A stretch of DNA of 37,843 nucleotides from a virus: positions 1-37,843 of IMG/VR virus record IMGVR_UViG_3300031951_000519; one strand, 5' to 3'. Below are positions 1 to 37,843 of this stretch, piece after piece. The notes below the pieces were generated by a model. The model was not told where the DNA came from and ran no database searches. It worked only from the letters and a program-made list of their open reading frames with translations. Made by a program: the position numbers and the translations under genes. Every line of letters starts with the position of its first letter. The stretch's first letter is position 1.

Positions 1-80
1 TCGTCGTCGGGCAGGGCGAGATCTGTTGAAATCCATCTTGGTTTCTCCGTGTTCTCTGTGTTCTCTGTGGTTAATTTCAT
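1..80 (-). CDS. DUF551-like protein, N-terminal part (cut by window edge)
   Basis: The ATG at 80 overlaps the helicase stop as ATGA. Twenty-six complete codons are visible before the window edge. After a Thr/Glu/Asn-rich start the protein reads W-I-S-T-D-L-A-L-P-D-D-E, which matches the usual opening of phage DUF551 proteins (W-I-S, then L-P-E/D). The first residues are encoded by a dispersed DNA repeat. The matching C-terminal half of this family is at the opposite window edge on the same strand, so this is probably the same gene interrupted by the contig break. Direct joining of the edges puts the halves in different frames, so some bases are missing. The function of DUF551 is not known. 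Confidence 0.6.
   Translation of the reverse strand, partial: MKLTTENTENTEKPRWISTDLALPDD
45..77 (-). repeat. Dispersed 33-bp repeat, copy A
   Basis: On the minus strand this is AAATT, ACCAC, then three GAG-type 9-nt steps ending CACGGAG. It matches copy B (34731-34763, opposite orientation) at 27 of 33 positions. All six differences are A in this copy and C or G in the other. Here the repeat is inside a reading frame and encodes the Thr/Glu/Asn-rich start of the DUF551-like protein. Similar GAG-CAC repeats are scattered through intergenic DNA of many environmental bacteria, so it may be host-derived; that origin is inference. Confidence 0.7.
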
Positions 81-1447
81 TTCTGTCTTTGGTTCATGTT
101 GTTGCTGTATTGTTTTTCGGTGACATTTCGGAAAACGGTGTGCTCGCCGATGAAGTTGAGTTTGATCTCGGGGGTGGGGCCGTTGCGTTGCTTGGCGAGG
201 ATCAAGAGCGTGTTGTGATCCATGGGCTCGGCGTCCTCGTCGGCGCGTTTTTTGTTTTTATCGAGCCGGTGGATGAGGAGCACGGTGTCGGCGTCTTGCT
301 CGATGCTGCCGGACTCGCGGAGGTTCGAGAGCTTCGGCTTGGTGTGGTCGCCATCGGCGTCGCGGTTGAGCTGGGCGAGGGCCACGATGGGGATGTCGAG
401 TTCCTTGGCGACGGTCTTGATCGCTTTGCTGATCTCGGAGACTTCGAGGGCGCGGGATTGGCGGGCGGCGTCGCCGCTGCCGTGCATGAATTGGAGGTAG
501 TCCACGACGATGAGGCCGATCTTGTGGGCGGCCTTGGCGCGGCGGGCGCGGGCGCGGAATTGGGCGACGGTGAGGCCGGGGGTCTCGTCGATAAAGAGGG
601 GGCTTTTCACCAATCCTCCGGCGATGTGGGCGACATTGGCGAGGGTGCGTTGGTCGAAAAATCCATCGCGGAGGCGCTGGAGATTGACACCGGCCTCGCT
701 GCAAATGGCGCGGACCATGAGTTCGCGCCCGGGCATTTCGACCGAGAAGACGAGTGTTGGGACGGCGAGTTCCTTGACGGCATGAAGGGCGAACTGCATC
801 CCGAGCGCGCTTTTGCCGCAGGCGGGCCGGGCGGCGACGACGATCATCTGGCCGCCCATGAAGCCGCCGGTCGAGCGGTCGAGGTCGTGGATGCCGGTGG
901 CGAGGCCGATGGTTTTGCCCCGGTTGTGGTAAACGGCCTCGATGTGCTCGACGGCGGCGACGACGGCATCGCGGCAGGGGGCGACGGGGTTCTCGCGGGT
1001 GGTGTGGTCGCGGAGGCCGTAGAGGACTTGCTCACAACGCTCCTGCGCATCGTCGGTGGTGAGGGCGTAGTCGTTCGCGGCCTCGGCCATGGCGAGGGCG
1101 GCGGCGCGCATTTTGCGGCGTTTCCAGGTATCGAGGACTTCGCTGGCGTAGTGCCGCCAATTTGCGACTTGGGCGAAATCGGCGCCAAGCTCGGTGATGT
1201 AGTGGGCATCCCCGCACTCGGCGAGCTGGCCGCGCTTCTCTAACTCGGTGGTGACGATGATGAAATCGACGGGCTTGGCGGCCTCGCGCAACTCGGCGAT
1301 GATGCGGAGGATGATCTGGTGCGCGGGCAGCACGAGCTGTTCGGGCTGGATGGCTTCGAGCACGCTGTCGGAAGTGGTGCCATTCTGCAACGCCGCGCCG
1401 AGGATGGCTTTTTCGGCAAGGGAGGTTTCGGGTAGTGGGTTGGTCAT
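77..1447 (-). CDS. DnaB-like replicative helicase
   Basis: 456 residues, close to normal DnaB length. An N-terminal DnaB-type helical domain (about 1-110) is followed by a RecA-like ATPase. Walker A is A-R-P-A-C-G-K-S at 206-213 and Walker B is V-V-D-Y-L-Q-F near 314-320. The later conserved blocks P-I-V-A-L-A-Q-L-N-R (353-362) and L-R-E-S-G-S-I-E-Q-D-A-D (376-387) are typical of DnaB. It would unwind DNA at the phage replication fork as a hexameric ring. The frame is open further upstream, but the ATG at 1447, two bases after the stop of the DUF1376 gene, is the sensible start because the residues before it are low-complexity shadow of that gene. No phage polymerase or primase is visible, so host replication proteins are probably recruited. 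Confidence 0.93.
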   Translation of the reverse strand: MTNPLPETSLAEKAILGAALQNGTTSDSVLEAIQPEQLVLPAHQIILRIIAELREAAKPVDFIIVTTELEKRGQLAECGDAHYITELGADFAQVANWRHYASEVLDTWKRRKMRAAALAMAEAANDYALTTDDAQERCEQVLYGLRDHTTRENPVAPCRDAVVAAVEHIEAVYHNRGKTIGLATGIHDLDRSTGGFMGGQMIVVAARPACGKSALGMQFALHAVKELAVPTLVFSVEMPGRELMVRAICSEAGVNLQRLRDGFFDQRTLANVAHIAGGLVKSPLFIDETPGLTVAQFRARARRAKAAHKIGLIVVDYLQFMHGSGDAARQSRALEVSEISKAIKTVAKELDIPIVALAQLNRDADGDHTKPKLSNLRESGSIEQDADTVLLIHRLDKNKKRADEDAEPMDHNTLLILAKQRNGPTPEIKLNFIGEHTVFRNVTEKQYSNNMNQRQK

Positions 1448-1449
1448 GG

Positions 1450-2355
1450 TCAGGCGGCGGCGGTAGCGGCGGCGTTTTCGGCTTCGATTTGCGCGACGCG
1501 CTCGCGGACGAAGGCGCGGAGGCTTTCGGGTAACTCGAACCAGGTGGTGCAGTTGTAGCTGGGATCGGTGGAGGTGATGATGTCCTGCCAGCCCTCGGGC
1601 TCGGCGGGCCTGGGCCGGGTGGCGGTGGGGTTGACTCCGGCGGCCTTGGCCCATTCGCGGGCGCGGAGGACTTCGGCGAGGAGGTTGTTCAGCAAGGTGG
1701 CGGGGTCGCGGCGGCGGTAGCGGGCGGCGTCGCCCTCGGTCTGCCGGTAGGCCCACGCGAGGAGCGCCCAATCGGACTCGGGGAGCGCGGCGGCGCTTTT
1801 TTTATTTTTTTGCCAAGCCCGGTGGGTGGAGGCGTCGAAGTCAGTTCCGGGTTTCATGCGGAACAAATCGCGCAGGCGGGTGAGGACGGGATGCTCGGGT
1901 GCGGAAGATTCCTCGCAATCCAACTCCAATTCCTCGTCCCCTTGGGGACTTATAGGGGTAATATAATGGTTAGTGGTTAGTGGTATCGTAGCTATAGCTA
2001 GACCCTTGCTAGGCTCTTGCTTGACTCTTGCTGTTCTTTTGCTATATCTCTTTTGCGCCCCCTTGACTCCAAGCTCTTTACGCTTTCCGCAAAGTCGGTG
2101 ATAAGATTGAATTTCTTCCTCAACTCGACCACAAATCCATCCATTTTCGGTAAGAACGAAGAACTCATTCAGCACTACCTCGATGACTTCGGCAGCAATT
2201 CTTAACCTGCGCGATAGCTTTTGGTAGTCGTTTGCTATAGCCTGCTCCTCGGTATAGTATAAATCAAGCAAGCGCCTATAAGCTAAATCCTCATCATTAG
2301 TGAGATGTGTTGTATTTACCGCGTAGTCTTTGATGTTAAACTTGTAAAAGTGCAT
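1450..2355 (-). CDS. DUF1376 phage replication protein
   Basis: 301 residues. The first 90 or so match the DUF1376 pattern: start H-F-Y-K-F-N-I-K-D-Y, then L-T-N-D-E-D-L-A-Y-R-R-L-L-D-L-Y-Y and an L-S-R-R-L-R helix. This domain is common at the N-terminus of phage and prophage replication proteins and is normally encoded just before a DnaB or DnaC-type gene, as here. A likely role is origin binding or helicase loading (inference from family context). The middle (about residues 105-150) is low-complexity and encoded by visibly AT-richer DNA (about 1930-2350) than its neighbours, a possible module boundary. The C-terminal part is Ala/Arg/Glu-rich and not recognised. Confidence 0.82.
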   Translation of the reverse strand: MHFYKFNIKDYAVNTTHLTNDEDLAYRRLLDLYYTEEQAIANDYQKLSRRLRIAAEVIEVVLNEFFVLTENGWICGRVEEEIQSYHRLCGKRKELGVKGAQKRYSKRTARVKQEPSKGLAIATIPLTTNHYITPISPQGDEELELDCEESSAPEHPVLTRLRDLFRMKPGTDFDASTHRAWQKNKKSAAALPESDWALLAWAYRQTEGDAARYRRRDPATLLNNLLAEVLRAREWAKAAGVNPTATRPRPAEPEGWQDIITSTDPSYNCTTWFELPESLRAFVRERVAQIEAENAAATAAA

Positions 2356-2358
2356 AAA

Positions 2359-2547
2359 TTAAATTTGGCCGAATTTTTTTCGGCGGGATTTGGCAAAGGA
2401 GGCGTCGTTTTTGATGAGCCAGCGGTTGCAGGCGTCGTTGATTTCTTTGGCGTTAAAGGTGGTTTTCCAACCGGCGCGGCTGTCGTGGAGGGTGATGGGT
2501 TGGAGATCGGGCGGCATGGGTTGGGCTTTGCGGGTTTCTTCTCTCAT
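2359..2547 (-). CDS. Small basic protein in the replication operon
   Basis: 62 residues starting M-R-E-E-T-R-K-A-Q. The start is fixed by an ATGA overlap with the exonuclease stop, and it ends three bases before the DUF1376 start. The frame is open further upstream but that part is antisense-like Arg/Pro shadow. The body has W-K-T-T-F-N-A-K-E-I-N-D-A-C-N-R-W and a basic end K-S-R-R-K-K-F-G. I do not recognise the family. Its position and positive charge would fit a small nucleic-acid or replisome accessory protein, but that is inference only. Confidence 0.65.
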   Translation of the reverse strand: MREETRKAQPMPPDLQPITLHDSRAGWKTTFNAKEINDACNRWLIKNDASFAKSRRKKFGQI

Positions 2548-3101
2548 TGGGGGGTGGGGGCGATGAGGCGGTGGAGGCAGGCCATGGTGAGGAGGGCGTC
2601 CTCTAGGGCGTTGTGGGTCTTGCCACTGCGCGAGAACCCGAGGGTGGCGGCGATGTGGTCGAGCGAGAGGCGGGGCTGGTCGTCTTTGCCTAGCGGTAGC
2701 TCGATGGCTCCGGTCTCGTGGGCGAGCCAGGCGGCGGCTTGGAGGTCGATGTTTTTCCGGCTGGTCCAAGCGAGACCTTGGCGGTGGAAGGCGGCTGTGA
2801 GGAAGAGGAGGTCGAAGGCGACATTGCAACCGGCGATGATGTGCCAGCGGCGCTCCCCGATCCACAAGGCGAAGTCTTGCAGAACCTCGCGCTCGGGCCG
2901 TCCGTTTTTTTCCAGAAAATCGAGGGTGAGGCCGTTTTTTGCAAGGGCTTGCGGGTCGCAAATCCACTCGGGCGAAGGGCGGATGAGTGCGGTAAACGCC
3001 TCGCCATCCGTGCTATCCACGGCGGCGAGCGAAAGCAGGGCGTGCTGGGTGGGGTCGAGCCCCCCGGTCTCGGTGTCGAGGATGAGGAGTCGGCTTTTCA
3101 T
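2544..3101 (-). CDS. DnaQ-like 3'-5' exonuclease (DEDDh type)
   Basis: 185 residues from the ATG at 3101, which overlaps the previous stop as ATGA. The Exo I motif is L-I-L-D-T-E-T-G-G with metal-binding Asp9 and Glu11. Exo II is N-V-A-F-D-L-L-F. The final motif T-H-N-A-L-E-D-A supplies the His and Asp of a DEDDh enzyme. Length fits a stand-alone exonuclease domain like the DNA polymerase III epsilon subunit. It would remove nucleotides from 3' ends, for proofreading, recombination or host DNA breakdown. There is no polymerase gene nearby. Confidence is high for the fold and low for the exact biological role. Confidence 0.9.
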   Translation of the reverse strand: MKSRLLILDTETGGLDPTQHALLSLAAVDSTDGEAFTALIRPSPEWICDPQALAKNGLTLDFLEKNGRPEREVLQDFALWIGERRWHIIAGCNVAFDLLFLTAAFHRQGLAWTSRKNIDLQAAAWLAHETGAIELPLGKDDQPRLSLDHIAATLGFSRSGKTHNALEDALLTMACLHRLIAPTPQ

Positions 3102-3253
3102 TCGGGGAAATTGCGGGAGTTGAGGCGGTTCGGATAGTGCGCACGAAACCATGCGAGCCATTTTTTCTTTTCCTCGTCGCGGCCTATGCGGTAGCAAGCG
3201 AAGGATGAGCCGAGCGAAACCAGCGCGTAGAGAATAGCTTCGGTGGCGCTCAT
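3098..3253 (-). CDS. Small single-span membrane protein
   Basis: 51 residues, coupled by ATGA overlaps at both ends (start within the stop of the 88-residue gene, stop within the start of the exonuclease gene). A hydrophobic stretch, A-T-E-A-I-L-Y-A-L-V-S-L-G-S-S-F-A-C-Y, covers about residues 3-21. A charged cytoplasmic-type tail (G-R-D-E-E-K-K-K-W) follows. Family not recognised. It could be a membrane anchor or a host take-over factor; nothing in the sequence decides. Confidence 0.6.
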   Translation of the reverse strand: MSATEAILYALVSLGSSFACYRIGRDEEKKKWLAWFRAHYPNRLNSRNFPE

Positions 3254-3516
3254 AGGATGGAAGGGAAGGGCTCGAACATCATGGGGTCGGCAGTAGCAGC
3301 GACGCGCACGGTGGAGTGGATTTTGAAGCAATGGCTGAGACGGCGCGGGATGCGCAGACGGGCCTTGCGCCAATTACCATCCGCATCGGGGACGCGGAGG
3401 CTGAGGTATTCGGGGTTGATTTCGCGGCCCATGATCTGGGCCTCGATGAACTCCGGCGCGGCCTGCACGGCAGGCGGCACCGGCGCGGTTTTTTTTTGTT
3501 TTTGTAGGGTAGGCAT
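3250..3516 (-). CDS. Hypothetical early protein
   Basis: 88 residues. The Lys/Pro/Ala-rich start (M-P-T-L-Q-K-Q-K-K) is followed by a compact mixed segment with G-R-E-I-N-P-E-Y-L-S-L-R-V-P-D-A-D-G-N-W-R-K-A, suggesting beta structure. It ends in an ATGA overlap with the small membrane protein gene. No family recognised. It sits among DNA-metabolism genes, so a modest replication or regulatory accessory role is possible but unproven. Confidence 0.6.
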   Translation of the reverse strand: MPTLQKQKKTAPVPPAVQAAPEFIEAQIMGREINPEYLSLRVPDADGNWRKARLRIPRRLSHCFKIHSTVRVAATADPMMFEPFPSIL

Positions 3517-3538
3517 AGGTTTGAATGGAAAGATGCGA

Positions 3539-4573
3539 CTACGGGGCGGCTGGCGGCGGCACGGAGGGGTCGCCTTTAGATAAAATTTTCTGTGGACCCA
3601 AATGAGTGCTATCTGATACCCCCCCCTCGAAATCCGCGACCCCCTCCCCCCCTACCCTCAGGGTCTCAACTACGGTCTCGGTTTTCACCTGGTCGAGGTC
3701 GTTATCAAGTTGATAACTTCCGATAAGACAACTAGAGGATAGTTTGCTATCGTTGTCTATCAACGAGTTAGCTTGTGCATTGCTGTCGGCTTCCGTAAGT
3801 CGTTGATAATCGCTGACGGCATCCACGGATTTCACCTCATGAGCATGAGTCTCAACAAGGGGCAGAGCAGGCAGGGAGGCGGCGAGACCAGCCCCCTTTT
3901 GCAGCGGCGCGCCCTCGGATAAACCGGTTTGCACAACCTCGGCTTCGAGCACGGGTAGCGAGGCGAGCATTTCGCGGAGCTTGTCCTCACCTGCCTCGAC
4001 CTTCTCGATGCGGCTTGTTGCCTCACCGCTGAGGAGCTGGCCCTTGTCCACCATCACGGCAGCAACGATGGCGGCGTCCTTGGCGCTGTTGATCGTAGGG
4101 ATCAGCTCGATGGCCCGCTCGACCGATAGCCGGGCAGCACGGCGAACATCTCGCAATAACTCCTTTTTATCCTGCTCTATAGTAAATCCCTCACGCTCCC
4201 GGACGGCAGCAATGGTGTTCCGCGAAACTCCCAGGGCTCGGGCCGTGGCCGAAATGCTCAATCCCTCGGCAGCCATGCGGACTACGGCGCGGTAGGCATC
4301 CGGCCTCCGGGCAAGCAAGCGTTCCCCTGTGAACTCCCCTGCTGCTTCGAGCTTCTCCAACCCGATTTCAGCCTCAGAAAATAAAAAAGGCGCGGCGGCG
4401 GAGGCGGCTTCCGATTCCTGCAACGGCGACTTAGGTTGAGCGGCGCTCTCCATCATGGCCCGCTCGGCAGCGTTCAGCGTTCCACCGGCCTTCACCTTCT
4501 CCACGATGTTGCGGATGTTTGCCTCCAGCACCTTCGTGGCGATGTCGGCGGAGAGATTGGAAGGCTCAGGCAC
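3539..4573 (-). CDS. Helix-turn-helix DNA-binding phage protein
   Basis: 344 residues with a GTG start at 4573. A strong Shine-Dalgarno AGGAGGT lies six to seven bases upstream, inside the end of the preceding gene; the two genes overlap by eight bases. The N-terminus (A-N-I-R-N-I-V-E-K-V-K-A-G-G-T-L near 19-33) resembles the start of Nu1/small-terminase-like and related phage regulators. A clear HTH is at about 104-125 (L-S-I-S-A-T-A-R-A-L-G-V-S-R-N-T-I). A helical region follows, then a long low-complexity, Ser/Glu/Pro-rich tail. It could be a transcription regulator or the small terminase subunit. Its distance from the large terminase across the contig break argues mildly against the latter. 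Confidence 0.7.
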   Translation of the reverse strand: MPEPSNLSADIATKVLEANIRNIVEKVKAGGTLNAAERAMMESAAQPKSPLQESEAASAAAPFLFSEAEIGLEKLEAAGEFTGERLLARRPDAYRAVVRMAAEGLSISATARALGVSRNTIAAVREREGFTIEQDKKELLRDVRRAARLSVERAIELIPTINSAKDAAIVAAVMVDKGQLLSGEATSRIEKVEAGEDKLREMLASLPVLEAEVVQTGLSEGAPLQKGAGLAASLPALPLVETHAHEVKSVDAVSDYQRLTEADSNAQANSLIDNDSKLSSSCLIGSYQLDNDLDQVKTETVVETLRVGGEGVADFEGGVSDSTHLGPQKILSKGDPSVPPPAAP

Positions 4574-5261
4574 CGGCCACCTCCTGCATCCAATCCAGAT
4601 GCCAGTTCAGCAAATCCTCATCGTTCCAGATGGCGAACTGCTCGATGTTGTCGCTGCTTCGGAGATTCGCACTTCCCTCCACCACAAAAAAAGACGGCGC
4701 GGCGGAGACCAGGATCACCTTGGCGTGAGTGCGGGCCACCTTTACGGCATCCCCGAGGAGATGCTTCACCTCCCGATAGGTTCCCGTCTTATCGACCTGC
4801 GAAAAATAATGGCTCACCAGCAAAAAAAGGCGGCGGATTTGCCCCGAGGCCCGCAGACCGGCCAGCATCGAGGCGTTGGCCGTGCTCATGCCCAGAGTCG
4901 AGATAGCCAGGATGTCCGCGCTCCGGTCCCCGAGGAGCAACGGGATGATGTCAGCGGTCACAAAATCCCCACGCACCACCGCATGAGTGCAATCCCCCGG
5001 CTCCGGCAGATGCGCGGCCAGCTCGGCAGCGTTCTCCGGTTTCACCAGGCGTTTCAATCCACGGCGGCTCCGCTTGTCGTCGGCCTTCACCGCATGGAAC
5101 TGCCGCATGTAGCGGTTGCGCCGTAGCGGGAATGCCACCTCGCTCCGAGTCTCCTCGATGCCCGAGAGGTCGATGTCCACGAGCAATGGGGTCTTACCCT
5201 CTGGGGTATTCAACCCATCTGGAAAATTGGCACAAAAAAAAGACGGCGAGGCGTCAGGCAT
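4566..5261 (-). CDS. Phospholipase D-like (single HKD) phage protein
   Basis: 231 residues. Near the C-terminus there is T-H-A-K-V-I-L (His179, Lys181), then E-G-S-A-N-L-R-S-S (Gly196, Ser197, Asn199) and N-I-E-Q-F. This is the H-x-K then G-S-x-N arrangement of PLD-fold nucleases, which work as dimers when only one motif is present. The usual Asp four residues after Lys is not seen, so activity is uncertain. No signal peptide. A DNA-cutting or DNA-binding role is likely from the family; an anti-defence or host-DNA role is speculation. The first residues and residues near 186-192 share an S-P/A-P-S-F-F motif encoded by T-tracts. Confidence 0.65.
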   Translation of the reverse strand: MPDASPSFFCANFPDGLNTPEGKTPLLVDIDLSGIEETRSEVAFPLRRNRYMRQFHAVKADDKRSRRGLKRLVKPENAAELAAHLPEPGDCTHAVVRGDFVTADIIPLLLGDRSADILAISTLGMSTANASMLAGLRASGQIRRLFLLVSHYFSQVDKTGTYREVKHLLGDAVKVARTHAKVILVSAAPSFFVVEGSANLRSSDNIEQFAIWNDEDLLNWHLDWMQEVAGA

Positions 5262-5262
5262 T

Positions 5263-5481
5263 TTAAGAGTAGGAAAAAACCCCCGACCGGCGCGGCGAGG
5301 TCGTCACCGCATTGATCCGCCCCGCATCCAGCAGGCGCTTGATAGCCGACTCAGGGATCAGCCAACGCTTCCCCCAGGCAATCGCCTCCAGCTCCCCCGA
5401 TTGCAGTCGGCAGTGCAGATTGCTCCTCGAGATCGACAGCAACTTGCACACCTCACGCGGCGAATAATGCTTCTCGATCAT
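5263..5481 (-). CDS. AlpA/excisionase-like HTH protein
   Basis: 72 residues. Residues 6-52 read as a winged MerR/AlpA-type domain: S-P-R-E-V-C-K-L-L-S-I-S-R-S-N-L, then a wing with G-E-L-E-A-I-A-W-G-K-R-W-L-I-P, then A-I-K-R-L-L. Such domains bind DNA in excisionases and early regulators. The start overlaps the stop of a tiny upstream gene by ATGA. With an integrase and attP in the genome, this is a candidate recombination directionality factor, but it is far from int and in the opposite operon, so a regulatory role is as likely. Confidence 0.8.
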   Translation of the reverse strand: MIEKHYSPREVCKLLSISRSNLHCRLQSGELEAIAWGKRWLIPESAIKRLLDAGRINAVTTSPRRSGVFSYS

Positions 5482-5579
5482 GGCACCCTCCCGATTGCGG
5501 CCAGGATCGCCACCGGCCCGAGGCTCAAGATGTCACGCACCACTGCTTGCACCAACCGACCCGCTTCCTCAGGCTTCAC
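5478..5579 (-). CDS. Tiny early protein (33 aa), hypothetical
   Basis: A 33-codon frame with a GTG start, beginning M-K-P-E-E-A-G-R-L-V and continuing into a mostly hydrophobic stretch (I-L-S-L-G-P-V-A-I-L-A-A-I-G). It overlaps the 38-residue gene by eleven bases upstream and its stop is an ATGA overlap with the AlpA-like gene. The gene-to-gene coupling pattern is the main support. No family recognised; it could also be a translation-coupling leader with no function. Confidence 0.42.
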   Translation of the reverse strand: MKPEEAGRLVQAVVRDILSLGPVAILAAIGRVP

Positions 5580-5685
5580 GAGACATCCTCCATGTCGCCC
5601 AAGCCAGAAAAAGAACCGGCGCGGCCACCGTCACGGCGAACTCCACAAAATAAGCCCCCAGACGCAAAAAATCCGCGCCGCTCAT
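5569..5685 (-). CDS. Tiny membrane protein (38 aa)
   Basis: A 38-codon frame, M-S-G-A-D-F-L-R-L-G-A-Y-F, with a hydrophobic segment A-V-T-V-A-A-P-V-L-F-L-A-W-A-T at about 17-32 and a short basic end. A textbook GGAGGT lies eight bases before the ATG. The start overlaps the previous stop by ATGA. One membrane span is likely. Function unknown. Confidence 0.6.
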   Translation of the reverse strand: MSGADFLRLGAYFVEFAVTVAAPVLFLAWATWRMSREA

Positions 5686-5858
5686 TTATCGAACCTCCAA
5701 GTGGCTTTCTCGAACCTCCAAGCGGTCGGGATTCCCCCGAACTTCTCGGCCCAAGCCATCCGCGCCTCGAGGGAGGAAACAGCCCAGAAGTATTCCCCAA
5801 TCCTGTGACGGAAGATATTTAATCCCTCCACATACCAAAGATGCTTGCAGGTCTTCAC
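5682..5858 (-). CDS. Small early protein with WRF(E/D)K repeats
   Basis: 58 residues from a GTG start at 5858. The Shine-Dalgarno AGGAGGT is seven bases upstream, and the GTG overlaps the stop of the RHH gene as GTGA. The sequence is rich in aromatics (L-W-Y-V, E-Y-F-W-A-V) and ends in two tandem seven-residue units, A-W-R-F-E-K and T-W-R-F-D-K. The units are encoded by two copies of a 13-bp sequence whose second copy carries the ribosome-binding site of the next gene. No family recognised. Confidence 0.65.
   Translation of the reverse strand: MKTCKHLWYVEGLNIFRHRIGEYFWAVSSLEARMAWAEKFGGIPTAWRFEKATWRFDK
5689..5722 (-). repeat. Two 13-bp direct repeats, 21 bp apart
   Basis: On the minus strand CTTGGAGGTTCGA occurs at 5710-5722 and again at 5689-5701, perfectly. 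The 21-bp period keeps the reading frame and gives the seven-residue WRF(E/D)K repeat. Each copy contains GGAGGT. The downstream copy serves as Shine-Dalgarno for the 38-residue gene; the upstream copy has no start codon at a suitable distance. Confidence 0.75.
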
Positions 5859-6016
5859 GCGGGCACCTCCTCGGTTTGGATTTGGGGTTGTTGCTTGCGC
5901 ACCATCCGAATCAAAAGGGATCGGATGATTTGTCCGGGCTTCAGGCCCTGTTCCTCTGCCAGCCGCTCGAGGTCGGCTCGCACATCTTCAGGTAGGCGGA
6001 TGCTGAATGTTTTCAT
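5855..6016 (-). CDS. Ribbon-helix-helix regulator, leftward early operon
   Basis: 53 residues, M-K-T-F-S-I-R-L-P-E-D-V-R-A-D-L-E-R-L-A, the standard start of CopG/Arc-type RHH proteins: a short beta strand with alternating Thr/Ser/Arg that contacts the DNA major groove, then two helices (G-L-K-P-G-Q-I-I-R-S-L-L-I-R). It acts as a dimer on palindromic operators. It is the first gene of the long leftward unit, and its start is about six bases past a promoter-like repeat, so the transcript would be nearly leaderless. A second RHH gene is divergent across the same 80-bp gap. Likely an early autoregulator or a partner in the lysis-lysogeny decision, as Arc and Mnt are in phage P22 (analogy only). 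Confidence 0.85.
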   Translation of the reverse strand: MKTFSIRLPEDVRADLERLAEEQGLKPGQIIRSLLIRMVRKQQPQIQTEEVPA

Positions 6017-6022
6017 CGTGCG

Positions 6023-6056
6023 GGTCTGAATGAATCACAAACAGACACACCGTCAA
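6023..6056 (-). promoter_or_regulatory. Candidate promoter for the leftward early operon
   Basis: On the minus strand TTGACG (6056-6051) is followed after 16 bases by TTCATT (6034-6029), preceded by TGA to make an extended -10 (TGnTTCATT). A start site seven bases on would fall near 6022, so the RHH mRNA would have almost no 5' leader. The -10 region is part of a 19-bp motif (6041-6023) that matches, at 14 of 19 positions, a motif at 6079-6097 on the other strand. The -35 is good; the -10 core matches the consensus at only three of six positions. Confidence 0.45.
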
Positions 6057-6064
6057 TAAAAAAA

Positions 6065-6091
6065 TTGAGAAAAATATATTTGTGCTACATT
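6065..6091 (+). promoter_or_regulatory. Candidate promoter for the rightward lysogeny module
   Basis: TTGAGA (6065-6070) is followed after 15 bases by TACATT (6086-6091), which is preceded by TGC to give an extended -10. The expected start is near 6098, right at the GTG (6099) of the rightward RHH gene, implying a leaderless mRNA. Spacing is two bases short of ideal, which the TGn extension can compensate. Confidence 0.45.
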
Positions 6092-6098
6092 GCAACCT

Positions 6099-6470
6099 GT
6101 GAGCGCACCAAAACCCAAAGTTCAATTTTCCATCCGGATACCAGAAGAGGTCATTAAATTGCTGGATGAGATTGCCGAGAACACCGGCTTAAACATTACC
6201 CGCAACAATGTGGTGGAGCAGGCTGCCGAGTGGTATGTGCGCACTTACCGGGCCAACGGCAACCGTGCTTTGACCAACCAGGATTTCAATAGCCTCATAG
6301 AATTTATTCAGGGAAATAGAAAAATTTTAACTCCAGATTTGAGTCGTGCGCACGAAACCATGATGGCTGCCGAAGAGCCTGGGAACATCTCCGAACTGCC
6401 CGTGCCTGGATCCTCACCAGCGAAAACCCCGATCCGCTACCAGCCCAAGAAGCGGAAATCATCGAATTGA
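6099..6470 (+). CDS. Ribbon-helix-helix regulator, lysogeny module
   Basis: 123 residues if started at GTG 6099. An in-frame TTG at 6090 would add three residues, but it lies inside the -10 element and has no Shine-Dalgarno, so the leaderless GTG start is preferred. Residues about 7-45 form an RHH domain: Q-F-S-I-R-I-P-E-E-V-I-K-L-L-D-E-I-A, then I-T-R-N-N-V-V-E-Q-A-A-E-W-Y. The C-terminal part is longer than in a minimal RHH protein and ends in a basic tail (P-K-K-R-K-S-S-N). As first gene of the unit that leads to int, it is the best candidate for the lysogenic repressor. No CI-like or XRE-type repressor is seen anywhere in the window. Confidence 0.8.
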   Translation: MSAPKPKVQFSIRIPEEVIKLLDEIAENTGLNITRNNVVEQAAEWYVRTYRANGNRALTNQDFNSLIEFIQGNRKILTPDLSRAHETMMAAEEPGNISELPVPGSSPAKTPIRYQPKKRKSSN

Positions 6471-6476
6471 AAAATT

Positions 6477-6704
6477 ATGTTTGAAGGTTTCAAAGACTGG
6501 ATCGTCAGTGAAAACTTGTGGAGCCTTCAAAAGTTTTTGGTGTTGTGGGCCGTCGTTTGTTGCGTCTATGGCAGCGCAAAAATTGCAGAAAAAGTTTCCG
6601 AAAAAGTTTCAGGTAATTTGGGGTGGTTTGTGGGTCAAATATTTTTGGTTTGCTCCATCGCGGTTTGCTTCCTTGGAGCAATGGCATTCACAATTCAAAA
6701 ATAA
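6477..6704 (+). CDS. Small two-span membrane protein
   Basis: 75 residues, starting six bases after the RHH gene. Two hydrophobic segments are visible: F-L-V-L-W-A-V-V-C-C-V-Y-G (about 20-32) and F-V-G-Q-I-F-L-V-C-S-I-A-V-C-F-L-G-A-M (about 51-69). A loop rich in K-V-S-E-K-V-S lies between them. Encoded in the lysogeny module with a lipoprotein downstream, so it may act at the lysogen's envelope, for example in superinfection exclusion. That role is inference; no family is recognised. Confidence 0.65.
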   Translation: MFEGFKDWIVSENLWSLQKFLVLWAVVCCVYGSAKIAEKVSEKVSGNLGWFVGQIFLVCSIAVCFLGAMAFTIQK

Positions 6705-6713
6705 AAATAAACC

Positions 6714-7142
6714 ATGCGCAAACCCGCATTCATCCTAGCTCTAGCGGCATTGCTCACCTCATGCGCAAGTCCCCGCATCGATCCTGAGCCTGTCACACGG
6801 CGCGCAAAATTGGCCCCACAAGAAATTAAAATTTATACATCCCCCGCAGGCGGCATCGTCGATTGGAACGGGAATGTCCTCGGCGCGGCCCCGCTCACCA
6901 TCCAGGTCGAGCCACAAATGATCTTCGGTCGTCCCGTATGGCCATCCAACGGCGCAACCATCCAACGCCTCCGCGCCCGCTGGCCCGACGGCAGCATCGC
7001 CACAGAAACCTTCAGCACCCAGCAAACCCTCCCACAAGTCGTCGGAATCATCAGCCCCAACTACCGCCACAATCCCCTCCTCGACGCCCTCTACAAAGAT
7101 GCCTTCACCAAACGAGACCTCACCCAGCAAACCGGCCCTTGA
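6714..7142 (+). CDS. PEGA-like lipoprotein, lysogeny module
   Basis: 142 residues. An N-terminal signal with lipobox L-T-S-C puts lipidated Cys at position 17. The next part, I-K-I-Y-T-S-P-A-G-G-I-V-D-W-N-G and G-A-A-P-L-T-I, resembles a PEGA-type beta repeat. The rest is Pro/Arg-rich. The start follows the membrane protein gene by nine bases. A lipoprotein expressed with the lysogeny genes would sit in the envelope of the lysogen and is a typical candidate for superinfection exclusion or host-surface change (inference). It could also be a passenger gene unrelated to phage growth. Confidence 0.75.
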   Translation: MRKPAFILALAALLTSCASPRIDPEPVTRRAKLAPQEIKIYTSPAGGIVDWNGNVLGAAPLTIQVEPQMIFGRPVWPSNGATIQRLRARWPDGSIATETFSTQQTLPQVVGIISPNYRHNPLLDALYKDAFTKRDLTQQTGP

Positions 7143-7299
7143 AGCCCTTGCCAAGTTCATCGACACGCTCGACATTCCCATCGTGAGCGAAAAAGAACTA
7201 GCCCAGGACGACGAAGCATTCCGCCCCGCTTTAGTAAACGGCCAAGCTCCGAACTCGACCCAACCAAGTGGCGACCAAAGTGGCGGACGCAATACTTAA
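7099..7299 (+). CDS. Small hypothetical protein overlapping the lipoprotein gene
   Basis: 66 residues, overlapping the lipoprotein gene by 44 bases in another frame. The middle is plausible protein (A-L-E-A-L-A-K-F-I-D-T-L-D-I-P-I-V-S-E-K), mostly acidic and probably helical. The last residues (P-S-G-D-Q-S-G-G-R-N-T) are encoded by the first two attP arm repeats, so the end of the gene and the recombination site share DNA. No family recognised. The long overlap lowers confidence. Confidence 0.5.
   Translation: MPSPNETSPSKPALEALAKFIDTLDIPIVSEKELAQDDEAFRPALVNGQAPNSTQPSGDQSGGRNT
7266..7288 (+). repeat. attP arm-type repeats, left (P) arm, two copies
   Basis: Two head-to-tail copies of the motif (A)AAGTGGCGACC / AAAGTGGCGGAC at 7266-7276 and 7277-7288. 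The same motif occurs five more times, in the same orientation, to the right of the tRNA-derived core. This is the arrangement expected for integrase arm-binding sites. The copies overlap the 3' end of a small coding frame. Confidence 0.75.
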
Positions 7300-7329
7300 A
7301 CACCTCAATATCAACAAATGAATCTGAAA

Positions 7330-7373
7330 CTACGGATCAGAAGGTTGAAAGTTCGAGTCTTTCCGGCTGCACC
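7330..7373 (+). other. attP: attP core: 3' part of a tRNA-Arg(ACG) gene
   Basis: These 44 bases read as the 3' part of a tRNA: anticodon loop CTACGGA (anticodon ACG, Arg), stem strand TCAGA, variable loop, T-arm GAAAG-TTCGAGT-CTTTC, acceptor strand CGGCTGC, discriminator A, then CC. There is no D-arm and no 5' acceptor strand, so this is not a working tRNA. The bases before it (TCTGAA) look like the 5' anticodon stem with two extra bases, so homology to the host gene probably ends at the anticodon loop. Integration here would rebuild the host tRNA 3' end. Phage genes on both sides mark this as attP. Confidence 0.85.
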
Positions 7374-7377
7374 CCCC

Positions 7378-7533
7378 AAGTGGCGACCAATTCCACTTTT
7401 CCCTAGTAAGGCATCAGAACTTCGCGGAATTTCGCTTTGCCATGTTTGCAGTTTATCCTTTGCTGGCTGGATCAAAGTGGCGACCAAAGTGGCGGACAAG
7501 CGGCGACCATATTTTCTGATTAAAGTGGCGACC
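7378..7533 (+). repeat. attP arm-type repeats, right (P') arm, five copies
   Basis: Copies of the AAGTGGCGACC motif at 7378-7388, 7474-7485, 7486-7497 (GGAC variant), 7498-7508 (AAGCGGCGACC, one mismatch) and 7522-7533, all in the same direction. The pair at 7474-7497 repeats the exact GACC/GGAC doublet found on the left arm at 7266-7288. The last copy ends eight bases before the integrase start codon, so bound integrase could repress its own gene (inference). Confidence 0.8.
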
Positions 7534-7541
7534 GCAAATTT

Positions 7542-8633
7542 ATGAGAAAACACGGAGAAGTTTCGGTTTACTGGAAAGAGGCTCGCAGGGGGTGGTATTA
7601 CCGCGTCCAGCTTGACGGGAAGCGGGTGGAGAAGTCTTGCGGCGTGTCGCAGAACTCCAAGGCGGGCCGCGAAACGGCGCTCAAGAAGGCGCGGGCGATT
7701 GCGGCGGCGCTTCAGGGAGGCGATGAGATGGCGTTGTCCGAGGCGGTGCGCAGGCCGGGCTTTGCGACGCTGGGCGAAGTGGCTGACATTTACTCGGCGC
7801 ATGGGCCGGAGAAATCGAAAACAAAAACCTTGAGTCGTTTTGTGATGTATGCCCGGGAAGCCACGGGGCGCGAGGATTGGCGGGAGAGGTCTTGTGAGGC
7901 GGCTCTGAGCGCGGAGGCTTTGCGGCGCTGGATCACGGCGCAGGAGCGGGCTGGGCGCTCGAAGAACGGCATTCACTCGGATGTGAGCCAAATCAAAAGC
8001 GTGGTGGCCAGGAAACGGATTCACCTTTTCAAAGACATGAAGCTGCCGGACCTCACGGAGTTTTGGATGGTGACGGGTGGTTCGACTAAGACCGAGGGCT
8101 ACCAACCCATCGACCGCGCCGTGTTGCGCCGGATGGACGCCGCGGCGAGGATTCCTCTGCGGCGGGAAAACGCCCGGGTGTGGGCGATTTATTGGCTGAT
8201 GCGGAAGGCCGGGCTGCGCAACGAGGAGGTCGAGGATTTGAAGTGGGCCTGGGTGGAGTGGAAGGACAAAAAGACGGCGGTGCTGGTGCTGGTGGAGCGC
8301 GAGGGTTGGACGCCTAAAGGCCGCAGCGGGCGTGTGCCGGTGCGGGCTCGGCTCATGCGGTTGATCCAGCGGGCGCTTGGTGGCGGGGAGTATGTGATTC
8401 CCCGGAAACACAAGACCGAGGCGCATGATCTCACGCACTACGACATCAATGATTTTGTGCGGCGCTTCCTCCCGGATGGAAACAAGGGCGCTTACAACCT
8501 TCGCAAAGAATACGGCGCGCTCATTGCGCTGCGCGACGGGATCGAGGTGGCGAGCCGTTTGCTACGGCATAGCGACATCTCGACCACCTACCGGCATTAT
8601 CACAATCTTATCGACGAGCCGGAGCCCCTGTGA
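7542..8633 (+). CDS. int: Tyrosine recombinase (phage integrase)
   Basis: 363 residues. The N-terminal part (1-60) is basic and would bind the arm repeats. A SAM-like core-binding domain covers about 75-170 and the catalytic domain about 185-355. Catalytic candidates: Arg226 (G-L-R-N-E-E-V), Lys259 (T-P-K-G-R-S-G-R), Arg321 (Y-N-L-R-K), His343 (L-R-H-S-D-I-S-T-T) and nucleophile Tyr353 (Y-R-H-Y-H). The usual H-x-L-R box has Tyr318 in place of His, a change tolerated in some family members. It would integrate the phage at a host tRNA-Arg gene through the adjacent attP. No Shine-Dalgarno is evident; the start follows the last arm repeat. It converges with the giant ejection gene, three bases apart. 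Confidence 0.93.
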   Translation: MRKHGEVSVYWKEARRGWYYRVQLDGKRVEKSCGVSQNSKAGRETALKKARAIAAALQGGDEMALSEAVRRPGFATLGEVADIYSAHGPEKSKTKTLSRFVMYAREATGREDWRERSCEAALSAEALRRWITAQERAGRSKNGIHSDVSQIKSVVARKRIHLFKDMKLPDLTEFWMVTGGSTKTEGYQPIDRAVLRRMDAAARIPLRRENARVWAIYWLMRKAGLRNEEVEDLKWAWVEWKDKKTAVLVLVEREGWTPKGRSGRVPVRARLMRLIQRALGGGEYVIPRKHKTEAHDLTHYDINDFVRRFLPDGNKGAYNLRKEYGALIALRDGIEVASRLLRHSDISTTYRHYHNLIDEPEPL

Positions 8634-8638
8634 GGCTC
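8622..8638. terminator. Weak hairpin between convergent genes
   Basis: GAGCC (8622-8626) pairs with GGCTC (8634-8638) around a seven-base loop that contains the integrase stop. The right arm overlaps the stop of the giant gene. There is no U-tract on either strand and the stem is only five base pairs. It may weakly slow transcription from both sides but is not a convincing terminator. Confidence 0.2.
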
Positions 8639-11600
8639 ACTGCATGAGGGCTGCGCCCACTCCGCTATCCATCATCTGCTGCATTTCTTGGCGGCGCTGG
8701 AGGGTTTGCTGGTGCTCGATTTGGGCGCGCTGCTTGAGGTCGGGGCGGGAAAGCAGGATGCGGTATTTCGCGGCGGTGGCGGCTTTCTCTAGGGCGCGGG
8801 TGAAGGCTTTGGCTTTGATGTCCCAAGTCGCCTTGTCGTAGCGCGGATCATCGAGGACGAATTTCTCCACGGCGGCCACGCTCAGGGCTCCCATGTCCTT
8901 TTGGAGGGCGCTGATTTCCTCGGTGGTGAGGCGGACTTTAACGCCTTCGAGGGTGAAGTCTCGACCGGCTTGGTTTGGGATCACCGAGGGATTGCCGGTC
9001 ATTTCATAAACCTGACTCATCTCGGTGAGGAGCGGGCTTTTCTTGATGTATGTCACCATCGAGGGATTGAAGAGGACATTGAAGACGGTGTTGCTGTGGC
9101 GCTGGTAGCGTTCCACATCTTCTCCGAGGATGTCGCGCTTGGCAGGGAGGGTTTGGCTGAGGCCGGGGAGTTGGGATTTGAGTTCGTTGACATATTGCCG
9201 GAAGGGCGAGGAGTCGCGGGTTTCGCGAACGGTATTGTCATCGAGTTGCATCCATTGCCGGGCGGCGGTGGGCATCATGCTTTTGGGAACATCGGAAGCG
9301 GCGGCGAGGATGGCGCCGGGGATGTCGTCGTAGGCAGCATTGCGGAAGAAAGTGCTAAGGCCGCTGAGGAGCGGTTGCTCGACGAGGGCGTTCATGGCTC
9401 CGGTGGCCGAAGCGGCGGCGGCGGACATCCAGTTAAAGCCGGCGGCGAGGAGGCTTTGCTTCTTCCCGCGAAGGATGTCTTCCTGCACGGCTTTCTGGTT
9501 CTCCTTGGCGTAGGCTCCCATGGCGACGCTGATGGAGAGCGGCTGCGCCCAATCGTAGTTCACCACGACATCGCCATCCTGTCGCGGTTGGCGGGTCCAG
9601 AAATTGCCGGTGATGAGGGCACGCTTGAGGGCGCTGACATTGAGTTTGTAGGAGCCCCAGCCTTCCGCTTTGGCGAGGTTGCGCTTCTTCTCGTCTTCGT
9701 TCTCGCGGCCTGCGGAGATGATGCCGAGTTGGGCGAGCCAGTAGCCGGTGGCGACGAGGCCGGTGGTGCCGACGAGAGCGCGGCTGAATTGCTCGGTGAA
9801 GGCCTTTTGATCAAAAGCAACGCGGTTGCTGAGGGCAGGAGCGAGGAGTTGGTAGGCGTTGCGGATAAATCCGAGCGGGCTGAATTCGATTCCGCGCATG
9901 AGGATCGAGCCGGGGACTTGCGTGAATTTCATCAGCATGGAGCCGAGCCCCCAGCGTTGATTGGCATTCAGCACGCGGCGAAGGCCGCTGAGAGTGCGGC
10001 TGGCGGCGTTTTCATCTTGATAAACGGCCCGGCTGGCATCCATGCGGGCTTGCGCGATCATGTCTGGCGTGGGCGCGGCGAGTGGGGGGCCATCCTGCGC
10101 GGCGAGGCGCATTTGATTGTCGAGGCTGGCCCGGAAGGCGGATTGATAAAACCCGCGATCTACGAGGCTGAGAGCGGCACCGAGGGTATCTTCGAGGACT
10201 TTGCCAATGCCGCTTTGGAAGGTCGTGCCGGTGAAGCCGGTGATTTCGGCGCTGTCGTATTTCTTGGAGGAGTAAAGGCGACCGAGGCGAATGAGGGTTT
10301 GCACGCCCTCTTTAAAGGAGCCGAGGCGGCCCATGCCCTGAGTGCGGGCAAATTCGTAGCCCGCTTGGATGTCCCCAAGGCCCGCTCCGAGTTCGATAAA
10401 CCGGGTGCCAAGGTCGAGGCCGGTGCGCGTGCGGTTTCCGGTGACGATGGAGACGGCGGCATCCGCTCCCCAAGCCACGGTATCGGCGGAGAGGTCGGCC
10501 CCGAACATGAAAGCATTGCCCCCGATGTTGCGAATCCATGTTTTGGGATTTAGCAGCATCATGAGGGTTTGGAAGGTGTCGATCTTGGCGAGCATTCCGG
10601 CAGGCATGGATTCGCGGTAGATGACATCGAGGGCTTCGGCGGCTTTGACGAGTTTCACGCGGGGGTCTGTGGCGGCCTCGCGCTGGCGGAGGAGGTCTTG
10701 GACTTTGGCGGAGTGCTCGGGGGTCCAGGCGGGGATGCCTAGCATCTTGGCCATGTCGGCGTGCAGGCGGGAGTCGGTGAGCTTGCCTTCGCGGTTGAGG
10801 CGGATGAGCGAACCGATTTTGGATTTGTTGAACCGGCGGTCCTTTTCGGCCAGGGCGAACAGGTCTTGCAAGACTTTGGCGCGGGAATCGGTGGTGGTTT
10901 TGAGGAAATCCTTGGTGATGCTCTGGGCGATGCGGATGGCGGCGCGCTCGCTGAGGCCGTTGTCCTGGAGGATGCGGGCGGTGGCGGCTTGGGCGGCGAG
11001 TGGCGTGGGGCTTTGGAGGATGGCTTCGCGGATGGCGATGTTGGTGGCGACGGCATCGGCCCCGGCGGGGAGCGCGGCTTTGATGGCGGCGCGGTTGTCC
11101 ACAATGGCGGCGGTGGCGGAGTCGCGCTTGGCGGTGGCGATCTCGGCGCGGAGGCGTTGGTTGTCTTGGATCAACTCCTCGATCTTGGGATCGTTGCGGG
11201 CGGCGCGGGTGATCTGGCGGGAGGCGAAGGCTTCGATGCCTGCGGGGGTGAGGCGGGAGATAAGGGAGAGGGCTTGGATGGCTTGACCCTGGGTGGTTCC
11301 GGCGCGGGCCATGAAGTCGGCGATGGCGGCGGCATCTTCGTGGCGGCCTCGGGATTGGAGCTGGCCGAGGAGTTCGATGCCGGTGGCGTAATCGACGGCG
11401 GTGGGCTGGAAGTCGGGATTGGCGGCGTTTCCCATGAATTGGGTCACGGCGGAATCCATGGAGCCAGCGGCATCAATGCGGGCACGGGCGGAGGCGACGG
11501 TCTGGGCGTTCGAGATGGGGTCGTAGTCGAGGGCGGTGAGTTGGGCTTTGACCTCCGGGGCGACGCCCGGCGCGGCTTGCACAGATTGTGTGAACTTGCG

Positions 11601-14600
11601 GGGCTTGGGCTCGGCTGCAAAGTAAGCTAAGGAAGAAGCAGGAATACCCTCTTGCCTTTTCCATGCTTGCCCTGGATTTGGAGTGGATGCATAGCCTGCC
11701 CGTTTGTTTGCAGTAAAGGCTTCAGAAAGTTGGCGGTCGTTGAGAGCGGGGAGCTTTTCAAGACCTGGGAACATGGCTTCGTGAGGCTCGACTCGGCCTC
11801 TGATGCGGTCCCATAGAGTCCATTGCGCCGGAAAAATTTCGATACCTATGGATTTTGCACGCTCGGCGTTGATATCCAGAGCCAACCGGTAGGCTTCAGA
11901 CATGACTTGAAAATCCTTTGGAGTCTTTACCCACTCAACTCCTTGGATCGACTCAGGCAGATTCGGATTTACCTGGCCACTTTTCATTAGATATTTGTTT
12001 TTGCGACTGCCCATAGCCGCAAACACCGCTTCGTTAACAAAATCTTTGATGCGATCCGCACCAAAAATTTCGGCTTGGCCCAACACATCATCCAAGGTGT
12101 CCGCTTTAAGGGCGGACGGATCCGGTAAATTCTGCATAGCAGCTGCCTTATCCTGTTCAGCTTTTGTTTTAGCCTTGTCGGTTTTAGCTTTGCGAATTTT
12201 TGCGTCGGCCGTTTTGACGGTCGCCTTAGAAATATCCAAAAGGTTGTTGAACCTATTAACAACAATCCCTTCAAAACGCCCTCGGATATCTGGATTGTTT
12301 ATAAGCTCATCGCTAAAAGCCCGAGCCATGTGGCGATCCATGGCCGAGATGCCAGCGTTCAACGGGTCTTGCCACACACCGCCAAACGATGCCGTCTTTG
12401 TGCCGAGGCCGGAGACTTGCGTGGTGAGCTTGTCAACAAAGTTTGCCCAGGACTCTTTGGGTTTTTTGATGAAGAAGTCGGGGTTCTTCACAAAAAGTTT
12501 CGATGCCATGACGATGTTTGAAAGATCAACAGAAATTCCAATTCCCAGCCCCCCACTCTTGGCCTCGGTAAATCCAAGTTCGTTTTTGAGGCGCTTGTTT
12601 ACTGACAGGCGTTGCTCCTTGGTAGGGTTGTCTGGTAGCAGATCAGCGAATCGCTTGATCTCTTCCATTGTGCTGAAGCGCATGCGGGCTTGGCCAAATT
12701 CATTTGGAAGCAAAGGGGAGTTCGGCGAGAGCATTCCGAAAAGAATGCCGTTGAATTTTTGGACATTATTTCCTCGCTCCGGCGTCATGGTGCGAGCCAA
12801 CTTGGCCGTGAGTTGTCCGTGCAACTCAACCGGCAGCTTTCTTACATCTACCGCGTTGGCCTTGAGGTGAAGGAGGTCGAAGTAGGTGAACTTTCCGTCA
12901 AGTCCACCGGGTATTTGCGCCACAGGTCTTCCCAGCTCATCCACGATGTTGGAGATTTCACTGAGAGGGCCAAGGTTTCGGACACCGAATTCTTGACCAT
13001 ACGCTTTAAAGTCTTCTGGAGACCACTGCGAGGGTTCTTTGCCGTTGTAGTAGACCGTGCCATCTTCTTTAACCTCTGCTTTCTTCTTCACAATAGCACC
13101 TCGTCGCGGAAGAGCATCAAGAATATTTTGTTGAGCACTTGGCTCAGTTGCAAAACTCAGGATGGATTGCTCGGTGGCGTTGGCTTTTTCCATTCCTCGC
13201 AGGGCCGGGGCGATGGTTTTGGCGAGGTCGCGGCGGAGGGCGGTGAGGTCGGTGGCGAATTGGGGGGTGCCCCAGGTGGCTTGGGATTGGCGGGTGAGGA
13301 GGGAATCGACCCACTCGTTGAAGGAGGTCCAGATTTTCTGGATGAGGGGGCGGTTTTCGTTTTGGACGGAGCGCCAGAATTCGGGGTCGAGGAAGGCGTC
13401 GCCGAGGGTGTTGTTCGTGAGTTCGGCGGTCTGGGTGCGGACGCGCTGGGTGGCGGGGCCGGTGCGGTAGATGGGGGCGGCGGCGGATTCGCGGGCGCGG
13501 GTGCGGTAGGAATCGGTGTAGGTGGCGACGACGCGGCGGAGGTCTTTGTAGAGGGCGGGCTGGGTGTATTCGAGGGTGTGGCCGTATTCGTGGCCGATGA
13601 GGGAGGCGATGGGGCGCTGGGAATCGGCGTTGAGATAGATGGTCTGGGCATCGTCGCTGCGGACGGCTCCGCCGAAGATGGTGGGGTCGCTGGCTTTTAC
13701 AAACTGGATGCGGGTGCCGGTGAGGCGGGAGAAGTTGTCGATGAAGTCGGCAAGGGGGGCTCCGGCGTCCACTCGATCCAGGTTGACGGGGGCAAGGTCG
13801 AGGGTGGAGGCGGTGTCGAGGATGCCTTGGGTGCGGAGCTGGCCGGTGAGGCGGTTGGAAAAGTCTGTGGCAAGGGCGGTTTGCTCGGGTGTGATGGCAT
13901 CGGTGGAGAAGCTGAGGGCTGGGCGGGGCGGCGCGGGGGCTTCGGGAGACGGGGCGAAAGGATCGGCGGGCGCGGGCTGGGGCGGGGCGAAGGGGGAGCC
14001 GAAGGCTTCGTCGAGGGCGGTTTGGTCGATGGGGATTTCGGGGGCGCGGACTTGGCCGAGGTTTTGAGGGGCTGGCGCTGGGGCCACGGGGCCGGGCGCG
14101 GGTGCCGGGGAGGAAATTGGTGTGAAGTTTTGTGGGACTTCGCCAGGGGCGGGCTGGGTGGCGGAGGCGGCGCGGCCTGCGGCGATCTCGATGGCGGCTG
14201 GCCCGACTTCGCCGATCACTTCTCCGAAGACGGCTTTGGGGTTTACGGGGTCTCCGGCAGCAACCGATCCGGCCACCTCGCCTGCTCCTCCGAGCCCTCC
14301 TTGGATGGCTCCTTCTGTGACAGCCAGGCGGACGGGGGTTTTGGCGGCGGCGCGGAAGACAGAGCCTACTCGCCCGGCGATGCCAGCGGAAAGGGCATCG
14401 AATGCCGCAACAGGCACGCCGCGTTTCAAGGCGGCATCCTTGGCTTCAGCCATGAGCGTTTCGTTGCTGAAGAAATTGGCTATGCTTTCCGGGTCTTTGG
14501 GATTCATCCCGGCGGTCTGCAACTCTTCGAGTATTTTGCCTCCGTATTCTGTGGCAAATGAACCCGCTCCCGTGCCACCGATCATGCCTGCGGTGAAACC

Positions 14601-15596
14601 ACCGCCTGCGCCGATCACATTTCCCACGCCGGGCACTACCGATCCAGCGACACCGGTCACAGCGGCGGTCGTGGCTCCTGTGGCAAGGCCGCCTGCAAGT
14701 GCGGGCCAGCTCCCAGCAAGACCTTCGGTGATGATATTTGTCGTCACCTCAAAGGGGTTTTTGGCAAAGGCTTTCGCGGCATCCCATCCCTCGGCCTGCT
14801 GGTAGGCGGCGTAGCCTGGGGCCACGCGGCGGGCGGCTTTGTTGTATTCGATGCGGGCGATCTCGGAGGCGTCGTTGGCATCGAGGCCATCAGTGGCCAT
14901 CAAAGCCTGGCGGGCAGAGTCGAAGGCGTTCTGCGCGGCGTTGGCGATGCCTTGGAGCGTGCCGACTTCTTTGGGGGATTCTTCGACGAGCATTTCACCG
15001 GCAGCCATGGTGCGGATGTTGGCCATGCGGGCATCGGCGGCGGCTTGGGCTTCGGGGCTCACGGCTTGGGCGCGGCGGATGGTGACGGTGCCATCGGCAT
15101 TGACCGGGGCGGCTCCGAGGTTCACGCGCTCGAACATGGGGAGGTTGAGGATTTCGCCAACGGCGGCGGCTTGCTGGCGGCGCTGGCCTTCCTGCGGGTC
15201 GCGGTAGTCGAGGACTCCAAGGGCGTCGGCGAGATCGGGGGAGATGACGGGGAGGCGGTCGTCGGGCGTGGTGGCCTCGGCGACGGCTTGCTGGGTGGCG
15301 GCTTGGTCCGCTTGGAGAGCAGCGAGAAGAGGATTGGCCCTTGGAGCTGGCGCAATTTCGGCAGAAGTCTCGGCAGGCTCCGTCGCATCGAAGGGCGTGT
15401 AGGTTTGATCGACCTCTTCCGGAAACGCGAGGGTGTCTTCGCTCGTCGCAGCATCGGGCGTCATCTCCGGCAACGGGGTGTCGAAGTCGATCATGCGCGC
15501 CCCGGCGGCGGGCGTGGGGGCGGACATGGGAGAAAACCCCGAAGCGGAATTGCCCTCGCGGTCAGCCAGGAGAGCGTCGAGAAGTGGATTGGCCAT
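8637..15596 (-). CDS. Giant phage ejection/polyvalent protein with zincin domain
   Basis: 2,319 residues, last gene of the leftward unit. The N-terminus carries a duplicated short motif (A-N-P-L-L-D-A-L-L-A-D at 2-12, and A-N-P-L-L-A-A-L-Q-A-D further on). A Gly/Ala-rich hydrophobic region lies near 290-350, followed by a Pro-rich linker. A zinc-peptidase motif H-E-Y-G-H is at 669-673. Residues about 815-1327 are encoded by visibly AT-richer DNA bounded by similar DNA and protein segments (S-F-A-T-E-P / Y-F-A-A-E-P), a likely inserted module. Helical polyvalent-protein-type regions follow (L-L-N-P-K-T-W-I-R-N-I-G-G-N). Such giant proteins in podovirus-like phages are packaged in the head and delivered with DNA; the peptidase may open the cell wall or process proteins. 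Role is inferred from size, position and motifs. Confidence 0.85.
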   Translation of the reverse strand: MANPLLDALLADREGNSASGFSPMSAPTPAAGARMIDFDTPLPEMTPDAATSEDTLAFPEEVDQTYTPFDATEPAETSAEIAPAPRANPLLAALQADQAATQQAVAEATTPDDRLPVISPDLADALGVLDYRDPQEGQRRQQAAAVGEILNLPMFERVNLGAAPVNADGTVTIRRAQAVSPEAQAAADARMANIRTMAAGEMLVEESPKEVGTLQGIANAAQNAFDSARQALMATDGLDANDASEIARIEYNKAARRVAPGYAAYQQAEGWDAAKAFAKNPFEVTTNIITEGLAGSWPALAGGLATGATTAAVTGVAGSVVPGVGNVIGAGGGFTAGMIGGTGAGSFATEYGGKILEELQTAGMNPKDPESIANFFSNETLMAEAKDAALKRGVPVAAFDALSAGIAGRVGSVFRAAAKTPVRLAVTEGAIQGGLGGAGEVAGSVAAGDPVNPKAVFGEVIGEVGPAAIEIAAGRAASATQPAPGEVPQNFTPISSPAPAPGPVAPAPAPQNLGQVRAPEIPIDQTALDEAFGSPFAPPQPAPADPFAPSPEAPAPPRPALSFSTDAITPEQTALATDFSNRLTGQLRTQGILDTASTLDLAPVNLDRVDAGAPLADFIDNFSRLTGTRIQFVKASDPTIFGGAVRSDDAQTIYLNADSQRPIASLIGHEYGHTLEYTQPALYKDLRRVVATYTDSYRTRARESAAAPIYRTGPATQRVRTQTAELTNNTLGDAFLDPEFWRSVQNENRPLIQKIWTSFNEWVDSLLTRQSQATWGTPQFATDLTALRRDLAKTIAPALRGMEKANATEQSILSFATEPSAQQNILDALPRRGAIVKKKAEVKEDGTVYYNGKEPSQWSPEDFKAYGQEFGVRNLGPLSEISNIVDELGRPVAQIPGGLDGKFTYFDLLHLKANAVDVRKLPVELHGQLTAKLARTMTPERGNNVQKFNGILFGMLSPNSPLLPNEFGQARMRFSTMEEIKRFADLLPDNPTKEQRLSVNKRLKNELGFTEAKSGGLGIGISVDLSNIVMASKLFVKNPDFFIKKPKESWANFVDKLTTQVSGLGTKTASFGGVWQDPLNAGISAMDRHMARAFSDELINNPDIRGRFEGIVVNRFNNLLDISKATVKTADAKIRKAKTDKAKTKAEQDKAAAMQNLPDPSALKADTLDDVLGQAEIFGADRIKDFVNEAVFAAMGSRKNKYLMKSGQVNPNLPESIQGVEWVKTPKDFQVMSEAYRLALDINAERAKSIGIEIFPAQWTLWDRIRGRVEPHEAMFPGLEKLPALNDRQLSEAFTANKRAGYASTPNPGQAWKRQEGIPASSLAYFAAEPKPRKFTQSVQAAPGVAPEVKAQLTALDYDPISNAQTVASARARIDAAGSMDSAVTQFMGNAANPDFQPTAVDYATGIELLGQLQSRGRHEDAAAIADFMARAGTTQGQAIQALSLISRLTPAGIEAFASRQITRAARNDPKIEELIQDNQRLRAEIATAKRDSATAAIVDNRAAIKAALPAGADAVATNIAIREAILQSPTPLAAQAATARILQDNGLSERAAIRIAQSITKDFLKTTTDSRAKVLQDLFALAEKDRRFNKSKIGSLIRLNREGKLTDSRLHADMAKMLGIPAWTPEHSAKVQDLLRQREAATDPRVKLVKAAEALDVIYRESMPAGMLAKIDTFQTLMMLLNPKTWIRNIGGNAFMFGADLSADTVAWGADAAVSIVTGNRTRTGLDLGTRFIELGAGLGDIQAGYEFARTQGMGRLGSFKEGVQTLIRLGRLYSSKKYDSAEITGFTGTTFQSGIGKVLEDTLGAALSLVDRGFYQSAFRASLDNQMRLAAQDGPPLAAPTPDMIAQARMDASRAVYQDENAASRTLSGLRRVLNANQRWGLGSMLMKFTQVPGSILMRGIEFSPLGFIRNAYQLLAPALSNRVAFDQKAFTEQFSRALVGTTGLVATGYWLAQLGIISAGRENEDEKKRNLAKAEGWGSYKLNVSALKRALITGNFWTRQPRQDGDVVVNYDWAQPLSISVAMGAYAKENQKAVQEDILRGKKQSLLAAGFNWMSAAAASATGAMNALVEQPLLSGLSTFFRNAAYDDIPGAILAAASDVPKSMMPTAARQWMQLDDNTVRETRDSSPFRQYVNELKSQLPGLSQTLPAKRDILGEDVERYQRHSNTVFNVLFNPSMVTYIKKSPLLTEMSQVYEMTGNPSVIPNQAGRDFTLEGVKVRLTTEEISALQKDMGALSVAAVEKFVLDDPRYDKATWDIKAKAFTRALEKAATAAKYRILLSRPDLKQRAQIEHQQTLQRRQEMQQMMDSGVGAALMQ
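11608..13154 (-). other. Low-GC inserted module within the giant gene
   Basis: Between imperfect direct repeats GGCTCGGCTGCAAA (11608-11621) and GGCTCAGTTGCAAA (13141-13154; 12 of 14 identical on the plus strand) the composition drops sharply. I counted 24 G/C in 12241-12300 against 43 G/C in 13201-13260. The reading frame is kept. The module encodes about 510 residues with Lys-rich, well-folded-looking sequence (for example T-K-T-A-S-F-G-G-V-W-Q-D-P-L-N-A-G). No enzyme family is recognised. Confidence 0.65.
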
Positions 15597-15605
15597 GCAG
15601 CTATT

Positions 15606-16211
15606 TTACTGACCCATCCAAATGCCTTGATTTTGGGGCGGGTAAACGGACCGCACGGCCCAATCTCCGTATTGGGATTGGAGTTTGGCTTTGATGGCGT
15701 CGTCGCTGAATCCTTGGGTCTTGGCTTCCGAAACCATGCTGCGGATCGTCTCGGCGTTCATTTTGGGAGCAGCGGGGGCAGAGTTGGCAGCTTTGTAGTC
15801 GTAGAGGTCTTTGTAGCCGTCGATTTGGGCCTGTTGCATCTGTTTAGACCTATTGAGATCGACAAGCGCGTTGGCTGTCTGCACATGCATGGCGAGGAAG
15901 CCTGAAGATTTATCCTGGTTGCCGGACATTTTATTCAACCCCTCACGAAAGGTTTGGCGCTGTTCCGGCGAGCCGTAGGTGCCGTAGATGCTGTCGATGG
16001 CTTCGGCGGTGCCTAAGTTGGTGTCGGCCTTGGCAGCGTTTTCGCGGGCGGCGGCGGCGTTTTTATAGAACGCATCTCCATACGATTTTCCTATTTCGGA
16101 GAGGCTATTGCCGAGGTTTTCCATGCCGCGAAGCTGGATGGCGGCGGCTTGGTTGTTGGCGCTGGTGAGGATTTCCGCAGAGCGGTCGTTGACGGCGGGG
16201 TTGTAGGTCAT
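15606..16211 (-). CDS. Probable internal virion/ejection protein
   Basis: 201 residues, mostly helical. The N-terminal half is Ala/Asn/Glu-rich (S-A-N-N-Q-A-A-A-I-Q-L-R-G-M-E-N-L). The C-terminus has S-E-A-K-T-Q-G-F-S-D-D-A-I-K-A-K-L and ends in W-A-V-R-S-V-Y-P-P-Q-N-Q-G-I. No signal peptide or membrane span. It sits between the Gly-rich protein and the giant protein, where podovirus-like phages encode the set of proteins ejected with DNA. Role is inferred from position only. Confidence 0.6.
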   Translation of the reverse strand: MTYNPAVNDRSAEILTSANNQAAAIQLRGMENLGNSLSEIGKSYGDAFYKNAAAARENAAKADTNLGTAEAIDSIYGTYGSPEQRQTFREGLNKMSGNQDKSSGFLAMHVQTANALVDLNRSKQMQQAQIDGYKDLYDYKAANSAPAAPKMNAETIRSMVSEAKTQGFSDDAIKAKLQSQYGDWAVRSVYPPQNQGIWMGQ

Positions 16212-16217
16212 AGTGTG

Positions 16218-16862
16218 TTATTTAAAAACTTTAGTGAATGGTCCGAGGAGTGCGCCTTTGGCGAGTTCGCTGGTAGAGTATTTCCCGCTGGCGACGGACC
16301 CGATGGGGTCCACCATGAGGGCACCGCCTGCACCGCCCCAGGAGTCGCCCCACTTGATGGCGGAGCGGGTGGCGGGTTCCATAAATTTGCTGGCGTAAAC
16401 CGTGGCGGGACCGGCGAGGGAACCAAGGCCGTAGTAGCCCATGACGCCTCCGAGGATCGCGCCTCCTACATAGGCCCGGCGGTCTTGCCAGTTTTTGCCA
16501 AACCCATCTTTTTGGTTCGAGAGGTTGGGGTCTGTTTGTGAAACATAGTGCCCGGCCATGAATCCACTGGCGGCTCCGCTGGCCGCGCCTCCCCATCCGG
16601 CCACCATGCCGTTACCCCCTCCGCCGCCTCCCCCGCCCCCTGCGCCAGTGGCATATTTCATGCCGATGCCTGTGGCGGCTCCCATCATGGGGTTGGAGGA
16701 AGATTGCTCGGCGGCGGCGGGCTGGGATTGCTTGGCGGCCACAATAGCGGCAGGCATGGCGGCGGATTGATACTCGGTGTAGGCGGCGCGGGCTTGGGAG
16801 GGCGAGAGCATAGTGCCGTTGCCGAAGCCGCGTTCTTGCAGGTAGGAATCAAAGGTGTTCAT
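16218..16862 (-). CDS. Gly-rich probable ejection protein
   Basis: 214 residues. After a helical start (S-P-S-Q-A-R-A-A-Y-T-E-Y) comes an uninterrupted run of nine Gly at about 75-83, then Gly/Ala-rich segments with small hydrophobic stretches (Y-V-G-G-A-I-L-G-G-V-M-G-Y-Y-G-L-G) that could insert into membranes. It lies three bases after the S74-chaperone gene and belongs to the same block as the giant protein. A membrane-channel role during DNA entry is plausible but inferred. Confidence 0.55.
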   Translation of the reverse strand: MNTFDSYLQERGFGNGTMLSPSQARAAYTEYQSAAMPAAIVAAKQSQPAAAEQSSSNPMMGAATGIGMKYATGAGGGGGGGGGNGMVAGWGGAASGAASGFMAGHYVSQTDPNLSNQKDGFGKNWQDRRAYVGGAILGGVMGYYGLGSLAGPATVYASKFMEPATRSAIKWGDSWGGAGGALMVDPIGSVASGKYSTSELAKGALLGPFTKVFK

Positions 16863-16865
16863 TTG

Positions 16866-18485
16866 TCAGGCTTTTCCGGAGCCGACGACATAGCCGTCGG
16901 GAAACATGATGTCCTGCTCGGCGGCGATGGCATCCGCGTAGGCTTGGCCAAGGACTTTGGGGCGGATGGCGAGGCGTTTCTTGCCTTTAATTTCCACCTC
17001 TTCGACGGCTTCGGGTAAAACCTTGCGCACATCTTGGGCCATTGGGCCAGTGCGCGTGCGGTCGTCGCCTTTGTATTTGTATTCGTAGGTATTAAGGCCG
17101 AGAGGGTCTTTGCCGATCTTTTTGATGGCGGTTTTCTCGCGGCGGTCGGACTTTCCTGCGAGGTAGCCTCCACCTACCGAGCCTGCTCCTTGGGCAAGAC
17201 CTCCCAGCATGGACATCCAGCCCGCGTTGTTGCTTGCGCTTCCGGTGATGCTTGCGGCTTTGAGAGCTGCGTTGTTATTAAGAATGGTGTTGCGGTCCGT
17301 GGCGGCCATGTTTTTGTTAAACGATTCGACATTGCCTGCCATGGCGAGGCTGCCGCCGTAGATGTCGCGGACTTGGCCGCTGGTTTGGCCAAGGGTGGTG
17401 CTGCCGAGGCCAAAGGCTGGCCCGATGGCGGCGCGGTAGGGGTCGAGGTCGCCGTAGAGCCCGGCGAGGCCGAGGCGTTGCTGTGCGCGGGCGGCTTCGT
17501 TTCCGATAAGGGTTTGGTTAACATTTTGCAGGAAAGCGCGGTTGGCGTTGAACTGGTCTTGGTTGGCGGCCTGGTTGGCGAGGGCGGCCTGCTGGGCGTA
17601 ACCGGCATCTGCCATGGCGCGTTGCTGGGCACCTTCAAAGTTGGCGGCATTGGCAGATTGGGCGAGCTGGGCGTTTGTGAGGCCGAGCGAAAGTGCTGTT
17701 TGCTGATTGGAGAGGGCGGATTGAAGTTCGCGGGAGCGGTTGCCTTCCATGCGGCCCATGAAGGCTTGGTTGGCGGCTTGCTGGAGCCCTGTGCCTTGGT
17801 TGAGAACCCCACTTGCGAAGGCTCGGCGGGCGTTTTCGCTCTGGGTGGCGTAGGCGTCGCGGTTTAGCACTTCGGCGGCGAGGGCTCCGGTGCCTGCGCC
17901 GAGGCCACGGGCGGCCATGCCTGAGCGGGCTTGCTGGGTGGCGGCGCGTTCTTGCTCGGCAGAGAGGGATCGACCGAGAGAGAGGTCGCGGGCGGCTTGG
18001 GATTGGAGTTGACCGAGGAGGCCGCCGCCGGTGGCTTCGCGCATGAGAGCCCGCTCAGCTGCGGAGGCGTCGATGCCCTGGGATTGCACATTTGCTACAG
18101 GCCCGGCTTGCGCGGCCTGCATTTGTTTGACATCGGCTACCCGGGCTCCGCTGACTTGGTCGGGTCGCACAGCCATGGAGTTGGCGCCTAAAGTTGCCAG
18201 TTGATTTTCCAGCCCGCTTGGCCCGCTGTAGCGAGCCATTTCACCGGAAATGGCTTGGCGGTAGGTATTCAGATATTGGTTGTCGAGGTTTTTGGAGAGC
18301 TTGTCGGCGGTGTCGAACTGCATCCCGATGTATTGCGGGTAGAGGCGTTTGACGGCCTCCTCCTCGGCGGCGAGGGATTCTTTGGCGACGCGAATGGAGG
18401 CGTTGGCCATCTTGTCGTAATCGATAGGCTTGGGTGCCTCGGGAACGGGCTGCATTTTTGGGGCCTTGGGTGCTGAACCTCCCAT
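16866..18485 (-). CDS. Phage structural protein with C-terminal S74 chaperone domain
   Basis: 539 residues from the ATG at 18485, preceded by AAAGGA. The frame is open further upstream but that part is Arg/Pro shadow. The first 440 residues are Ala/Gln/Asn-rich and helical, with repeated A-N-Q-A-A-N-Q-type segments. From about 446 there is a Peptidase_S74 / intramolecular chaperone domain: S-D-R-R-E-K-T-A-I-K-K-I-G, Y-K-Y-K-G-D, then G-P-M-A-Q-D-V-R-K-V-L-P. This domain helps trimeric spikes or fibres fold and usually cleaves itself off at the Ser of S-D. Having it on a helical, Ala-rich protein rather than a beta-rich spike is less common. The body may be a tail needle or ejection protein. 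Confidence 0.8.
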   Translation of the reverse strand: MGGSAPKAPKMQPVPEAPKPIDYDKMANASIRVAKESLAAEEEAVKRLYPQYIGMQFDTADKLSKNLDNQYLNTYRQAISGEMARYSGPSGLENQLATLGANSMAVRPDQVSGARVADVKQMQAAQAGPVANVQSQGIDASAAERALMREATGGGLLGQLQSQAARDLSLGRSLSAEQERAATQQARSGMAARGLGAGTGALAAEVLNRDAYATQSENARRAFASGVLNQGTGLQQAANQAFMGRMEGNRSRELQSALSNQQTALSLGLTNAQLAQSANAANFEGAQQRAMADAGYAQQAALANQAANQDQFNANRAFLQNVNQTLIGNEAARAQQRLGLAGLYGDLDPYRAAIGPAFGLGSTTLGQTSGQVRDIYGGSLAMAGNVESFNKNMAATDRNTILNNNAALKAASITGSASNNAGWMSMLGGLAQGAGSVGGGYLAGKSDRREKTAIKKIGKDPLGLNTYEYKYKGDDRTRTGPMAQDVRKVLPEAVEEVEIKGKKRLAIRPKVLGQAYADAIAAEQDIMFPDGYVVGSGKA

Positions 18486-18487
18486 AA

Positions 18488-18844
18488 TTAGTTTCCTTTC
18501 ATTTTGCGGGTGAGTTTGGTGAGTCGTGCGAAGTCGTAAACGCGGAGGTCGAAGGTGCCCCGGCACCATGCGGCGTAGGGGTGAGGGTGGGGTGCGATGC
18601 GGAGGAATTCGCGCACCGGGTTGCTGTGGCCTGCGGATGCGGCCAGGCGGACGAACCAGCAATTCGGCGGGCCGGGCTCAAAGGTTTCCTCCTGAGGGTT
18701 CCAACAGACTTCCGTGGCGAGGAGGAAGACGGCGGGGGTGCTCCAGACATACCCGGCGGACATGTGCTCGCCGACCAATTCCCAGAAGGGCTTGGTAGGA
18801 TCGTGCTCGTCTTGCCAGTGTTGGGCTTTTTGCCATGGGGTCAT
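18488..18844 (-). CDS. Hypothetical phage protein in tail block
   Basis: 118 residues from the ATG at 18844, two bases after the stop of the collar-fibre gene; an upstream in-frame ATG at 18862 would overlap that gene. Sequence is compact and globular: P-W-Q-K-A-Q-H-W-Q-D-E-H-D-P-T-K-P-F-W, then V-F-L-L-A-T-E-V-C-W, R-L-A-A-S-A-G-H-S-N-P-V. Trp-, His- and Cys-containing, no signal or membrane span. I do not recognise the family. Similar small soluble genes beside tail genes sometimes act as assembly chaperones, but nothing here proves it. Confidence 0.6.
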   Translation of the reverse strand: MTPWQKAQHWQDEHDPTKPFWELVGEHMSAGYVWSTPAVFLLATEVCWNPQEETFEPGPPNCWFVRLAASAGHSNPVREFLRIAPHPHPYAAWCRGTFDLRVYDFARLTKLTRKMKGN

Positions 18845-18846
18845 GC

Positions 18847-19959
18847 TCAAAACTTGATGCAATACAGCAGCGCGATGTTGGCGGGGCGCGTCTCGGTGGT
18901 TCCCGTGGCGTCAATAGAAAGCGTGTGGGTGTGGGCCCCTCCAGAAGCTATAGTCAATGTATGAGAATGATCGCCCCCGGCGGATGTTGTCTGATAGGCA
19001 TGAACATTTTCTGTAAAATCATCGCCTGATGTAAGACGCTTCGGGAGATCAGCCTCAGAGCCGCCATCTTCACCTTCTTTAACTGTGTGTGTATGCGACC
19101 CCGCAGTATTTGTTGAGCCAGTATGAGTATGGGCTCCCGCTGAATCCGCTGACCCTGTGTGCGTGTGGCTCTGAAAACCATCTGCTTGCTTTACACCAAA
19201 AGTTCCTGAAGCCGTCGCATCGCTATTTGTGCCAGCCCCACGCACAAAGTAACCACGCAAATCGGGCAGGTTGAATGTCGTTCCCCCAGTGCCTACGCCG
19301 TAAATGGTTCCGATAGTTGCAAAAAGCGTGGCGTATGTGGTGCGGGAGACTTCCGCGCCGTTGGCCGCAAGCCAACCAGCCGGAGCAGAGTTCATCGCAA
19401 ACGGCATGACCGCGCCGGTCGGAACTAAAAATATATCACTACCAAGTTTAGCTGCTGTTACTGATCCATTAGCGATCTTTGCTGTTGTGACATTGGAATC
19501 AGCGATCTTTGCTGTTGTGACATTGGCATCAGCGATCTTTGCTGTTGTAACAGATAAATTAGCAATGGTTGCGTTAGCGCTCACATTTGCCGAGCCATTG
19601 ACATTGCTAAGTGTGGCTGTGACATCTCCTGTAAGCGAAAGATTGCGGGAAGTAGCCCAAGAGGTTGCAGTGCTTGAATTTCCTGAAAGCGAAGCCGTAA
19701 TTGTGCCAGCCGAAAAATTGCCGCTGGCATCCCGAGCCACTATGGCATTGGCTGTATTGGCGTTTGTAGCGGTCGTTGCGGAGTTGGCGACTTTGTTTGT
19801 CGTGCTGATCTGCGCGAGTTTAGTATCCGCGATGGCCGCACTGGCCGAGATGTCGGCATTGACGATATTTGAGACCGTCGGCACGCCGAGCGCGTTGAGG
19901 TTGGTGGGGGTAACGATTTCGTTTGCGGTGAAAATTTTCCCTGGTGTGACGGTGGCCAT
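18847..19959 (-). CDS. Tail fibre protein with phage tail-collar domain
   Basis: 370 residues. The N-terminal half is repeat-rich and Thr/Ala/Asn-rich, including three tandem V-T-T-A-K-I-A-(D/N) units. At about 182-245 is a phage tail-collar domain: P-A-G-W-L-A-A-N-G-A-E-V-S-R, T-F-N-L-P-D-L-R-G-Y-F-V-R-G. Five H-x-H motifs follow (S-H-T-H-T, A-H-T-H-T, S-H-T-H-T, D-H-S-H-T, A-H-T-H-T), like the metal-binding His pairs of T4 fibre tips. It ends E-T-R-P-A-N-I-A-L-L-Y-C-I-K-F, the usual end of collar-domain fibres. Likely a trimeric receptor-binding fibre. Confidence 0.9.
   Translation of the reverse strand: MATVTPGKIFTANEIVTPTNLNALGVPTVSNIVNADISASAAIADTKLAQISTTNKVANSATTATNANTANAIVARDASGNFSAGTITASLSGNSSTATSWATSRNLSLTGDVTATLSNVNGSANVSANATIANLSVTTAKIADANVTTAKIADSNVTTAKIANGSVTAAKLGSDIFLVPTGAVMPFAMNSAPAGWLAANGAEVSRTTYATLFATIGTIYGVGTGGTTFNLPDLRGYFVRGAGTNSDATASGTFGVKQADGFQSHTHTGSADSAGAHTHTGSTNTAGSHTHTVKEGEDGGSEADLPKRLTSGDDFTENVHAYQTTSAGGDHSHTLTIASGGAHTHTLSIDATGTTETRPANIALLYCIKF
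19471..19560 (-). repeat. Three tandem 30-bp units in the fibre gene
   Basis: Units at 19471-19500, 19501-19530 and 19531-19560. The first two differ at one base; the third diverges only near its end. A degenerate fourth unit precedes them (19441-19470). Each unit encodes ten residues of the V-T-T-A-K-I-A repeat. Unit number could change by slippage or recombination and would alter fibre length without a frameshift. Confidence 0.85.
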
Positions 19960-19962
19960 AGA

Positions 19963-22041
19963 TTAGTTGAGTGTGCGGGTTTCGGTGGGGTCCATGCTGG
20001 AGCGAGCGGCCTCGGCAGTGATTTGGCGGAGAATTGGGCGGCCCGTGAGGGTGCGCCAGCGGAGGTCGAGAGTGGTTGCCTTGCACCGCATCGGAGCTTT
20101 GAGCGTGTAGTCCTCCTCGGCTCCGGTGGAGTTTGTGAGCGCGGCGATTTGAAAGTCGTTGTCGAAGTCCTGCGTCACCGCTTCCAGCGTGCAAGACGCT
20201 CCGGCAGGCAGCACCACACTGGCCTTGGCGCGCAGCAGGCGCTTGGCATTCATTGAGCCCCAGCCGTAGCGGCGCGAGAGGAGCAGTCCTGGCACATCGG
20301 TGGAGCCGAGGCCGCTGGCCGTGTCATCCGTTCCACTTTCCAGCTCATCGAGGAGGAAGAGCTTTCCATTTCGGCTGCTGGCAAAAAGTCGGCGCTGCGT
20401 GCCGTAGTCGGAAATGAGCAAGCGATCCAATCCAAAGCCGTAGGTATCCACGGTCTCCCAGGCTTGGTTCAGCATGTTGTAGGCAAAGAGAGCATTTGGC
20501 TCATTCGCCTCCCCAAGTGGCACAGCGATGTAGTAGCGGTTATTGAAATACACCGCGTTGCTTGTGTGCGCGGCGGGCGCATTGATCTCGGCCATGCGGT
20601 CCGCGATGGGGTCCGAGAGCGGTTGCGTGTTGCCGCGCAGCTTGAGGTCGAATTGGTTGTCGAGCCGGTAAACACCGTTGTCTGACAGGAAAAAGACATA
20701 CACGCCAGCGGTGGCAATGCTGCGGCGGGCCGAGCAGCCGATCTCGTTCGTGAGGAGTTGCAGGCTCGAAGCCGCCGGGTCAATGCTCACCCCATCCGCG
20801 CCAATCGCAATCGTCGCGATGTAGATGCTGTTGCGGCAGAAGATGAGCGCCTGCGATTCCGCATACGGGTGGATCGCCACGATGTAGTCGTTCGAGCCAA
20901 AGTTCGCCCGGAAGGACTTCTGCACCGGATCGTATGTCTCCGCATCGAAGACATCCGAGACCAACACCTCGTCGCGGCCTTTGGCGATTACCAGTTGGTT
21001 GTTGAAATACGCCGCGATGCTCGTGCTCGGCAGGCGCGAGTAGGTCACGCCCAGCGGGTGGCTTCCCTGCTGCACCCGCACAAAATCATTTGTCAGCACC
21101 CCATCCCACACCAGCGCAGGCATCACGCGCTGGGCCGTGATCGTCCCGCTCGCCGAGGCCGCTGTGCCCGATGGCACGGAAAATTGAAAAGTCGTGGCGC
21201 TCGGCACCGCTGTGATTGTGAAGTCCCCCAGATACCCAGCCTCCCCAGCCCCGCTGACTCGAACAACCTCATCGAGCGCGTAGCCGTGAGCACCCACCGT
21301 CTCGGCTGTCGCTACGCCGCTGGTTTGCACCAGGCTATGCAATCTCAAAATCGATGCCTCGCGCGTGCGGAGCATGTAGAGCTTGTCAAACGCTTGGATG
21401 ATCTCGATGTCATCTCCAAATGCCACCGTGTCCGTCGTGGGATACGAGATCACTTGCAAGCTCGCCCCCTCGCGCCAGAGGAAGCACCCATTCGGCCCAG
21501 CCAGCACGAGGTATTCATTGGCATTATCCAGACGAGGCGAGGAGTAAACGCCCGCCCCAATGATGCCTCCGGTATAGATGTTTTGCAGCACCGGCCCCTT
21601 GTTGGCAACGAGCGTCCCCGTGGCATTTGCACCGGGGTCCGCCACCATTGTGTAGGTGAAAGAATTGAGTCCTGTAACGGTGATATAAAAATCCCCGTTG
21701 TATTGCGCTTGGGCCGCTCCACGGATGTTGATCAGATCGCCCGAGGCATAGCCATGCGCGGCGAGCGATACCGTTGCCGTCAAATTTCCAGAGCCACCGC
21801 GAGTAATGGAGGAAATGCTTTTATCCGCGCCCAGTTGAAACGGAACCGTCAAAGCCTCGCCAATGTCACCGATGGATTGCGCTAATCGCTTCGCCCCCTT
21901 GCGCGTCTGCGCCACGCCGCGATCCAAGCGCATGTTCTCGCACCGCTGCACCATGCCAGGCTGGAGTTGGAGCGGGTTGAGGCGCGACGCCATGCCGAGG
22001 AATCCGGCATCTCCTTCAATGATTGTCGCGTCGTCGGGCAT
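19963..22041 (-). CDS. Tail nozzle / tubular-type protein
   Basis: 692 residues. The start has the pattern of short-tail nozzle proteins (L-N-P-L-Q-L-Q-P-G-M-V-Q-R-C-E-N-M-R-L-D, V-A-Q-T-R-K-G-A-K). Two similar inserted beta domains follow, each with A-H-G-Y-A and G-D-F-(Y/T)-I-T (about 90-145 and 250-310). The rest looks like beta-propeller blades (F-V-R-V-Q-Q-G-S-H-P-L-G, V-Y-V-F-F-L-S-D-N-G-V-Y-R-L). In podoviruses such a protein forms the distal tube through which DNA leaves. No tape measure or sheath gene is present, which supports a short tail. Confidence 0.75.
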   Translation of the reverse strand: MPDDATIIEGDAGFLGMASRLNPLQLQPGMVQRCENMRLDRGVAQTRKGAKRLAQSIGDIGEALTVPFQLGADKSISSITRGGSGNLTATVSLAAHGYASGDLINIRGAAQAQYNGDFYITVTGLNSFTYTMVADPGANATGTLVANKGPVLQNIYTGGIIGAGVYSSPRLDNANEYLVLAGPNGCFLWREGASLQVISYPTTDTVAFGDDIEIIQAFDKLYMLRTREASILRLHSLVQTSGVATAETVGAHGYALDEVVRVSGAGEAGYLGDFTITAVPSATTFQFSVPSGTAASASGTITAQRVMPALVWDGVLTNDFVRVQQGSHPLGVTYSRLPSTSIAAYFNNQLVIAKGRDEVLVSDVFDAETYDPVQKSFRANFGSNDYIVAIHPYAESQALIFCRNSIYIATIAIGADGVSIDPAASSLQLLTNEIGCSARRSIATAGVYVFFLSDNGVYRLDNQFDLKLRGNTQPLSDPIADRMAEINAPAAHTSNAVYFNNRYYIAVPLGEANEPNALFAYNMLNQAWETVDTYGFGLDRLLISDYGTQRRLFASSRNGKLFLLDELESGTDDTASGLGSTDVPGLLLSRRYGWGSMNAKRLLRAKASVVLPAGASCTLEAVTQDFDNDFQIAALTNSTGAEEDYTLKAPMRCKATTLDLRWRTLTGRPILRQITAEAARSSMDPTETRTLN

Positions 22042-22049
22042 TACTTTTA

Positions 22050-22472
22050 TTATGAGGTGAGCGTGTCAAGTAGGGCGCGGATGGCGGGGGCTTTGAGGCG
22101 GGGTTCGCCGCTCCAGCGGCAGAGGTCAGCGATTTGGCTGGGTCGGCGGTCGCGGTATCGGAGGCAGGTTTGCGTCACGCGCTCGAGGAGGTGGGCGGGG
22201 ATGCCGGGCACGGCGCGGGCGGTTGGCTCTTTGGCTTTGGCTTGCGGTTTGCCGGTGAGTTGGCGGTAGCCGGTTTGGTAGAGAAGTTGGCGGCTGCCGG
22301 GTTGCCAGTGGGGGAAGGTTTGCTTTTCCACGAGGCCGTCGCGGATGGCGCTGGCGAGGATTTTGGGAACTTCGTTCGGCTCGCAATCCAGATCGGCGCT
22401 GATGTCCTCGGCGGTGCTCCAGCCGGGCGGGAGGGAGTTGGTTTTGCGGGCGAGGGATTTCCAGTTGCTCAT
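22050..22472 (-). CDS. Winged-helix-like DNA-binding protein
   Basis: 140 residues. The start overlaps the phosphoesterase stop by ATGA. The N-terminal half reads as a winged-helix fold: W-S-T-A-E-D-I-S-A-D-L-D-C-E-P-N-E-V-P-K, I-R-D-G-L-V-E-K, then a wing with L-L-Y-Q-T-G-Y. The middle is basic (K-P-Q-A-K-A-K-E-P). A regulator embedded between phosphoesterase and tail genes is unusual. It could control late genes or help packaging; the target is unknown. Confidence 0.6.
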   Translation of the reverse strand: MSNWKSLARKTNSLPPGWSTAEDISADLDCEPNEVPKILASAIRDGLVEKQTFPHWQPGSRQLLYQTGYRQLTGKPQAKAKEPTARAVPGIPAHLLERVTQTCLRYRDRRPSQIADLCRWSGEPRLKAPAIRALLDTLTS

Positions 22473-23479
22473 AGGTAAATAGGGGCGGTCATGGTGCGGC
22501 CGCGTTTCTTGTCGAGGAGGAAGTAGGTCTGCGTGGGGGGCTCGAAAGAGGCTTTGATGCTCAGGGCGTAGGCGTTGTAGCCGATGAGGCTGCCGTTGCA
22601 GAGCCAGTGCCGGTTTTGCTGGAATTGGTGCCAGTGGCCAAAGAGATCAAGGTCGGCTCGGTTCGGCGATTTATTCCATGAAGCGATTGCCTTTTCGGTC
22701 GGGATGGTAAGGCCCCCGATGCCGCCTTGAAATTTGAGGCCATCCCCATGGTGAAAGCGCAGGCGGCGGCCATACACTTCCATGAAATTGAAATAGCTGT
22801 CGGCGATCTGAAACTCGATCTGCTGGTCGTCGGCGAAGCGGCCTTCGAGGATGCGGTAGAGCAGCCATTCGTAGCTGTGCGCGGCTCCGGTGGCGTGGCG
22901 GGGTTTCACGGTGGTTCTGCCGTGGTTGCCGTAGCTGGTTGGAATGAGGATGCGCTTGAAGTGGGGCTTGAGCGTGGCGAGGCCGTCGGCGATGCGGTCT
23001 TGCAGCCACAGGATGACTTGCGTGGGGGTCTTGCTGTTCGATTCGGCGAGTTCCTCGTGGATCATCCCCGTCATCAAGTCGCCTCCCAACCACAAAACCA
23101 GGTCGTCGATCTTCGCCCCGTGGCGCTCGATCTCGGTGAGGCGGGCGATGGTGCTGAAAAATTTCTCGATGCGTTGCTTGGCAATCGGCAGCCGGTATTC
23201 GTTGAGGCCATTCACGCTGCTGGCTTCGACCGTTTCCTCGACATGCCAATCGCTCGCCATGGCGATGGCGACGGCCTCGGCTTTGTCGTTCATGCTGACC
23301 AAGAGCGGGTGCGGGCGGATGCGCGTCTTGCCGAGGCTCAAGGCGATGCCGAGTTGTTTCTCCAGCGACTCCACGCTGGCGGCGTATTGCGCGAGCTTGG
23401 CCTTGAGGGCATCGACTTCGGTTTTGTGGGCCTTGTCCGCTTGCTCGCGGGCGATGGCGCTCCAGGATGTTTTACTCAT
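22469..23479 (-). CDS. Calcineurin-like metallophosphoesterase
   Basis: 336 residues from the ATG at 23479, fixed by ATGA overlap. A coiled-coil leads (about 10-45). Then come the five metallophosphoesterase motifs: S-D-W-H (Asp77, His79), G-G-D (Asp134), G-N-H (His186), H-H-G-D-G (243-247) and G-H-W-H (281-284). They would bind two metal ions and cleave phosphodiester or phosphomonoester bonds. Proteins of this type in phages are often annotated as putative exo- or endonucleases or cyclic-nucleotide phosphodiesterases. The substrate cannot be read from sequence. Being in the late block, it may act in DNA packaging or late in infection. Confidence 0.87.
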   Translation of the reverse strand: MSKTSWSAIAREQADKAHKTEVDALKAKLAQYAASVESLEKQLGIALSLGKTRIRPHPLLVSMNDKAEAVAIAMASDWHVEETVEASSVNGLNEYRLPIAKQRIEKFFSTIARLTEIERHGAKIDDLVLWLGGDLMTGMIHEELAESNSKTPTQVILWLQDRIADGLATLKPHFKRILIPTSYGNHGRTTVKPRHATGAAHSYEWLLYRILEGRFADDQQIEFQIADSYFNFMEVYGRRLRFHHGDGLKFQGGIGGLTIPTEKAIASWNKSPNRADLDLFGHWHQFQQNRHWLCNGSLIGYNAYALSIKASFEPPTQTYFLLDKKRGRTMTAPIYL

Positions 23480-23718
23480 ACTTCTTCCTCCTCGTCGGTT
23501 TCTTCTTCGAGAGGCCACAGGATTTCCTCGGCGTCGCGGGCGAGGGCGCGGGCCGCGTGGGAATTTCCGAATTTGAAATCCATGTCAAAGGTGGTGCCCG
23601 CGTCCTCCCAACTCACAACGCACACGCCGACCTCGAAATGTTCGGCGAGGATTTGGCGGACCTGCGTCATCACGGCCTCGCGGTCTGGCGGTGGGGAGGA
23701 TTTCGCTTTGCGGCTCAT
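23476..23718 (-). CDS. Small acidic protein
   Basis: 80 residues, coupled by ATGA at both ends, between the L,D-transpeptidase-like gene and the phosphoesterase. A basic start (M-S-R-K-A-K) is followed by a helix (A-V-M-T-Q-V-R-Q-I-L-A-E-H-F), a beta segment (V-G-V-C-V-V-S-W), and a strongly acidic end with runs of Glu. No family recognised. The tight coupling suggests a partner of the phosphoesterase (inference). Confidence 0.6.
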   Translation of the reverse strand: MSRKAKSSPPPDREAVMTQVRQILAEHFEVGVCVVSWEDAGTTFDMDFKFGNSHAARALARDAEEILWPLEEETDEEEEV

Positions 23719-24263
23719 GCGGTCTCCTCCTCGACGAGTAGATAAGGAATGGTCTTCTGACCGGCGCGGTCCATTTCGGAATAGACCAGGGAAACGAAAG
23801 CCTCCCACTGGCTCGGGTAGATGGTCTGGCAGCCTTCGCTGCTGGTGGTGCGGTAGCCGCCCTTGTGGATGTTGATGGCGATGCCCATGCTGTCGCCTTG
23901 GCCGTCGCGGGTCACAGGGAGGCTTTCGGCGGGGTTGGCGGGGCGGAGGGCTGGGTAGCCGCCGCCAGGCTTGCTCAGGCCGTGCTTGCCTTTGCGGTAG
24001 CGGTGAACGCCGGGCTTGAGAACGGCGATGCCCTTACGCTTCACCGAGGGATCGGTGTTGGCATTAAAGGTCGCGTAGGCGTGCGGGCTGACGAGGAAAA
24101 TGGCGTCGTCGTAGATGCCCCGGTCGTTTTGGCCGACCTCGCCCATGGTGTCGCGGTAGTAGCCTCGCACGCCCACCAGCGCGACCTCATCGGCCACGCG
24201 GGCCTTGGTGAGCAGGGCTTGCGTTTTGGACTTCGCTTGTTGTGGGCGAGAGGCGGGGAGCAT
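23715..24263 (-). CDS. L,D-transpeptidase-like cell-wall enzyme (probable endolysin)
   Basis: 182 residues without signal peptide. The core motif is I-N-I-H-K-G-G (His133), then S-S-E-G-C-Q-T-I (Cys145), the His then S-x-G-C arrangement of YkuD-type L,D-transpeptidases, which act on peptidoglycan cross-links through the Cys. Similar proteins occur in phage genomes and are candidate lysis enzymes. It sits directly after two small membrane proteins and a lipoprotein, consistent with a lysis cassette. No other lysozyme, amidase or transglycosylase gene is seen in the window. The alternative is a virion-linked wall-remodelling enzyme. Confidence 0.65.
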   Translation of the reverse strand: MLPASRPQQAKSKTQALLTKARVADEVALVGVRGYYRDTMGEVGQNDRGIYDDAIFLVSPHAYATFNANTDPSVKRKGIAVLKPGVHRYRKGKHGLSKPGGGYPALRPANPAESLPVTRDGQGDSMGIAINIHKGGYRTTSSEGCQTIYPSQWEAFVSLVYSEMDRAGQKTIPYLLVEEETA

Positions 24264-24281
24264 GGAGAAAACTCCTCGGCG

Positions 24282-24437
24282 TTATTTCGAGGAGGTCGGG
24301 CGCGGCAGCTCGTAGCTGAAGGTGCCGTAGTCTGTGGCGAGGCCGAGGCGCAGGGTTTCGCACCCGGTGAGCGCGGTGGCGGTGAGGAGGAGCCAGCCGA
24401 GCAGGAGCGCGGTGGCGGCGACGCGGGCGGGCGTCAT
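24282..24437 (-). CDS. Small lipoprotein of the lysis cassette (possible o-spanin)
   Basis: 51 residues from the ATG at 24437, ATGA-coupled to the holin-like gene. The signal sequence A-L-L-L-G-W-L-L-L-T-A-T-A is followed by lipobox L-T-G-C with Cys26, leaving about 25 mature residues (E-T-L-R-L-G-L-A-T-D-Y-G). Size, signal type and position fit an outer-membrane spanin or similar lysis lipoprotein. A matching inner-membrane spanin with coiled coil is not obvious, so the call is tentative. Confidence 0.65.
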   Translation of the reverse strand: MTPARVAATALLLGWLLLTATALTGCETLRLGLATDYGTFSYELPRPTSSK

Positions 24438-24601
24438 TTCTTCTCCCGGCGCACGATTTCGTAAAGGCCGACGAGGGATATTAGGATCGTGCTGGCGTGG
24501 CCGTAGAGTTCGGGATCGACGGCCAGACCAAATGCCCCAAGGAGCGCGAGCAGCCCAGCGTAGGTGGAGCGTTCTTTTAAGCGGGATAAGATGGCGTTCA
24601 T
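24434..24601 (-). CDS. Small two-span membrane protein, holin-like
   Basis: 55 residues: M-N-A-I-L-S-R-L-K-E-R-S-T-Y, a span A-G-L-L-A-L-L-G-A-F-G-L (15-26), a short loop, a second span S-T-I-L-I-S-L-V-G-L-Y (37-47), and a charged end R-R-E-K-K. This charge pattern is common in small phage holins. It lies between another small membrane protein and the lipoprotein, with ATGA overlap downstream. A role in timing lysis by opening the inner membrane is likely from context. Confidence 0.7.
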   Translation of the reverse strand: MNAILSRLKERSTYAGLLALLGAFGLAVDPELYGHASTILISLVGLYEIVRREKK

Positions 24602-24621
24602 AGCGTGTGGGTGGTTGGTGT

Positions 24622-24804
24622 TTATTTGCGAAAGTCGCGCAGGAGCTTGGCGGCGGTGAGGATGGCCACGAGCAGGCCGACCGTGACGCTGGCAAGCCTC
24701 ATCCAGGCTTCGAGGTGAGGCAGGAGCGAATACATGGCGGCGCCGAGGCTGGTGCCGGTGCCGACCAAGCCGGTTGCGAGGGTTTTGAGCGGGTGGGTGT
24801 CCAT
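24622..24804 (-). CDS. Second small membrane protein, holin or antiholin candidate
   Basis: 60 residues. Two hydrophobic segments (about 8-28 and 38-53: L-A-S-V-T-V-G-L-L-V-A-I-L-T-A-A) and a basic end (K-L-L-R-D-F-R-K). The start overlaps the stop of the preceding gene as TAATG. With the 55-residue protein it forms a pair, as in phages that encode holin and antiholin separately. Which is which cannot be told from sequence. Confidence 0.65.
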   Translation of the reverse strand: MDTHPLKTLATGLVGTGTSLGAAMYSLLPHLEAWMRLASVTVGLLVAILTAAKLLRDFRK

Positions 24805-25121
24805 TATATTTCTTCTTCGGGTTGTGGGATGAGGGCGATGGCTTCGGCCATGGGGATCACGGCGACTTGAGCGAAAAGCTCGGCGGGGAGATGCGCGAAT
24901 CCTTGCGCGTAGAGGCCGCCGGGGCCGGTCTCAGTGAGCAAATCCGCGCACAGCATGAGTCGGCCATCGGTGAGAGGCACGGGCGCGGCGACATGGCGCG
25001 GGTTGCCGTATTGCGCTTGGATCGCGCCGAGGGTGGCGGCTTGGTCGGGAGTGAGGACGATGGCGAGATCGCGGGCTGTCTCGTAGCTGACGGGCTGGGA
25101 AATGAGGTCGGCGAGGGTCAT
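24804..25121 (-). CDS. Hypothetical protein before the lysis cassette
   Basis: 105 residues, ATGA-coupled to the receptor-binding gene. Sequence is soluble and mixed: I-S-Q-P-V-S-Y-E-T-A-R-D-L-A-I-V-L-T-P-D-Q-A, D-G-R-L-M-L-C-A-D-L-L-T-E-T-G-P-G-G, ending in acidic P-Q-P-E-E-E-I. No signal or membrane segment. Position after fibre genes suggests a small tail or fibre-assembly protein; not recognised. Confidence 0.55.
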   Translation of the reverse strand: MTLADLISQPVSYETARDLAIVLTPDQAATLGAIQAQYGNPRHVAAPVPLTDGRLMLCADLLTETGPGGLYAQGFAHLPAELFAQVAVIPMAEAIALIPQPEEEI

Positions 25122-25900
25122 GGTATTGCGGCGGCGAGGGTGGTCATGAGGGTGGCCACGCGAGTGTCGAGGAGGGCGAGGTCGAGCGATTCGCCGATGG
25201 AGTAGAAGGAGAGGCGGGCGTTGATTGGATCGACATTATTATGTCGCCCAAAAACTCGAAAAATATAGCTTGCAGGATTGCTTGATGTGCCTGTCGTTGT
25301 GTAATTTGATCCGTTTACTCTGGAATTGTAATTTGCTGAGTTGTTTCGCTCTGTTCCAATAAATCCAGTTGTATGAGCTCCCACATTTATAGCGGTAGTG
25401 TAAAAATTCACAGATGTCCGTAAGTTTGAAAGCGTATTACCTCCTGCGATAAAGGAATTGCCATTGGTATTTTGTGTTCCACCTATATACACTCTCCCCG
25501 CTGTTACTGGCTTTTCTGTAACAAAAACAGACAGGTGCTTGGAATTCTGCGGATCGGCGTTGTTATTTCTGTTAGAAGTGAGATATTTTGTTGATCCGTC
25601 GCCTTTTAGTCCTGTCTCTCGGTTGTAATCTGCGGTCACAAAGTTTGCATTGGTCGGAGCGGTTCCAACGAGAGGCACAAGTGCGCCGGAGAGGGTCCGT
25701 GCTCCGGCGAGGATACAGGAGGCTTTGAGGGCGCTCCAGATGCCGTCGGACTTGCAGCCGAGGACAAACGATTCCACGGCAGAAATAACGCCCTCCTCCA
25801 ACTGCTGGCCGTCTGCGGACTCGACCGCGAGGATGTATGAGTTCACATCCGCATCAGAAGATCGCGGGGCTGCAAACCGATATGGATTAATGAGGAGCAT
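25118..25900 (-). CDS. Receptor-binding type tail protein
   Basis: 260 residues. The N-terminal quarter has L-G-C-K-S-D-G-I-W-S-A-L-K-A-S-C-I-L-A-G and A-R-T-L-S-G-A-L-V-P-L, a segment I recognise from phage tail/fibre proteins. The rest is a beta-rich, Asn/Thr-rich domain resembling a lectin-like jelly roll (G-D-G-S-T-K-Y-L, F-I-A-G-G-N-T-L, F-R-V-F-G-R-H-N-N). DNA for the C-terminal two thirds is much AT-richer than the surroundings (23 G/C counted in 25321-25380), as often seen for exchanged host-range domains. The start directly follows the stop of the previous gene (TAA-ATG). Confidence 0.7.
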   Translation of the reverse strand: MLLINPYRFAAPRSSDADVNSYILAVESADGQQLEEGVISAVESFVLGCKSDGIWSALKASCILAGARTLSGALVPLVGTAPTNANFVTADYNRETGLKGDGSTKYLTSNRNNNADPQNSKHLSVFVTEKPVTAGRVYIGGTQNTNGNSFIAGGNTLSNLRTSVNFYTTAINVGAHTTGFIGTERNNSANYNSRVNGSNYTTTGTSSNPASYIFRVFGRHNNVDPINARLSFYSIGESLDLALLDTRVATLMTTLAAAIP

Positions 25901-26593
25901 TTAGCGGGTTCCGATGAGCCAGATTTTGAGGCCAGCCCCGGCGGTGGATGAGCCCACTTGGTCGATGTCGAGGGTGATCTCGGCATCGTCGGCGAGCGAT
26001 GAGTCGCTGATGACGGCGGCGGTGGCGGCGGTGGTGGAGGTTTTCTCCGAGGCGTCGATGGAGAGCTTGGTGGAGAGGATGGATGTGCCGCCTTCGTTGA
26101 TGTCCACAATGAGCGTGGAGCCGACGGGGGCGGTGGTGAGCGTGGCGCGGACGGCGGTGAGCGTCATGGCGCAGGGCATGCGGAAGGTGACCTTGGCGGT
26201 GCCTGTGGTCAGTGCGGTCGTCTCGTCGGAGCAGGCGAGGCCGATCTCGATGGGGAGAGCGGAGGCGGTGAGAGTGGTGCCGGTGATGGAGAGGCCGGTG
26301 CCGACGGTGAGGCCGGTGGCTTTGGCGGCGGAGTCGTCCCAGAAATAAATTTTGTCGCTGCCGAGGTCGTCGGCGGACAGGGTGCCGGAGGAAAAGGAGA
26401 GGAGGTCTGCGGCTGTGGTGTCAATCGTGACACTGGCTCCTGCGCCGATTTCTTGCACAACTCCCGAAACTGGATGGCGTGCGAAAAGTTTGGCGTCGGC
26501 GTGATTGATGGCGATCTCTCCGAGGGCGAGGTCGCTGGTCGTCGGTTGCTTTGCAACGACGGTCGATTTTTTGGGGATTAGGACATTTGCCAT
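25901..26593 (-). CDS. Tail fibre / virion surface protein
   Basis: 230 residues. The start (V-V-A-K-Q-P-T-T-S-D-L-A-L-G-E-I-A-I-N, A-D-A-K-L-F) is the typical N-terminal attachment motif of phage fibres. The C-terminal half (M-T-L-T-A-V-R-A-T-L, then I-V-D-I-N-E-G-G-T-S-I-L-S-T-K and E-I-T-L-D-I-D-Q-V-G) matches a beta-sandwich domain seen in many phage structural proteins. No Shine-Dalgarno is evident; instead a strong hairpin ends about 17 bases upstream of the ATG. Confidence 0.75.
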   Translation of the reverse strand: MANVLIPKKSTVVAKQPTTSDLALGEIAINHADAKLFARHPVSGVVQEIGAGASVTIDTTAADLLSFSSGTLSADDLGSDKIYFWDDSAAKATGLTVGTGLSITGTTLTASALPIEIGLACSDETTALTTGTAKVTFRMPCAMTLTAVRATLTTAPVGSTLIVDINEGGTSILSTKLSIDASEKTSTTAATAAVISDSSLADDAEITLDIDQVGSSTAGAGLKIWLIGTR

Positions 26594-26610
26594 TATAGAA
26601 TGAGCGTTGC

Positions 26611-26643
26611 GAGGGCGGAGGGGGATGGAACCCCTCCGCTCTC
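26611..26643 (-). terminator. Strong intercistronic hairpin between fibre genes
   Basis: GCGGAGGGG (26615-26623) pairs perfectly with CCCCTCCGC (26631-26639) around a seven-base loop. The stem extends through a G-U pair and three more pairs to 26611/26643. There is no U-tract after it in the leftward direction, so it is more likely a partial attenuator or mRNA-stability element than a true terminator. It lies in the 68-base gap between the 358- and 230-residue fibre genes. Confidence 0.5.
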
Positions 26644-26661
26644 ATGGTTAGTTGTTAGCGA

Positions 26662-27738
26662 CTAGTAAGTTCCGCCGTCCAGAGTCACATCGCTGAAGGT
26701 GACATTGGAGATCGCTCCACCTGTGATGGAGACATTGTTCGCGGCTTGGGTGGCGATGGTGCCAAGGCCGAGAGTCGAGCGTGCTGCCGAGGCGTCGGCG
26801 TCGTCGATGAGGCTGCGGCCGAAGCTGGTCAGGTCAGCGGTGCTGAACTGATCCGCGCCGGTTGCGTAGACAACCTTGTCGGCGGCGACGGTGACTCCTG
26901 CCAAAGCGGCGAGGGTGGCGTCGTATGCCTGGACATTCGATCCAATCGCGAGGCCGAGGTTTGTGCGTGCGGCGCTGGCGTCGGTGAGGTCGGAGAGGTT
27001 GCTCGATTTGACGAGTTTTTCGCCGAGAGCTGTCGTCAGCGTGGTGGCGTAGTTCGCGTCGTCATTGATGGCGGCGGCGATCTCGTTGAGGGTGTTGAGG
27101 AGGTCAGGCGCTCCGTCTACGATGCTGCTGACGGCGCTATCCACATAGCCTTTGTTCGCCGCGTCGCTGGAGGCCGAGGGGTCCGCCAGGTTCGTGATCT
27201 TTTGGCTGGAGAGCGAAACCGAGCCGGTGGGCGCGGCCATTTGATCGAGGCGGGAAGTGCGGACCTGGGTGTCGAAGTCGCTGACTTTCGCGGCTGTGAG
27301 GGTCGGGATGTCGCTGGCTTCGAGCGTCGTGCCCGAGGTGGCGAGACCTTTGGCATTAACGGTGATCTTCGTGAAGGTGCCTGCCGAAACGCCGGAGTTG
27401 GCGAGGGTGGCGCTGATGCTGGCGTTGGCCGAGCCGTTGAAGCTCGCGGCGCCGGTGACATCGCCCGTGAGCGAGATGTCGCGGGAATTGGCCAGAGCGG
27501 TGGCTGTGGCGGCGTTGCCGTCAACAGAACCGGAAATGGTGCTGGAGAAGGTCTTGACGCCTGCAACGGTCTGGTTGCCTTCGAGCATGACTGCTGCTCC
27601 GCTGCCGCCAATTTTGACCATGTCGGTCCCGTCGCCGATTCGGAGAATGCGGTTCTGGATGTCATACGCTGGCTCGCCTGCGAGCAAGGACGCGGGTGCG
27701 CCATTTCCACGGAGGAATTTCAGTTTTGGATTTGCCAT
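26662..27738 (-). CDS. Tail fibre protein with repeat-rich shaft
   Basis: 358 residues. N-terminus K-F-L-R-G-N-G-A-P-A-S-L-L-A-G-E-P-A-Y-D is the usual fibre attachment motif. The shaft has fibre-type repeats: A-N-S-R-D-I-S-L-T-G-D-V-T-G-A, G-S-A-N-A-S-I-S-A-T-L, D-A-S-A-A-R-T-N-L-G-L and D-A-S-A-A-R-S-T-L-G-L. Such repeats form trimeric beta-structured shafts. The last residues are T-L-D-G-G-T-Y, shared in pattern with the two upstream genes. No collar or chaperone domain is present, so another protein probably binds the tip. Confidence 0.8.
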   Translation of the reverse strand: MANPKLKFLRGNGAPASLLAGEPAYDIQNRILRIGDGTDMVKIGGSGAAVMLEGNQTVAGVKTFSSTISGSVDGNAATATALANSRDISLTGDVTGAASFNGSANASISATLANSGVSAGTFTKITVNAKGLATSGTTLEASDIPTLTAAKVSDFDTQVRTSRLDQMAAPTGSVSLSSQKITNLADPSASSDAANKGYVDSAVSSIVDGAPDLLNTLNEIAAAINDDANYATTLTTALGEKLVKSSNLSDLTDASAARTNLGLAIGSNVQAYDATLAALAGVTVAADKVVYATGADQFSTADLTSFGRSLIDDADASAARSTLGLGTIATQAANNVSITGGAISNVTFSDVTLDGGTY

Positions 27739-27777
27739 TTGAGTGGGTGCTTTCTGTGTGTGTGTTGGCGGCGGTGT

Positions 27778-28398
27778 TTAATAAGTTCCTCCGTCCTGCT
27801 CGCCAGGGACGGGGGAATAGGTTGTGCCGGTCCAGCGCCAGAGCGTCCCGTTGTCGCGAGCGACATACAGGCGGTTGAGGCGTCCGGTGGCGGGAAAGTC
27901 GGAATAGGTGTCGTGCTGGACGAAGCCCTCGGCGTCGGCGATGGCGGCGGGGAGGGTCGTGCTGATCGCGGTCTCGGCGGTGGACACGCGGGACTCGATG
28001 CCAGAGACCGTGCCGAGCGCATTCGTGAGGTCGCTGGAAACGCTGCTGATGCTCGCGGAGAGATCGGCATCGGCATTCGCCCTCGCTGTCGCCTCGCTCG
28101 AAATGGCGGCGATGCGGGCATTGCGCTCGGTGACCACCGAGGTTTCGGCGAGATCGACCTCGCCTTGCAGGGCGGCGAATTCGTCGGTGGTCGGGGAGGT
28201 TTTCTGGTAATTCGTGCCGGTCCACGCCCACGCGACTCCGGTGTCTTGGGCGACATACAGGCGCTTTAGGCGGCCCACCGTCGGAAAATCTGACCGGTCC
28301 ACATAGTGGACAACGGCGTCGGTCTCGACCGGGAGGACGATGGTCTTCGCCGAGAGGTCGAGCTGGCTGGCGAATTGATCGGCTGTGAGAGTTGTCAT
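27778..28398 (-). CDS. Tail fibre-associated protein with duplicated domain
   Basis: 206 residues. Two copies of a small beta domain (about 30-67 and 160-198) share D-F-P-x-x-G-R-L-x-R-L-Y-V-A, a Gly-Trp centre (A-W-A-W-T-G-T-N-Y / L-W-R-W-T-G-T-T-Y), and flank a coiled-coil region (D-L-A-E-T-S-V-V-T-E-R-N-A-R-I, A-T-A-R-A-N-A-D-A-D-L). The end is E-Q-D-G-G-T-Y. The build suggests a trimeric coiled-coil rod with a head at each end, a fibre joint or short fibre. Confidence 0.7.
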   Translation of the reverse strand: MTTLTADQFASQLDLSAKTIVLPVETDAVVHYVDRSDFPTVGRLKRLYVAQDTGVAWAWTGTNYQKTSPTTDEFAALQGEVDLAETSVVTERNARIAAISSEATARANADADLSASISSVSSDLTNALGTVSGIESRVSTAETAISTTLPAAIADAEGFVQHDTYSDFPATGRLNRLYVARDNGTLWRWTGTTYSPVPGEQDGGTY

Positions 28399-28401
28399 AA
28401 C

Positions 28402-28926
28402 TTAAAAAACTCCTCCATCAACGACGCTGGTGTTGGTGAGTGCTCCTGCGGTGGCAGTCGTTTCCACGGGGATGAGGCCGAGAGTTGTCACAACGAGCTT
28501 GTTGCCGATTGGAAGCGGGCTGGAGAGGGTGACGGTCTGCGCGGCGGCGTTGACCTGGTAGTCGCTGCCGGGCTCCTGCGACACGCCGTTGATGTTGACG
28601 AAGGTGTTCGAGGGATTGTTGTCGGCGAGGCCGCTGACGCTGAAAACCGTCTGCGTGCCGTTGCCGGAAAAGGTGAAGCTGTTGAAGTCGAGAACGGGCT
28701 TGTTCTCGATAGCCGCCCACTCCGGCGATTCGTCGGAGATGAGGATGTAGGAGGCGGAGAGCGTCTTGTCGCCGGTGCCCTTATACTGCCAGCGTTTGCC
28801 GTCGCTCGTGGTGACGAACGAACCTTCTTGAATCAACCCAAGCTGCGCGGCGGTGAGGTCCGCGAGCGTTCCCGAGGAAACGATGGCGGCCTGCGCGGCA
28901 GAAGGTGTGAGCGGGAAAATTCGCAT
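28402..28926 (-). CDS. Tail fibre-associated protein
   Basis: 174 residues, three bases upstream of the duplicated-domain gene. Contains S-F-V-T-T-S-D-G-K-R-W-Q-Y-K-G-T-G (a phage surface motif), W-A-A-I-E-N-K-P-V, and a beta domain F-T-F-S-G-N-G-T-Q-T-V-F-S-V with D-Y-Q-V-N. The end is V-V-D-G-G-V-F, the same pattern as the next two genes. A fibre segment or adaptor is likely. Confidence 0.65.
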   Translation of the reverse strand: MRIFPLTPSAAQAAIVSSGTLADLTAAQLGLIQEGSFVTTSDGKRWQYKGTGDKTLSASYILISDESPEWAAIENKPVLDFNSFTFSGNGTQTVFSVSGLADNNPSNTFVNINGVSQEPGSDYQVNAAAQTVTLSSPLPIGNKLVVTTLGLIPVETTATAGALTNTSVVDGGVF

Positions 28927-28929
28927 CGC

Positions 28930-29214
28930 TTAGTCGGCGTAGTGGAACTTGATCGTGACGGGCGACCCGCTCAGGTCGGTGCGGCGGACGCTGACCTGCT
29001 GGGAACCGACGAGGCCATCGATGGCTACAGCGAGGTTGTTGTTCAGCTCGATGAACGAGCCGTTGTCGATCTTCCAATCGATCTTCTGGCCGGTGTAGTT
29101 AAACAGGGTGACCTTGGTGGCGCGGTGCGCGGGGAGCGGAACGAACGAGGCTCCGGTGGCGGAAGTGGCGACTTCGGAAGTGCCGCCGTTGCGAGTGGTG
29201 ATGCGAGCGTTCAT
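28930..29214 (-). CDS. Small beta-rich virion protein
   Basis: 94 residues with no signal. V-T-L-F-N-Y-T-G-Q-K-I-D-W-K-I-D and V-S-V-R-R-T-D-L-S-G-S-P-V-T-I-K-F look like a single beta sandwich. It lies between the adaptor and the fibre genes. A decoration or tail-completion protein would fit its size and place, but no family is recognised. Confidence 0.55.
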   Translation of the reverse strand: MNARITTRNGGTSEVATSATGASFVPLPAHRATKVTLFNYTGQKIDWKIDNGSFIELNNNLAVAIDGLVGSQQVSVRRTDLSGSPVTIKFHYAD

Positions 29215-29248
29215 GAATGATTATGTGGGTTGGTTGTCAAGTGGGGTG

Positions 29249-29965
29249 TTATTGGAAGCGGGCGGAGAAGTGGTGAACCTTGGAAGCTTGGAGCCAAAAC
29301 TCATCCATGCGGGCGACGAGCTGACCCTCGGCGCGGGCGCGCTGGTAGGCGGCTTTGTCGTATTGGCCATCCTCTTCCAATGTCATCGCGTGCGCGTAGG
29401 TGCGGGCGTGATCGGCGAGGTAGGCGGGGACTTGCTGCCGCCGCCAGTAGGCTGTGCTTGTCGGGGCGTTGCCAGTGGTCGCGGCAAGGCAGAGGTAGCA
29501 ATCGCTGGTCGGTGCGTGATAAACCAAATCGCCCGGCGCGTAAGTGGTGGCGGCGTTGTAAGCTTCGGATGTGAATTGCGGCGCTGGCAGGCGGAAGCGC
29601 ACCCAGACAGGAACAGAATCCGCATGGCTGTCGTCAGTGATTTCGGCAGTGGTGTCGCCTTGGGTGAAATCCAACTCTTTCGCGTAGGAGGAATCGCTGC
29701 CGGGATGCTCGTCGTAAATATGCAGAATGCGTCCGATGGGATTAGCCGGAGCGGCTTCCTCCAGCGTGAGCGTATGGATAGCCGGGGTGCGTTGCTCCGT
29801 GAGCGTGACATCCGGCCAAACATAGAAAGACCAAGCGACATCCACGGCCTCGGCGAGATAGTCGGCAAGCGCGGAGGCTTGGGAATCCATGACCGGCTGC
29901 GCGGCGTCGAGGCCCATGCGGCGAAGCACGCCGTCGCGGAGGGATTTGTAGGTGACGGCTTTCAC
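29249..29965 (-). CDS. Head-tail adaptor (tail tubular A-like) protein
   Basis: 238 residues, ATGA-coupled to the portal gene. The N-terminal helical part (Y-K-S-L-R-D-G-V-L-R-R-M-G-L, A-L-A-D-Y-L-A-E-A-V-D-V-A-W, W-P-D-V-T) fits podoviral adaptor proteins that sit under the portal ring. An inserted segment Y-A-P-G-D-L-V-Y-H and S-T-A-Y-W resembles small carbohydrate-binding modules that occur in phage structural proteins. The C-terminal helices return to the adaptor fold. Call rests on position and helical pattern. Confidence 0.65.
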   Translation of the reverse strand: MKAVTYKSLRDGVLRRMGLDAAQPVMDSQASALADYLAEAVDVAWSFYVWPDVTLTEQRTPAIHTLTLEEAAPANPIGRILHIYDEHPGSDSSYAKELDFTQGDTTAEITDDSHADSVPVWVRFRLPAPQFTSEAYNAATTYAPGDLVYHAPTSDCYLCLAATTGNAPTSTAYWRRQQVPAYLADHARTYAHAMTLEEDGQYDKAAYQRARAEGQLVARMDEFWLQASKVHHFSARFQ

Positions 29966-32043
29966 GCGGTGGGTTGTTGCAAGGCGGGGAGCGTGCCTTG
30001 GCGGCCGATGACGGCGTTTTGTTGTTGTTGATTTTGGAACTCGAATGCCTTCATTCGCGCCTCGATCATCTTGCGGAAAATTTCGTCTTGCTGGAGGCGC
30101 TGCTGGATGGCGGGGTTCGCTTGGATAATGCCTTGGAGGACTTGGGCGCGGAGTTGGAAGTTGACGCCCTCCTGCGGCAATGGCGGCTCGGTTCCGGCGG
30201 CGATCTTGGTGTAGGCGAGCTGTTCCTCGTCGGCCTCGATCTGGGCGGCGGGGCCGGGGTCGCGGACGATGAGGTCGGCAATGTTCGGATCGACCGTGGA
30301 CATGATAAACTTCACCAGCCCGGCGCGGTCGATGACTCCCATGTTGTCCATCGGCACAAGGTTTTTGGTGATGTATTCGAGCTTGATGCCGAGGAGTTCG
30401 CTATCGAGCTGCTTGGCGTCGAAAGTGACGGAGAGATCGAATTTGCCTTGGATGTCCTCGCGGTTGGCGGAAAAAGGAATGTTCTGCCCGCCCGAGACTC
30501 GGAGGATTTGGACGGGCGGCATGTATTGCTGCATGAGTTGCCAGGTCTGCGTGACGATGGCTTTGAAATCCCGGAGCCAGCGATCCACCGTGTGCTGCGT
30601 GGCAAGCTGGGCGTAGTTCGCATCGACGCCTTCTCCGGCCAAGCCGAAGTATTCATTCACATCTCGGCGGACGGCGCGCTCGATCTCGATGGTGCCTTGG
30701 TCGAAAGGCGGCGGCGGCAGCCAGCCAAACTCATTGGCGCGGCGCTCGGGGATTTGCACGGCAGGGCCGAGGATGATGTCCATTTTGCCCCGGTTGGCTG
30801 GGACTCGCATGGGCGGCAGGATGGAAATGCTGGCTCGGTCGGCTCGGTAGTCGCGCTGGCTTTTGATTTCCTGCTGCATGGTGCCGACGATTTCGGGAAT
30901 GCCCCGTGCCTCGATGAGGCACCGGCTGATGCGCTCGCGAGGGAGTTCGATGAAGGGATATTGGCCGTGCGCGTATTCGAGGATTTCTTCTTTGGCGGCG
31001 GCGTCGCTAATCGAGGAGTGGACGACGCGGCACATGAGTTTCGTAGCACCTGTCGTCTCGTCCTCCTCCTTGGAGTAAATGTGCCAGAGTTCCACCATGT
31101 CGCGGTATTCCTCGAAGAGAAGGTGGTCGCGGCGGTTGGCGGATTGCTGAACGATAATCGGCCAAAGCGAGGAGCCTTTTTGGCGCTCGGCTTTCTCGAC
31201 GAAATCCTCGTCGTAGCCAGCGGTGACGATGCGCTCGCGGAGTTCTTCGCAAGTGACCATTTCGCGGCGAGCAATCCATGGGGCGCGCTGGAGGTCGTAG
31301 GTGGCGGCGGGGAAAACGATGTCGTTGAATGGCTCCAGCGCGCACCACTCCGGGCGGCTCTCGAAGACATAGGGCGTGGGGACTTCCACTTCGCCACCTT
31401 CGCGGAGCTTTTTGATATTGGCTGCGGTGCCAGCGCCGGGGGCGAATTGATCGGCGAGTTCGATGGCGGCATCCTCTTGGAGCGGGTCGAGGACAGAGCC
31501 GATGAAGGCTTCGAGCGTGGGGTCTTGCGTCTCGGCCAGCATGGCGAGGAGCGTGTCGAGGTTATAGGTCTTGATCTCGACGCGGCTGGTGGTGCGCCAG
31601 AAAACGCCCATCACGGCGAGGCCGTAGGTGGCGCGGAAGTTGAGGGCGAGTTCGAGTTCGCGGCGAAGGTCGTCGGCGCAATGCGTGTAAAGCATCCACT
31701 TGAGCAAAGACTCGCTGCGTTGTTGCAAGATGCCGTCGGTGGATTCGACGGGGAGCATTTGCAGGCGGGAGGAAAAGGTAGCCGTGAGGCAAAGTTGGGT
31801 TTCGCGGTTGGAAACAAAATCGGCCAGGCGGATGCGGGCATCGCTCGCGCCTTCCCAGGGGAAGATTTTCTTGCGGTAGTTGCCGCCCCATTTGCGGCCA
31901 TCGCTGGATTGGCCATCCCAATACGCCAGGCGGGTGTCGTAGTTATCGGCGCGGCGGGTGGAATACCACGACGCATCGGTGGCGGCGGTGGTGAGTTCGC
32001 GAATCCAATAGTTGAGGTCGGACTTGTCCTCGTTGTCTTTCAT
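29962..32043 (-). CDS. Portal protein
   Basis: 693 residues, the usual size for podovirus-type portals. The N-terminal part has W-E-G-A-S-D-A-R-I-R-L-A-D-F and a long helical stem region. Features such as P-Y-V-F-E-S-R-P-E-W, D-Y-R-A-D-R-A-S-I-S-I-L-P-P and P-G-P-A-A-Q-I-E-A-D-E-E are typical of this portal group. The C-terminus is Gln-rich and coiled (barrel-like). It forms the twelve-fold ring through which DNA enters and leaves the head. The start overlaps the stop of the small upstream gene as TAATG. Confidence 0.85.
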   Translation of the reverse strand: MKDNEDKSDLNYWIRELTTAATDASWYSTRRADNYDTRLAYWDGQSSDGRKWGGNYRKKIFPWEGASDARIRLADFVSNRETQLCLTATFSSRLQMLPVESTDGILQQRSESLLKWMLYTHCADDLRRELELALNFRATYGLAVMGVFWRTTSRVEIKTYNLDTLLAMLAETQDPTLEAFIGSVLDPLQEDAAIELADQFAPGAGTAANIKKLREGGEVEVPTPYVFESRPEWCALEPFNDIVFPAATYDLQRAPWIARREMVTCEELRERIVTAGYDEDFVEKAERQKGSSLWPIIVQQSANRRDHLLFEEYRDMVELWHIYSKEEDETTGATKLMCRVVHSSISDAAAKEEILEYAHGQYPFIELPRERISRCLIEARGIPEIVGTMQQEIKSQRDYRADRASISILPPMRVPANRGKMDIILGPAVQIPERRANEFGWLPPPPFDQGTIEIERAVRRDVNEYFGLAGEGVDANYAQLATQHTVDRWLRDFKAIVTQTWQLMQQYMPPVQILRVSGGQNIPFSANREDIQGKFDLSVTFDAKQLDSELLGIKLEYITKNLVPMDNMGVIDRAGLVKFIMSTVDPNIADLIVRDPGPAAQIEADEEQLAYTKIAAGTEPPLPQEGVNFQLRAQVLQGIIQANPAIQQRLQQDEIFRKMIEARMKAFEFQNQQQQNAVIGRQGTLPALQQPTA

Positions 32044-32399
32044 TAGGCGGCTTTCCCGAGGCCCGGCATGAGGATCATGGTTTTGCCGGTGCCACCGGAT
32101 TTCACCACGGTCGTTGGGAAATTTTTCTTAAACCAGTTGCGGAAATCTTTGTCGCGCCAGCAGCCTGGCACCTTGGCATTCCACCAATGGTAAATCTGTG
32201 CATCGACGGACATATCGAGATACCCGATTCCATCCACGGCGTTGAGCGGGGTGGAGGCGCGGTCGGCGGCGATGGCCGCTTGGCGGGCTTCGGCGTGCAT
32301 CGCTTTCTCTTCCCACTGCGCGGCGAGTTCCTGCCTCGCGCCCTCGGCGAGATCGGAGGGAATTTCGGAAAGGAGGTCTCTGAGTTCGTCGTTTGGCAT
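32043..32399 (-). CDS. Small head-region protein
   Basis: 118 residues between the major capsid and portal genes. A helical N-terminus (D-E-L-R-D-L-L-S-E-I-P, A-R-Q-E-L-A-A-Q-W-E-E-K-A) is followed by a compact region W-W-N-A-K-V-P-G-C-W-R-D-K-D-F-R-N-W-F-K-K. It ends G-G-T-G-K-T-M-I, which looks like a P-loop fragment but lacks the rest of an ATPase. Could be a head-completion or packaging accessory protein; not recognised. Confidence 0.55.
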   Translation of the reverse strand: MPNDELRDLLSEIPSDLAEGARQELAAQWEEKAMHAEARQAAIAADRASTPLNAVDGIGYLDMSVDAQIYHWWNAKVPGCWRDKDFRNWFKKNFPTTVVKSGGTGKTMILMPGLGKAA

Positions 32400-32408
32400 A
32401 GAGCTAGA

Positions 32409-32435
32409 GCCGGGGGCGCGAGGGCCGCCCCCGGC
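32409..32435 (-). terminator. Very strong hairpin after the major capsid gene
   Basis: GCCGGGGGCG (32409-32418) and CGCCCCCGGC (32426-32435) form a perfect ten-base-pair GC stem with a seven-base loop, 14 bases after the capsid stop. No U-tract follows. In this position it probably stabilises the 3' end of capsid mRNA and lowers expression of the portal and downstream genes (inference from known capsid-gene hairpins). Confidence 0.6.
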
Positions 32436-32448
32436 GGATTAACCCAAA

Positions 32449-33471
32449 TCAGGGTGTAGCGTAGGCGAACTTGCCGAGGACTTCGGGATTCGCGCAGGCG
32501 ACGCCAAAGATGGCATCGACATAACCACGAGGACCGGCTCCATCGACAGGGAGCTTTTGCATGTTGGGTTTGCGGTTGAACCGGATTTCCACCATGTCCA
32601 TATCGAGCACATAGCCACGGGCGGCTTTTTCAGCGGCGTCGTCTCCGCCCAGGTAAACGCTGGGGTGAAGGCTCAGTGTGCCGAAATCCGACTCATATAT
32701 GTCGATCACGCTGCTGATCTTTTTGCTGTCGAGGGACTGCGTGAAGGTGCGAACGGAAGACATGACATTTGTGCTGCCTGCGGAGGTGCGGATGAAACCC
32801 GAGAAGGCTTTCTTCAACGCGGTGCCGCAAACGAGGTCGTAGTTACGACGCTGGCGGCGCACCGTGAAGATGCTTTCCATAAGGTCGATCACTTGCGACT
32901 CGGTGAGGCTGCCCGGCGCAGTCGTATTGATCGAAGCGGCTGGTGTGCGGTAGGCCGAAGGAACGGCGGTCGCGGTGTCGGATTGTGCCGAGTTGCTGAT
33001 CCATGAGCCGAGGCCACGGGTCTTGTTGGCGACGCCGCCGGAGGATTGGTTGCCGGAAGCGGCGACAGAATCGTTGTCGGAGCCCATGACAGACTCGATG
33101 TCGATTTTCAGCTCCACGAGGGCTTTTGCAGCGGCCTTGTTGAAGGCTTGCTTTTTGCCCACGCCAGCGAGGTCGGCGATGTTCTCGACGAAATCGTCCA
33201 CTTGGAACGCCCGGCGTGCCTTCATGACACGGCCCGAGAGCAGTTCGCGGTTTGCGTGTTTGTCGGCGTAGGTTGTGACAGCCGCGTTGGCGAGAACGCC
33301 ATCGGTGTTCGGGGTGTCGTAGCGGTCAACGGGCCATTGGAAAAGCACATTGGCGGGCTCTTTGCCCTTTTTGCACATGGAGAAGATCGGGGTATCGCCG
33401 GGTTCGATGAGAACCATAGCGTCGGACAGGTCTTCGTGTTGTCCTTTAACGGTCAGGATGGATGTAGCCAT
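32449..33471 (-). CDS. Major capsid protein, SU10-like (DUF5309 type)
   Basis: 340 residues. Typical HK97-fold features for this group: D-T-P-I-F-S-M near the start, W-P-V-D-R-Y-D, F-Q-V-D-D-F-V, then the helix A-F-N-K-A-A-A-K-A-L-V-E-L-K-I-D-I-E-S-V-M-type spine and S-L-H-P-S-V-Y-L-G-G late on. Length is normal for SU10-type major head proteins. Encoded between the putative scaffold and the portal, with a strong hairpin after it. The family call is from remembered sequence pattern, not a search. Confidence 0.8.
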   Translation of the reverse strand: MATSILTVKGQHEDLSDAMVLIEPGDTPIFSMCKKGKEPANVLFQWPVDRYDTPNTDGVLANAAVTTYADKHANRELLSGRVMKARRAFQVDDFVENIADLAGVGKKQAFNKAAAKALVELKIDIESVMGSDNDSVAASGNQSSGGVANKTRGLGSWISNSAQSDTATAVPSAYRTPAASINTTAPGSLTESQVIDLMESIFTVRRQRRNYDLVCGTALKKAFSGFIRTSAGSTNVMSSVRTFTQSLDSKKISSVIDIYESDFGTLSLHPSVYLGGDDAAEKAARGYVLDMDMVEIRFNRKPNMQKLPVDGAGPRGYVDAIFGVACANPEVLGKFAYATP

Positions 33472-33501
33472 AATATTTGATTTTGGATTTAAGGTTTGGA
33501 G

Positions 33502-34539
33502 TTAGTCGTCGAGCAGGGCTGCGACGAAGGATTCGGCGGCCTCACGGCTGCCGGTTTGTTTCAAAGCGGCTAAGGCATTCGGGGCGGATTTGGCGCGGGG
33601 CGCGGCGGAAGGTTGTGGCACCTTGGGAGCGACTTTGGCCGGGGCGGCGGTTTTGGCCTTGGCCTCGGGTTTTGCGGAGTTTTTGCGAACCGCTTCGAGT
33701 TGTTGGAAGCGGAGGGCTTGGCCTCGCATGGCGTCACCGATGATGAGTTCGAGGTTCGGGAGCTTGGCCAACGCGGGGTGAGCGCGCAGGCTTTCCTGCA
33801 TGACTTTCCGCAGGGGAGCGCCCTCTTGGAAAATCTCCGGGTAGCTGTGCCGGGCCTCCGCGATGTAGGTCTCGCGTTGAGCGAAGTAGGCGCGCTTGTT
33901 CGACTCGCCGCGCACAATGGCTTTTGCCATATTCAATCGTTCGCGGAGTTGGGCGCTGGTGAACTTCTGCACGGCTCCGTTGCCCATCGGCACTTCCACT
34001 TCGCCGCCTTCGATTTCGGCTTTGGCGAGGAGGTCGGGCACATTGTCGAGAACGGTATTGGCGGCGCTGAGGCGGGCTTCGAGGGTGGCGGCATCTTGGA
34101 TGTCGGCGAGCGGGTCGGCGGCATCCTGGACGATGATGGGTTGCGCTTTGGCGAGAGCTTCTTTGGTTTGGGCCAATTCGCTTTCGAGTGCGGCGGCTTG
34201 CTCCTCGGCGCTTTTGGCGCGGGCGGTGAGCTTGTCCACGCGCTTGGAGAGTTTTTGCACGGATTTTTCCTGCGGCGGCTCGGGCGCGTCCTCCTCGGGC
34301 TCCTCTTCGGATTCCTCGGTGTCGTCGGTTTCTTCGGTCGATTCCGGCTCGTCGGTCGAATCGTTGGATTCGTCGGCGGTGTCGTCGTCGGTGGTGGTGT
34401 CAATTTCTTCTGTCGGCTCGGCGTCTGTTGGCTCCTCGGGGGTTGATTCCGGGGCTGTTGGTTCATCGACGGTCGGAAGTTGAATTCCGAGTTCGTCAAG
34501 GATGTCTCCGAGTTGAATGCTTTCGTCTGCTTGTCCCAT
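33502..34539 (-). CDS. Probable head scaffolding protein
   Basis: 345 residues. The first 95 are extremely acidic and low-complexity (Glu, Asp, Thr, Pro, Ser). A coiled-coil region follows (S-K-R-V-D-K-L-T-A-R-A-K-S-A-E-E-Q-A-A-A-L), then a helical domain, and a Lys/Ala/Pro-rich basic segment. The end is a helix E-A-A-E-S-F-V-A-A-L-L. Acidic start, coiled coil, basic C-terminal capsid-binding part and position immediately before the major capsid gene are the usual signs of a scaffold. GGAG nine bases before the ATG. Confidence 0.75.
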   Translation of the reverse strand: MGQADESIQLGDILDELGIQLPTVDEPTAPESTPEEPTDAEPTEEIDTTTDDDTADESNDSTDEPESTEETDDTEESEEEPEEDAPEPPQEKSVQKLSKRVDKLTARAKSAEEQAAALESELAQTKEALAKAQPIIVQDAADPLADIQDAATLEARLSAANTVLDNVPDLLAKAEIEGGEVEVPMGNGAVQKFTSAQLRERLNMAKAIVRGESNKRAYFAQRETYIAEARHSYPEIFQEGAPLRKVMQESLRAHPALAKLPNLELIIGDAMRGQALRFQQLEAVRKNSAKPEAKAKTAAPAKVAPKVPQPSAAPRAKSAPNALAALKQTGSREAAESFVAALLDD

Positions 34540-34690
34540 GGGATGTGGTCTCCAAGTCCTGATCCAGACCGGTGGGTTTTAGCGCCGCCCGCACATTTCC
34601 ACGGGTGGCGCGGCGAGCCGGTGCAGCCCTCGCGCTGATGAGGGGACTGCCACAAGAAATCGGGCCCGCCTAGAGGGTGCTGGCGAAACG

Positions 34691-34730
34691 GGAGCAAACG
34701 GGGAGAAACGGGCAGAAACGGGGAGAAAAT
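34691..34730 (+). repeat. 10-bp tandem repeat, four units
   Basis: Units GGAGCAAACG, GGGAGAAACG, GGCAGAAACG and GGGAGAAAAT run head to tail, preceded by a partial unit (GAAACG). It directly abuts the dispersed 33-bp repeat copy B. Purine-rich on the plus strand. Confidence 0.8.
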
Positions 34731-34763
34731 AAATTCACCACCGAGGACACGGAGGGCACGGAG
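34731..34763 (+). repeat. Dispersed 33-bp repeat, copy B
   Basis: AAATT-C-ACCAC-C-GAG-G-ACAC-G-GAG-GG-CACGGAG on the plus strand, 27 of 33 bases identical to copy A at 45-77 on the minus strand. Non-coding here. The two copies are inverted relative to each other and, on the circular map, flank the segment from the DUF551-like gene through the terminase to the 80-residue gene (about 3.1 kb plus any missing bases). Confidence 0.7.
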
Positions 34764-34770
34764 GGGGGAA

Positions 34771-35013
34771 TTATTTCTTGGCCTCGAATGCCTCGGCTCG
34801 GGCGGCGGCGAGGTCTTCGCGGAGCGTGAGGAGCGCGTCGAGACGCCCGGCGGCGCTGGCGAGTGTGCCGTGATTTTGGGCGCTCGCGGGCATGGTGACA
34901 AAAATTTGCGAGTCGGCGATGTGGTCGTCGAGTCGCTTCATGAGCGCACGGAACCAAGGCTCCTCGGCGGAGACGCACCAGGCGGCTTCAAGTTCTTCGG
35001 CGCTCATTACCAT
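34771..35013 (-). CDS. Hypothetical protein after the terminase genes
   Basis: 80 residues from ATG 35013; a second in-frame ATG at 35007 overlaps the previous stop as TAATG and is equally possible. Sequence: E-E-L-E-A-A-W-C-V-S-A-E-E-P-W-F-R-A-L-M-type helix, then I-F-V-T-M-P-A-S-A-Q, ending in a helix L-R-E-D-L-A-A-A-R-A-E-A-F-E-A-K-K. No family recognised. Position suggests packaging or head assembly. Confidence 0.6.
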   Translation of the reverse strand: MVMSAEELEAAWCVSAEEPWFRALMKRLDDHIADSQIFVTMPASAQNHGTLASAAGRLDALLTLREDLAAARAEAFEAKK

Positions 35014-35258
35014 GGCTCGATTTCTGAAGCGGCAGCGGAAGCCGCCGGGGCGGGCGAATCGGAGGAATCGGTTTTCTTGGGCTCGAAGTAGAGCTTGAAG
35101 TATTTGCCGCCGCCCTCGTCGCGGGATTCGTTTATGTATCCGCTGATCCAGTAGGCCACGCCTGCGATGGTGGCGGAGCCTTTGTGATCGGGGTGCGTCT
35201 CTTTTTCTTTCCGCTTGTTGCGGGAGAGGGAGCCGATGTTGTCGGTGCGTTTGGTCAT
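35007..35258 (-). CDS. DUF736-like small phage protein
   Basis: 83 residues. The pattern N-K-R-K-E-K-E-T-H-P-D-H-K-G-S-A, then A-Y-W-I-S-G-Y-I-N and G-G-G-K-Y-F-K-L-Y-F-E-P-K resembles DUF736 and similar phage proteins with a small beta-barrel. A Ser/Pro/Ala-rich tail follows, as in small single-strand-binding proteins. ATGA overlap with the HTH gene before it. Nucleic-acid binding is plausible, not shown. Confidence 0.55.
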   Translation of the reverse strand: MTKRTDNIGSLSRNKRKEKETHPDHKGSATIAGVAYWISGYINESRDEGGGKYFKLYFEPKKTDSSDSPAPAASAAASEIEPW

Positions 35259-35407
35259 ATTGTTTCGAGGTCGCGGGCGCGGAACCAGGAGCGGCAGCCG
35301 CGTTTGCGAACGGGCTTGATGAGGCCGGTGGAGATGAGCTTGTCGAGTTGCTTGGTCGTTATGCCAAGGCGGTCCAAAACATCGCGGCGGCGGAGCAAGA
35401 GTGGCAT
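35255..35407 (-). CDS. Small MerR/AlpA-type HTH protein
   Basis: 50 residues: L-L-L-R-R-R-D-V-L-D-R-L-G-I-T-T-K-Q-L-D-K-L-I, then G-L-I-K-P-V-R and W-F-R-A-R-D-L-E-T. This is a minimal winged HTH of the kind that reads short DNA sites. The true start is the ATG at 35407; the open frame before it is antisense-type shadow of the terminase gene. Its place right after the large terminase makes it a candidate DNA-recognition factor for packaging, or an excisionase. Confidence 0.75.
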   Translation of the reverse strand: MPLLLRRRDVLDRLGITTKQLDKLISTGLIKPVRKRGCRSWFRARDLETI

Positions 35408-35435
35408 ACGGGAATTATAGGGGGAGGCTGTCAAG

Positions 35436-37145
35436 TTAGTAGCAACCCCCACCGCGAGCGCGGAGAGATTCTGGGTCCACATATTCGACATCTCTGGCGA
35501 GAACGATGTAGCGGACAACATCGATCCAGTCTTTCGTTGCGCCGTGCTTACCGTCTTTGCCAGTCCAGGTTTTAAGGGCGTAGATGAGGTTTTGGCAACG
35601 CTCGCTGATGTAGAGTCTCGGAGAGTTATCGGACCCAAGTGGGCGCTCCTCGTCAAAGGCGAGCCAATCGTTGATGATGCCGACGCCCTCGGTGATGGCT
35701 TTGCCTGAAGTGGCTTTGAAATCAAAGCCCATACGGTCGTCGCATTGTTCGATGAGAGTGCGAACGCCCTCTTCGGTCATGGTGGGCGTGTTCCCGTAGC
35801 GAGAATCCATCCATCGTTCTTCGACCTTGGCGATTTCGTCGGCCTTCTCAGCGGCTTCGATGACGGCTTTGTATTCTTTGAAACCAAACCAGCAGCAGGC
35901 TTTTTGGGCGGGACCAGGGCGACCGTCTTCGAGCTTGCCATCCGCTTCAGCCCACGGGCCGGGGTAGCCGACGCCTTCGATGTATTCCAGTTGGTTTGGC
36001 CATTCACGGTAAATCCAACAACGGTTGTCTGGGGTGAATCGAATCCACAGCATGGCCCACGCTTTACCTTCGCCGGGATCGACGAAGTGGAAGACGGTTC
36101 CCTCCTTGGGAATTTTGTCGTGCGGGACGACATGCACATTTTCGCGGAATTTAGGAAACATCGCCATCCGCGCCTTGGTCGGCACACCGTAGGCCCGCAT
36201 GAGGATTCGCTCGCGGTTGCTGCCGCGCAGCTCGGTTTCCATGGCCTCGGGGTTGCCAAAAGGGTTGTCCGCAGTGTGGAAATAAACCACTCGCGCTTTT
36301 TCCCTGGTGCATTGCTGGATGCGGGGCACTTGCTCTACGCCCATCAATTTGCCATCGCGGTAGCGCGGCAAGAGCGGCGCATCGCATTCCTCCAGCGTCT
36401 TGGCCCCGTCGAGGTATTCTTTGACCGTCGTCGAGTAGCCTGACACCGGCGTGAAACCTATGCCCAACTCTCCATCTCGCGTGAGTAGCCTAAAACGGAC
36501 AGCTTCCAACCAATCAGGTGTGACTAGCTCGTCTGCCCAACAGAAGTCCAATTCGGCACCTTCTATCGAGGTGACATCCATCGAGTAGAATTTGAACCAG
36601 CATTGGGAGCCATTCGGCAAAACGAAGGAGTTCTCGGTGAAGCCTCCCTTTTGCGAATAGGTGATGTTGGCGACCGCGCCTTTTTTTAGTTTGCCGCTGG
36701 CAATGGGCTTCCACTCGGCGGGGAGGTATTCCCACAAATAGGGCTGCTGGTTTTGGATGGAGGCGGCTTCGGTGGATTGCAGGCACCAGACCTTTGCGCC
36801 GGGCTTGTTGACGAGGTGCTGCATGGCGCGGCGGGCGAAGTAGCGGGACTTGCCGGAGCGGTTGCCGCCGAGGATCAAAAGCTCGGTGACGCCTTTGGGG
36901 AATTGCTCGCGCAGGCTGGCAAAGGCTGCATCGGCGCGGGCCCAGGCGGGATTCAGCCACCCGTAGCGCCAAGGGTCTTCGGCCATGCGGGCGATCTGCT
37001 CCTCTCGTTGTTTGTGGATGGCGAGGAATTGCTCTTCGCTGGCGGCGACGCGGCGGCCTTCGTGCACGAGCACAATGCGGCCATCGGGCGAGCGGCCTTC
37101 GACGAGGATTTCGGGAACGACGGGGTGCGGTGTTTGCGGAATCAC
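35436..37145 (-). CDS. Terminase large subunit
   Basis: 569 residues. The GTG at 37145 is chosen because it overlaps the previous stop as GTGA; the extra residues of the longer open frame are shadow. ATPase: Walker A G-G-N-R-S-G-K-S at 93-100, Walker B E-L-D-F-C-W-A-D-E at 198-206, coupling motif G-I-G-F-T-P-V-S-G near 228-236. Nuclease domain: F-V-D-P-G-E-G-K-A-W-A (first acidic residue of the RNase H-like fold), W-M-D-S-R-Y-G and a late W-I-D-V-V-R-Y. It cuts concatemers and pumps DNA into the head through the portal. Length is normal for the family. Confidence 0.93.
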   Translation of the reverse strand: MIPQTPHPVVPEILVEGRSPDGRIVLVHEGRRVAASEEQFLAIHKQREEQIARMAEDPWRYGWLNPAWARADAAFASLREQFPKGVTELLILGGNRSGKSRYFARRAMQHLVNKPGAKVWCLQSTEAASIQNQQPYLWEYLPAEWKPIASGKLKKGAVANITYSQKGGFTENSFVLPNGSQCWFKFYSMDVTSIEGAELDFCWADELVTPDWLEAVRFRLLTRDGELGIGFTPVSGYSTTVKEYLDGAKTLEECDAPLLPRYRDGKLMGVEQVPRIQQCTREKARVVYFHTADNPFGNPEAMETELRGSNRERILMRAYGVPTKARMAMFPKFRENVHVVPHDKIPKEGTVFHFVDPGEGKAWAMLWIRFTPDNRCWIYREWPNQLEYIEGVGYPGPWAEADGKLEDGRPGPAQKACCWFGFKEYKAVIEAAEKADEIAKVEERWMDSRYGNTPTMTEEGVRTLIEQCDDRMGFDFKATSGKAITEGVGIINDWLAFDEERPLGSDNSPRLYISERCQNLIYALKTWTGKDGKHGATKDWIDVVRYIVLARDVEYVDPESLRARGGGCY

Positions 37146-37309
37146 AATTTTTCGCGGTTGAGTTCCAGCCAGGAGATGGCCTTGCCGGAATCCCCCACTT
37201 CCTCGGCGAGCACGCATTCATCGCTGATGATGCCGTGATCTTGGAGGAGGTTGAGGACTGAGGTTTCGTCGAGCTTGAAGGCTTCGATGTAATCGCGGAG
37301 GGCGTTCAT
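37142..37309 (-). CDS. Small acidic protein before the terminase
   Basis: 55 residues, coupled by ATGA upstream and GTGA downstream. Two helices with acidic surfaces: L-R-D-Y-I-E-A-F-K-L-D-E-T-S-V-L-N-L-L-Q-D-H and A-I-S-W-L-E-L-N-R-E-K-L. Immediately before the large terminase gene, where a small terminase subunit often lies, but it is too short and lacks an HTH. A packaging partner is possible. Confidence 0.6.
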   Translation of the reverse strand: MNALRDYIEAFKLDETSVLNLLQDHGIISDECVLAEEVGDSGKAISWLELNREKL

Positions 37310-37530
37310 GAGAGTTTTTCTTCGATGCGCTGGAGCCATGATTCCGGCTCGGGTTTTTGTTTTTTGGGGATGGGTTTTCTTGGTTGAATGCTGCCCGGCC
37401 CGAGGATTTCGAGGGTGTTCCACCGCACCCCGCACTGGCGGCACTCGCGGCGGCGCTGGCCGGAGCGTTTATCGACCACCAGGCTGCGGGGGTATTGGCA
37501 GGCGGGGCAGGTCACGGCTGGCGCTTCCAT
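37306..37530 (-). CDS. Zinc-ribbon protein, NrdR N-domain-like
   Basis: 74 residues from the ATG at 37530; the longer open frame upstream is shadow of neighbouring genes. C-P-A-C (8-11), V-V-D-K-R-S-G-Q-R-R-R-E-C-R-Q-C-G-V-R-W with Cys30 and Cys33, then N-T-L-E: the same layout as the N-terminal zinc ribbon of NrdR, the repressor of ribonucleotide reductase genes. The ATP-cone domain of NrdR is absent; a basic Pro/Lys tail takes its place. Likely a small DNA- or protein-binding zinc protein. It overlaps the preceding gene by 19 bases. Confidence 0.7.
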   Translation of the reverse strand: MEAPAVTCPACQYPRSLVVDKRSGQRRRECRQCGVRWNTLEILGPGSIQPRKPIPKKQKPEPESWLQRIEEKLS

Positions 37531-37739
37531 CCACTCGCTTGCACCACCAACCGGCGCGCCTCCTCCAAAGCCTCGTAGTAATCCCGCGTGGCAATCGGAT
37601 CGTGCTCGGGCGGATGCACAAAGCCCAAGGCCCACTTGAGGTATTCGCCCAGCCCGGAGGCCAGCTTGCAGCAAGACTCCACGCCCGGGTGATCCTGCCA
37701 TTCGCGGCCACAGGCTCGGCATTCGTAGGGTTGGGTCAT
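37512..37739 (-). CDS. Small Cys-rich (zinc-binding) protein
   Basis: 75 residues from the ATG at 37739, which overlaps the DUF551 stop as ATGA and has GGAGGT six to seven bases upstream. Y-E-C-R-A-C-G-R-E-W (Cys6, Cys9) and a later E-S-C-C-K-L could bind one zinc ion. The rest is helical (T-R-D-Y-Y-E-A-L-E-E-A-R-R-L-V-V). Function not recognised. Confidence 0.65.
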   Translation of the reverse strand: MTQPYECRACGREWQDHPGVESCCKLASGLGEYLKWALGFVHPPEHDPIATRDYYEALEEARRLVVQASGWKRQP

Positions 37740-37843
37740 TTTGAAACCTCCGGTGGTTCTGGAAATGGACGCCAATGGAGGACTTCGGCCTCAATGCTAT
37801 CGCCGGAAACATAACGCCAGGTTCCGGCATCGAGGAATCCGGT
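37736..37843 (-). CDS. DUF551-like protein, C-terminal part (cut by window edge)
   Basis: Thirty-five codons enter from the right edge and end at TGA 37736. The text G-T-W-R-Y-V-S-G-D then V-L-H-W-R-P-F-P-E-P-P-E is the standard end of phage DUF551 proteins (V-x-H-W-x-P-L-P-E-P-P). The stop overlaps the next start by ATGA. With the N-terminal half at the left edge, this marks a contig break inside one gene. Confidence 0.65.
   Translation of the reverse strand, partial: TGFLDAGTWRYVSGDSIEAEVLHWRPFPEPPEVSK

Follow-up and report, generated by a model that had tools for sequence, protein, structure and literature searches.

Putative attP with tandem arm-type sites and a tRNA-Arg(ACG) core in a phage group predicted to infect Verrucomicrobiota

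Genome context and integrase gene

The window, i.e., the whole stretch of 37,843 bases that was analyzed, is an IMG/VR virus record encoding tail, head, and terminase-like proteins. A tyrosine integrase of 363 aa is encoded on its plus strand at 7542-8633 (PF00589, E 3e-7; phrog_1, E 7e-19), and a stretch containing direct repeats and the 3' part of a tRNA gene lies directly upstream. No homologue of the integrase was found in the annotated phage collection, no sequence match was found in PDB, and no DNA similar to the window was detected in annotated phages. Known arm-binding domains consist of a three-stranded sheet plus a helix; the N-terminus of the integrase was predicted to form three strands (E9-12, E17-24, and E27-32) and a helix (H40-58) in a low-confidence model (mean pLDDT 61.5), and residues 1-60 are presumed to be the arm-binding domain.

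All aligned integrases carry YxLR instead of the HxxR usual in tyrosine recombinases (Y for the first H), and most members of groups two and three of the relatives described below have LLRDS at the later catalytic His position. In these members the active site departs from the standard one at two positions, although the genes appear intact. Downstream, a minus-strand ORF of 2,319 aa (8637-15596) converges on int and has only a weak match, to a PHROG of unknown function; its DNA is 90-96% conserved in a distant relative (L097) despite the exchanged int. No sigma-70-type promoter match was found near int.

Direct repeats upstream of the integrase gene

Seven copies of an 11-base repeat, all on the plus strand, are located within 7266-7533, two to the left and five to the right of the tRNA 3' end (starts at 7266, 7278, 7378, 7475, 7487, 7498, and 7523). 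Four copies read AAGTGGCGACC, two read AAGTGGCGGAC, and one reads AAGCGGCGACC. The first-pass annotation, made from the letters of the window, had described seven copies of the GACC/GGAC type in a single orientation, with the same doublet on both arms, and this description was borne out: six copies are exact AAGTGGCGACC or its GGAC variant, the copy at 7498 has one mismatch, and the doublet of AAGTGGCGACC and AAGTGGCGGAC occurs both at 7266/7278 and at 7475/7487. AAGTGGCGRMC (at most one mismatch) has 10 matches in the 37.8 kb, seven of them inside the 268 bases of 7266-7533, while the whole-window mean in 100 dinucleotide-preserving shuffles was 2.64, with a maximum of 7. The octamer AAGTGGCG alone is less striking (7 found versus a mean of 2.44 and a maximum of 8 under a Markov model whose training sequence was the window), and the argument therefore relies on the full-length copies, their clustering, and their conservation.

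The left arm (7266-7288, plus strand) consists of two tandem arm-type sites, AAGTGGCGACC at 7266-7276 and AAGTGGCGGAC at 7278-7288, which start at -64 and -52 when counted from the first core base. Just to the right of the core lies another arm-type site, AAGTGGCGACC (7378-7388, plus strand), found in groups one and two only. The right arm (7475-7508, plus strand) comprises three tandem sites, namely AAGTGGCGACC at 7475, AAGTGGCGGAC at 7487, and AAGCGGCGACC at 7498, the first two at +145 and +157; the last right-arm site (7523-7533, plus strand) ends 8 bp before the int start codon, and a site close to the int ATG is present in all relatives. Between these right-hand sites, at 7389-7474 in the window and soon after the core-proximal site in groups one and two, a loosely conserved stretch (TTTCC..CTAG.TAA...TCAGAA) was noticed, which is perhaps a bending-protein, RDF, or promoter element.

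Both left arm sites also lie in frame at the 3' end of a small plus-strand ORF of 66 aa (7099-7299), which had no PHROG match, and the C-terminal SGDQSGG is encoded by them. In L097, the putative attP is likewise preceded by a similar ORF, which stops just short of the repeats.

tRNA-Arg core and host target

The core (7330-7371, plus strand) is the 3' part of a tRNA-Arg(ACG) gene, from the first anticodon-loop base to the discriminator base, and matches host genes exactly. It had first been annotated as a 44-base tRNA 3' end, of which 42 bases hold generally and 44 (to 7373) only where the host gene encodes CCA. No complete tRNA was found in the window, and the fragment had no Rfam match. When the genome collection was scanned with a 41-base tRNA end allowing T-arm degeneracy, eight contigs matched, all of them from Verrucomicrobiota, and ARAGORN called a tRNA-Arg(acg) gene at five of these eight loci with the core end. 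The predicted anticodon (ACG) and acceptor strand (CGGCTGC) both proved correct, and the search for a bacterial tRNA-Arg sharing the fragment, which the first-pass annotation had proposed, returned exact matches in tRNA-Arg(ACG) genes of Verrucomicrobiota MAGs. The host gene reads GCAGCCGTAGCTCAATTGGATAGAGCATCTGACTACGGATCAG...CGGCTGCACCA and the phage reads ...AATCTGAAACTACGGATCAG..., indicating that exact identity begins at the first anticodon-loop base; the left half-site of the phage has two additional As before this point and diverges further out. In one host order, 26 of 147 genomes carry the core tRNA end in several T-arm versions, and several T-arm versions of phage cores are mirrored in hosts of the same order.

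Phages are generally known to carry tRNA genes and decayed copies of them, so the fragment could be the remnant of a phage-borne tRNA gene, with the adjacent repeats having nothing to do with integration. A relic would decay, whereas in every relative the anticodon-loop boundary and the T-arm pairing are kept and the sequence agrees with tRNA versions present in hosts today; the distant relative L097 has the anticodon-loop boundary on a different tRNA. This explanation was rejected on the kept boundary, the kept pairing, and the matched host versions, and we regard it as scarcely credible.

Additional tRNA-Arg 3' fragments were observed in host genomes (two copies in L085, one in L086, and others in L088 at 4501, L030/L089, and L027), and one genome, G086, holds three copies of the core. 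In L027, L030, L085, and L088 the displaced fragments begin at or just before the core boundary, which is what integration of other elements at this position would be expected to produce. None of the extra host fragments was accompanied by the window integrase family or its repeats, and a home-made motif scan for integrases in the host loci, which was maybe too strict, found nothing. Judging from these fragments, Verrucomicrobiota appear to have a hot spot of integration at the tRNA-Arg(ACG) gene.

Conserved arm geometry in related phages

Relatives of the integrase in IMG/VR were placed in groups, the first three of which are 55-96% identical to the window integrase and show the same attP layout at every locus read. 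Group one (L017-L019) is 95-96% identical, group two (L020-L025, L046-L057, L059, and L063) about 60%, and group three (L045, L058, L060-L062, and L064) 55-66%. Groups one and two share the repeat AAGTGGCGACC, while group three has AAGTTGTCCCC with the tRNA-Arg target unchanged. A fourth, more distant relative (L037/L097) is 43-44% identical and combines the repeat AAGTGGTCCAT with a tRNA-Lys(CTT) core.

The left-arm positions of the window are identical in all relatives of groups one to three. Group three keeps both -64/-52 and +145/+157 despite its different repeat; its outer left copy is degenerate, as is its first right copy. In group two the pairs lie at -64/-52 and +156/+168, and in L097 at -62/-50 and +134/+146. 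The right pair therefore shifts by 11 bp, about one helical turn, between +134/+146, +145/+157, and +156/+168. The spacers of the window resemble those of group three or L097 no more than shuffled sequence does, indicating that the spacing is kept and the letters are not. The earlier concern that the repeats might be unconserved GC-rich sequence was thus examined and set aside, because sequence and spacing are conserved in phages with related integrases and the distant spacers are at about shuffle level. The same conservation of repeats and spacing beside related integrases lends support to the originally proposed layout of integrase arm sites around a core.

The repeat pattern is reminiscent of the ends of insertion sequences with multiple terminal repeats (IS21-like), and chance G+C-rich sequence might also be considered. 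However, the copies have a single orientation, no full-form copy lies elsewhere in the window, and the 23-base double repeat was not found in any of 384 bacterial genomes from the class. This double repeat occurs in 12 viral contigs, each of which carries the related integrase, and the linkage refutes the insertion-sequence explanation, which we consider extremely improbable.

Exchange of arms, core, and whole cassette

L045 encodes a naturally chimeric integrase. Over residues 1-60 it shares 85% identity with L058 and 53% with the window, and over the catalytic domain 58% with L058 and 72% with the window; the repeats of L045 are of the L058 kind. L063 combines AAGTGGCGACC arms and a group-two integrase with a TGAGG/CCTCA core otherwise seen in group three. 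The combinations in L045 and L063 indicate that the repeats travel with the N-terminal domain of the integrase, and L063 together with the T-arm versions of the hosts indicates that cores match tRNA versions found in hosts.

These observations bear on the possibility that the repeats are mainly operators for int or the 66-aa gene, and that the tRNA fragment recombines alone with no need for arm sites. In every relative only a few bases separate the last sites from the int ATG, and integrase autoregulation through att binding is known (PMC2951348), both of which fit operators. However, the sites flank the core at fixed positions, the left pair lies 250-280 bp from int, and the repeats covary with the integrase's own N-terminal domain; moreover, regulation would be an extra role rather than an alternative. 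A purely operator function was rejected on the fixed positions on both sides and the N-terminal covariation, and is very unlikely in our estimate.

In DNA, the L097 contig is 90-96% identical to the window on the right side of int and 76-83% on the left side, whereas no DNA similarity was found over attP and most of int (about 7242-8512 in the window). The tRNA-Lys(CTT) gene in the MAG of L097 matches its 42-base core exactly from the anticodon loop on. With the backbone near-identical and int and core different, one phage lineage has carried two differently aimed cassettes. L097 itself is an unbroken attP on an 11.4-kb contig whose MAG membership rests on binning, so it is not a proven lysogen.

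We favor, with some reservation, the view that the family forms a natural series in which the attP-int cassette has been reprogrammed part by part on a nearly fixed, helically phased geometry: the arms together with the first ~60 integrase residues (L045), the core according to the host tRNA-Arg version (L063 versus L020), and the whole cassette by a swap from tRNA-Arg(ACG) to tRNA-Lys(CTT).

Proposed integration mechanism

It is very probable, on the sequence evidence described, that 7266-7533 is the attP of a temperate Verrucomicrobiota phage, with arm sites bound by the Int N-terminus and recombination at the tRNA-Arg(ACG) copy. The N-terminal domain would bind the tandem 11-bp sites on both arms, while the core-binding and catalytic domains would work on the tRNA-Arg(ACG) copy at its anticodon-loop end, where we infer the crossover and strand exchange with the host gene; the core sites cut by the catalytic domains would lie at the anticodon stem-loop. 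Because attP carries the anticodon loop through the 3' end, integration would restore an intact tRNA, and the host 3' half would be displaced to the far prophage end. The predicted attL is a full tRNA-Arg followed by CCCCCAAGTGGCGACC, and the predicted attR consists of the left arm, tRNA 3' end, CCA, and host sequence. The spacing, which is either conserved or altered by roughly one turn of the helix, implies an intasome that is bent and phased and most probably lambda-like. Since the right-hand sites abut the int start codon, Int probably represses its own gene.

Related prophages at host tRNA-Arg(ACG) genes, which the first-pass annotation had suggested looking for, did not appear: no integrated prophage with attL/attR of the window integrase family was found among 384 sampled genomes of the class and 213 of the order, and no such junctions were found in viral contigs. 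The absence of integrated copies from the sampled genomes limits the integration claim and does not contradict it. A search of viral contigs for full-tRNA junctions gave one match, L041, which lacks the repeats and the window integrase; at 7880-8090 it holds a complete host-type tRNA-Arg beside a tRNA-Lys-like 3' fragment, possibly the prophage boundary of another element.

Comparison with known attachment sites

In lambda, a heterobivalent integrase acts on arm-type and core-type sites, and arms flank the core on either side. The window shares this layout of sites, but it differs in its arm consensus and in targeting a tRNA gene, and no known sites for bending proteins or Xis were identified in it. 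The attP of mycobacteriophage Pixie (Cluster K3) has paired direct arm sites around a tRNA core 5' of int, and relatives of Pixie have the same core with different arm sites (PMC3203893). Both attP sites have their tRNA core placed 5' of the gene for a tyrosine integrase and share a left pair and a right trio of arm sites in direct orientation; unlike the window, Pixie has a sixth, inverted site and a Mycobacterium tRNA-Lys target, and its integration has been shown, whereas that of the window phage is predicted (PMC3203893). No sequence relation between the window integrase and Pixie was found in the phage collection.

The intS/attL region of KplE1 in E. coli is also alike, since the integrase reads away from att and the target is a tRNA-Arg gene; the arm sites of KplE1 overlap the intS promoter region (PMC2951348), as those of the window, the last of which ends 8 bp before the int ATG, may also do. 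However, the arm consensus differs, autoregulation has been shown for KplE1 intS and is presumed for the window int, and no RDF was identified in the window phage (PMC2951348). Anticodon-centered tRNA attachment sites (Islander class A) form a large known class in which the identity block begins at the anticodon loop and extends to the tRNA gene's 3' end (PMC4383910), and the same sublocation is seen here for tRNA-Arg and, in L097, for tRNA-Lys. Islander sites were mapped from integrated islands, while the window is seen from the attP side only (PMC4383910). The assignment of the putative attP to the arm-site/core type of lambda, L5, and Pixie, with an anticodon-loop sublocation and in an unannotated phage group, is well supported by these sequence features.

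A phage group without annotated relatives would thereby gain a likely host group, Verrucomicrobiota with this tRNA-Arg end, and a likely integration site. In its natural variants, arm recognition can be told apart from target choice and from geometry, which makes them useful for studying how integrases choose their sites. If the proposed part-by-part series holds, it would be a ready set for reading the arm-site recognition code. Few integration tools are known for Verrucomicrobia, and the variants may be usable for building them.
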